Program-made: the position numbers and the translations under genes
Shown: positions 1-39,720 of the stretch, in pieces
Numbering within the stretch: position 1 is the stretch's first letter
Layout of the letters: every line of letters starts with the position of its first letter
Notes under the pieces: generated by a model
The model's database searches: none
Told to the model about the DNA's origin: nothing
Seen by the model: the letters and a program-made list of their open reading frames with translations, nothing else
Origin: a bacterium
GTDB lineage: Bacteria; Patescibacteriota; Minisyncoccia; Phycocordibacterales; JABMNX01
Length of the DNA: 39,720 nucleotides
Reading direction: 5' to 3'
Assembly (NCBI GenBank): GCA_002687905.1
Contig: NZBM01000016.1
Location: 1 to 39,720, forward strand

Positions 1-184
1 GATGAAGTGCCACGTTGGCAGCATTCCAGTGGAACGCGCCACCTTTCTGATGCTCCTCGACTGACCAGCCGTCGGGGATGTGCGGATTGGCATCGCAGTT
101 GATGGTGACCTCAACCGGCGTAAAGTCGGCCAACTCGAGCGCGACGCCCAACTGATTCATTTGTCCAACCGAATAAGTAGACAT
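1..184 (-). CDS. N-terminal part of a CPR small-protein family (partial, runs off the left edge)
   Basis: An open frame runs from an ATG at 184 to the window edge (61 codons). An AAAGGAG ribosome-binding site stands just upstream. The product begins MSTYSVGQMNQLGVALE and later reads INCDANPHIPDGW and EEHQKGGAFHWN. I recall proteins with an N-terminal NQLxxALExAGFTxxDVT stretch followed by NCDAxPFVPDGWxVExHxKGG as common small proteins of unknown function in CPR genomes. Compared with that memory, this copy seems to lack a stretch between the two blocks. Codon use is GC-richer than in the core genes of this window. Function unknown. Confidence 0.75.
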   Translation of the reverse strand, partial: MSTYSVGQMNQLGVALELADFTPVEVTINCDANPHIPDGWSVEEHQKGGAFHWNAANVALH

Positions 185-254
185 CGTTCACTCCTTTCTG
201 ACACACGGTGCCACTTTGTTTTACCATTGGGCAAAACCGGGACATTCCGAGTTT

Positions 255-299
255 GCTGTAGCAGAAAAAGTCCAAAATTTAGACATTTTCTGCTACGGC
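255..299. promoter_or_regulatory. Long inverted repeat in the leader of the 1-184 gene
   Basis: GTAGCAGAAAAAGTC at 258-272 is followed after a 9-nt loop by GACATTTTCTGCTAC at 282-296, and pairing continues outward with GC/GC. It lies between a TTGACA hexamer reading leftwards (357-362, minus strand) and the ATG at 184, so it could be a leader hairpin. No U-run follows on the minus strand, which argues against a simple terminator. Confidence 0.5.
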
Positions 300-379
300 A
301 GACGCAAGTTTTACAAGGTGCTAACTTGGCTAAGGTCTATCACAATACATCAACTCTGTCAAGTGTGCGCGGGTAGATC

Positions 380-690
380 TTATGCCCCAACATCAATGCG
401 GTCATTTTCGCCTGGTCGAAACATTTTTAAGCTAACACCATAATAAGTGCCGTTCTTATCGCTCAAATAGCCTTCGTGGAATCTGTCACTACTGTAAAGG
501 CAAACTTTCGGCTTTCCCCATTTTTCGTAAAAGTCTTTGTCATGTTTCTCTATATCGAATAGCGGCAGTCTTCCCGTCTTAATTCAAAAGAAGTTTCGTT
601 ATGTGGACATAACGCGTCAAAGTTGGAACCGCCTATCAGATTGGGTTTTAGAGAGCTCAGAGGCGATTTCTGGGCTTAACTCCTTAAAAA
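380..690 (-). pseudogene. Gene remnant, frameshifted and without a start
   Basis: Read leftwards, one frame gives SLKPNLIGGSNFDALCPHNE and then TSFELRRED. A neighbouring frame continues LPLFDIEKHDKDFYEKWGKP, then KVCLYSSDRFHEGYLSDKNG, and ends VGA-stop at 380. The second frame looks like real protein, with balanced composition and many aromatic residues, but is cut off by a stop just upstream (near 592-596). No usable ATG precedes either part. One frameshift near 570-590 would join them. I do not recognise the family. The 5' part overlaps repeat block A and may not be coding. Confidence 0.4.
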
Positions 691-693
691 CAC
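643..693. repeat. Repeat block A, copy 1
   Basis: Matches 2390-2440 without gaps, 40 of 51 positions by my count. It ends in TTAAAAACAC (684-693). The matching block B, which in the other copy follows directly, begins only at 1141. Confidence 0.7.
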
Positions 694-812
694 TAAATTC
701 TTAGCTATTTGTAATACACATAACAATAGTAGAACTTTAGAGTGCCGCAACCTATAAAGAGGTTAGCTGGTTAAATTATTAGAGTTCACTCTAACTGTAT
801 GAGGGCTTAGTC

Positions 813-1103
813 ATGCAAAGAAGCTTACCTTACGTTAAAGTTTTAACTACAGAGGATGGGAGGGTGTGGGAGTTAGTTGTAGAAAAAGACCCATTAGCAA
901 CTAGCCAGTATATGAGGCGGGTTGCCAAATTACTGCTTCCGTATGTAGGGTGTCAGGTGTTTACAGGCGCGATAGAAATGAAGCTTGAATCTGTCATTCT
1001 CTCACCCCCATCCATATATCTTACTTATAAAAATAGTATAGATATTGTTCCTCTAGGCCTTTACCACAACATCTATGTTCTCAAGTCTCAGGGTAGTAAA
1101 TAA
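813..1103 (+). CDS. Hypothetical protein, 96 aa, inside a 447-bp insertion
   Basis: Starts MQRSLPYVKVLTTEDGRVWE. The ATG at 813 follows a GAGGG element at about the right spacing. The product is soluble-looking, with alternating hydrophobic strands and no signal peptide; I do not recognise it. A hairpin (CTCAGGG / CCCTGAG) overlaps the TAA stop and is followed by a T-rich stretch, so the gene seems to carry its own terminator. It lies inside 694-1140, a segment that interrupts a repeat present uninterrupted at 2390-2497. It may therefore be a gene brought in by the insertion. Confidence 0.55.
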   Translation: MQRSLPYVKVLTTEDGRVWELVVEKDPLATSQYMRRVAKLLLPYVGCQVFTGAIEMKLESVILSPPSIYLTYKNSIDIVPLGLYHNIYVLKSQGSK

Positions 1104-1125
1104 CCCCTGAGGCTTTTCCTTTTAA
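1085..1125 (+). terminator. Hairpin terminator after the 96-aa gene
   Basis: CTCAGGG at 1087-1093 pairs with CCCTGAG at 1105-1111. The sequence GCTTTTCCTTTT follows. The stop codon (1101-1103) lies in the loop side of the hairpin. Confidence 0.55.
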
Positions 1126-1140
1126 AATGGGCTAAATGAA

Positions 1141-1207
1141 TTAAAAAGACCAAGCATTAGCTTGGTTTGAGGTGTTAGTGGTATCACACAGTGGTAGTGG
1201 AACTGTA
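1141..1207. repeat. Repeat block B, copy 1
   Basis: Aligns without gaps to 2431-2497, 52 of 67 positions by my count. The best-conserved parts are CTTGGTTTGAGGTG, TATCACACA and AACTGTA. It begins TTAAAAAGAC, a near copy of the end of block A at 684-693. Confidence 0.7.
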
Positions 1208-1262
1208 ATGTTTTAATTACAAAGTAACGTAATTGATAGTTTATAGAGTGTGATACACTGGA
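1176..1262 (+). promoter_or_regulatory. Possible structured RNA leader upstream of the lipoprotein-like gene
   Basis: TATCACAC near 1182-1189 pairs with GTGTGATA near 1247-1254, and the pairing extends outward as AGTG/CACT with one bulge. Inside lies a perfect hairpin, TGTAAT-GTTTTA-ATTACA. The element ends about 75 nt before the ATG at 1336. It could be a leader structure or an operator; I recognise no known class. Confidence 0.35.
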
Positions 1263-1335
1263 AAGTATGCTTAGATTTGAATCGTCTCAATAGCCAGCTA
1301 GTAATATAGTTGAAACGGAGGATGAAAAGAGAGAG

Positions 1336-2094
1336 ATGGGGCCATTTCGATTTGAAGACTCTGGAGAACTATCTCCAGTAGACAGTGCAGCTTTATATGA
1401 GGAAGAAGCATTACACGGCGAAATATCAAAAAAAGGAGGTGCAATACAAAAATTAGGAAGACTGAAGGGATTGGCTGCTGCTTTCTCTCTTGCCACTCTC
1501 GCGGCCTGTTCAGAAGACGATAATTCTGGAAAAGCAGCTGAACAAATAGCCATTCCACAAATTGAGATTGCAGAAGACTCCCCTAACGAAGACAAATTTC
1601 TGGGACATTTGTTTAACTACGGAGAACGTATGAAGGTGAAGCTCCAAAAATTAGATGAATTACGTAAAGGTGATGGTGTAACAGAGGAAAAAAGGCTTGC
1701 TGCAAGCAGACTTTTTTCCCGCACATTAACTTTTTCTATTCCAGCCTCTGTTGACCATGAGTTCACTACTTTTGTAGCAAAGGAAATGTCAGGATTAGAA
1801 TATTCTTCACGAGCAGATTTTAATGTCACAGTAACAGCAGAAAACTTTAGAGCGGAGGCGGTAGATTTGAAAAAGGTTTTCTATACTTTCAGTGGCCTAG
1901 ATGCTTTTGTTGATACTCATTTTGGAGACAAAGACGGTCAAGTAGAGGATGATCCAGATGAGGTTTTAATGAAGGATAGACTCCTTATCGAAAACCCTGC
2001 AATGCACGCTCTGTATAAGAGATTGGACATCGCATTATCAATTACTGGTGATTTTGTTAAGGCTTTCGACGCAATCAACCCTAAAGAAAAGTGA
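1336..2094 (+). CDS. Putative lipoprotein, 252 aa, unknown function
   Basis: Residues 39-57 form a basic then hydrophobic stretch (KLGRLKGLAAAFSLATLAAC) ending in a lipobox-like LAAC with Cys at about residue 58. An acidic, low-complexity linker (SEDDNSGKAAEQ) follows. This is the pattern of a lipoprotein, but the N-terminal extension of about 37 residues before it is unusually long. An excellent Shine-Dalgarno (AAAAGGAGG, about 1430-1438) lies inside the frame just ahead of that stretch, where only a non-standard in-frame ATA would serve as start. The rest is a helical, acidic domain I do not recognise. The gene precedes the 88-aa gene by 27 nt and probably shares its transcript. Confidence 0.6.
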   Translation: MGPFRFEDSGELSPVDSAALYEEEALHGEISKKGGAIQKLGRLKGLAAAFSLATLAACSEDDNSGKAAEQIAIPQIEIAEDSPNEDKFLGHLFNYGERMKVKLQKLDELRKGDGVTEEKRLAASRLFSRTLTFSIPASVDHEFTTFVAKEMSGLEYSSRADFNVTVTAENFRAEAVDLKKVFYTFSGLDAFVDTHFGDKDGQVEDDPDEVLMKDRLLIENPAMHALYKRLDIALSITGDFVKAFDAINPKEK

Positions 2095-2121
2095 TAAGTA
2101 TAGAATTTCGAATAACTTCAT

Positions 2122-2388
2122 ATGACTAATACACTTCTAGAAAATTTATCCCACGCGCTAAAAGAGTCCTCACTGTCACCAGAGGAGCAGGAAGTATTTA
2201 TTGATAAGTTTCGCTTCTTGCCGTCTGATGCACTTAAAATTATTGTAGAAGAAATACAAGAAGACTCCTCTTCCGCAAAATTGCTTTACGATAACTATCA
2301 ACAAAAAAGGAGTGCTCTAAAGGGTAGGGATAGTGAAAGTTGGAATGACATTATCTCTGCCGAAATCGAGGAATTAGAAAAGGTTTAG
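2122..2388 (+). CDS. Hypothetical helical protein, 88 aa
   Basis: Starts MTNTLLENLSHALKESSLSP. Rich in Glu, Leu, Ser and Lys and probably all helical, with no membrane segment or signal peptide. It follows the lipoprotein-like gene by 27 nt in the same direction, so the two are likely co-transcribed. No clear ribosome-binding site stands before the ATG. Repeat block A begins two bases after its stop. Family not recognised. Confidence 0.5.
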   Translation: MTNTLLENLSHALKESSLSPEEQEVFIDKFRFLPSDALKIIVEEIQEDSSSAKLLYDNYQQKRSALKGRDSESWNDIISAEIEELEKV

Positions 2389-2389
2389 T

Positions 2390-2497
2390 GGGTTTTGGAA
2401 GCCTCTGAGGCGATTTCTGAGCTTAGAGTATTAAAAACACCCAGCGGGTGCTTGGTTTGAGGTGAATTTCCTATCACACAACGGTAGTTGAACTGTA
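2390..2497. repeat. Uninterrupted A+B repeat, copy 2
   Basis: Blocks A (2390-2440) and B (2431-2497) are contiguous here and share the junction TTAAAAACAC. In copy 1 they are separated by 447 bp. The element contains GCCTCTGAGGC and CACCC-AGC-GGGTG hairpins. With copy 1 it brackets the genes at 1336-2388 as direct repeats. Confidence 0.7.
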
Positions 2498-2510
2498 TAG
2501 AAAGATCAAA

Positions 2511-2550
2511 GGGCTCCCATAACAACTACAAATAGCTGTCGTGGGAACCC
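2511..2550 (-). terminator. Probable terminator of the two-TM protein gene
   Basis: GGGCTCCCA and TGGGAACCC form a stem around a 22-nt loop. Read on the minus strand it is followed by CTTTGATCTTT. It sits 34 nt beyond the stop of the minus-strand gene at 2584. Confidence 0.45.
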
Positions 2551-2583
2551 TTCACAGCATCCCTTAGTGACCGAGGTTGAACG

Positions 2584-2805
2584 TTATCGCTCCTTTTGCA
2601 TTTCCTGAATTACGACGATCGAAAAGTGGAGGCCCATAAAATAGAGGGCAGAAAGTCCGCATGCCACCGCGAATCCTGATCCGATTCCAATCCAACCCGC
2701 CTCTGTAGATGTAGAAGATGCTGTGACAATAATTATAGTCAGCACTGCACACAAAGCGGTGAAAGTCCAGAACATGCGATCGCAAAACTCAGATGTAGTT
2801 TTCAT
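2584..2805 (-). CDS. Small two-TM membrane protein, 73 aa
   Basis: Starts MKTTSEFCDRMFWTF. Two hydrophobic stretches (about residues 11-31 and 37-62) suggest an inner-membrane hairpin, followed by a short charged tail. A GGGGGAT stretch lies 6-12 nt before the ATG and can serve as ribosome-binding site. No homology recognised. Another minus-strand frame covers the same bases but gives a less protein-like product. It is a single gene with its own hairpin downstream. Confidence 0.5.
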   Translation of the reverse strand: MKTTSEFCDRMFWTFTALCAVLTIIIVTASSTSTEAGWIGIGSGFAVACGLSALYFMGLHFSIVVIQEMQKER

Positions 2806-2908
2806 TGGGTATCCCCCAAACTGTGCATACCTCTAAGGCACGCTGGTTATAAAAAACAGAATAAAGCTAATGGAATACTACCATGTAGAAACTAACTTGT
2901 CAAGTCTG

Positions 2909-2982
2909 TGGACCCTACTGGACTCGAACCAGCGACCTCCTGATTGCAAAACAGGTGCTCTAGCCAACTGAGCTAAGGGCCC
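2909..2982 (-). tRNA. tRNA-Ala(TGC)
   Basis: Cloverleaf on the minus strand: acceptor GGGCCCT/AGGGTCC with one G-U pair, D arm TAGCTCAGTTGGCTAGAGC, anticodon loop carrying TGC, T arm CTGGTTCGAGTCCAG. No CCA is encoded. Confidence 0.93.
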
Positions 2983-3008
2983 TTATGTATAGGCAGAAAA
3001 ATTATACC

Positions 3009-3974
3009 CTACTTTTGTGTACGGGCAAGAGTAATTAGGTGATCCAAAAACTCGGGGAAGCTGCACCCTGCTGCAACTAGAGATTTAGGAACTAATGACT
3101 CACTTGTAAGACCCGGGAGTGTGTTCGTCTCTAGATAGTAAATCCCTCTTGGAGAGATAATAAAGTCAGACCGAGAATAATGCCTACAGCCGAGAGCTTC
3201 ATGAATCAGCTTTGCCATACCCTGTATTTCTTCTTTTTCCTTATCTGTGAAATTTCCGGGACAGATCTCTTGTGTAATACCAGTGTACTTCGCCTCATAG
3301 TCAAAGAAATCCTTTTCTTTTGGCGGAATTATCTCTATCGGAAGCATTGAGTAGTTCTTTTCTCCTCTGTAATTCTCAAGCACCCCACACGTTGCTTCCC
3401 TTCCGCTTATATATTCCTCAATTAATACTTTGGATGAATGTTCAAGAGACTTGTGTACTCCATCCACAAGATCGGCATGGGTTCTAGAAATAATAACTCC
3501 TACAGACGAACCTCTATCAAGAGGTTTTATTACACAAGGCTGTGGGAATGTTCTAAAGATTTCAGAAAGCTCTTTCACTAGGTTATCGTTCATCTCAACC
3601 ACTATGTGCTGAGCGGTTTTCATCCCAATTCCCTTCGCATACTCCTTCGCTTTAACTTTATTCATAGCAAAAGCCGAAGCGAGTGCTCCAGAGCCAGTGT
3701 ATGGAACGCGGAGCTGATCAAGAAGTTTTTGAAGTGTGCCATCCTCTCCATATTCCCCATGAAGAGCAACAAACACAGCGTCTATACCAGAGAGCGCATC
3801 AACCGGCTTAACAGGAGTGCCACGCCTGTGCCAAATACCTTTTTTATCTATCAAAATATCATGTCCGGAATATTTTTCCGGCAAATGTTTTAAAACACTC
3901 GCTCCAGTATCTAAAGAAACGTCGTACTCACTTGATGGTCCTCCGCGTAATACTCCAACATTAATACTAGCCAT
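3009..3974 (-). CDS. ddl: D-alanine--D-alanine ligase
   Basis: Joins two D-alanines with ATP for peptidoglycan precursors in the cytoplasm. The 321-aa product is near the usual length (300-360). It opens with VGVLRGGPSSEYDVSLDTG, the N-terminal Ddl pattern (GGxSxEhxVS), and has ALHGEYGEDGTLQ, GSGALASAFAMNK and the ATP-grasp stretch CVIKPLDRGSSVGV. Near the C-terminus come YSRSDF and ETNTLPGLT, which hold the metal-binding acidic residues and the substrate loop. It stands alone after tRNA-Ala, not beside mur or fts genes. Identification is firm. Confidence 0.95.
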   Translation of the reverse strand: MASINVGVLRGGPSSEYDVSLDTGASVLKHLPEKYSGHDILIDKKGIWHRRGTPVKPVDALSGIDAVFVALHGEYGEDGTLQKLLDQLRVPYTGSGALASAFAMNKVKAKEYAKGIGMKTAQHIVVEMNDNLVKELSEIFRTFPQPCVIKPLDRGSSVGVIISRTHADLVDGVHKSLEHSSKVLIEEYISGREATCGVLENYRGEKNYSMLPIEIIPPKEKDFFDYEAKYTGITQEICPGNFTDKEKEEIQGMAKLIHEALGCRHYSRSDFIISPRGIYYLETNTLPGLTSESLVPKSLVAAGCSFPEFLDHLITLARTQK

Positions 3975-4002
3975 TTGGAAATTATATCAGAGTTAAAAAT
4001 GT

Positions 4003-4042
4003 GAAGCCCCCAAATGGCTGTCACCGATTCGGGGGCTTTTAT
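4003..4042. terminator. Bidirectional hairpin terminator between ddl and the 59-aa gene
   Basis: AAGCCCCC and GGGGGCTT pair around a loop of about 20 nt. TTTTA follows on the plus strand, and a T-containing stretch follows on the minus strand. The likely user is the minus-strand gene ending at 4067. Confidence 0.6.
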
Positions 4043-4066
4043 CACGGGCCCCCACTTAGTGGCGAC

Positions 4067-4246
4067 CTACTTCTTCGGGGATTCTTTCTTCTTGACGCTT
4101 CTCCTTTCTCTACATTTAACTCGTGCCTCGGCAGTCATTTTGATGTACGGACTACACTCTCCATACAAAGTTACGTTTATCGATGACGGATCCTGCGCCA
4201 GAAGTGCAATCAGCACAAGCTCAGCCAGTTTAGGCAAGTTGTCCAA
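4067..4246 (-). CDS. Small hypothetical protein, 59 aa, TTG start
   Basis: Read leftwards from a TTG at 4246, preceded by a strong GGGGAGG Shine-Dalgarno. The frame gives (M)DNLPKLAELVLIALLAQDP, then SSINVTLYGECSPYIKM, and ends in a basic tail, SVKKKESPKK. The first half looks like an amphipathic helix. A textbook promoter lies upstream (TTGACC, 17 bp, TATTAT) and a terminator downstream, so this is a complete single-gene unit between ddl and uvrC. The plus-strand frames over the same bases lack such signals. Function unknown. Confidence 0.65.
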   Translation of the reverse strand: MDNLPKLAELVLIALLAQDPSSINVTLYGECSPYIKMTAEARVKCRERRSVKKKESPKK

Positions 4247-4283
4247 AGTTTTCCTCCCCTCTTTAGAACATTGACCAGAGAGG

Positions 4284-4312
4284 ATAATACCTCAGTTTAT
4301 ATATTCGGTCAA
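4284..4312 (-). promoter_or_regulatory. Sigma70-type promoter of the 59-aa gene
   Basis: On the minus strand, -35 TTGACC (4312-4307), a 17-bp spacer, and -10 TATTAT (4289-4284). It overlaps the last codons of uvrC. Confidence 0.7.
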
Positions 4313-5532
4313 ATTTTTCTTCTTAAATTTCTGTGGTAAGAGATTGCAAATCTATGCGCCTCACTGTTTGAAAGAAGAATCTCGTTTTCATATTTACCGC
4401 TAAAAACTCTGTCTCCTATAATTTTCTTTGCTCTATGCTTCTCATCCTTTGTAACTCCTACCACCGGAATCATATAACCAAGACCCTCCAGCGTCTTTTT
4501 AGCCACGTTTACTTGAGCCTTTCCACCGTCAACCACAATTAGCCTTGGCATAGACCACTCACTGTGTCCGAGCCGCCTCAACAAAACCTCTTTTAGTGCC
4601 ACTACGTCGTTATTTGCATCTTCTTTTATCTTAAATTTCCTATAGTCGCTTTTCTTTGCCTCCCCTCCTTCTACAACAGTCATCACACCTACTGTTTCTT
4701 TTCCAGAGGTATGAGCAACATCATAGGCTTCAATTCTAAATGTAGTATTTGCAACAGGGATTCTAAATTCATCTTTTATTAATGAGACATCTTGAATATG
4801 GGTCAACGCAAATATTTGTCTTTTTATCTTATCCGCCTTCTCAAACTCCTCATTCTTGGCATATTTCTTCATCTCTGATTCAAGTCTTTTTATAAGTCTT
4901 CCTTTCTTTCCCTCAAGAAATAAAGCAAGATTTCGTATAGTCCTCTGATACTCTTTCTTATTTAACTCATCTGGATATACTCCAATCTGTTGATTAAATA
5001 CCAAATGCTTTTTTTGCCTCTCTGGCATCTTGGTACCTATGGGATACTTGGTATCAAAATATGGAAATAGTTTGCGAATTATTTTCATCGCAGCTTTAAA
5101 CTGAAGCCCATGCGGATATGGTCCGAACAGATACTTAGCTTTAATTTCATGCAATTTTTTCTCTAAATCATTCCCACGCACAAATAAAACTCGTGGAAAC
5201 TCTTCTGCTGTAATTACAACGTAGTTAAAACTCTTATCATCTTTTAGATGAGTATTCCCTTCTGGCTGGTATTTCTTAACTAAATTAGCCTCAAGGATGA
5301 ATGCTTCAAGCACGGAGTCTGTTTTTATAAAATCTATATCTTTAGCATCATCTATTACTTTCACGAGCTGTTGTCCTCTCGTTCGTAAAAGATCATTTGA
5401 AAAATAACTCTTAACCCTGCCGCGAAGTGAAGTAGCCTTTCCGATGTATAAAATCTTTCTCCGTGAACCGCGAAAAAAGTACACACCTGGCGTGTCTGGC
5501 AATTTCTTACTTTTTAAATCCTCTTTATTCAT
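4309..5532 (-). CDS. uvrC: UvrABC excinuclease subunit C, short and cysteine-free
   Basis: Makes the two incisions of nucleotide excision repair with UvrA and UvrB. The GIY-YIG nuclease comes first (GVYFF, then ILYIGKATSLRGRVKSYF), then a UVR motif (LESEMKKYAKNEEFEKADKI), then the RNase H-like nuclease (EAYDVAHTSG, LIVVDGGKAQVN, HRFAISYHRN). It ends right after that domain, so the helix-hairpin-helix tail of the usual ~600-aa protein is absent. The product has no cysteine at all; the four-Cys cluster of many UvrCs is replaced around residues 160-185. A longer frame starts at TTG 5568, but that start lies inside a terminator hairpin. I prefer ATG 5532 (or 5544). Confidence 0.93.
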   Translation of the reverse strand: MNKEDLKSKKLPDTPGVYFFRGSRRKILYIGKATSLRGRVKSYFSNDLLRTRGQQLVKVIDDAKDIDFIKTDSVLEAFILEANLVKKYQPEGNTHLKDDKSFNYVVITAEEFPRVLFVRGNDLEKKLHEIKAKYLFGPYPHGLQFKAAMKIIRKLFPYFDTKYPIGTKMPERQKKHLVFNQQIGVYPDELNKKEYQRTIRNLALFLEGKKGRLIKRLESEMKKYAKNEEFEKADKIKRQIFALTHIQDVSLIKDEFRIPVANTTFRIEAYDVAHTSGKETVGVMTVVEGGEAKKSDYRKFKIKEDANNDVVALKEVLLRRLGHSEWSMPRLIVVDGGKAQVNVAKKTLEGLGYMIPVVGVTKDEKHRAKKIIGDRVFSGKYENEILLSNSEAHRFAISYHRNLRRKI

Positions 5533-5550
5533 CCTCGCAAGCATAATTCG

Positions 5551-5582
5551 AAAGGGCGCCCGACTCAATGCCGTGCGCCCTT
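5551..5582 (-). terminator. Hairpin terminator after the 70-aa membrane protein gene
   Basis: AAGGGCGC and GCGCCCTT pair around a ~15-nt loop. On the minus strand a TTTCGAATT tail follows. It separates the 5601-5813 gene from uvrC. Confidence 0.65.
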
Positions 5583-5600
5583 GTGATCATGTCCCCCCTA

Positions 5601-5813
5601 TCAGTTACTCCAGTCGGAGCTGGCGTACCAAAGCGCGGCTGCGCCGCCTACTGCGATGACAAATCCTTGCCAGTCGCCGCCCGTGCCGAATGCGTAAAGG
5701 AGGCCTGCGAATACAGCAATGATGCCGATTATCGCTGCCATTTGCCGTTTTGTGGATCCAGTTTTGTATGACCAACCCCTAGTGCTTGATCCACCGCTCA
5801 TTTTTCTAGCCAT
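5601..5813 (-). CDS. Small two-TM membrane protein, 70 aa
   Basis: A basic, Gly/Ser-rich N-terminus (MARKMSGGSSTRGWSYKTGS) is followed by two hydrophobic helices (about residues 24-43 and 48-64) and a short DWSN end. The ATG has a GGAGGC ribosome-binding site 6 nt away. A consensus promoter lies upstream and a hairpin terminator downstream, so it is a single-gene unit between uvrA and uvrC. Its GC-rich codons differ from both neighbours. Family not recognised. Confidence 0.7.
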   Translation of the reverse strand: MARKMSGGSSTRGWSYKTGSTKRQMAAIIGIIAVFAGLLYAFGTGGDWQGFVIAVGGAAALWYASSDWSN

Positions 5814-5863
5814 GTCCTGCCTCCGCTTTAGCCAAACCCAACCGGTCAGCTTTCATCTGAGGT

Positions 5864-5893
5864 TATCTAAGCATATTTTGACACTTTTGTCAA
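5864..5893 (-). promoter_or_regulatory. Promoter with a palindromic -35 region
   Basis: On the minus strand, -35 TTGACA (5893-5888), 17 bp, -10 TTAGAT (or TAGATA one base on). The -35 box is half of a perfect palindrome, TTGACAAAAGTGTCAA, which could be a repressor site for the 70-aa gene. Confidence 0.6.
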
Positions 5894-5898
5894 GCGCC

Positions 5899-8487
5899 CT
5901 AGCGCTTCTTTAAGGCTTTTTTTAAGTATTTACCAGTATGCGAGTGCTTTATTTCGACTACCTCCTCCGGTGTGCCCTTTGCCATTATTGTCCCTCCATT
6001 TACTCCCCCGTCCGGTCCAATGTCTATCACATAATCAGCGCTTTTTATAATCTCCATATTGTGCTCAATCACTATCACTGTATTTCCTCTTTCTACCAGC
6101 TTATCCAATATCTCAATCAGCTTCTTAACATCTTCATAATGAAGTCCTATTGTTGGCTCGTCTAAAAGATAAATCGTTCTTTGTGTATGGAGGCGATAGA
6201 GCTCTGATGCAATTTTTACACGCTGCGCCTCTCCGCCTGAAAGAGTTGTGGCAGATTGCCCCAACCTTAAGTATCCAAGTCCCACATCATTAAGCGTACT
6301 CAGTCTGTCAAAAATAGCTGGAATATCTTTAAAAAACTCTAGCGCCTCTTCTATGGTCATCTCAAGCACTTCAAATATGTTCTTGTTTTTATACTTAACA
6401 TCAAGAGTCTCTTTGGTAAATCTTTTTCCATTACAAACATCGCACGTAACATAAACTGTAGGCAAAAAATGCATCTCAACTGAGACCAACCCATTCCCCT
6501 GGCACGCCTCACATCTCCCACCCTTAACATTGAAAGAAAACCTGCCCGGCTTCCACCCTCGAGCTCGCGCTTCACTTGTCGCAGCAAATAAATCTCGTAT
6601 GTGGGTAAATGCTCCAGTGTATGTTGCCGGGTTTGAACGCGGTGTACGACCAATTGGAGATTGATCAATTAAAATAGTCCTGCCAGCATATTCTGTTCCC
6701 TCAAAGCGAGCACAATTGTATACATTGTTAGTTCTATACTTCCTTTCATATCGTGCACGCAGATTCTTGTGAAGAATCTCATATAAAAGAGTTGATTTTC
6801 CAGAGCCGGATACCCCTGTAATTGTAACTAGCTTACCTAGAGGAATATCTATATTCATATTTTTGATATTGAAGATCCCTCCTCCACGCACTTTTAAAGC
6901 TCCTTTCTCACTAGTCCTTCTTTTCTCTGAAATCTCTATCTCCTTATCTCCCCGAAGATAATCAAGAGTGAGAGACTTTGATGGGTTTGTTTTTGCTGTT
7001 AGAAGCTTTTCAAGCCAACCAGAAACCACAACTTCACCGCCGTGTGCACCCGCGCCGGGACCTAAATCAACAATATAGTCGGATGAAAAGATAGTGTCTT
7101 CATCGTGCTCAACTACCACGATTGTGTTACCTAAATCCCTTAGATTTAGGAGGGTTTTAACAAGTCTGTCATTGTCTCTTGGATGAAGCCCAATAGTCGG
7201 CTCATCAAGCACATAGAGAGCTCCCACCAAGCCAGAGCCAAGCTGGGAGGCAAGGCGGATTCTCTGCGCTTCACCACCGGAGAGTGTGTTAGCGCGCCTG
7301 TTTAGCGTTAAATATTCAATTCCAACATCAATCATAAATTGAAGTCTGCTCTGTATTTCATTTAGCACTGCCCGGGAAATCTCCTGCTCCTTTTTTGAAA
7401 GTTTAAGAGAATTAAGAAAATCATTGGCGTCAGATATAGACATATCAGTAAAATCAACAATTGTCTTTCCCAAACCTCCCCCATCTCCACCAATAAATAC
7501 ACGAAGAGCCTCTGGTCTTAGACGCGCTCCGTGACATACATCACACGCTTCTTTACCAAAAAAATATTTAGTACCAAGTCCATTACACTCCGGACACGCC
7601 CCATATGGAGAGTTAAATGAAAATAATCTTGGCTCAACTTCAGGAAAAGACGAACCGTCTTCGGGACAAATAAATTTCGCAGAAAGCGTCCTTTCTTCTC
7701 CGTTGGGAGATTCAATTTTAAGTAGTCCATTTGCCTCTTCAAGCGCTCTCTCTATTGCTTCAGAGAGCCTTTCGCGCGCGCTTTGTTTATCTTCTTTAAA
7801 CTCACTTATATAAATCTCATCCACCAATACGTCTATATCGTGCTTCTTTGTTTTGGTAAGAGTAATTTTCTCGCGAAGTTTTTTAATCGAGCCATCTATC
7901 TTTACTTTTTCATACCCTTTAGAAAGAAAGTCGTAAAGAAGCTGGTAATATTCTCCCTTTCTTCCCACCACCACCGGAGCGTAAATCTTGATCTTTAGAT
8001 CAGTATATTCAACACCAAGTACTTTTTTACTAGCACTCTTTATATCTACATCCTCAATAGACTTTAGAATTATTCTCATAATCTCCTCATGGGAAAGTCT
8101 TTTAATTTCTACGTCGTGATGCAAGCAATATGGTTGCCCGATGCGCGCGTATAAAATTCTTAAATAGTCATATATCTCTGTAATAGTTGCCACAGTTGAG
8201 CGTGGGTTATTGGAGCGGCTTTTTTGATCAATTGAAATTGCCGGAGAAAGTCCCGATATCTCCTCAACATCAGGCTTTTGCATTTGACGCAAAAACTGAC
8301 GAGCGTAAGAGGAAAGTGACTCCACATACTTTCTCTGCCCCTCCGCAAATATAGTGTCAAAAGCAAGCGAGGACTTACCAGAGCCAGATAGACCAGTAAA
8401 AACCACCATTTTATTTCTAGGTATTTCAACGTCTATATTTTTTAGATTGTGGGTCTTAGCCCCTTTTATCTTTATATTGTCTTCCAT
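5899..8487 (-). CDS. uvrA: UvrABC system protein A
   Basis: The damage-recognition ATPase of excision repair. Its 862 aa is somewhat below the usual ~940. Two ABC modules are visible: Walker [10 protein letters not shown] near residue 33 and GVSGSGKST near 565. Both signature regions are present ([18 protein letters not shown]), as are Walker B stretches [13 protein letters not shown] and [13 protein letters not shown]. Zinc modules are CPECNGLG...CDVCHG and CEACQGNG...CDVCNG. In the first zinc region the motif begins [11 protein letters not shown], with Asp where many relatives have a second Cys. It is transcribed on its own, not with uvrB. Confidence 0.97.
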
Positions 8488-8500
8488 AAACCACGAAACG

Positions 8501-8524
8501 CCCCCAGCTGAAGCCTATTGGGGG
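8501..8524. repeat. Hairpin upstream of uvrA
   Basis: CCCCCA and TGGGGG pair around a 12-nt loop, 14 nt ahead of the uvrA start. It lies in the uvrA leader and may be a second stop for transcripts coming from the right. Confidence 0.45.
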
Positions 8525-8542
8525 TGCGTAGCGGGAGTATAT

Positions 8543-8583
8543 CAAAAAAATTATGGGGCAGCACGCGAGAAGCGGCTGCCCCA
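8543..8583 (-). terminator. Strong minus-strand intrinsic terminator
   Basis: TGGGGCAGC (8554-8562) pairs with GCTGCCCCA (8575-8583). On the minus strand it is followed by ATAATTTTTTT. No convincing gene lies directly upstream on that strand: the stretch 8584-8650 has only a weak frame. It may end a short RNA of about 100 nt or insulate uvrA. Confidence 0.65.
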
Positions 8584-8649
8584 CTGGGAATAGCTGACCT
8601 AAGCACGCACGACTTGCGATACTCGCAAGACAAAAGCGCGTCATTCCCG

Positions 8650-8673
8650 TGTGTATAATATCAATTATCCACA
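8650..8673. repeat. Inverted pair of DnaA-box-like 9-mers
   Basis: TTATCCACA (8665-8673) equals the consensus DnaA box, and TGTGTATAA (8650-8658) is the inverted form with one change. The sequence to the right is very AT-rich. The same bases contain TATAAT-like hexamers, so a promoter or operator is equally possible. Confidence 0.3.
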
Positions 8674-8734
8674 CAAATAAATAATGAATTATTAAATAGA
8701 AGTACAATTAATTATTATCAGCCGAAAAATTTTT

Positions 8735-8929
8735 ATGTTAAAAATTGGACACAAATTCTATACGTCAGTTGCCGCGTTAATATTTATACTCGCGGGACTC
8801 ATACATGGCACAAGAGCTATGTTTGGATGGGACCTAGTGATTGACACGTGGGCAGTCCCTCTCTGGGTTAGCTGGCTACTTGCTCTGGTTGCGTTGGTTA
8901 TGGCAATTGCCTCAATCCGAAACCTCTAG
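8735..8929 (+). CDS. Small two-TM membrane protein, 64 aa
   Basis: Starts MLKIGHKFYTSVAALIFILA. Two hydrophobic helices (about residues 9-27 and 43-60) flank GTRAMFGWDLVIDTW. I recall proteins of this size and pattern as frequent in Parcubacteria, without a known function. The ATG follows an AT-rich stretch with no clear ribosome-binding site. A hairpin with a T-run follows the stop. It is a lone plus-strand gene between uvrA and uvrB. Confidence 0.7.
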   Translation: MLKIGHKFYTSVAALIFILAGLIHGTRAMFGWDLVIDTWAVPLWVSWLLALVALVMAIASIRNL

Positions 8930-8939
8930 AAAACGACAC

Positions 8940-8975
8940 AAAAAGCGACTTGACTCATTGAGTCGTTTTTTGTAT
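8940..8975 (+). terminator. Terminator after the 64-aa gene
   Basis: CGACT and AGTCG pair around TGACTCATTG, followed by TTTTTTG. It lies in the convergent gap before the uvrB stop. Confidence 0.5.
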
Positions 8976-10991
8976 TTAAAGATTGCCTTCTAGAACTCTT
9001 ATTTCATCTCTAAGAATCGCGGCCGTCTCAAAATCAAGAATCTTGACTGCACTCTCCATTGCCTTTCTCTTATCAGCTATTACTTTTTTTGGATTCTTTT
9101 TGTAGAGCTCTTTATCTATTTCAAGTAATTTCACTACCGCCTTTTGATGCTCGCTCCTAATCTGATCTGTAATATCATGAATTGCTTTTTTAATACTTTT
9201 TGGAGTTATCTTGTGCTTTTTGTTGTAGGCAAGCTGGAGCTCTCGACGTCTATTTGTTTCATCTATTGCTCTTTCCATTGAGCCGGTCATCTCGTCAGCA
9301 TAAAGAATCACGCGACCAGAGACATTTCTTGCAGCACGCCCCATAGTCTGAATTAGTGAGGTTTCTGAGCGTAAGAAACCTTCTTTGTCTGCATCAAGTA
9401 TCCCAACGAGTTCTACCTCCGGAAGATCCAACCCTTCACGAAGCAAATTCACTCCTACCAAAACATCGAATTCCCCTTTTCTAAAGTCAGTTAAAATCGT
9501 AATTCTATCAATCGTCTTAACATCACTGTGAATATACTCAGCTTTCACATCTCTTTCTTTAAGAAATTCACTCAAATCCTCCGCCATTTTCTTTGTAAGA
9601 GTTGTAACCAGAACTCTCCCACCGCCTTTTACTACAGCCTCTGTTTCTTCAATAAAATCCTGTACTTGCCCTTTATATTTACCCTTTTCAAATATAGGCT
9701 TAACTATTATTTCAGGATCTATAAGCCCTGTCGGACGAATAATCTGCTCTATCGGCTCCTTGGAATGTTTTAACTCGTAGACTCCGGGAGTTGCAGAAGT
9801 ATAGATTGTCTCCCCGACTCTCTCCTCAAATTCTGAAAACTCAAGCGGTCTATTATCTATTGCGCTTGGTAGACGAAAGCCGTGCGCGACCAAAGTCTCC
9901 TTTCTTGAGCGGTCTCCCGCATACATTCCAGAAAGCTGTGGAACCGTAACATGCGACTCGTCTATCACAGTAAGGAAATCAGGTGTTCCGTCTTTTTTAT
10001 GCGGAAAGTATGAAAGCAGTGTATGTGGCGGCTCTCCTTTGGCACGCCTATCAAAATGGCGAGAATAATTCTCAATACCATTGCAATACCCAATCTCTCT
10101 AATGAGAGCTAGGTCGTGGTTCGTTCTTCTTTTTAGTCGCTCAACCTCAAGTATGCGCCCCGCATCCTCAAGATAAGCTAATTGTTCTTTTAATTCTTTT
10201 TCTATGTCACTTAATGCCACATCTCTTTCATTTTCCGGAGTAACATAGTGCTTTGCTGGGAAAATAAATAGCGCGTCTAGTTCGTTTATTATCTTTCTGG
10301 AAATATCGTCTATCTCCGTAATCTTGTTTAATTTTCCGTCATCAATAGCAAGTCTGTAAATTACTTTTTCATTAGTTGGCATTACTTCTATATTGTTTCC
10401 AACAGCTCTAAAAGTTCCTGGAGTTAGATCTGCATTTGTTCTTTCAAAATAAATATTTACCAACTTCCTTATAAACTCGGCTCTCGAGAACTCACGCCCT
10501 TTTTCAATTTTTAGGTGAACTTTTTCATACTCCTCGGGAGAACCTAATCCATATATACAAGATACTGACGCAACTATAATTACGTCGCTTCTTGTAAGGA
10601 GCGCTTGGGTACTTGCGTGACGAAGCCTATCAATCTCTTCATTTATCATCGCCTCCTTCTCAATATAAGTATCTGTTACTGGAAGATATGCTTCCGGCTG
10701 GTAGTAGTCATAATATGAGACAAAATAATGAACTGCATTCTCTGGGAAAAACTCCCTATATTCTTGAGCTAGTTGAGCTGCAAGCGTCTTATTATGCGCA
10801 ATTACCAAGGTCGGCTTCTGAACCTTTTCAATCACATTTGCAACAGTAAAAGTCTTTCCGGAGCCGGTGACTCCTAAAAGAGTTTGATGCTTTTCACCCT
10901 TATTTATCCCTTTATTTAAAGCCTCAATAGCCTGCGGCTGATCTCCCGCAGGCTTATATGGTGCGTTTAGTTTAAATTTCTTCGGCAACAT
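8976..10991 (-). CDS. uvrB: UvrABC system protein B
   Basis: The DNA helicase-like subunit that verifies damage and loads UvrC. At 671 aa it has the usual length. Seen: N-terminal KPAGDQPQAIEALNKG, Walker A GVTGSGKTFT, the beta-hairpin stretch YYDYYQPEAYLP, DESHVTVPQ, the helicase region LVGVNLLREGLDLPEV and QTMGRAARN, and a C-terminal UVR motif (DFETAAILRDEIRVLE) for UvrC contact. It starts 21 nt after the FKBP stop, so the two probably share a transcript. Confidence 0.97.
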   Translation of the reverse strand: MLPKKFKLNAPYKPAGDQPQAIEALNKGINKGEKHQTLLGVTGSGKTFTVANVIEKVQKPTLVIAHNKTLAAQLAQEYREFFPENAVHYFVSYYDYYQPEAYLPVTDTYIEKEAMINEEIDRLRHASTQALLTRSDVIIVASVSCIYGLGSPEEYEKVHLKIEKGREFSRAEFIRKLVNIYFERTNADLTPGTFRAVGNNIEVMPTNEKVIYRLAIDDGKLNKITEIDDISRKIINELDALFIFPAKHYVTPENERDVALSDIEKELKEQLAYLEDAGRILEVERLKRRTNHDLALIREIGYCNGIENYSRHFDRRAKGEPPHTLLSYFPHKKDGTPDFLTVIDESHVTVPQLSGMYAGDRSRKETLVAHGFRLPSAIDNRPLEFSEFEERVGETIYTSATPGVYELKHSKEPIEQIIRPTGLIDPEIIVKPIFEKGKYKGQVQDFIEETEAVVKGGGRVLVTTLTKKMAEDLSEFLKERDVKAEYIHSDVKTIDRITILTDFRKGEFDVLVGVNLLREGLDLPEVELVGILDADKEGFLRSETSLIQTMGRAARNVSGRVILYADEMTGSMERAIDETNRRRELQLAYNKKHKITPKSIKKAIHDITDQIRSEHQKAVVKLLEIDKELYKKNPKKVIADKRKAMESAVKILDFETAAILRDEIRVLEGNL

Positions 10992-11012
10992 GCCGAGAGT
11001 ATACAGCTCTTT

Positions 11013-11501
11013 TTAGAGATTACTATCCTTTACATCAAGAAGCTCTACTTCAAAGTTTAGGGTTTCAGTCTGAAGAGGGTGCCCTCCGATTGCGCCATAT
11101 GCGAGCTCTGGCGGAATAATCAAGGTTCTTTTTCCTCCAACTTTCATTCCCCTAACACCAAGCTCCCATCCCTGGATGACCTGCCCTACTCCGAGAGTAA
11201 AAGTAAACGGAGTTCCTCTTGCGACAGAACTATCAAAGACCTGCCCACTATCAAGAGTTCCTACGTAATGAACTGTTATTACTTTTCCTGAGACTGCCTC
11301 AGCTCCTTCTCCAACCACTAAGTCACGAGCTGCTAAGTTTGAAGCATTAACTTCAACAGGAGTTCCCGGAACCTCTGCGTCTATATTTGTCACAGTAATT
11401 TTACTTACTAAAGCGCTTACCAAACCGACCAAGAAAAAAGCCACCACTGCAACTAAGGATACAAAAACCGCTACATTTTCATTCTTACTTAATTTCTTCA
11501 T
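11013..11501 (-). CDS. Membrane-anchored FKBP-type peptidyl-prolyl isomerase
   Basis: Catalyses cis-trans isomerisation of Xaa-Pro bonds, here probably outside the membrane. An N-terminal helix (about residues 10-33, VAVFVSLVAVVAFFLVGLVS) acts as anchor. The FKBP domain follows: ITVHYVGTLDSGQVFDSS, FTLGVGQVIQGWELGVRGMK, GGKRTLIIPPELAYG and a final LNFEVELLDV. These hold the standard active-site aromatic and hydrophobic residues. I choose the ATG at 11501 over a TTG two codons earlier. It leads the uvrB transcript, an unusual pairing without an obvious functional link. Confidence 0.92.
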   Translation of the reverse strand: MKKLSKNENVAVFVSLVAVVAFFLVGLVSALVSKITVTNIDAEVPGTPVEVNASNLAARDLVVGEGAEAVSGKVITVHYVGTLDSGQVFDSSVARGTPFTFTLGVGQVIQGWELGVRGMKVGGKRTLIIPPELAYGAIGGHPLQTETLNFEVELLDVKDSNL

Positions 11502-11564
11502 ATACAAAAATTATTAACTTAAATATATGATAGCGCAAAGAGTAAAACCGTAAATTGAGCCATG

Positions 11565-12176
11565 TTAACAACCAAATTCGCCTTCAATAGGACAAGCTGT
11601 AGAGCCCTCTTTTACTTTAGGCTCTCCGGGCTCAGGCCCGCTAGCTATATAGTCAAAAACATTTGTGTTGTCCCATTCATGCTCATGATTCCACAGAGTC
11701 CAGAAATGTCTCCACTCATTCCATCCAACACCAAGCTCTTTAACAAAGATTTCATTCTCTGCAAGCATTCTTCCTACTTTTCTTCCTGTCATACATGGAA
11801 TGCTGTAGCAATAAACTATTACGTCTTTTCCGGGATTCTCCTCAATTATTGTGCGGAAGCCATTTACTATCCTTTCAACGTCGCCATAAGCTGAAGTTTC
11901 AGGGTCTTTATATGCTGGCACACTCACAGCGCCAACAATATGTTCACGCTCATACTCTTCTCCACTTCTAAGATCAACAAGCACAAAACTTTTGTCTCCT
12001 TTATCCATTTTTTTTCTAAGCCCATGAGGACTAACTAAGACCGATGTATCTGTAAAATAGAAGTCTTTGATATACTCTTCAGCCGTTTTTTCGCCGCTTA
12101 AAACAAGGGTGGTTCCCGCTCCTACAAGAGCTCCTACTACCGCGCCAACAAAGACTGATTTGATTGCGTTATTCAT
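11565..12176 (-). CDS. Membrane-anchored rhodanese-like protein
   Basis: Starts MNNAIKSVFVGAVVGALVGA, a signal-anchor helix with GxxxG spacing, followed by an extracytoplasmic rhodanese domain: VLVDLRSGEEYEREHIVGAV and VIVYCYSIPCMTGRKVGRML. The Cys of CYSIPC is in the position of the catalytic sulfur-carrying Cys, although the loop is not the classical CxxGxR. The C-terminus is rich in His, Trp and Glu (EWRHFWTLWNHEHEWD) and has further Cys (TACPIEGEFGC). A longer frame begins at 12212; the ATG at 12176 places the membrane helix at the N-terminus and is preferred. Substrate unknown. Confidence 0.85.
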   Translation of the reverse strand: MNNAIKSVFVGAVVGALVGAGTTLVLSGEKTAEEYIKDFYFTDTSVLVSPHGLRKKMDKGDKSFVLVDLRSGEEYEREHIVGAVSVPAYKDPETSAYGDVERIVNGFRTIIEENPGKDVIVYCYSIPCMTGRKVGRMLAENEIFVKELGVGWNEWRHFWTLWNHEHEWDNTNVFDYIASGPEPGEPKVKEGSTACPIEGEFGC

Positions 12177-12524
12177 GGAGAGAGTATATATCATTGTGCG
12201 ATTTTTGCACATTGTGGAGTCGCACTATGTATGATACATATTCATCAGTTGAACCAAACCTACGGGGGCGAAATGTCGGAACAAAGACCTGAAGCAGTGT
12301 GTCCAGCGTGCAAAAAGACAATTTCGGGTGCCAGGGTAACGTCAGGGATATACGAAGTTTTTCTGGAACGAAGTGGAAGAAAAATTTGGGTGAAGCCCAA
12401 GTCGAGGGCTGGACCGTATATCCATTGTTAGGCGAGGGTTGCTGTAGCGGAGTGGAAGCAAAGCGCAGCGCCCCCTTGAGTTGCCCGCCCGCTGTTCATT
12501 TTATTTAATATAAGCAACAAAAGA

Positions 12525-12695
12525 TTACCGCTCATATCTATCATCATCGTACCGCTCATATCTATCATCATCGTACCGCTCATATCTATCATCATCGTAC
12601 CGCTCATATATTGAAATAAACAATATAGCTCCAATAATAAATATTGAAACGATTGTAATGATTATATAAACGAGTTTCTGTTTTTTCGTAGTCAT
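12525..12695 (-). CDS. Single-TM miniprotein with YERYDDDR repeats, 56 aa
   Basis: Read leftwards from ATG 12695: MTTKKQKLVYIIITI, then a hydrophobic helix to about residue 29, then three copies of the octapeptide YERYDDDR and a final YER-stop. The DNA shows the same as an exact 24-bp tandem repeat (about 12526-12612). The frame, membrane helix and repeat phase fit together, whereas other frames over the repeat give no plausible start. Upstream bases are AT-rich with TATAAT-like hexamers. The charged, tyrosine-rich tail would face one side of the membrane. Function unknown. Confidence 0.6.
   Translation of the reverse strand: MTTKKQKLVYIIITIVSIFIIGAILFISIYERYDDDRYERYDDDRYERYDDDRYER
12526..12612. 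repeat. 24-bp tandem repeat, 3.4 copies
   Basis: The unit TACCGCTCATATCTATCATC plus ATCG occurs three times in full, and a fourth time in part, without change. It encodes YERYDDDR on the minus strand. Copy number may vary between strains through slippage. Confidence 0.85.
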
Positions 12696-12903
12696 GACTT
12701 AATCATAATATATGTTTATAATACTTTCCATTTTTAAGCGGACGGACAATTTCGCCTAACTGGTAAATATCGAAACGACTACGGGGAAACACCTGCTTAC
12801 GTATTCACATGCACGGTCCATGGCATATACGACGGGTTTCAGGATGGCAACGGAGGTTTAGAGCAGAAGAAGCAAGTAAGTCTGGAAAATCCCGTAGTCA
12901 CCG

Positions 12904-12935
12904 CCACCCCTCCACTGTAAGGGGTGCGCTCTTTT
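12904..12935 (+). terminator. Terminator at the end of the split gene
   Basis: CACCCCT and AGGGGTG pair around CCACTGTA, followed by CGCTCTTTTATT. The hairpin includes the TAA stop (12918-12920). Confidence 0.6.
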
Positions 12936-12943
12936 ATTCTCCT

Positions 12944-13556
12944 TTATTTAAAGTCAGTAGTTAAGAAAACTACATTAAATGGGTAGCAATAGACGACTAC
13001 ACTTGCGTATTTAGATAAATCCGTACCTTCTGGAATTTCATAATTTTGACTACCTTTATTTCTTTTTAATTTACCAAGAAGCAAGAATCCATTGTCCATT
13101 ACCTCCGCTTTGTTTCTTGGACTACCATTTCAGAAAGTATTACACGGAGGTCTGGTCCGTTTGTAACGGAGAAATCTTCAAAACGAAGTATTTTTTTCCA
13201 TCTGGAAGCTCATATGCAGTAGCCGTACCGCTTCCTTTGTGAAATGAATCAGCGTCTTTAAAAGTTGCTCTTGTTAGTGATTTTGGTTGTGGCTCTGACT
13301 CTTGTGTGACCTGTCTTATTACAGGCATCATTTCCTCTATAGTCTTGTCTGGCATCTCTGCAGATTTAGACAATGTCTCTTCTCTTATCTCCTCAAGCTC
13401 TACTTCAGACATTTTCTCAAGCTCATCATCACTTGGAATAGATATTCCAGGGAATTCTTCATCCACCACTTCGTCAATAAAAAGTGGTGATATGAAAGAT
13501 CAACCCGCCCCAAGCGCTATTATTAGCGCCGCTAAACTTAGAAGTCTCTTGTCCAT
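12944..13556 (-). pseudogene. DM13-domain protein gene, broken by one nonsense change and two frameshifts
   Basis: Start MDKRLLSLAALIIALGAG, then TGA, then SFISPLFIDEVVDEEFPGIS in the same frame. Relatives I recall read G-W-x-FISPLFID here, so the TGA is probably a changed TGG. The frame goes on through DADSFHKGSGTATAYEL and leaves phase near 13180. A second frame gives FEDFSVTNGPDLRVILS. A third, from about 13095, gives VMDNGFLLLGKLKRNKG to YCYPFNVVFLTTDFK-stop at 12944. Together these make a complete DM13 domain behind a signal-anchor. DM13 is suggested to serve redox or surface functions. Three separate lesions make sequencing error less likely, though not impossible. Confidence 0.8.
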
Positions 13557-13560
13557 ATCT

Positions 13561-13641
13561 CTACCCTAGAAAAAAATAGTAAAAGAGAGCAAGTGCTAGC
13601 AACACTACAATTATCAAAACATTTCTTTTCTTCCTGCTCAT
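13561..13641 (-). CDS. 26-aa membrane miniprotein coupled to the DUF3298 gene
   Basis: The ATG overlaps the stop of the upstream gene as ATGA (13638-13641), the classic layout for translational coupling. The product is a basic start (MSRKKRNV) followed by one hydrophobic helix ending in FYYFFLG and TAG. Four bases after its stop comes the ATG of the DM13 pseudogene. Hydrophobic composition, basic N-terminus and overlap support a real gene. It is far below usual gene-calling limits, and no family is known to me. Confidence 0.5.
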   Translation of the reverse strand: MSRKKRNVLIIVVLLALALFYYFFLG

Positions 13642-14360
13642 ATCTTATAGGAAAAGTCCTCATTCATTACATCTTCAAGATCTTTAACTCTTATTGAAAT
13701 ATTTTGTACTCCTTCCTCATAAGGCGCAACTTTATACGGTTCAAAGAAAAATATGATTGATCCATTGTCTAGCACGAAACTTTCATAGTTATCAGAGATA
13801 GGAGCTGAGCCCTCTCTAATCCAACCTTCACTAGAGCCTATGTCTTCTTTAATATTAAGAAACTTCTCTGATACCTCCTCTGCTATAGTCTCAAGCGCGC
13901 CTACGCCAATGAATATGTCGTCAAACTCCAGACGTTCTCCATTTTGAAAGTCGTAAATTCTGGTAACAACTGTCTGGTTAGGCCTTGGTCCTCCTGCGTC
14001 AATTGAGAAAGTAAATTTAAAACTCAGAATGTCAGGCTCAAAACTATATGCTTCTGTCCTTATAAAAAGCTCGTAAGGAAATTCTATTCCGTCTCGCGCT
14101 GATGAAAAGTTTTTAAATGACTCAATTTGGGAAAGTACGTATTCCTCTACATCACTGCTAACCGAGCTGTTCCTTGTTACTGGGAAAACCACGTCAATGA
14201 TATACGCCTCTGCCTCTGCATAAATCTGGCGCTCCCCAACTGCTTCTATGACCGCGGCGGGAATATTTTCCCTAACTATTGGATTTAGGTATGCATCAAT
14301 GCCAAAGAATGCTCCAACTACAAGCACTAGACCGAGTAAAAGCACTGACACATCTTTCAT
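13638..14360 (-). CDS. Membrane-anchored DUF3298-type protein, 240 aa
   Basis: One N-terminal helix (about residues 4-22, VSVLLLGLVLVVGAFFGIDA) anchors an extracytoplasmic domain. The end of the domain, IIFFFEPYKVAPYEEGVQNI, matches the DUF3298 pattern (FFF-x-PY-x-VAPYxxG), and the middle has DFQNGERLEFDDIF. Relatives include the RsiV family of anti-sigma factors that bind lysozyme, but no cytoplasmic anti-sigma domain is present here. It starts a three-gene run with the 26-aa miniprotein and the DM13 remnant. Function uncertain. Confidence 0.8.
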   Translation of the reverse strand: MKDVSVLLLGLVLVVGAFFGIDAYLNPIVRENIPAAVIEAVGERQIYAEAEAYIIDVVFPVTRNSSVSSDVEEYVLSQIESFKNFSSARDGIEFPYELFIRTEAYSFEPDILSFKFTFSIDAGGPRPNQTVVTRIYDFQNGERLEFDDIFIGVGALETIAEEVSEKFLNIKEDIGSSEGWIREGSAPISDNYESFVLDNGSIIFFFEPYKVAPYEEGVQNISIRVKDLEDVMNEDFSYKI

Positions 14361-14425
14361 ATCGGAAGTATATCACACTGGTAATCAGCACCCTTGCTGC
14401 CAGCTGAGATCGTGTTTCTGTTCAG

Positions 14426-14445
14426 AGCTGCCGGACAGGGACTCG
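14426..14445 (-). repeat. Copy of the tRNA-Gln 3' end
   Basis: AGCTGCCGGACAGGGACTCG is identical to 14617-14636, the T-arm and acceptor of tRNA-Gln. It lies 191 bp downstream of that gene, in the same orientation. Confidence 0.85.
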
Positions 14446-14562
14446 GTGTCAGCTCACTAATTCAAAAACCTTACGATATATCGTAAGGTTTTTAAGAAAT
14501 GGCTCCTACCCGGGCTCACTCGTCCCGGCATGTCGGGACTCGCTCCGTCTTTCGAGTCCCTG
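14441..14562. repeat. T-arm-bounded palindromic element of tRNA-Gln
   Basis: In tRNA orientation (right to left) it contains an inverted T-arm copy (TTCGAGTCCCTG on the plus strand, 14551-14562), a GTCCCG/CGGGAC hairpin (14522-14539), a 30-nt palindrome with core TACGATATATCGTA (14464-14493), TTAGTGAGCTGACACC, and then the direct tRNA 3' copy. The part 14441-14493 recurs inverted at 38843-38894. Confidence 0.7.
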
Positions 14563-14618
14563 CCGAACAAAGACCATTGTCGCATTGATGCTTCGGATAG
14601 ATAGCGAAACTGCTCTAG

Positions 14619-14689
14619 CTGCCGGACAGGGACTCGAACCCCGATTTCTTGGACCAAAACCAAGCGTCCTACCATTAGACGATCCGGCA
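14619..14689 (-). tRNA. tRNA-Gln(TTG)
   Basis: Acceptor TGCCGGA/TCCGGCA, D arm GTCTAATGGTAGGAC, anticodon stem CTTGG/CCAAG around TTTTGGT with anticodon TTG, T arm GGGTTCGAGTCCC. No CCA encoded. TATAGT lies about 10 bp upstream as a -10 box. Confidence 0.92.
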
Positions 14690-14725
14690 ATATATAGACT
14701 ATAACCTACTATTATTAAAATATTT

Positions 14726-14802
14726 GTCCAAGAATTTCTTGGACCTCTGTAATAAAATGCAAGCGTCCTACCATTAGACGATCCGGCAATATATAGACTA
14801 TA
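14726..14802 (-). pseudogene. tRNA-Gln 5'-half copy ending in a palindrome
   Basis: 14760-14802 repeats 14661-14703 exactly: the 5' half of tRNA-Gln plus 15 bp of upstream sequence with its -10 box. Beyond the anticodon position the copy differs, then again shares ATTTCTTGGACC. It closes with the perfect hairpin GTCCAAGAATTTCTTGGAC (14726-14744) and an AT-rich tail. It cannot fold as a tRNA and may act as a terminator. Confidence 0.75.
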
Positions 14803-14832
14803 AATTACCCTTAATTGTAAAAATACTCTAGT

Positions 14833-14868
14833 AAAATTTGCGACTCAACCGGTTGGGTCGCAAATTTT
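14833..14868. repeat. 36-nt palindrome with AACCGGTT centre (copy 1)
   Basis: AAAATTTGCGACTCAACCGG is followed by its complement with a single G-T mismatch. Closely related to 38921-38956. Both lie shortly upstream of a TTGACT promoter of a small GC-rich gene, and with their A- and T-runs could act as two-way terminators. Confidence 0.75.
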
Positions 14869-14878
14869 GGCTTGTATA

Positions 14879-14908
14879 TTGACTTTTTTGAGCTAACGTG
14901 AAAACATA
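14879..14908 (+). promoter_or_regulatory. Promoter of the 93-aa gene
   Basis: -35 TTGACT (14879-14884) with a weak -10 near AACATA (14903-14908). The spacing fits only roughly, so the -10 is uncertain. Confidence 0.4.
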
Positions 14909-14941
14909 GCTCCCAGCAAAAGATAATCAACGAGGTTTACT

Positions 14942-15223
14942 ATGAACGCAGTTAAGCAGGCTGACAAGAAAAACGCGGAAGCAGCTCTTGAACGTCTCAT
15001 CACTAGCAACGGGATGGGCGGTGACCCCACCTTGTCGAATGTTCTCTACTTCATGAGTGCATCCTCCCGCACCGACGCTGATCGGATCGCCTTTAAGGAC
15101 AGTCTCCTTGAGACCGGATACGCCACAGACGCTCTCGATCCATCTGATGCTGATATCGGTAACGAGTGCCGGGAAAGTCTTCGCAGACTCTTCCGCGCCG
15201 CAGGGCGCGAAGTGGAAGAATAA
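14942..15223 (+). CDS. Small acidic hypothetical protein, 93 aa
   Basis: Starts MNAVKQADKKNAEAALERLI. Helical and acidic, with a single Cys (DIGNECRESL) and no membrane helix. A CGAGG ribosome-binding site stands about 7 nt before the ATG. A TTGACT promoter lies upstream and one of the strongest terminators in the window follows. Codons are GC-rich (CTC, GCC, GAC), unlike the AT-rich dnaX beside it. It is a complete single-gene unit of unknown function, probably well expressed. Confidence 0.7.
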   Translation: MNAVKQADKKNAEAALERLITSNGMGGDPTLSNVLYFMSASSRTDADRIAFKDSLLETGYATDALDPSDADIGNECRESLRRLFRAAGREVEE

Positions 15224-15225
15224 CT

Positions 15226-15272
15226 TGGGCCGCAGAGAGAGCGACAAGGTCGCTCTCTCTGCGGCCTTTGTC
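15226..15272 (+). terminator. Very strong two-way terminator between the 93-aa gene and dnaX
   Basis: GGCCGCAGAGAGAGCGAC and its exact complement form an 18-bp stem with a 3-nt loop, followed by TTTGTC. A-rich bases upstream allow it to serve the convergent dnaX operon as well. Confidence 0.85.
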
Positions 15273-15279
15273 ATTTCTA

Positions 15280-16299
15280 TTACAACAACTCCATCAACGC
15301 TACCTCAAGTGGTAATTGTGGAATATATGAACGAGGGACTTCGTCATAAACTCTTAAAATCTTCTCCAACACGTCAAGCGTAATTCCCTCTTCTTTGCTA
15401 AGCTCTTCTAGAAATTTTAAATCCTCTTTTGAAAATTGCTCTTTAAAACTCTCCTTCTGCTCGGGAGCGTGCCTCATTAAAAGTGCCGCGCGTAGTTTAT
15501 GAAGGACTAAAGTTACAAAGGTCTTAACATCTAAATTGTTTTTTACAACTTCATCAACTTTACTAATTACAGTCTTCTTATCTTTATTTGAAAGTGAAGA
15601 AAGAAAATCATTTACCAAAGTGCCTTTAGGCGCTCCTGTTACTTTCTCAATATCCTCCGCGGAGATTTTCTTCCCTTTTGACACTGTCAGAACTTTTTGA
15701 AGTATTCCGTGAGCATCCCTGTATGAGCCCTCAGAAAGTATCGCCACTAAATCAGCGGATGGCTCGTCCAGTGTAAAACCTTCAGATTTTGCAACATCTA
15801 TAATCATATCGCGAAGCATTTCCTGGCTTGGCTTTCTGAAAGTATGAGCTTCACATCTTGAGACTATAGTCTCCGGCAACTTTTCAATTTCGGTCGTAGC
15901 AAGAACAAAAACAGCATGCTTTGGCGGCTCCTCTAGAGTCTTTAAAAGCGCATTAAATGCCTCTTTTGTAAGCATGTGAACTTCATCAATTATGTATACC
16001 TTATACTCTGAAGAAAAAGGAAGGGTCGCCACTGCGTCGCGAAGCTCACGAATGTCATCAATCCCTCTATTGCTCGCCGCGTCCATTTCATATAAATCCT
16101 TTTCATCGCACCCTATTTCACGCGCCAAAATGCGGGCAACTGTCGTCTTTCCGGTACCTCGCGAGCCCGAGAAAAGATATGCATGTCCTATATTCCCCCC
16201 TTTTATAGCAGCTTCAAGTACAGAAACTACGTGCTCTTGCCCACGCACATCTTTAAATTTCTCCGGTCTGTATTTTCTATATAGGACTACTTCACTCAT
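15280..16299 (-). CDS. dnaX: DNA polymerase III gamma subunit (short DnaX)
   Basis: Clamp-loader ATPase of the replicative polymerase. Seen: LYRKYRPEKFKDVRGQEHVV, Walker A FSGSRGTGKTTVARIL, Walker B VYIIDEVHML, sensor stretch VLATTEIEKLPETIVSRC. The Cys-rich zinc module that normally sits between Walker A and DAASNRG is absent: the chain goes from REIGCDEKDLYEM straight to DAASNRG. At 339 aa there is no tau extension, so it corresponds to gamma only. It is the last gene of serS-ftsQ-dus-dnaX, 13 nt after dus. Confidence 0.94.
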   Translation of the reverse strand: MSEVVLYRKYRPEKFKDVRGQEHVVSVLEAAIKGGNIGHAYLFSGSRGTGKTTVARILAREIGCDEKDLYEMDAASNRGIDDIRELRDAVATLPFSSEYKVYIIDEVHMLTKEAFNALLKTLEEPPKHAVFVLATTEIEKLPETIVSRCEAHTFRKPSQEMLRDMIIDVAKSEGFTLDEPSADLVAILSEGSYRDAHGILQKVLTVSKGKKISAEDIEKVTGAPKGTLVNDFLSSLSNKDKKTVISKVDEVVKNNLDVKTFVTLVLHKLRAALLMRHAPEQKESFKEQFSKEDLKFLEELSKEEGITLDVLEKILRVYDEVPRSYIPQLPLEVALMELL

Positions 16300-16312
16300 G
16301 GCGGGAAGTATA

Positions 16313-17269
16313 TCACGAGCTTTTTAGGTATTCCCCTATGATATTTTCTACTTCCGTGGCATTACTCGTTTCCTCAAACAGCCTGTTGCGAAGCTCTTTT
16401 GCTCCGTCAAATCCATTTACATACGCTTTGTAATGTTTCTTCATTACTGCAAAATTTTTATGCGGAAGAAGTTCCTCAAAAAGCTTCGTGTGTTCCACCA
16501 TTACTTTTAGCTTTTCCTCTATACTTGGAATCTCGCCGGAGAAAAGCCAAGGGTTTCCAAAAATCGCACGTCCAAGCATTACCCCATCTGCGCCTGACTC
16601 TTCTGCTAGCTTTTTTGCATGCACTAAATCTGCTGCGTCTCCATTTCCTACTATTAAGGTTCCGCTTTTTAATTCGTCACGAATCTTAACAGCGCGCTTA
16701 ATTACTTCCCAGTGCGCCGGGACTTTTGACATTTCCTTTCTTGTTCTGGCGTGAAGAACTATTGTAGCCGGCTCCTCAGAGAGCAATTCGGGCAGCCACT
16801 CCTCAATTTCATTTTTGTTGTAACCAATTCTAGTTTTAACAGACACTGGCAAACCACCTGCTCCACGCTTCGCTGATTTTATAATTTCTTTTGCGCGTCT
16901 TGAGTCTTTAATAAGTCCTGCCCCTGCGCCTTGTTTCTCAACACTTCTGTCAGGGCACCCCATGTTTATATCAACCCCATCAAAACCAAGCTCTACTGCA
17001 AGCTTTACAGCTCCTTCCATATTTACGGGTTTTCCTGTAAAAAACTGCGCAACTATTGGCCGTTCGCTTTCGGTATAGAGCAAATCTTTTTTAAGAATTT
17101 CCTTTCCTTTTTCGTCAGCAAGCAAAAGCCCGTCGGCTGAGACAAACTCGGTGTAAATAACGGAAGGCTTCCCATATTTTGCAACAATGCGCCTAAAAGC
17201 TGGATCAGTCACATCGGCAAGCGGAGCAAGCATAAAAAACGGTTTCTCTAATTTTTCCCAAAAATTCAT
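16313..17269 (-). CDS. dus: tRNA-dihydrouridine synthase
   Basis: FMN enzyme that reduces uridines in the tRNA D-loop. N-terminal FMLAPLADVTDPAFRRIVAK, then GVDINMGCPDRSVEKQGAGAGL with the catalytic Cys, SVKTRIGYNK, IVLHARTRKEM, IVGNGDA, and GVMLGRAIFGNPWLF for FMN phosphate. Length (318 aa) is normal. It starts 2 nt after ftsQ and precedes dnaX by 13 nt. The exact subtype (A, B, C or D) cannot be fixed by eye. Confidence 0.94.
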   Translation of the reverse strand: MNFWEKLEKPFFMLAPLADVTDPAFRRIVAKYGKPSVIYTEFVSADGLLLADEKGKEILKKDLLYTESERPIVAQFFTGKPVNMEGAVKLAVELGFDGVDINMGCPDRSVEKQGAGAGLIKDSRRAKEIIKSAKRGAGGLPVSVKTRIGYNKNEIEEWLPELLSEEPATIVLHARTRKEMSKVPAHWEVIKRAVKIRDELKSGTLIVGNGDAADLVHAKKLAEESGADGVMLGRAIFGNPWLFSGEIPSIEEKLKVMVEHTKLFEELLPHKNFAVMKKHYKAYVNGFDGAKELRNRLFEETSNATEVENIIGEYLKSS

Positions 17270-17271
17270 AT

Positions 17272-18087
17272 TTATTTGAGCTTGTAGTAGATCTTATTTC
17301 CAAACCTTAAGTCAATATAATCAACAACTTTATCATTGGAGAAATCCTCTGACTCAATAATAGATCGAAGATTTTCAACTATCTGAGATAAATCACTTTC
17401 TCTTGCAACGAGTATCCGGCTTTCGTCTTCAAAACCAACTTCAAAGTCTGTCTCATCAAGAATTGATAAATATATCGGCTCCAAATTTATACTTCTAAGC
17501 ATCTCTGTAAAAAACACGTATTTCTCAAATTCATTTGGTAAGAATGTATCTCCAACTGGGTTCCTTTTCACACCACTCCCATAAAACCTAAAAAACGCAT
17601 TTCCCGAGAAAAATGGAGCAATTCCATAAATGAGCCCATTATTATTCATAAAGTAGCACTGCTCACTTTCACCGATAACGTCTCCACACCAAAGAGAATC
17701 TGGGCTGTATTCCTTAATCAACATTTTGATTCCTTTTAGTCCGTCTCTTTTTATCTCTATCTCCTCTACCCTTTCAAAAACATCTAAGACCCCAGCTTTT
17801 ATTGAGCGTTTAGGATATATGAATGAATTTTTCTTTGGGAAAAGCCAGAAGTATCTGCCACTAAGACTTTCCTCTGCTAAAGTAATAAGCTCCTTGGCTG
17901 TTACCACAGAATTGCCTTGTGTCTTCACTGAAGTTATTAGGATACGGTCCATCTCTGAAAGAGTAGAAAGCCCAAGTACCAATGAAAAAACAAATACAAT
18001 TGCGAGCGCACATCTAAATATTAGTATGTTACGACGCCTCTTTGCCAAATGTGGCGTACGCAGGCGACGTCGCGGAAACAGCCGCAT
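17272..18087 (-). CDS. ftsQ: FtsQ/DivIB-like cell-division protein
   Basis: A basic cytoplasmic start (MRLFPRRRLRTPHLAKRRRN) precedes one membrane helix (about residues 25-45) and then a POTRA-like stretch (ILITSVKTQGNSVVTAKELI), the layout of FtsQ/DivIB. YFWLFPKKN and RIEVxIKE-like parts (EEIEIKRDGLKGIKMLIKEY) fit that family. Sequence conservation in FtsQ is low, so the call rests mainly on topology and the POTRA. Its place between serS and dus, away from mur and ftsA/ftsZ genes, is unusual compared with other bacteria. Confidence 0.75.
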   Translation of the reverse strand: MRLFPRRRLRTPHLAKRRRNILIFRCALAIVFVFSLVLGLSTLSEMDRILITSVKTQGNSVVTAKELITLAEESLSGRYFWLFPKKNSFIYPKRSIKAGVLDVFERVEEIEIKRDGLKGIKMLIKEYSPDSLWCGDVIGESEQCYFMNNNGLIYGIAPFFSGNAFFRFYGSGVKRNPVGDTFLPNEFEKYVFFTEMLRSINLEPIYLSILDETDFEVGFEDESRILVARESDLSQIVENLRSIIESEDFSNDKVVDYIDLRFGNKIYYKLK

Positions 18088-18088
18088 A

Positions 18089-19369
18089 CTAACTCTCTAT
18101 TACCTCCTTTCCAACGTATTTTTGTAGTACATCAGGAACTTTTATAGACCCGTCTTCCTTTTGATAGTTTTCCATTATTGCTGCAAGCGCCCTTCCCATT
18201 GCAAGAGCTGTAGCGTCATTCATATGTACCGGCTCCATCTTTCCGTCTGATTTTTTTATTCTGGTATTTAGGCGTCTTGCCTGATATCCATTCATCAAGT
18301 CTGACGTATGAGTTTCTCTGTATTTGTGCTGTCCCGGCATCCAAGCATCAATATCAAATTGCCGATAGTCTGGAAGTCCCATATCTCCAGTACAAATTAT
18401 CACTACTTGATAAGGGATTTTAAGCTTTCGCATTATGTATTCTTGAATTCCAACAATAAAGTCCTGCTCTTTAAGAGAGTCTTCAGGGCGCGTAAATGTC
18501 TCCATCTCTATTTTGTCAAACTGATGCTGTCTTATTATTCCTTTTGTGTCTTTTCCATATGAACCAGCTTCACGTCTAAACGCAGGAGTGAAAGCAACAT
18601 AGCGAAGCGGCAAATTCTTATCTTCTATGACTTCATCCATATGAAGAGGCCCTAGAGTATGCTCAGCACTTCCAATTAAAACTAAATCATCTTTCTCAAA
18701 CACATAACGCTCGTCTATTGGGTCAAGACGGGCCATTCGGTTCATCACAGCAGTCTTCATCATTAGTGGCGGAACTACCGGAACAAAGGGTTTAACACTA
18801 ATGTCTGCGCCCGCCTCGTTTGCTATCTCTTTTAGAGTTTCTTCATTGGTAAGAACATTCATAACAAAATGGAAAAGTGCATACTGAATCATCGCTAAAT
18901 CCCCTTTGAGATACGTAAATCGCGCACCCGATATGTCTGCCGCTTTCTCACTATCAATTACACCAAGTTCCTTCCCCAACTCATCATGCTCTTTGGCTTT
19001 GAAATTAAATTTAGTCTTGTCTCCCCACTGACGAACTACCTTATTATGAGACTCGTCAGACCCAATGGGAGTATCGGGAGATGCCACGTTTGGAATCTTT
19101 ATCATTAGGCGAACAAACTCTTTTTCTATCCTATCTAGTTCGTCCTCGGCTTTTTGAAGCTCTACGCGAAGTTTTTTCCCCTCATCAACGTTTCTTTCCT
19201 TAGCGGCGATATTTCTTTTCTGGTTTATTTCTGTTACTTTCTGCCGCAGTTTTTTTCGCTCCTCATAAAGCGACTCCAGTTTGCCTAAATCAACTGGTTC
19301 TCCCTTCTTATTCTGGATCGTCTCCTCAACGATTCTCTTATTTCCTAGTATGAATTTTATGTCCAGCAT
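18089..19369 (-). CDS. serS: Serine--tRNA ligase
   Basis: Class II synthetase charging tRNA-Ser. It opens with MLDIKFILGNKRIVEETI and a long coiled-coil arm (about residues 30-110) that grips the tRNA. Motif 2 (FRREAGSYGKDTKGIIRQHQ) and motif 3 (NDATALAMGRALAAIMENYQ) are complete, and GSAEHTLGPLHMDE is the serine-binding stretch. At 426 aa it has the standard length. It is the first gene of a four-gene run and is divergent from dprA with only 11 bp between the start codons. Confidence 0.97.
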   Translation of the reverse strand: MLDIKFILGNKRIVEETIQNKKGEPVDLGKLESLYEERKKLRQKVTEINQKRNIAAKERNVDEGKKLRVELQKAEDELDRIEKEFVRLMIKIPNVASPDTPIGSDESHNKVVRQWGDKTKFNFKAKEHDELGKELGVIDSEKAADISGARFTYLKGDLAMIQYALFHFVMNVLTNEETLKEIANEAGADISVKPFVPVVPPLMMKTAVMNRMARLDPIDERYVFEKDDLVLIGSAEHTLGPLHMDEVIEDKNLPLRYVAFTPAFRREAGSYGKDTKGIIRQHQFDKIEMETFTRPEDSLKEQDFIVGIQEYIMRKLKIPYQVVIICTGDMGLPDYRQFDIDAWMPGQHKYRETHTSDLMNGYQARRLNTRIKKSDGKMEPVHMNDATALAMGRALAAIMENYQKEDGSIKVPDVLQKYVGKEVIES

Positions 19370-19380
19370 ATGCGTGTAAA

Positions 19381-20253
19381 ATGTATAGTAACGTGGAGTA
19401 TCCCTTAAAACAACTCGCTAAAGATGAATTCCCCGCTCTACTTAGCGAGATTCCTGACGCTCCAGAAAGACTATATATAAAAGGAAAACTCCCCAGACCT
19501 GAGACAAAGCTTCTTTGTGTGGTTGGTTCTCGCCGCTATACACCTTATGGGAAAGACGTATGTAAGAAATTAATCACAAACCTTCGTGGCTCCCCTGTCG
19601 CCATAGTATCTGGCCTTGCTTTAGGAATGGATTCTATCGCTCACCATTCTGCAATAAATGCAGGACTTCAAACTGTTGCGGTTCCAGGTTCAGGTCTTGA
19701 TAAAGAAGTGCTTTACCCTCGAATGAATCAAAAGCTTGCAGAGGATATACTTGAGTCCAGAGGAGCTCTTCTTTCAGAGTTTGAACCAAAATTTAAAGCT
19801 ACTCCTTATAGCTTTCCGCAAAGAAATAGGATTATGGCAGGAATGAGTCACGCCACCCTTGTAGTTGAGGCCGGTGAACGCTCTGGAACTCTAATTACTG
19901 CAAGACTTGCGACTGAATACAACAGAGATGTAATGACAGTGCCCGGCTCTATACTCTCAAGAAGTACATATGGTCCTCATATACTTATAAAAACAGGCGC
20001 GATCCCCGTTACAACTTCAGAAGATATTTTAGAAGCTTTGGGAATACCAAAAGAAAGCGTTACTAACACAAGTAATTTGCAAAACATCACCGATGATGAG
20101 AGAAAGGTGCTACAGCTTCTAAGTTCTCCAATGAAAAGAGATTCCCTTATAGAAACTCTTGGAATGGATATAACAGAAGCAAATATTCTGCTTTCTGTAA
20201 TGGAACTTAAAGGACTGATAATAGAGAGACTTGGAGAAATTCAATCTGCCTGA
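19381..20253 (+). CDS. dprA: DNA-processing protein DprA
   Basis: Binds incoming single-stranded DNA and loads RecA during transformation. The Rossmann-like core is clear: CVVGSRRYTPYGKDVCKKLI, IVSGLALGMDSIAHHSAINA, TVAVPGSGLDKEVLYPRMNQ, FPQRNRIMAGMSHATLVVEA, SGTLITARLATEYNRDVMTV. A short winged-helix-like end (MKRDSLIETLGMDITEANIL) matches DprA domain 3. Together with the pilin gene it suggests the cell may take up DNA. Confidence 0.94.
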   Translation: MYSNVEYPLKQLAKDEFPALLSEIPDAPERLYIKGKLPRPETKLLCVVGSRRYTPYGKDVCKKLITNLRGSPVAIVSGLALGMDSIAHHSAINAGLQTVAVPGSGLDKEVLYPRMNQKLAEDILESRGALLSEFEPKFKATPYSFPQRNRIMAGMSHATLVVEAGERSGTLITARLATEYNRDVMTVPGSILSRSTYGPHILIKTGAIPVTTSEDILEALGIPKESVTNTSNLQNITDDERKVLQLLSSPMKRDSLIETLGMDITEANILLSVMELKGLIIERLGEIQSA

Positions 20254-20307
20254 TTTGACAGCTGTGCCAATATAACGTAGAAGTATACGCTGTACATATA
20301 TATATGA

Positions 20308-20434
20308 ATCCCGTTAGAGATTACCAAAGTTTGTTAGCGGGGTTATTGTTAAAAAATACAATATGTATAAATGGTCAGTTTTATAAAAAGTAAGTAACGG
20401 AAACGACCTTGTCGCTTCCTATCTCTAACGGGAT
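20308..20434 (+). promoter_or_regulatory. 14-bp inverted repeat enclosing the topA leader and covering its start
   Basis: ATCCCGTTAGAGAT (20308-20321) is exactly complementary to ATCTCTAACGGGAT (20421-20434), 99 nt further on; the second arm includes the first two bases of the ATG. An inner CGAC-CTT-GTCG hairpin lies close by. In mRNA the outer stem would hide the start codon. Confidence 0.55.
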
Positions 20435-22754
20435 GAAATTAGTAATCGTTGAGTCGCCCGCAAAGGCTAAGACAATAGAAAAATACCTTGGGAAAGATTA
20501 TTCAGTGCGCGCCTCAGTTGGCCACGTACGGGATCTGCCAAAAAGCAATAAAAACGCCATAGATATAGATGGTGGTTTTGTTCCTAATTATGAAATCTCT
20601 AAGGGCAAGGAAAATGTAATAGACGAAATCAGGGACCTCGCAAAAAACGCAGACGAAGTGCTTCTTGCAACTGACCCTGATAGAGAAGGTGAGGCTATTG
20701 CTTGGCATGTAAAGGAAGCGGCAAATATAAAGAATCCAAAAAGAATCGTTTTCTATGAGATTACAGAGGACGCCGTAAAGGAGGCAATAAAACAGCCTAG
20801 AAAAATTGACGAACATTTAAAGGAGGCACAGGAAGCAAGGCGTGTCCTTGATCGCCTTGTTGGGTATGACTTGTCTGGCCTTATTTGGAAAAAACTTCGT
20901 TATGGGCTTTCTGCTGGGCGCGTGCAATCGCCTGCGCTAAGGATTCTCATGGAGCGCGAGCGTGAAATTCGCGCTTTTGTCCCTGAAGATTATTTTGTTA
21001 TTACCGCAGAGACCAAAACAAAGGACAAAGAAACTTTACTTCTTGAATGTTCCGTACAGCCAAAAACAAAAGAAGAGAAGGACGAGATTCTTAAAAAAGG
21101 AAAGGAAGGTTCTTGGAGTGTTTTTAAAGTAGATGAATCTGAAGCAAGACGCTCGCCAAGAGCACCTTTTACAACCTCGACACTCCAACAAACTGCAAGC
21201 ACTAGACTTGGTTTTGCTCCGTCAAAAACTATGCAAGTGGCGCAACGTCTTTATGAGGCAGGTCATATTACATATATGAGAACTGATAGCACGAATATGG
21301 CAGGCTCTGCCGTGGCTCATATTTCAAAACTAGTGGAGTCAAAATACGGCAAAGAATATTCTAAACCTAGAGCATACAAAACTAGAAGCAAGACCGCGCA
21401 AGAAGCTCACGAAGCAATTCGCCCTTCAAACGTATCTAAAGAAAATGCCGGAGCGACAGAGGAGCAGAAGAGACTCTATAATTTAATATGGAGTAGAGCT
21501 GTATCTTCTCAAATGTCTGATGCAAAACTTAAGCGCGTAAAGATAACCGCGGGAGTCAAAGGTATTCCAGATTTTAGTTCCACAGGTTCCCGCGTCATAT
21601 TCGATGGCTGGTTAAAGGCAGACCCAGCCGCACGAGGTGAGGATGTAGAGCTTCCAAAAGTTTTAAGCGGCGAAGAACTATCCCTTAAAGAGATTGAAGC
21701 CGAGGAAAGACAAACACAACCACCAAGCCGCTATTCTGAAGCCGGACTTGTTAAGGAACTTGAAAAGCGCGGAATTGGACGCCCCTCAACATACGCGAGT
21801 ATTATGCGCACCTTAGTTGAACGCGGGTATGTTGATAAAGAAGGTAGGACCCTTTTCCCCACTGACACAGGGGATGCTGTGAGCTCTTTTCTTGAGGATC
21901 ATTTCTCGAAGTATATAAGTGACTCATTTACTGCCGAGATGGAAGACGAACTTGATGAAATAGCCGATGGAAAACGTGAGTACGCAAAGACTCTTAAAGA
22001 TTTCTACACTCCATTTCAAAAGGATGTTGAATCAAAGGAAGACATGCCAAAAATTACTGACTTGGGTGATGCTCCAAAAGAGTTTCCTTGTCCAAAGTGC
22101 GGAAAACATATGACTATAAAACTTGGCCGTGGAGGTAAGTTTATGAGTTGCTCCACTTTCCCAGACTGTGATGGCGCAAGAACAATTGAAGGCAAAGAGC
22201 TAAAGCCTGATGATCCAATAGGAAAGCATCCTGAAAATGGGGAGGATATCTACGTTTTAACAGGCCGCTACGGACCTTATGTTCAGCTTGGTCTTAAAAC
22301 TAAGGAAAATCCAAAACCACAACGTGGAAGTATTCCTAAAGAAGCAGATTTAGAAAATATTCCGATTGAAGATGCAGTTAAATATTTAAGTATTCCGAGA
22401 GTTCTGGGAGAACATCCAGAAACTGGCGAGAAGATAACTGCAAGCATTGGACGTTTTGGCCCTTACATTGTGCACGAATCAGATTTTCGTTCACTTAAGG
22501 AAGATGATGTCTACACTATAGAGCTTCCGCGTGCACTTGAAATATTAAGTCAGCCAAAGCAGCTCCGAAAAGGAGTAGAACTTGCAAAAGAATTGGGAAC
22601 GCACCCAAAAACCAAAAAGCCAATAAACGTATTTAAATCAAAATCCGGACTTCATTTAAAAAAAGGTCTAAAGAATATTTATATACCTGACAATACAGAC
22701 CTTGAGAAGTTTAGCCTTGAAGATGCGCTAAAACTTTTTGATACAAAAAAGTAG
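20433..22754 (+). CDS. topA: DNA topoisomerase I
   Basis: Relaxes negative supercoils by cutting one strand. N-terminal TOPRIM: LVIVESPAKAKTIEKYLG and ATDPDREGEAIAWHV. The active-site Tyr lies in HITYMRTDST (near residue 280). A four-Cys zinc ribbon (CPKCG...CSTFPDC, about residues 552-585) is followed by two or three topo-C repeats (GPYVQLG, GPYIVHE, lastly KSGLHLKKG). I choose ATG 20433; the frame is open to a TTG at 20409, but the conserved family start is MKLVIVESPA. The start is covered by a long inverted repeat. Confidence 0.96.
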   Translation: MKLVIVESPAKAKTIEKYLGKDYSVRASVGHVRDLPKSNKNAIDIDGGFVPNYEISKGKENVIDEIRDLAKNADEVLLATDPDREGEAIAWHVKEAANIKNPKRIVFYEITEDAVKEAIKQPRKIDEHLKEAQEARRVLDRLVGYDLSGLIWKKLRYGLSAGRVQSPALRILMEREREIRAFVPEDYFVITAETKTKDKETLLLECSVQPKTKEEKDEILKKGKEGSWSVFKVDESEARRSPRAPFTTSTLQQTASTRLGFAPSKTMQVAQRLYEAGHITYMRTDSTNMAGSAVAHISKLVESKYGKEYSKPRAYKTRSKTAQEAHEAIRPSNVSKENAGATEEQKRLYNLIWSRAVSSQMSDAKLKRVKITAGVKGIPDFSSTGSRVIFDGWLKADPAARGEDVELPKVLSGEELSLKEIEAEERQTQPPSRYSEAGLVKELEKRGIGRPSTYASIMRTLVERGYVDKEGRTLFPTDTGDAVSSFLEDHFSKYISDSFTAEMEDELDEIADGKREYAKTLKDFYTPFQKDVESKEDMPKITDLGDAPKEFPCPKCGKHMTIKLGRGGKFMSCSTFPDCDGARTIEGKELKPDDPIGKHPENGEDIYVLTGRYGPYVQLGLKTKENPKPQRGSIPKEADLENIPIEDAVKYLSIPRVLGEHPETGEKITASIGRFGPYIVHESDFRSLKEDDVYTIELPRALEILSQPKQLRKGVELAKELGTHPKTKKPINVFKSKSGLHLKKGLKNIYIPDNTDLEKFSLEDALKLFDTKK

Positions 22755-22785
22755 AGGTCGGCTTTTCATCACCGACCTCATTTTA
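22752..22785 (+). terminator. Terminator of topA
   Basis: GAGGTCGG and CCGACCTC pair around CTTTTCATCA, followed by ATTTTA. It begins at the topA stop codon and may also serve the convergent gene ending at 22778. Confidence 0.75.
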
Positions 22786-22984
22786 CCACCTGCAACTTTG
22801 GCCTGACTTCAGGCGACATCTCTTCTTCGAGAGACTTGGGCCGGACAATTGCCGATTGCAGGTTATGCTCCCTGCAAAGAGGGCATTCTTCTCCAGCCCT
22901 TCTGTGGGCCGCAAACTCCACTGCCATATATCCGCAGGCACAGTACACAAGCCTGAATCTTTCTGGTATCTCCATGGTAGTCAT
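22778..22984 (-). CDS. Small zinc-ribbon-like protein, 68 aa
   Basis: From ATG 22984, with GGAAAGG upstream: MTTMEIPERFRLVYCACGYM, then AVEFAAHRRAGEECPLCREH and a charged tail. Two Cys pairs (CAC, CPLC), 18-19 residues apart, suggest a zinc ribbon, although the first pair has a single-residue gap. The frame extends to 23002, but the ribosome-binding site fits the inner ATG. A consensus promoter lies directly upstream. GC-rich codons mark it off from topA and rel. It could be a regulator or RNA-binding protein; nothing proves it. Confidence 0.65.
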   Translation of the reverse strand: MTTMEIPERFRLVYCACGYMAVEFAAHRRAGEECPLCREHNLQSAIVRPKSLEEEMSPEVRPKLQVVK

Positions 22985-23016
22985 TGATCTATACCTTTCC
23001 AAAAACCTGAAAAGGT

Positions 23017-23045
23017 AATATAGTAGAGAATATCTAAAATGTCAA
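23017..23045 (-). promoter_or_regulatory. Consensus promoter overlapping the rel start codon
   Basis: On the minus strand, -35 TTGACA (23045-23040), exactly 17 bp, -10 TATATT (23022-23017). The -35 box lies on the rel ATG (23039-23041), so the two divergent genes share these bases. Confidence 0.75.
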
Positions 23046-24601
23046 GCTATATGGCCGCGGAATTAAAGGAAATACTAAATTTAATGAGCTCACCCACCAA
23101 AGAAGATGTGGCTTTGGTTACTAAGGCATATGACTTTGCTAAAGAAGCCCATAAGGGTCACAAGCGCTATTCCGGCGAGCCATTTTTCAATCATCTCTCT
23201 GAAACAGCAAAAGGTCTTGCAACAATTGGAATGGGACCAAGAACTATAGCCGCAGGGCTTCTTCACGACTCAATTGAAGACACTGATGTTACCGGGGAGG
23301 AAATAGAGAAGGACTTTGGAAAAGAAGTCCTCTTTTTAGTTGAGGGTGTCACAAAACTCGGGACACTAAAATATCGCGGAGTCCAAAGACACACCGAGAG
23401 TCTAAGAAAACTCTTTGTAGCAACTTCACAAGATGTGCGGGTTGTAATAGTTAAACTTGTTGATCGTCTTCATAATATGAAGACGCTTGAATACGTACCA
23501 AAAAATAAAAGGAAGAGAATCGCACTAGAGACTCTTGAGGTCTACACCCCTATTGCAGACCGACTAGGAATGGGTCGCCTTAAACGTGAACTTGAGGATC
23601 TGGCCTTCCCTTATGTTCATCATAAAAAATTTGAAAAGGTTAAAGAGCTGCTTTCAAGTAGAAGTAGGGTTGGATTAGAAAATCTTCAGAAAATACATAA
23701 GCGGGTTAAAAAGGAACTTGTAAAAGAAGGGGTTACAGATTTTAAAACAGAGCACCGTATAAAAGGAATCTATAGTTTGTTTAAAAAACTTGAGAGAAAA
23801 AACTGGGATATAGATGAGATTCACGACATAATTGCACTTCGCATAATCGTTCCAGATGTTGCCGATTGCTATAGAGTGCTCGGAGCAATACACAAAATGT
23901 GGACGCCTCTTCCGGGAAAAATTAAAGACTACATTGCATTCCCTAAACCAAACGGATATCAAAGTATTCATACAACAATTTTCACTGGCGCAGCCGGAAC
24001 AATTGAAATTCAAATTCGCTCAAATCAAATGCATAGAGAAGCGCAATTTGGTGTAGCTTCCCACATTAGATACAAGCATGATGATGAATTCTCTAGGAAG
24101 CACGCCTTTGAATGGATTTCGCAATTTCTTCCCCTTAGTATTCGTGGCCTTACAAATAGAGGGAAACCAAAAAAAGATAACCGAATAACTAAAGTGGCCG
24201 GGTCAAAGCCAAGTGAAAGCGTGCCTAATTGGATACGTGAAATTGCAGATGGGCACCAGAATTTTGAGGGTGAGCATGACTTTAGTGAGGATATGAAAAG
24301 CGACTTTTTTAATCACCGCGTATTTGTCTTTACTCCAAAGGGAGACGTCATAGACTTACCAATTGATTCAAGCCCTGTTGATTTTGCCTATGCCATACAC
24401 TCCGACATCGGCAATCACATATCCGGTGCAAAGGCTAACGGAAAAATGATATCTCTTGATACAAAGTTAAAAAACGGAGACATCGTAGAGATTATGACCA
24501 AGGAAAGCGCTAAGCCTACAACTAAGTGGATTGATCTAGCAAAGACAACTCTCGCAAAAAGGCATATACGCCAAGCTGTTGTTAACCAGAAGGAAAGGTA
24601 G
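23039..24601 (+). CDS. rel: RelA/SpoT-family (p)ppGpp synthetase/hydrolase
   Basis: Makes and breaks the alarmone (p)ppGpp. The HD hydrolase domain is intact (FFNHLSETAKGLATIG, AAGLLHDSIEDT, LVDRLHNMKTLE). The synthetase domain has DIIALRIIV, FPKPNGYQSIHTT and IEIQIRSNQMHREAQFGVAS. A TGS domain follows (VFVFTPKGDVIDLPIDSSPV to GDIVEIMT). It stops there at 520 aa, so the zinc-finger and ACT regulatory domains of the usual ~730-aa Rel are absent. A minus-strand promoter overlaps its start, and a second ATG at 23051 is possible. It converges with parB, 2 bp between stops. Confidence 0.94.
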   Translation: MSSYMAAELKEILNLMSSPTKEDVALVTKAYDFAKEAHKGHKRYSGEPFFNHLSETAKGLATIGMGPRTIAAGLLHDSIEDTDVTGEEIEKDFGKEVLFLVEGVTKLGTLKYRGVQRHTESLRKLFVATSQDVRVVIVKLVDRLHNMKTLEYVPKNKRKRIALETLEVYTPIADRLGMGRLKRELEDLAFPYVHHKKFEKVKELLSSRSRVGLENLQKIHKRVKKELVKEGVTDFKTEHRIKGIYSLFKKLERKNWDIDEIHDIIALRIIVPDVADCYRVLGAIHKMWTPLPGKIKDYIAFPKPNGYQSIHTTIFTGAAGTIEIQIRSNQMHREAQFGVASHIRYKHDDEFSRKHAFEWISQFLPLSIRGLTNRGKPKKDNRITKVAGSKPSESVPNWIREIADGHQNFEGEHDFSEDMKSDFFNHRVFVFTPKGDVIDLPIDSSPVDFAYAIHSDIGNHISGAKANGKMISLDTKLKNGDIVEIMTKESAKPTTKWIDLAKTTLAKRHIRQAVVNQKER

Positions 24602-24603
24602 TT

Positions 24604-25599
24604 CTAGACTGAAAAATTCTTTAGTGAATAGATATCTTCCTCATCTTCAAGTTTCTCTATTTCTTCTTCCGGCCTATCGTCAACCGGCTTTTCTTTTTTT
24701 TCGCTCTCCTCTTCTTCTTTTCTGTTTACAATTGAAGCCACTTTTCCGATAAAACCAGAGGCTTCGGTTTCAGGGTTTGTATTAATCTTCTCTAAAATAC
24801 TTCTTAAATCCTCCTCATTAAAAAATTCAATCGTGAGCTTTCCTCCAACTTGTCTTGGTTGAATCAAAACCCTTGTGCCAAGTTGCTCGGTAAATTCTTT
24901 TTCAAGCTCTATTATCTCTGGTTTTAGGCGAAGCTCCTTTTTCCTTGAACGCTCGACTGCAATTCTTCTTGCTATAGCCTCTGCTTCACGGACTGTAAGT
25001 TTATTGTGAACTATTTCTTTATAGAGTGTTCTCTGTTCTTCCGGCTTATCTACTAGCATCATTATAGGACGCGCGTGTCCCTCTGTAATCTTCCCGCCCG
25101 CAAGAGCATCCTGTATGTCCTCTGGCATAGTAAGAAGTCGCACCGAGTTTGTCACATACTCACGGCTCTTTCCTATTTTTTTACCTATTTCTTTGTGCTT
25201 TAAATTAAACTCTGATGCTAATTGCTTAAAAGCTTTTGCTCGATCAATTGGATTTAAGTCTTCGCGCTGAAGATTTTCTATTATTGCAAGTTCTAGTTTT
25301 ACCTTATCCCCTTCTTCTACTGTACGTATTATTACAGGGACTTGTGAAAGACCAGCTGTCTTTGATGCACGAAGTCTTCTCTCACCTGCTATTAGTTCAT
25401 AGTCAACCGAAAGACCCCCTTCCTCTTTTTCAACCTCATGTCTTGTAACTACAAGTGGCTGAAGTACGCCATATTGGCGTATTGAGTCGGCTAAATTACT
25501 TATTTTGTCTTCATCAAACTCTTTTCTTGGTTGATATGGATTGGGTCGTATCTTATCTACCTCAACCCAGAAGATTGAATTGTCATAAAACTCTGCCAT
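24604..25599 (-). CDS. parB: ParB/Spo0J-family partition protein
   Basis: Binds centromere-like parS sites and, in known systems, slides on DNA as a CTP-dependent clamp. N-terminal VDKIRPNPYQPRKEFDEDKI, then YELIAGERRLRASKTAGLSQ (ParB box, GERR), LAIIENLQREDLNPIDRAKA, and a helix-turn-helix (HKEIGKKIGKSREYVTNSVRLL). A dimerisation part is followed by a very acidic tail (EEEESEKKEKP, EDEEDIYSL). No parA is in the window and I saw no parS-like site. Its own gene is followed by tRNA-Leu on the other strand. Confidence 0.93.
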   Translation of the reverse strand: MAEFYDNSIFWVEVDKIRPNPYQPRKEFDEDKISNLADSIRQYGVLQPLVVTRHEVEKEEGGLSVDYELIAGERRLRASKTAGLSQVPVIIRTVEEGDKVKLELAIIENLQREDLNPIDRAKAFKQLASEFNLKHKEIGKKIGKSREYVTNSVRLLTMPEDIQDALAGGKITEGHARPIMMLVDKPEEQRTLYKEIVHNKLTVREAEAIARRIAVERSRKKELRLKPEIIELEKEFTEQLGTRVLIQPRQVGGKLTIEFFNEEDLRSILEKINTNPETEASGFIGKVASIVNRKEEEESEKKEKPVDDRPEEEIEKLEDEEDIYSLKNFSV

Positions 25600-25651
25600 T
25601 GGAAGTTAGTATAACATTTGATTGCCTCCTCCTTAAAATACGCTACACTCA

Positions 25652-27169
25652 TCAATGAGCCGGAGTGGTGAAATTGGTATACACGTACGACTCAAAATAG
25701 TATGCCGCAAGGCGTGAGGGTTCAAGCCCCTCCTCCGGCACTAATAAGGAACTCAAAGGTTTTTTCGGTGGATACAAACGGACGGCGCAAAGCGCCGACC
25801 AAGGATTTTTTGGCGGGAATGCAAGAGAATTCAGAATTTTTGGCGCGCTGGCGCGCACTGTTTTTTCGCCAAGAAGCAGGTGCGAGCCAAAGATTTCTTT
25901 GGCTTTGACCTTTTTCGCAAAAAGGTCATCATCAGAAGCAATTTTGTCCAAGGATTGCGCGTCTTTTAGCCAGTTTTGGAAAGGTGCGAGCCAATCATTC
26001 TACTTGTGTGAAAGAGAGGTCATTTCTTCTTCGAGCGACTTCTTTTCAGATAACAACTTTGCCTTTTGATTGCGATAATCTTGCTCATCAACAACTTGGT
26101 CTAAATAGCCATTAAGAAGTCGCTCTAACTTTTGTAAAATGACCGATAGTTTTGTTTCCTTCTCTTTCACACAAGCAGTCAAAGACGGGGTGGAATTTTT
26201 GTAGTCTTGCAAAGCAAGACGATTTAATTCCTCCGCCCAGTCTTTGGGCAAAGAAACTTTTTTGATTAGAGATGATAACTGCTCATCAAGTTTTTCCGAA
26301 CGAAGCGACATTTCAGGACACTTCACCACCTTCGATTTTTTTGTGCAACGATAATAAACATAATGGTGAACATTGCCATTTTTCTGTCGCTTCGTTTTGT
26401 TTTCAGCAGTTATCATCATTCCACATGAAGCACAGGAAATTAGCCCGCAAAAAGGTTGCGGTTCGTTTTGCGGTTTGCGCTCGGGTTGTCCACGAAACTT
26501 CAACATTTCCTGTGCTTCATCAAAAAGTTTCTTTGAAATGATTGGCTCGTGCTTTCCTTCGTGGATTTCACCGCCATATTTGAAAAGTCCGATGTAAAAA
26601 GGATTGGACAAAATAAAAGACGCTTTTGTTTTTGAGATTCTCTTTCCGGTTCGAGTTGTAACGCCGGACTTCGCCAAAAATTCTGCAATATCCTCTAACC
26701 TTTGATTACCTTTCACATACCGCTCAAAAGCCAAGCGCACAATTTTTGAACGCTTTTTGTCTACGATAATCGTTTTTGTCCGCACATCGTTCAAATATCC
26801 TACCGGCGCTTGGCTTGGGAATATTCCCATTCTCACTTTTTGGCGAAGTCCTCGTTTTGTATTTTCGGAAAGAGAATCTACATAGTATTTGCTTTGGCCG
26901 AACGCCATGTTTAACATGAATTTTCCCTGACTGGTGTTATCGCACCAAAAGGTTGGAAACTTCAAGCTCGCAAGTCTCCCTGTGTCGAGGAGATAGATAA
27001 TGCGACCTCCGTCCACCGAATTGCGGGCAAGACGATCGGGATTCCATGCTAGGATATTTCCGCCGTTCTTTTCTATCTCATCCATACTTATAGGACTAGC
27101 TCCTATAACGGTCTGCAGTGCGACGTACTTTTTGACAATACTTGTATGCAGGGGATATATTACAGACAA
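25652..27169 (-). pseudogene. Serine recombinase, truncated at the N-terminus and cut by a stop
   Basis: Family match from about residue 28: GGNILAWNPDRLARNSVDGG, FMLNMAFGQSKYYVDSLSEN, APVGYLND, the recombinase domain (NPFYIGLFKYGGEIHEGKHE), the zinc ribbon (CASCGMM, then YYRCTKKSKVVKCPE) and a coiled coil. The N-terminal ~65 residues with the catalytic Ser are missing and unrelated sequence precedes. A TAG at 26000-26002 stops the frame. Straight after it, in the same frame, come NDWLAPFQNWLKDAQSL and KVKAKEIFGSHLLL, which I know as the C-terminus of CPR large serine recombinases. That frame ends only inside tRNA-Leu(CAA), antisense. A dead integrase next to a tRNA target is likely. Confidence 0.8.
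25659..25740 (+). tRNA. tRNA-Leu(CAA)
   Basis: Acceptor GCCGGAG/CTCCGGC, anticodon loop CTCAAAA with CAA, long variable arm TGCCGCAAGGCGT, T arm GAGGGTTCAAGCCCCTC. No CCA encoded. The anticodon stem has one mismatch. The recombinase remnant ends on its other strand. Confidence 0.92.
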
Positions 27170-27204
27170 TACCGCTCACGTACTGCAAGCGTACTTCAAT
27201 GGAA

Positions 27205-27226
27205 ACGGCGGCCGATAGGCCGCCGT
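27205..27226. terminator. Hairpin between peroxiredoxin gene and recombinase remnant
   Basis: ACGGCGGCC and GGCCGCCGT pair around GATA with nearly perfect complementarity. T-rich bases follow on the plus strand (CACTCTTATT). It sits just beyond the peroxiredoxin stop. Confidence 0.55.
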
Positions 27227-27246
27227 CACTCTTATTAGCTTTAGAA

Positions 27247-27777
27247 TTATTTATTCTTAAGATAATCAATCATTGTATCTGCGTCGCTTACCTCGAAGGG
27301 ATCGTCCGGACAATCATCAGAAAAACCGGGTTCAACAAAAGCCTTTTTAATTACTCCGTCCTCAATGTAGAGACTATAACGCCAAGAGCGCTCTCCAAAG
27401 CCAAGATTGTCTTTCTTTACCATCATCCCAATTTCTTTGGTAAAAAGCCCCGAACCATCCGGAAGAAGCTTTACACTCTTTACTCCTTGGTCCTTTCCCC
27501 ATGCATTCATCACAAATGCGTCATTAACACTAAGACAATATACTTCATCTACTCCAAGGCCCTTTATTTCATCATACTTACTTTCATAGCCAGGTAGATG
27601 AGTACTTGAACATGTAGGAGTAAATGCACCAGGAAGAGCAAATATCACAATTTTCTTATCAGCAAAAAGCTCATCGCTATTTATTTCTTTCCACTGAAAC
27701 TCCCCTCCTCCGTCTTGTACGCGGGTCTTAAAAGCCACAGATGGAGCTTTCCTTCCTTCTAATTCTTTACTTTCCAT
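27247..27777 (-). CDS. Peroxiredoxin of the Prx5 type
   Basis: Thiol peroxidase reducing hydrogen peroxide and alkyl hydroperoxides. ALPGAFTPTCSSTHLPGYES holds the peroxidatic Cys. SVNDAFVMNAWGKDQGV, MLVKKDNLGFGERSWRYSL-like and EPGFSDDCPDDPFEVSDADT (a second Cys, possible resolving or glutaredoxin-reduced position) match Prx5 proteins. At 176 aa it has the family length and no signal peptide. It is divergent from miaA. The electron donor is not in the window. Confidence 0.93.
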   Translation of the reverse strand: MESKELEGRKAPSVAFKTRVQDGGGEFQWKEINSDELFADKKIVIFALPGAFTPTCSSTHLPGYESKYDEIKGLGVDEVYCLSVNDAFVMNAWGKDQGVKSVKLLPDGSGLFTKEIGMMVKKDNLGFGERSWRYSLYIEDGVIKKAFVEPGFSDDCPDDPFEVSDADTMIDYLKNK

Positions 27778-27828
27778 ATTTTTTATTCAATTAGAGTTTT
27801 AAGCGAATACACTATATCATACCAAGTC

Positions 27829-28722
27829 ATGAGAAGGAAGAAAAAACAAAAAATTATTGTGATTGTAGGTCCCACAGCATCTGGAAAAAGTGACTTGGCA
27901 GTTGAAATCGCGCGCAAGCATAGCGGTGAGGTTATTTCCGCTGACTCACGACAAGTATATAAAGGCCTTGATATTGGAACCGGAAAGATTACTAAGAAAG
28001 AAATGAAAGGGGTGCCACATCATCTACTTGACGTTGTAAGTCCTAAAAGAGTGTTCACAGTAGTAGATTTCAAGGAAAAAGCTGAAAGAGCTATCAAAGA
28101 CATTGCGTCACGAGGCAAACTACCAATTATTGCAGGAGGTACGGGGTTTTACATACAAGCCTTCATTGATAACATTGATTTCCCTGCTGTACCTGCCAAC
28201 AAAAAGCTGCGCGAGAAACTAGCTACAAAGAAAACAGAGGAATTGTTTGAAGAAATCTCGCGGCTCGATCAGGATCGAGCCGCGAGCATCGACCCAAAGA
28301 ACAAGCAACGGCTCATTCGTGCAATCGAAATAGTACGAACACTTGGAAAAGTGCCAAAAGCAAAGCAACCAAGTAGATACGATGTGTTAATGATTGGAAT
28401 AAAAATAGATAATGAAAAATTGCGCAAGCGTATCGAAAAACGCTTGAAGGCACGCATGAAAAGAGGAATGATCGCTGAAGCTAAAAGACTTCACAAAAAA
28501 GGCCTCTCATATAAGCGAATGGAGGAGCTTGGTCTTGAGTATAGATGTCTTGCAAAATTTCTTAGAGGCAAAATCACAAAAAAAGAGCTAGTAAGAGAGA
28601 TAGAGATAAAAGATTGGCAATACGCAAAGCGACAAAAAACGTGGTTTGAGCGAGACAAAAGAATAAGATGGTTCCCACTCGCAGAGCAAAACAAAATTAT
28701 AAAATTGGTATTTAGTTTCTAA
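27829..28722 (+). CDS. miaA: tRNA dimethylallyltransferase
   Basis: Adds the dimethylallyl group to A37 of tRNAs reading codons that start with U. P-loop IIVIVGPTASGKSDLAVEIA, substrate part ISADSRQVYKGLDIGTGKIT, GVPHHLLDVV, IAGGTGFYIQAFIDN and the C-terminal KDWQYAKRQKTWFxRD-like stretch (DWQYAKRQKTWFERDKRIRW). Length 297 aa is typical. Targets in this window with A after the anticodon include tRNA-Leu(TAA), tRNA-Leu(CAA), tRNA-Trp, tRNA-Cys and tRNA-Tyr. Its last 11 bases overlap the convergent pilin gene. Confidence 0.96.
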   Translation: MRRKKKQKIIVIVGPTASGKSDLAVEIARKHSGEVISADSRQVYKGLDIGTGKITKKEMKGVPHHLLDVVSPKRVFTVVDFKEKAERAIKDIASRGKLPIIAGGTGFYIQAFIDNIDFPAVPANKKLREKLATKKTEELFEEISRLDQDRAASIDPKNKQRLIRAIEIVRTLGKVPKAKQPSRYDVLMIGIKIDNEKLRKRIEKRLKARMKRGMIAEAKRLHKKGLSYKRMEELGLEYRCLAKFLRGKITKKELVREIEIKDWQYAKRQKTWFERDKRIRWFPLAEQNKIIKLVFSF

Positions 28723-29566
28723 ACACTTGGAAATGTTCTTTCTCGACAGATGGCACCACTAAAACGTTAATGTTTGGCTGTAGACGTTGGTCAAACTTTA
28801 GTTCAGCTCTTCTGTCACCTGTTGGGACAACATAAGTAATTCTAAGATCATTCACCCGAGCATTTGCAGCAAAGTCATTTATGTTATTTCCAGTTTTCTC
28901 CGAAAGCTCTATATGAGTGCATGTTCCAGATTCAAAGCAGCTATTAAGCTGCCCGGTCTGAAGCGGAACCTCAGACACACTCCAACCATTTGAACCAGAT
29001 GGAAATGTTGTATTTAGTGTTTCAAGTCGTGTATTTAAAACATTATCACACTGCTCACAAAATTTGGGCTTAGGTGCAGGAGAACGAGCGCTCACCCCAC
29101 TGGAAGAACTTGGAGTTTTAGAGTTTGAGTCCTCTTGATTTATTAAATCTTCAAAAGAGCAGTTTATACTTACCCAAGGCTGACCTAGACCGCGAGTGTT
29201 GTTTGTAAGTACTTTTATTATCGTATCCACTAAAAGCCAAGCGGCAAATACAACGATGAGGCCAATGAATACTTTCGCAAACATTCCTTTTGCAAAAGTT
29301 ATACGAGATTCGTTTCCCGCATTTGCCATAAGAATTATGCCAGCTATAGCAAACATAAGTGCCGAGACGATAATTGCGAGCCCAACAGTAAACTGAAGCA
29401 CATTGTCCGCCAGTTGAAATATATGACAAGTTCCGCAATCTTTCCCGTCACACGGGACAATACCTCCTTTTAGGATCTGGGCACTCGCAAAATCTGGATA
29501 AATTACAATAGCTAAAGCAAGAACTGCTCCAAGAAGAACTATCGAAAGAGGGGCTACTAATCTCAT
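28712..29566 (-). CDS. VirB2-like type IV secretion pilin with a long C-terminal extension
   Basis: A signal peptide (LSIVLLGAVLALAIVIYPDF, ASA cleavage) is followed by a mature part starting at about residue 30. VPCDGKDCGTCHIFQLADNV holds the Cys-rich start, and two membrane helices follow (about residues 56-80 and 92-116). This is the layout of CPR pilin-like proteins related to VirB2. Beyond about residue 130 it carries a Ser/Pro linker (SSSSGVSARSPAPKPKF) and a 110-residue domain with paired Cys (CEQCDNVLN, CFESGTC) that plain pilins lack. No other secretion genes are nearby. Confidence 0.75.
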   Translation of the reverse strand: MRLVAPLSIVLLGAVLALAIVIYPDFASAQILKGGIVPCDGKDCGTCHIFQLADNVLQFTVGLAIIVSALMFAIAGIILMANAGNESRITFAKGMFAKVFIGLIVVFAAWLLVDTIIKVLTNNTRGLGQPWVSINCSFEDLINQEDSNSKTPSSSSGVSARSPAPKPKFCEQCDNVLNTRLETLNTTFPSGSNGWSVSEVPLQTGQLNSCFESGTCTHIELSEKTGNNINDFAANARVNDLRITYVVPTGDRRAELKFDQRLQPNINVLVVPSVEKEHFQVFRN

Positions 29567-29637
29567 TTGTATATCCTAACACGCAAAGGCTACTAACATT
29601 GACATAGGTGTTAAAAATCTATACAGTACGATGCATT

Positions 29638-29811
29638 ATGTCACAGGATAGACTTATAAAATTAGTTTCAGAAGGTGATGATAAAGGTGTCGGGAAAGGA
29701 CATATTTATTACACCTCTAAAAATAAAAAGCGTGTAGAGCGTAAAATTGAGCTTCAGAAATACAATCCAGTAGCAAGAAAAAAGACCCTCTACAAAGAGT
29801 CCAAGAAATAG
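29638..29811 (+). CDS. rpmG: 50S ribosomal protein L33
   Basis: From ATG 29638: MSQDRLIKLVSEGDDKGVGK, then HIYYTSKNKKRVERKIELQK and YNPVARKKTLYKESKK. IKLVS, YYTSKNK and YNPVARKxxLYKE are the L33 pattern. The 57-aa product has the right length. The frame is open further upstream, but the family start fits here. It has none of the four Cys of the zinc-binding form. It is followed 15 nt later by tRNA-Trp on the same strand, so the two may be transcribed together. Confidence 0.9.
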   Translation: MSQDRLIKLVSEGDDKGVGKGHIYYTSKNKKRVERKIELQKYNPVARKKTLYKESKK

Positions 29812-29826
29812 TAGGATATTCCTACT

Positions 29827-29898
29827 GGGTCCATAAGCTAATTGGTAAACTGTCGGTCTCCAAAACCGATTTTCCAGGTTCAAGTCCTGGTGGACCCG
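29827..29898 (+). tRNA. tRNA-Trp(CCA)
   Basis: Acceptor GGGTCCA/TGGACCC, anticodon stem TCGGT/ACCGA around CTCCAAA with anticodon CCA, T arm CCAGGTTCAAGTCCTGG, discriminator G. No CCA tail encoded. Confidence 0.92.
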
Positions 29899-29907
29899 CT
29901 AGGGTCA

Positions 29908-29937
29908 AAAAGAGCAGGTTTTCCTGCTCTTTTTGAT
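29908..29937 (+). terminator. Terminator after tRNA-Trp
   Basis: AAAAAGAGCAGG and CCTGCTCTTTTT pair around TTTT: a 12-bp perfect stem ending in a T-run. Confidence 0.85.
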
Positions 29938-29947
29938 TTCTTACTGT

Positions 29948-30079
29948 CACCAGGACTTGAAAGGCACAGCCGCGCCGAAGGAAGAAGCGGCGAGCCCAGA
30001 CGAAAAGTACTTAGTAAAATTGAGTCCATAAGATGAAAATTTTACTTAGTAACTGGTCGTCAAGTCCTGGTGGACCCGC
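29948..30079. repeat. T-arm-bounded palindromic element of tRNA-Trp
   Basis: Begins with CACCAGGACTTGAA (29948-29961), the exact inverse of the tRNA-Trp T-arm (29879-29892). Next come a GCCGC...GCGGC hairpin and an AGTACTTA...TTAGTAACT hairpin. It ends in a direct 20-bp copy of the tRNA 3' end (30060-30079 equals 29880-29899). Confidence 0.75.
30022..30079 (+). pseudogene. Remnant of a second tRNA-Trp
   Basis: GTCCATAAG (30024-30032) matches the tRNA-Trp 5' end (29829-29837), and 30060-30079 matches its 3' end. Between them only 27 nt unrelated to the tRNA remain, so no cloverleaf is possible. Confidence 0.6.
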
Positions 30080-30121
30080 ATCGTTTAACTCTTGAATTAA
30101 CTCTATAGTTAATTCACAATG

Positions 30122-30204
30122 TGCGCCGGGCAGGATTCGAACCTGCGTAGGGCACGCCCGGCGGATTTACAGTCCGCTGCATTTGACCACTCTGCCACCG
30201 ACGC
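30122..30204 (-). tRNA. tRNA-Tyr(GTA)
   Basis: Minus strand: acceptor GCGTCGG/CCGGCGC, anticodon stem CGGA/TCCG around CTGTAAA with GTA, a long variable arm (GGGCGTGCCC), T arm GCAGGTTCGAATCCTGC. No CCA encoded. A GAATTAACT hairpin follows downstream. Confidence 0.92.
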
Positions 30205-30254
30205 ATCTTGAACTGCGTTATTCTACAATATCATCAGTTTGATGCAATATTTAG

Positions 30255-32942
30255 TTAAACAGCTACTGCAGTTTTCCTTTTAGGCACTCTCTTTCTTGAT
30301 ACAGTCCTTTTCTTTCTAACGTCAAAGATAAATTCGCCGTCCTTTAGTCCAACAGTAATGCTGCCACCTTCCATAACACCTTTTGAAACCATCATGCTCG
30401 CAATTGGAGTAAGAATTTTTCCCTGAATAAGGCGCTTTAGAGGTCTGGCGCCATATTGCGGGTTATATCCTTCTTTTCCAAGGTAAGAAAGAACTTCTGA
30501 AGATATGTTTAGCTTTATGTCCTTTGAAAGGAGTCTCTCTCGCACAATGTCAGTTTGAATACCCACAATTTTTTCAATTGCCTTAGGTGAAAGAATATTA
30601 AATACAATTATTTCATCAAGTCGGTTTAGAAACTCTGGCCTGAAGAAATTTTTGAGAGATTTCATAACCTTAGCCTTTGCTTCGTCATACTGGCGTGAGT
30701 CAGTATCTTCGCTTGAGCTAAATCCAAACTTAGCCATGCTATCTATGTGCTCTGCACCGATGTTAGAAGTTAGGATTATAATCGTGTTTTTGAAATTAAC
30801 CTTTCTTCCCTTCGCGTCAGTTAAGTGCCCGTTATCTAGGACCTGAAGAAGAATATTAAATACTTCAGGATGTGCTTTCTCTATCTCATCAAAAAGAAGT
30901 ACAGAATACGGGCGATGTCTTACAAGCTCGGTAAGAGAACCTCCCTCTTCGTGCCCGACGTACCCTGGAGGTGCACCTATAATCTTTGAGACAGAGTGTT
31001 TTTCCATATACTCAGACATATCAACTCTGATGAGAGCCTGCTCGTCATCAAACATAAATTCAGCAAGAGCCTTTGTCATTTCTGTTTTTCCAACTCCTGT
31101 AGGACCAAGGAATAAAAATGAACCAATAGGCCTGTGTGGGTCAGAAATCCCCGCACGTGAACGCTTAACCGCGTCTGAAATTTTCTGAAGCGCTTCATCT
31201 TGCCCAACTATTCGCTTATTTAGCTCATTCTCCATACGAGAAAGTTTCTCTGCTTCTTCTTCAAGCATTCTGTAAACTGGCACACCGGTCCACCTTGAAA
31301 CCACAGCCGCAATGTCTGCCTCTGTAATTTCCTCTTTTAGAAGCCTTCTTGAGCTCTGAAGCTTCTTTAGTCTTCGCATTTTAGATTCAAGTTCTTTCTC
31401 AAGTTCAGGCACTCTCCCATAGCGAATCTCCGCTGCTTTTGCCAAATCTGCAAGAGCCTCCGCACTATCAGCGCTTACTCTTAGCTCATCTAACTCTTTC
31501 TTTATCTCTTTTATAGATGTAAGGGCTTCCTTTTCATTAGTCCACTTAAGCTCAAGCTCTGAAGTCTTTTCTTTTAGATTTGCAATCTCTTTGTCAATTT
31601 TCTTGGTTCTTTCCTTTGCTTTTTTATTCCCAGCCTCAACGTCTTTTTTAAGAGCTTCCTTCTCTATCTCAAGTCGCATAGTCTTTCTATGCGCGTCCTC
31701 AAGCTCGGGCGGTTTGTTCTCAAGTGAAATCCTTAGGGAAGATGCCGCCTCATCTATTAGATCAACCGCCTTGTCTGGCAGAAATCTGTCAGTAATATAA
31801 CGACTTGAAAGACTTGCGGCTGATACTATTGCGTCATCTGTAATTCGAACTCCATGGAAAAGCTCATACCTTTCCTTGAGCCCTCGTAATATTGAGGTAG
31901 TGTCCTCAACGCTTGGCTCGTTAACATGGACAGGCTGAAAGCGCCTTGTTAACGCAGGGTCTCTTTCAATATATTTTTGGTATTCCTTTAGTGTAGTTGC
32001 TCCAATTACCCTAAGCTCACCGCGCGCAAGAGCAGGCTTTAACATATTTGATGCATCCATCGCACCTTCTGCAGCACCGGCCCCAACAAGAGTGTGTATC
32101 TCGTCAATAAATAAAATTACTTTGCCGTCTGAGCGTTCAACCTCTTTCATTATATTCTTTAGACGTTCCTCAAACTCACCTCGGTATTTAGTTCCTGCAA
32201 TAAGAAGTCCTATATCAAGAAGTACCAACTCTTTCTCCTTAAGAGACTCCGGCACATCGCCACTTGCCATTCGAGCGGCAAGACCTTCTGCAATTGCAGT
32301 CTTTCCTACTCCAGCCTCACCAATGAGAATTGGATTATTTTTAGTTCTCCTTGAAAGGATTTGAATTACACGTGTAATCTCATCATCTCTTCCAACAACT
32401 GGGTCTAATTTATTTTCAGAAGCTAATTTCGTAAGGCTCCTTGCGTAACGTCCAAGTGCGCGCATCTGCTTTGGCTGACCAGCCTCTATATCATCACTTT
32501 CCTTTATCTCCGTTAAAATCTCTGTGGCAACTTGTCTATCAATTCTAAATCGAGAAATTACCTCTCTAGCTGGCCCAGGATGGTCCAATATTGAAATAAA
32601 TAAATGTTCGGTAGATATAAACTGATCTCCAATACTGTCTGAGACCTTCGCCGCATTTTCAAGGACCTGAGCTAATTCTGGCGTTAGATAAAGCTGATAT
32701 GAGGGCGATAGAACCGAAGCGGCTTCTGGTCCCTCAATAGCTTCAAGAAGTGAGTCTGTAAGCAAAATGGTATCAATATCTAGTCTTTCAAGAATTGATA
32801 AAACTATGCTTTCTTCCTGAAGAACCAAAGCGGTAAGTAAATGGAGTGGGTTTACGTGGTTTTGCCCACGCTCAATAGCCAGCTCGTGTGCTTTTCGAAC
32901 TGCTTCTTTTGCTTTAGTTGTAAAATTGTTAAACGGAGTCAT
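30255..32942 (-). CDS. clpB: ATP-dependent chaperone ClpB
   Basis: Hsp100 disaggregase. The N-domain repeats come first (residues 1-150, FTTKAKEAVRKAHELAIERG, HVNPLHLLTALV). AAA1 has Walker A GEAGVGKTA near residue 207. A coiled-coil middle domain (about residues 410-530) contains RYGRVPELEKELES, characteristic of ClpB rather than ClpC. AAA2 has GPTGVGKTEMTKALA near residue 611, VLLFDEIEKAHPEVFN and GARPLKRLIQ. At 895 aa it is slightly longer than usual, with a basic tail (RKKRTVSRKRVPKRK). The last of three same-strand genes with nifS and the trypsin-like protein. Confidence 0.95.
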   Translation of the reverse strand: MTPFNNFTTKAKEAVRKAHELAIERGQNHVNPLHLLTALVLQEESIVLSILERLDIDTILLTDSLLEAIEGPEAASVLSPSYQLYLTPELAQVLENAAKVSDSIGDQFISTEHLFISILDHPGPAREVISRFRIDRQVATEILTEIKESDDIEAGQPKQMRALGRYARSLTKLASENKLDPVVGRDDEITRVIQILSRRTKNNPILIGEAGVGKTAIAEGLAARMASGDVPESLKEKELVLLDIGLLIAGTKYRGEFEERLKNIMKEVERSDGKVILFIDEIHTLVGAGAAEGAMDASNMLKPALARGELRVIGATTLKEYQKYIERDPALTRRFQPVHVNEPSVEDTTSILRGLKERYELFHGVRITDDAIVSAASLSSRYITDRFLPDKAVDLIDEAASSLRISLENKPPELEDAHRKTMRLEIEKEALKKDVEAGNKKAKERTKKIDKEIANLKEKTSELELKWTNEKEALTSIKEIKKELDELRVSADSAEALADLAKAAEIRYGRVPELEKELESKMRRLKKLQSSRRLLKEEITEADIAAVVSRWTGVPVYRMLEEEAEKLSRMENELNKRIVGQDEALQKISDAVKRSRAGISDPHRPIGSFLFLGPTGVGKTEMTKALAEFMFDDEQALIRVDMSEYMEKHSVSKIIGAPPGYVGHEEGGSLTELVRHRPYSVLLFDEIEKAHPEVFNILLQVLDNGHLTDAKGRKVNFKNTIIILTSNIGAEHIDSMAKFGFSSSEDTDSRQYDEAKAKVMKSLKNFFRPEFLNRLDEIIVFNILSPKAIEKIVGIQTDIVRERLLSKDIKLNISSEVLSYLGKEGYNPQYGARPLKRLIQGKILTPIASMMVSKGVMEGGSITVGLKDGEFIFDVRKKRTVSRKRVPKRKTAVAV

Positions 32943-32977
32943 ATATAATTTATATTTTAAAACCCTAGAGAGGGTTT

Positions 32978-33847
32978 CTACTCCTCAAGTACTACCTCTG
33001 TAGCTACCCTTATCTGAGACTGTATTACTTGAATCGGAGTAAATGCTCCCTCTCCGTCATCTCGACTTTCAAATGTACTTATCCCAATAACCTCTCCAAA
33101 TATATTTATTAGGGGGCTCCCTTTTAGAACACCATCGCCGCTTACAGTTGTTGCAATAGCATTAAGTACGGATACAGTTTGAGTCTCTTCAATTACCCCA
33201 ACAGTGTTTTCGTCATCGCTTGAGATAGCAACTTCTTCCTCATTAAGTCCTCCTATTATTCCTGTTGAAACACTTGTCTGATTCTTTCCGGAAAGAGCAA
33301 TAACTGTTTGCCCAAGCTTAAGTGCGTTTATGTCGCTAAATCCGATCGGTGAGAGCTCGAGAGACTCTTCAGAGACCATTTTTAAAAGAGCAGTTGCTTC
33401 TTCTGCGCTGTTTTCAAGAATCTCTGTATCAATGAGACTTCCGTCTGAAAGCTCTACCAAGTAACTTCCTCCCTCGGTAACAATTGAACTATCAGTTGCA
33501 ACAATCCCGTCGTGGGAAGCTATTACTCCAAGTCCTGAAAATACTTTCCCTCCTTGACCATAGATTCTTACTAGGGAATCTTTATTTTTGGCAATTGACT
33601 GCGGAATAAGGTCTTCTTCTTTAACTACAGTTGTAACTTCTTTTGTTATTATTCCTGCGCCTTGTGATTCCCCTGGAACTACACGCTCAACCGTTCTCTC
33701 TACTACCCTATTTATAGTTTGAGTCACCGCTGGTGGAGCTTGGTCAAGAAGCGTTACCGTCACAATCCCAGTCGCTATTGAAGTAACAAAACTCACCAAA
33801 AGAGTGAGTAGTACAGTTTGCGCTTTGGTTAGTTGTTCAATGTCCAT
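32978..33847 (-). CDS. Membrane-anchored, probably inactive trypsin-like (HtrA-type) protein
   Basis: One N-terminal helix (about residues 10-33, VLLTLLVSFVTSIATGIVTV) and a coiled or extended linker lead to a chymotrypsin-fold domain resembling HtrA: GLGVIASHDGIVATDSSIV, GQTVIALSG, GIIGGL, and GSPLINIFGEVIGIST. The catalytic His position (TxAHVV in proteases) reads TDSSIV, and the GNSGGPL motif reads VLKGSPL, so His and Ser are both replaced. No PDZ domain follows. It probably binds proteins or peptides outside the membrane. It lies 35 nt before clpB. Confidence 0.72.
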   Translation of the reverse strand: MDIEQLTKAQTVLLTLLVSFVTSIATGIVTVTLLDQAPPAVTQTINRVVERTVERVVPGESQGAGIITKEVTTVVKEEDLIPQSIAKNKDSLVRIYGQGGKVFSGLGVIASHDGIVATDSSIVTEGGSYLVELSDGSLIDTEILENSAEEATALLKMVSEESLELSPIGFSDINALKLGQTVIALSGKNQTSVSTGIIGGLNEEEVAISSDDENTVGVIEETQTVSVLNAIATTVSGDGVLKGSPLINIFGEVIGISTFESRDDGEGAFTPIQVIQSQIRVATEVVLEE

Positions 33848-33931
33848 ATGTGCTTAAATCATAGCAGAAACTAAGGCTCTATTCCAAACCAAAACTCTAC
33901 TATGTGCAAAAACAGAATATAATGAAAATAC

Positions 33932-35116
33932 TCACCTGTCAAATTTTTTAAGGAATCTCTGGATCGTTTTTATTGTGTAATCTACGTCTTTTTTAGTTGT
34001 ATCTTTCCCTATTGTAAATCTGATTGGATTTAGGTCTGTGTCTCTGATTGAAGAGACTACATACGACGAGTTTTCATTATCGCTTAGACATGCGCTTTTT
34101 GTTGAAGAAGCTATGCCCTCTTTATCTAAATAAACCACAAGAAACTCTCCATCAATCCCTTCAATACTTATATTTACATTGTTTGCAATTCTATTTTTTT
34201 TGCTTCCGTTTATACTTACTCCCCACACCTCTCTTTCTAGACTTTCTATAAAATGATCTCTGATCTCTTTAACTTTCTTAGACGATTCTTTTTGTTCGTC
34301 TTTTGCAATAGACATTGCAGTTGAAAGGCCGACAATAAGCGGAACATTTTCCGTGCCGGGGCGAAGCCCACCTTCTTGGCTTCCTCCTTCAAGTATTTTA
34401 TTTATTTTTACATCACTTCCTTTAAATAGAATCCCTACACCTTTTGGTCCATTTATTTTCTGTCCATCAATAGTTAATAGATCAACTCCAAGATAGTGAG
34501 GTATGCAATTTAAGTACAACGGGGCCTGGCTTGCATCAGTATGAAATAAAATTCTAGTGTTGTTTTCCTTTTCATACTCTCTTGTGACTCTTGATAGCTC
34601 ACTTATTTTTTGAACAGTACCAATTTCGCTGTTTACATACATTACTGATATTAGAATTGTATTTCCCCTCAAAGCCTCTTCTAGAGTCTCCTTGCTTAAA
34701 AGACCTTCTTCATCAACATCAAGATAAGTTACGTTAAGCCCCTCACTTTCAAGTTTCCTAAATACATCTAAAACTGACGGATGCTCAATCTTTGTAGTGA
34801 TTGCGTGTAAATCAGAAAGAGCTCTATTCTCGCTCGCTTTGCTTATTGCGCCTGAAATCGCCAAATTATTTGACTCTGTTCCTCCGCTTACAAAGATTAT
34901 CTCGTCTGGCTTCACGCTAAGGGTGCAAGCAATTTCTTCTCTTGCCTTATTAACAGCATCCCTTGCGGCTCTTGCCTCTTTATGAATTCCTCCAGGATTT
35001 CCGTAGCAAATATTCCAAAACGGCTTCATTGAAGCGACTACTCTCGGGTCAGTCTCGGTAGATGCCGCATTGTCCATATAGATTCTCTTTTTCTTTAGTA
35101 AATTAAAAGCTCTCAT
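33932..35116 (-). CDS. Cysteine desulfurase (NifS/IscS family)
   Basis: PLP enzyme that takes sulfur from cysteine for tRNA thiolation or Fe-S clusters. Seen: RIYMDNAASTETDPRVVASM, IIFVSGGTESNNLAI, ITTKIEHPSVLDVF, MYVNSEIGTVQ, HTDASQAP, and the PLP-Lys in TIDGQKINGPKGVGILFKG. The active Cys is in STKSACLSDNE. Length (394 aa) is normal. No scaffold protein (IscU/SufU) or thiolase (MnmA/ThiI) is nearby, so the acceptor is open. It starts a same-strand run with the trypsin-like protein and clpB. Confidence 0.94.
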   Translation of the reverse strand: MRAFNLLKKKRIYMDNAASTETDPRVVASMKPFWNICYGNPGGIHKEARAARDAVNKAREEIACTLSVKPDEIIFVSGGTESNNLAISGAISKASENRALSDLHAITTKIEHPSVLDVFRKLESEGLNVTYLDVDEEGLLSKETLEEALRGNTILISVMYVNSEIGTVQKISELSRVTREYEKENNTRILFHTDASQAPLYLNCIPHYLGVDLLTIDGQKINGPKGVGILFKGSDVKINKILEGGSQEGGLRPGTENVPLIVGLSTAMSIAKDEQKESSKKVKEIRDHFIESLEREVWGVSINGSKKNRIANNVNISIEGIDGEFLVVYLDKEGIASSTKSACLSDNENSSYVVSSIRDTDLNPIRFTIGKDTTKKDVDYTIKTIQRFLKKFDR

Positions 35117-35128
35117 TGTCGGTATTTT

Positions 35129-35197
35129 ACCATCACACCTTTTCAGAAAACTTAAATATATGCAACCGAGTTACTTGGTTCCAAAAGGTGTGGTGGT
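35129..35197. promoter_or_regulatory. Long inverted repeat between divergent nifS-like gene and DUF4446 operon
   Basis: ACCATCACACCTTTT (35129-35143) pairs with AAAAGGTGTGGTGGT (35183-35197) with one mismatch. Inside lies AACCGAGTTACTTGGTT, itself a hairpin. It sits in the only gap between the two divergent units and may be an operator or leader structure. Confidence 0.45.
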
Positions 35198-35237
35198 TTA
35201 CATATCTTGACCGTTTTGCAAAACTGTACTGTATCCG

Positions 35238-35243
35238 TATAAT
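35238..35243 (+). promoter_or_regulatory. -10 box of the DUF4446-infB-rbfA operon
   Basis: A perfect TATAAT, 16 nt before the ATG at 35259. A -35 is less clear (TTGCAA about 16 bp upstream). The leader would be under 15 nt. Confidence 0.5.
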
Positions 35244-35258
35244 GCGATATATCCTCTT

Positions 35259-35741
35259 ATGCCCGAGTTCCCTAATATTGATACCGAGATATTAATCTAT
35301 GTAACTCTAGGTATATTTGCATTGCTTCTTTTGTGGTTTGTACGAATTGAGACAAAGCTTCGCAGATTTACCAGAGGAAGTGATGGCAAAAACCTTGAAG
35401 GAGCAGTGAGAGAGCTTTCAGGTGGTCAAAAGGAACTTGAGAAATTTAAGGCTGAGATGGAGAAATACCTCACAAACGTTGAAAAGCGTCTACAAAAAAG
35501 TGTGCGAGGAATAAGCACCATACGTTTCAATCCGTTCAAAGGAATGGGCGCTGGAGGAAATCAAAGTTTCTCTACGGCATTTCTAAACGAAGACGGAGAG
35601 GGCGTGGTCCTATCTACGCTTTATGCAAGAGACAGAGTAAGTATGTATGCAAAAGCTGTTGAGAATTTCTCTTCAACACACGAACTTACTAAAGAGGAAA
35701 AAGAAGCAATTGAAGAAGCGAGGACGCGACTTCAGTCCTAA
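35259..35741 (+). CDS. DUF4446-family membrane protein
   Basis: One N-terminal helix (about residues 12-27, LIYVTLGIFALLLLWFVRIE) is followed by a basic stretch and a coiled coil (about 45-75). The conserved DUF4446 core reads GISTIRFNPFKGMGAGGNQS, FSTAFLNEDGEGVVLSTLYA and RDRVSMYAKAVENF. The family is widespread in Gram-positives and CPR, with unknown function. It leads infB by 12 nt, so it is co-transcribed with two translation genes. Confidence 0.88.
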   Translation: MPEFPNIDTEILIYVTLGIFALLLLWFVRIETKLRRFTRGSDGKNLEGAVRELSGGQKELEKFKAEMEKYLTNVEKRLQKSVRGISTIRFNPFKGMGAGGNQSFSTAFLNEDGEGVVLSTLYARDRVSMYAKAVENFSSTHELTKEEKEAIEEARTRLQS

Positions 35742-35753
35742 CATGGAAGGCTT

Positions 35754-37247
35754 ATGGAAAAAACAGGAAATAAAGAAAGACCTCCGGTCATTGTTATCAT
35801 GGGACACGTCGATCACGGTAAGTCGGCGCTTCTTGACTATATTCGAAAGACAAACGTTGTAGAAAGCGAAGCTGGAGGAATTACCCAGCACATATCAGCG
35901 TACGAAGTAAATCATAAAACCAAAGAAGGAAAAGAAAACCGTATTACGTTCCTTGATACTCCTGGACATGAGTCCTTTGCATCAATGAGAGAGCGTGGTT
36001 CCCGCGTAGCTGACATTGCAGTTCTTGTTGTCTCCGCCGAGGAAGGGGTAAAAAAACAAACCCTTGAAGCGCTCTCTTCCATTAAAGAGAGCGGAATTCC
36101 CTATATTATTGCGATAAATAAAATTGATCTTCCGGGTGCAAATATAGATAGAACAAAAGACAATCTGCTTGAAAATGAAATTTATCTTGAAGGCCTTGGA
36201 GGAGATATTCCCTGGGTAGCTATTTCAGCAAAAACTGGGGTTGGTGTCCCGGAGCTTCTAAACACGATGCTTTTGGTAGCTGAGCTTGAAGAGCTAAAAG
36301 GAGATGGAGAAATTCCAGCAGAAGGAGTAATCATTGAATCGGAGCTTGATCCTAGAAAAGGAATTTCAGCTACTCTCGTAATAAAGGACGGCACTCTTAA
36401 AGAAGGTATGTGTATCTCCTCTGGTGACGCCATGTCTCCAGTCAGAATAATGGAAGACTTTACGGGTAAAAAAATTAAGTCAGCAACTTTTTCAAGCCCG
36501 ATTAGAATAATTGGATTTAACAAAATTCCCCAAGTTGGCACAGAATTTAAAGCCTATGATTCTAAAAAGGAGGCTGAAGCGGCATGCTCTACGGTTGATA
36601 CAAGAGCGGTTGAAAACATTGAACTAGATGAAGATGACGAAAGAGTTGTTATCCCAATAATTCTAAAAGCTGATGTGCTCGGCTCAATTGGTGCTATAAA
36701 CCACGAGATTGAGAAGATAAAAAACGAAAGAGTGGTAATACGAGTTGTTCAAGAAAGTGCTGGAGATATTACAGAAGGAGACGTGAAAGTGGCGCTTGTA
36801 TCAGAACACGCTCTTATCATCGGCTTTAATGTAGGAGTTGATAATGCGGCCAAAGAGCTAGCTCTTCGCCATGAAATTGAAATTCACACTTTTGACATCA
36901 TATACAAACTAGCCGAGTGGCTTGAAGGCGCAATAAAGGAGCATACTCCACAAATTGAGACGGAGGAATTATCTGGTTCAGCTACTATCCTTAAAGTATT
37001 CGGTAAAACTAAAGGAAAACAAGTAGTGGGAGGACGTGTCAGCAGCGGAGCTTTATCCGTCGGAAACACAGTAATGATAAAAAGGCGCGATAACGACATT
37101 GGCGAAGGAACTGTCACCAACCTTCAGAGCGGCAGAGCTGATGCGAAGAAAATTGAAGAGGGACAAGAATTTGGCGCTCAAATTGAATCAAAAATTGAGA
37201 TTGCTGAGAAAGACTCTATTGAGAGCTTTATAGTCGTCAAGAAGTAA
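35754..37247 (+). CDS. infB: Translation initiation factor IF-2 (short form)
   Basis: GTPase that places initiator tRNA on the 30S subunit. G-domain: IMGHVDHGKSALLDYIRKTN, GGITQHISAYEV, FLDTPGHESFASMRERG, INKIDLPGAN. Domain II and III follow (VVGGRVSSGALSVGNTV lies in the C2 domain, which binds fMet-tRNA). The protein begins directly at the G-domain: the long N-terminal region of other IF-2s is absent, giving 497 aa, as is usual in reduced genomes. It precedes rbfA by 6 nt. Confidence 0.96.
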   Translation: MEKTGNKERPPVIVIMGHVDHGKSALLDYIRKTNVVESEAGGITQHISAYEVNHKTKEGKENRITFLDTPGHESFASMRERGSRVADIAVLVVSAEEGVKKQTLEALSSIKESGIPYIIAINKIDLPGANIDRTKDNLLENEIYLEGLGGDIPWVAISAKTGVGVPELLNTMLLVAELEELKGDGEIPAEGVIIESELDPRKGISATLVIKDGTLKEGMCISSGDAMSPVRIMEDFTGKKIKSATFSSPIRIIGFNKIPQVGTEFKAYDSKKEAEAACSTVDTRAVENIELDEDDERVVIPIILKADVLGSIGAINHEIEKIKNERVVIRVVQESAGDITEGDVKVALVSEHALIIGFNVGVDNAAKELALRHEIEIHTFDIIYKLAEWLEGAIKEHTPQIETEELSGSATILKVFGKTKGKQVVGGRVSSGALSVGNTVMIKRRDNDIGEGTVTNLQSGRADAKKIEEGQEFGAQIESKIEIAEKDSIESFIVVKK

Positions 37248-37253
37248 TATAGT

Positions 37254-37574
37254 ATGACGGACAGAAAGGATAAGACTGAAGCTTTAATACGCGAGCTTGC
37301 GGCTGAGTTTTTAAGCAGAGAAGCAAACAGAACAAGTATGATAACCGTAACCGGGGCGCGACTTACAAAAAACAAACGTCACGCTACAGTTTCCCTATCT
37401 GTACTGCCTGAAGAAGCTGAAGAACAAGTAATACATTTTGCAAGAAGAAAACGTTCAGAGTTTAAGGAATATCTTAAGAAAAGACTTTCTGCGTCAAGAA
37501 TTCCATTCGTTGATTTTGAAATTGATCAGGGTGAGAAAAATAGAAGGCGCATTGAAGAATTATCAAATGAATAA
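37254..37574 (+). CDS. rbfA: Ribosome-binding factor A
   Basis: 30S maturation factor binding 16S rRNA. The KH-like fold is visible: AALIRELAAEFL-like start (EALIRELAAEFLSREANRTS), ITVTGARLTKNKRHATVSLS, then YLKKRLSASRIPFVDFEIDQ and RRIEELSNE. At 106 aa it is near the usual ~115. It ends the DUF4446-infB-rbfA operon, and tRNA-Cys begins at the last base of its stop codon region (37575). Confidence 0.93.
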   Translation: MTDRKDKTEALIRELAAEFLSREANRTSMITVTGARLTKNKRHATVSLSVLPEEAEEQVIHFARRKRSEFKEYLKKRLSASRIPFVDFEIDQGEKNRRRIEELSNE

Positions 37575-37645
37575 GGCCTGGTAGCCAAGTGGTAAGGCAA
37601 GGGACTGCAAATCCCTCATCACGGGTTCGATTCCCGTCCGGGCCT
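37575..37645 (+). tRNA. tRNA-Cys(GCA)
   Basis: Acceptor GGCCTGG/CCGGGCC, anticodon stem GGGA/TCCC around CTGCAAA with GCA, T arm CGGGTTCGATTCCCG. No CCA encoded. It directly abuts rbfA, so it may be co-transcribed. Confidence 0.92.
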
Positions 37646-37646
37646 C

Positions 37647-37688
37647 AAGCAAAGATTTACTACCTCTTTTGGTAGATAAATTTTTGCT
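37647..37688 (+). terminator. Terminator after tRNA-Cys
   Basis: AGCAAAGATTTACTACC and GGTAGATAAATTTTTGCT pair with a small internal loop around CTCTTTT; the T-run lies in the 3' arm. Confidence 0.6.
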
Positions 37689-37697
37689 AGTAGTTTT

Positions 37698-37801
37698 GGA
37701 ATCGAAAGACGGACCCAGCACCTAACGCGTTAGGTGCTGGGGAGTCCTGGGAGGAGGTTCTTAGCGAACGTAGTGAGCTTAGAAACCTGACCCCGATTCC
37801 C
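37698..37801. repeat. T-arm-bounded palindromic element of tRNA-Cys
   Basis: GGAATCGAA (37698-37706) is the inverse of the tRNA-Cys T-arm. The element contains the hairpin CCCAGCACCTAACG/CGTTAGGTGCTGGG (37714-37741) and a GGTTCTTAGC hairpin (37756-37787). It closes with CGATTCCC (37794-37801), a direct copy of 37628-37635. Bases 37702-37747 are identical to 38779-38824. Confidence 0.7.
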
Positions 37802-37809
37802 TACACAGA

Positions 37810-37891
37810 GCCGGAGTGGTGGAATTGGTATACACGCTCGACTTAAAATCGGGTCCCTTACGGGATGCGGGTTCGATTCCCGCCTCCGGCA
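37810..37891 (+). tRNA. tRNA-Leu(TAA)
   Basis: Acceptor GCCGGAG/CTCCGGC, anticodon stem CTCGA/TCGGG around CTTAAAA with TAA, variable arm GTCCCTTACGGGAT, T arm GCGGGTTCGATTCCCGC. No CCA encoded. Confidence 0.93.
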
Positions 37892-37917
37892 CAATCTACT
37901 GTTGATTATAAATAGTG

Positions 37918-37943
37918 AAATCATACGATATATCGTATGATTT
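37918..37943. promoter_or_regulatory. 26-bp palindrome overlapping the start region of the TrpR-like gene
   Basis: AAATCATACGATA and its exact complement. An identical copy stands at 38355-38380 behind the gene. The position at the 5' edge of a DNA-binding protein gene fits an autoregulatory operator; it could also be a terminator for tRNA-Leu. Confidence 0.7.
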
Positions 37944-37948
37944 TGTTT

Positions 37949-38350
37949 ATGCCTCATATTTCTAAAAGGAAGCCGGATGCTAAAACAGTTGCTGATTTAG
38001 AAAACTATTTGCTATCTATAATGAATAAAGCGGGCTCAAAAACTCGGCTAAGGATTTTTGGTGAATTGTTAACGGAGACAGAAAAGATAATGTTAGCCAA
38101 AAGACTTGCGATCATTTTCTTGGTTCGAAAAGGTCTTTCTCCTTACAAGATCAGTGAGTTGCTAAAAATCAGCCCATCTACTGTTGAACGTTTTGAAAAA
38201 TCAATCGAGTTTGGGAGATACAAGAACACGTCAGATTGGTTATGGAAAAATAGTAAGGAGGGTTCGTTTGAAGCATTATTAGAGTCTATTGTTAAACTCG
38301 CTTTTACTGGGAAAACAAAATCCTTCAAAAAATTTATTGATGAGTTCTAA
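37949..38350 (+). CDS. TrpR/YerC-like DNA-binding regulator
   Basis: Starts MPHISKRKPDAKTVADLENY, a start I recall from CPR TrpR-like proteins. LLTETEKIMLAKRLAIIFLV and the helix-turn-helix GLSPYKISELLKISPSTVER are the Trp-repressor/YerC core. About 50 further residues (FGRYKNTSDWLWKNSKEGSF) extend it to 133 aa. The tryptophan-binding residues cannot be judged, and YerC proteins are not known to bind tryptophan. The frame is open to ATG 37937, but that ATG lies in the palindrome. Exact 26-bp palindromes border the gene, which sits between tRNA-Leu and tRNA-Lys. Confidence 0.85.
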   Translation: MPHISKRKPDAKTVADLENYLLSIMNKAGSKTRLRIFGELLTETEKIMLAKRLAIIFLVRKGLSPYKISELLKISPSTVERFEKSIEFGRYKNTSDWLWKNSKEGSFEALLESIVKLAFTGKTKSFKKFIDEF

Positions 38351-38354
38351 ATCA

Positions 38355-38380
38355 AAATCATACGATATATCGTATGATTT
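38355..38380. promoter_or_regulatory. 26-bp palindrome behind the TrpR-like gene
   Basis: Identical to 37918-37943, 4 nt after the stop codon. With its T-run it can serve as terminator; as a protein-binding site it would let the regulator bracket its own gene. Confidence 0.7.
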
Positions 38381-38418
38381 GTATAAGTTAAATTTATTGA
38401 TATTATCTCTGTGTCAGA

Positions 38419-38491
38419 CCGCCTATAGCTCAGTTGGTAGAGCAACTGCCTCTTAAGCAGTGGGTCCTAGGTTCGAGTCCTAGTGGGCGGA
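38419..38491 (+). tRNA. tRNA-Lys(CTT)
   Basis: Acceptor CCGCCTA/TGGGCGG, D arm GCTCAGTTGGTAGAGC, anticodon stem ACTGC/GCAGT around CTCTTAA with CTT, T arm CTAGGTTCGAGTCCTAG. No CCA encoded. Confidence 0.9.
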
Positions 38492-38647
38492 CAAGCGCAA
38501 TGAAAACGTTTTGGCGTTTTTGTTAGCGAGCAAACTGCTTTGCTCGCGGCGCTTGCCCGAGCCGGAATATGTCGCTTTGCGACTATGAGGCGGGGTCGCG
38601 AGTACTTATGAGCGTAGCGAATTAGTAACTTGTGGCGACAAATATAT
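38492..38647. repeat. Hairpin-rich spacer between tRNA-Lys and tRNA-Leu
   Basis: Holds an AAAACG/CGTTTT hairpin with T-run (probable tRNA-Lys terminator), GCGAGCAAA/TTTGCTCGC, GTCGC/GCGAC, and an AGTACTTA...TTAGTAACT module shared with the tRNA-Trp element. I see no gene here; frames over it are antisense to tRNAs. Confidence 0.6.
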
Positions 38648-38732
38648 GCGCGAGTGGCGGAATTGGTAGACGCGCTAGTCTTAGGAACTAGTATCGTAAG
38701 ATGTGGAGGTTCGAGTCCTCTCTCGCGCACCA
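38648..38732 (+). tRNA. tRNA-Leu(TAG)
   Basis: Acceptor GCGCGAG/CTCGCGC, anticodon stem CTAGT/ACTAG around CTTAGGA with TAG, variable arm TATCGTAAGATGT, T arm GAGGTTCGAGTCCTC. The sequence continues ACCA, so the CCA end may be encoded, unlike in the other tRNAs. Confidence 0.92.
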
Positions 38733-38741
38733 GATTAAAAT

Positions 38742-38763
38742 ACCGGCTTTTGCTGGTTTTTTG
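38742..38763 (+). terminator. Terminator after tRNA-Leu(TAG)
   Basis: ACCGGC and GCTGGT pair (one G-T) around TTTT, followed by TTTTTTGA. Confidence 0.7.
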
Positions 38764-38775
38764 ATTTGGTCTGAA

Positions 38776-38896
38776 GACTCGAAAGACGGACCCAGCACCT
38801 AACGCGTTAGGTGCTGGGGAGTCCGGGCAGGAGGCACTTACCAAAAACCTTACGATATATCGTAAGGTTTTTGAGTTAGTGAGCTGACGCCGAGTT
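38776..38896. repeat. T-arm-bounded palindromic element of tRNA-Leu(TAG)
   Basis: GACTCGAA (38776-38783) is the inverse of part of this tRNA's T-arm. It is followed by the CCCAGCACC hairpin (38791-38818), the 30-nt TACGATATATCGTA palindrome (38843-38872), TTAGTGAGCTGACGCC, and CGAGT as the closing T-arm trace. It shares 46 bp with the Cys element and the second half (inverted) with the Gln element. Confidence 0.7.
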
Positions 38897-38920
38897 CACA
38901 ACGCACAGCTAAAGTAAGCC

Positions 38921-38956
38921 AATATTTGCGACCGAACCGGTTCGGTCGCAAATATT
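38921..38956. repeat. 36-nt perfect palindrome with AACCGGTT centre (copy 2)
   Basis: AATATTTGCGACCGAACC followed by its exact complement. Related to 14833-14868. Two further small hairpins follow (CCTGCCTA/TAGACAGG and GGGCTC/GAGCCC) before the promoter at 39002. No gene lies between 38897 and 39101. Confidence 0.75.
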
Positions 38957-39001
38957 GCCTGCCTATCGGTAGACAGGGCTCTACAGAGCCCGCTTAAAAC
39001 C

Positions 39002-39030
39002 TTGACTTTTAGCCGTTTTTATGATTAAAT
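39002..39030 (+). promoter_or_regulatory. Promoter of the SPFH-like gene
   Basis: -35 TTGACT (39002-39007), 17 bp, -10 TTAAAT (39025-39030). The leader to the ATG at 39102 is about 65 nt and ends in AAAAGGAGG. Confidence 0.5.
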
Positions 39031-39101
39031 GCTCGGGACAAGTTCATTGACAGCATCAACTGTCACAACTCTAAACAGGCACTACGAAAAGGAGGCAGGC
39101 C

Positions 39102-39720
39102 ATGTCTGCACTTACTCTGTTAACTGCCGGCGCTGCCATCGTGCTGGTGCCGGTGATGATTTTGGCGATTGTATATCTTCTCGCCATAAACGACATGTTC
39201 TGGACAATTCTTCGGGAAGGGCAAGCAAAAACCTTCCTGCAGGGCGGCCAGTTCTGGAAAATGATCATGTCCCTTGGAGGGCATGACTTCAAATCCGAAG
39301 GAGAGATGACCTCGCACAACGTGGATTACTGGGACATTACCGAAGTATCTCACGAAAGCGAACCTGCCTCTGAAGATGGGTCGGGAGATGAGGATTGGTC
39401 CTGGGAACTATTCCGAAAGAACTTCCTGAATACATTCCCCTTCCTGACCGGAATCAGATGGGTCGGTGTGTGGCCCTTCCAGACCGTCTACACATACAGC
39501 TTCACATTCGCCTCAATCGAACAACAAGCTGGGGAAGGTGGAGAAGTCAAAAACATGCTCAAGGTCACCGAACATGACGACCCGGGTATCGACTACATAC
39601 TTGTGCAATCCGATATCTACGGGCACGTAATGCAGGGCATGGAGACCCAGTCCAACATGGAGGTCGATGTCATCATTGCGTTTCGTGCAAGAGTCATTAA
39701 CCCGTACAAAGCACTTTTCC
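39102..39720 (+). CDS. SPFH/band-7-like membrane protein (partial, runs off the right edge)
   Basis: ATG 39102 follows a perfect AAGGAGG. One N-terminal helix (LLTAGAAIVLVPVMILAIVY) is followed by FWTILREGQAKTFLQGGQFW, FPFLTGIRWVGVWPFQTVYT, then GIDYILVQSDIYGHVMQGME and VDVIIAFRARVINPYKALF at the edge. I recall this combination (TREGxxK...GGKF, GIRWVGxxPFxxVYxY, RVxNPYKALF) from CPR SPFH-type proteins, which may organise membrane complexes. Codons are GC-rich. About 206 codons are present without a stop. Confidence 0.75.
   Translation, partial: MSALTLLTAGAAIVLVPVMILAIVYLLAINDMFWTILREGQAKTFLQGGQFWKMIMSLGGHDFKSEGEMTSHNVDYWDITEVSHESEPASEDGSGDEDWSWELFRKNFLNTFPFLTGIRWVGVWPFQTVYTYSFTFASIEQQAGEGGEVKNMLKVTEHDDPGIDYILVQSDIYGHVMQGMETQSNMEVDVIIAFRARVINPYKALF

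Follow-up and report, generated by a model that had tools for sequence, protein, structure and literature searches.

Integrative elements that encode a tyrosine or serine integrase insert into the 3' part of a gene, restore it, and leave its native end as an attR repeat; the T-loop and tmRNA are known integration sites. Those known to us span kilobases and carry cargo in addition to the integrase gene. The units found in the stretch of DNA analyzed here (the window, 39,720 nucleotides of a 0.59-Mb genome termed G000) resemble such elements and islands, since the gene 3' part is restored by an element-borne copy and the native end forms a direct repeat, but they are gene-free, measure about 0.2 kb, contain an inverted copy of the target, and use one core for many targets. 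A comparison with other systems gave the following picture. (i) Like CIMEs and integrase-less elements flanked by att sites, the units have att-like flanking repeats and no recombinase; CIMEs, however, derive from a known ICE and share its att sites, whereas these units possess a conserved folded core, and no autonomous parent ICE or IME was seen among the loci read. (ii) They share with integron cassettes and attC sites the arrangement of small tandem units next to a fixed site and a recombination site with complementary, hairpin-forming halves, but their target is the end of a host gene and their arms vary with it. The folding of attC sites and the use of their bottom strand are treated in PMC2727003. 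No integron integrase was recognized in the genomes of the window's family, which mostly have one Xer-like PF00589 match, and comparison by eye with attC R and L boxes (GTTRRRY type) revealed no match. The CCTAAC..GTTAGG pair of hairpin 1 was rejected as attC boxes, since its spacing is 2 nt and its hairpin is one of those exchanged between copies. (iii) Subterminal hairpins, short guide-target pairing, and many gene-free copies are reminiscent of non-autonomous IS200/IS605 relatives and of REP/RAYT systems, from which the units differ in that the Y1 enzyme is not present in all element-rich genomes, the arms measure 9 to 22 nt, and a gene end is replaced. (iv) Like IMEX, the units would use a resident Xer recombinase in trans, the link to Xer being made here by elimination only. 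An Rfam scan of the window reached the gathering score for tRNA only, with no family covering the elements, and neither Rfam nor the papers searched yielded a described class of this kind, in a limited search that covered few subscription journals; the first-pass annotation had likewise known of no such class. We place the units as integrative elements at gene ends with an anatomy common to no family tested.

In the window, the first-pass annotation had described an inverted T-arm copy, a hairpin core, and a direct copy after four tRNA genes, and all four elements were recovered where it had placed them (Table 1). Downstream of tRNA-Gln, tRNA-Trp, tRNA-Cys, and tRNA-Leu(TAG), an inverted copy of that tRNA's own T-arm, ending exactly at T54, is followed by a structured core of about 100 nt and by a direct copy that starts at T55/C56. 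The direct copies of Gln and Trp, which include the acceptor, are indeed exact over 20 bp, as against about 7 to 8 bp left in Cys and Leu. The motif AGACGGA, described as shared by three of the elements, is one form of a covarying AGNCGGA...GAGNC arrangement, which reads AGGCACA...GAGCC in Trp. The count of four was too low, since a fifth, degenerate copy after tRNA-Lys (about 38526-38639) had been missed. This region (38493-38650) contains a 9-bp hairpin with a CTGC loop and a decayed core, and the Lys element of the related genome G001 resembles it.

Table 1. Features of the five elements in the window (S1, gene-proximal end; S2, direct copy; hp0, hairpin between tRNA and element; M1, core type; R1, covariance model of the core)
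Feature	Position	Strand	Evidence
Gln S1, tRNA-Gln 3' half from T54 to tRNA end, functional copy	14618..14638	-	
Gln inverted copy of T-arm 3' half (CAGGGACTCGAA), end at complement of T54	14551..14562	-	
Gln core M1 (AGACGGA-hp1-GAGCC-hp2-GACAC), 105 nt	14446..14550	-	R1, 119.5 bits
Gln S2, direct copy of T-arm 3' half and acceptor, 20 bp exact	14426..14445	-	
Trp S1, tRNA-Trp from T54 to end	29879..29899	+	
Trp hp0, terminator-like hairpin between tRNA-Trp and element	29905..29936	+	Sequence and fold; absent from consensus terminator scan
Trp inverted copy (CACCAGGACTTGAA)	29948..29961	+	
Trp core, M1 variant (AGGCACA...GAGCC), 98 nt	29962..30059	+	R1, 83.7 bits
Trp S2, direct copy (TCAAGTCCTGGTGGACCCGC), 20 bp exact	30060..30079	+	
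Cys S1	37626..37646	+	
Cys inverted copy (GGAATCGAA)	37698..37706	+	
Cys core M1	37707..37793	+	R1, 100.8 bits
Cys S2, decayed direct copy, CGATTCCC left	37794..37801	+	
Lys hpL, 9-bp hairpin with CTGC loop, fifth degenerate element	38526..38547	+	By sequence
Lys degenerate core M1 (AGCCGGA...GAGGC...ACTTA...TTAGTAACTTGTGGCGAC)	38560..38639	+	By eye; not listed by R1
Leu(TAG) S1	38710..38732	+	
Leu(TAG) hp0, terminator stem between tRNA and element	38742..38757	+	
Leu(TAG) inverted copy (GACTCGAA)	38776..38783	+	
Leu(TAG) core M1	38784..38890	+	R1, 133.2 bits
Leu(TAG) S2, decayed direct copy (CGAGTTC)	38891..38897	+	

The inserted unit, gene-free and approximately 130 to 250 bp long, comprises, in this order, S1 (a replacement gene 3' end), usually a terminator hairpin, the inverted copy, the structured core, and S2 (the displaced native end). 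Its anatomy was derived from 84 loci with both copies. The search fixed the end of the inverted copy at the complement of T54, but this end is exact and not search-imposed, since the constant AGNC comes next in most copies. The direct copy starts between T54 and G57, usually at C56, and its end most often lies within a few nucleotides of the tRNA 3' terminus. The freshest copies have a nearly perfect hairpin of about 40 bp that is made up of the tRNA 3' half, the terminator hairpin, and the inverted copy and contains at most one interruption, a small 9-bp hairpin with the loop CTGC. The latter (hpL) lies within the inverted copy, was found in 24 copies, measures exactly 9 bp in 23 of them, has the loop CTGC, CTAC, or CTTC, and lies 10 to 15 nt, usually 13, before the T54 end. 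A primer-binding site of a retroelement primed by a tRNA 3' end was rejected in view of the strict T54 boundary and of copies that extend past the tRNA 3' end into flanking DNA. Where S1 and S2 disagree, the inverted copy sides with S1 31 times and with S2 7 times, a bias that is expected if S1 and the arms travel together but also from decay of S2 alone. In a few copies, the S1/S2 match continues for 14 to 50 nt past the tRNA end, which looks more like target duplication or a truncated tandem unit. At three loci (L086, L087, and L162), the direct repeat, reaching up to 45 to 50 nt past the tRNA, crosses the terminator and stops within the small hairpin, as would a second tandem unit truncated at the tip of that hairpin.

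An alignment of ten copies from the window's genome resulted in a three-way junction, in which P1 is formed by the inverted and direct copies, hairpin 1 is preceded by AGNCGGA and followed by GAGNC, and hairpin 2 has conserved internal loops. Paired cells amount to 88.6%, compared to 76.4% after shuffling and 31 to 48% after sliding, a control that flatters the fold because the structure was derived from the same sequences. Better support is provided by the pairs changed on both sides (27 versus 10 in shuffled alignments) and by the several pair types observed at the GNC pair in a wider set. In the ftsZ units described below, the last arm does not pair to S2, a point against the integrative reading favored here. 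At least one second core type exists, consisting of a hairpin, TGTACTGA, and a hairpin with CTGTAAG, with the same arm layout. Hairpins appear to be exchanged as whole units. Hairpin 2 of many copies contains a member of a palindrome family around ACGATATATCGT, which seemingly also exists free-standing elsewhere (window 38837-38876 and 14461-14496; G000 contigs C14, 950-987; C8, 27503-27539; and C4, 14127-14163). A hammerhead or other ribozyme core was discarded by eye, since the conserved residues do not fit.

The first-pass annotation had made an excess of T-arm copies over chance the test of its reading, and such an excess was found. A scan made without using the core detected an inverted and then a direct copy at 9 of 32 scored tRNA loci of the window's genome, versus 0 to 3 with T-arms swapped between loci. 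At 210 tRNA loci fetched via an unrelated gene, there were 22 matches versus 4 to 6 after swapping. Inverted copies of at least 11 nt were present for 28% of the tRNAs with their own T-arm, 2% with swapped T-arms, and less than 1% in Markov-shuffled flanks (343 loci, a set enriched for loci fetched because a core was present, unlike the own-genome and 210-locus sets).

The R1 model identified about 18 good copies in the window's genome, and the loci read were stretches surrounding tRNA genes and model matches. Matches were obtained in 49 of 60 genomes searched from the same order of Kaiserbacteria-like CPR (the window's genome counted) and in 18 of 241 genomes sampled across the phylum, both figures being lower bounds due to strict filters; the relatives belong to Kaiserbacteria, Taylorbacteria, Zambryskibacteria, and comparable Paceibacteria. 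Of the 71 cores in four related genomes, 59 are located at most 325 nt downstream of a tRNA gene and on its strand, most of them 40 to 70 nt from the tRNA end. The tRNA genes with a core start within 130 nt number 13 of 34 in G000, 14 of 37 in G001, 7 of 41 in G002, and 12 of 36 in G003, and orthologous tRNA sites among these genomes are often empty. With 17 to 38% of the tRNA genes capped in four CPR genomes of 0.6 Mb, the units may be an abundant undescribed mobile element of this group and can mislead the annotation of tRNAs and repeats. With respect to carriage by phages, a search of viral contigs for one exact core pattern was negative.

Cores far from tRNA genes include units at the 3' ends of tmRNA (confirmed with Rfam family RF00023), ftsZ, and clpP, each unit having arms that match its own target, so that the T-arm, which had been thought to define the target, does not. 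At these and other sites, occupied and empty orthologous loci could be compared. The end of ftsZ is occupied in G000, G001, and G002 and empty in G003 to G005 and in other relatives with a readable ftsZ end, and that of clpP is occupied in G002 and G003 and empty in G000, G001, G004, and G005. The tRNA-Thr(CGT) site is occupied in G000 and empty in G001, with common sequence after the gene end; the G000 flank continues like the empty site, with a decayed gene end in between, the G000 tRNA lying beyond the contig end. The ftsZ and clpP sites offer a clean readout because coding sequence marks the native and the imported end. In G001, S1 and S2 of ftsZ differ at 10 nucleotides, corresponding to 8 synonymous and 0 non-synonymous codons of 12, and the functional and the displaced end both encode VPAFLRRSKLK*. 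In G002, S1 and S2 of clpP differ in 3 synonymous and 0 non-synonymous codons of 7. The replacement end keeps both genes open and intact. Since neutral decay of a displaced copy would be expected to change some amino acids, the two ftsZ ends must have evolved separately under selection, and the functional end was therefore imported with the element. Two units are present at the Cys locus of G001, of which the distal one is orthologous to the G000 unit and the proximal one, on the tRNA side, is new. The orthologous units have similar flanks but different hairpin arms, which implies that cores or arms can be exchanged between resident units.

Taken together, these data probably reflect integrative elements without genes that bring along a replacement 3' end for the gene together with its inverted copy and would be moved in trans by a recombinase. 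Insertion would take place at gene 3' ends, mostly of tRNA genes and there at the T-loop, by site-specific recombination at the gene-end sequence; the enzyme would act in trans, since no gene lies within the elements, and the inverted copy may pair with the gene-end sequence to create a folded attachment site. The target gene would keep working because S1 restores it, leaving S2 free to decay, and a later insertion would add a new unit beside the gene and so give rise to tandem arrays. The proposal of the first-pass annotation that these are small non-autonomous elements using a gene end as attachment site, the direct copy being attR, is supported by the occupied and empty sites, by a distal copy that decays next to a gene-proximal copy that stays functional, by the arrays, and by the imported end of a protein gene. 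Such elements would provide a minimal system in which to study the requirements of integration, namely, no genes, a fold, and a target copy.

At 130 to 250 bp, the units are too short to encode an integrase and are therefore non-autonomous at most; no recombinase was linked to them, and no recombinase-bearing autonomous relative was found in the loci read. Most genomes of the window's family encode one XerC/D-like protein (PF00589), and of the three families of recombinases for which matches were sought, Xer alone is present in all element-rich genomes of this family, although several relatives in the order have Xer and no core match. The Y1 transposase (PF01797) was discarded as mover because it has no match in G003, G004, G005, and G026, which carry 9 to 19 core matches, and so was a serine recombinase, with no match in G001, G003, G004, and G026; an enzyme supplied by a phage or plasmid would be compatible with both gaps. 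By elimination among the families searched, the lone XerC/D-like recombinase of each genome is a speculative candidate.

The novel part is the fit of the arms to each target. Cores at different tRNAs of G000 are 92 to 98% identical, but from the tRNA to the inverted copy the similarity of these units is at random level. Since an ordinary integrase would need one element lineage per target, either cores are exchanged, as supported by the Cys locus, or targets are reprogrammable. It is conceivable, but rather doubtful, that a single folded core is aimed at many gene 3' ends by a resident recombinase, with arms formed anew for each target as its inverted copy. Were the arms truly remade per target, this would be a kind of insertion-site choice not known from recombinases.

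Several alternatives were weighed against these gene-free integrative elements. We consider it unlikely that the inverted arms are a guide that programs insertion, acting as single-stranded DNA as in IS200/IS605 or as RNA as in IS110. Such a guide would explain why target-complementary arms flank a fixed hairpin, why the same core occurs at many gene ends with fitted arms, and why two or more core types share one arm layout, but Y1 transposases are missing from several element-rich genomes (G003 and G026), the units are gene-free, and replacement by a foreign S1 is unlike either system. Also quite unlikely is a copying accident instead of site-specific recombination, in which direct and inverted duplicates of the gene end arise around a spreading hairpin core, either through transposition or through fold-back template switching at the terminator hairpin. 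The near-perfect palindrome of S1, hairpin, and inverted copy in fresh copies, the long repeats of L162, L086, and L087, and the variable repeat length would be accounted for. However, the imported synonymous differences of the ftsZ and clpP S1 need DNA of another lineage, the repeat mostly stops at the tRNA end in the manner of an attachment site, and the fixed geometry of hpL and the shared cores need a specific process.

We give little credence to a regulatory RNA read through from the tRNA, whose inverted copy would control tRNA folding or processing by switching between pairing with the 3' half of the tRNA and pairing with the direct copy. The strongly conserved fold with its compensatory changes and the long hairpin of fresh copies would suit such an RNA, as would the excess of G-T over A-C in core helices (47 versus 19 in helix context, mostly in hairpin 2). 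The latter is inflated by the model-fitted alignment, so that it is weak evidence of strand preference, and the target-copy helix P1 has none (14 versus 14). The same units are used at tmRNA, ftsZ, and clpP ends, which argues against an RNA that pairs with or imitates tRNA, as the first-pass annotation had also considered; moreover, 17 to 38% of the tRNAs in four related genomes carry a unit, with orthologous sites frequently empty, the unit is often set apart from the tRNA by a terminator, and a scan of two window stretches gave no promoter-like site that faces the core. Hairpins resembling terminators are present between tRNA and unit, but ordinary tRNA terminators or trailers with chance similarity are refuted by the permutation and shuffle controls and further contradicted by the covariation and the wide distribution.

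Several other features were noted. Two copies of the tRNA-Gln promoter region and 5' half are present with about 55 bp between them (window 14690-14790, minus strand), and similar 5'-half duplications precede tRNA-Val on contig C17 of G000, tRNA-Cys in locus L104, and tRNA-Lys in L159; this would fit a second class of elements that acts on the 5' side. Downstream of tRNA-Leu(TAA), a TrpR-like helix-turn-helix gene (PF01371; window 37937-38350) lies between two AATCATACGATATATCGTATGATT copies, and in G001 two tandem elements take the place of this region. A large serine recombinase with an incomplete N-terminal domain (PF00239/PF07508), encoded next to tRNA-Leu(CAA) (window 26000-27169, minus strand), is probably a decayed ordinary integrative element. 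In genome G289 (locus L241), tRNA-Glu is separated from an older unit by an island that contains methyltransferase-like genes and encodes a serine recombinase of 500 aa. At the end of contig C6 of G000 (L112, 8250-10656), the Pro unit is preceded by at least 2.4 kb with two genes, whereas in G001 tRNA-Pro itself occupies this position; tRNA-Pro of G000 was not found. In L238, a group I intron (Rfam; about 15209-15487) is located just upstream of a unit, and its flanks may represent a tRNA gene interrupted into two halves.
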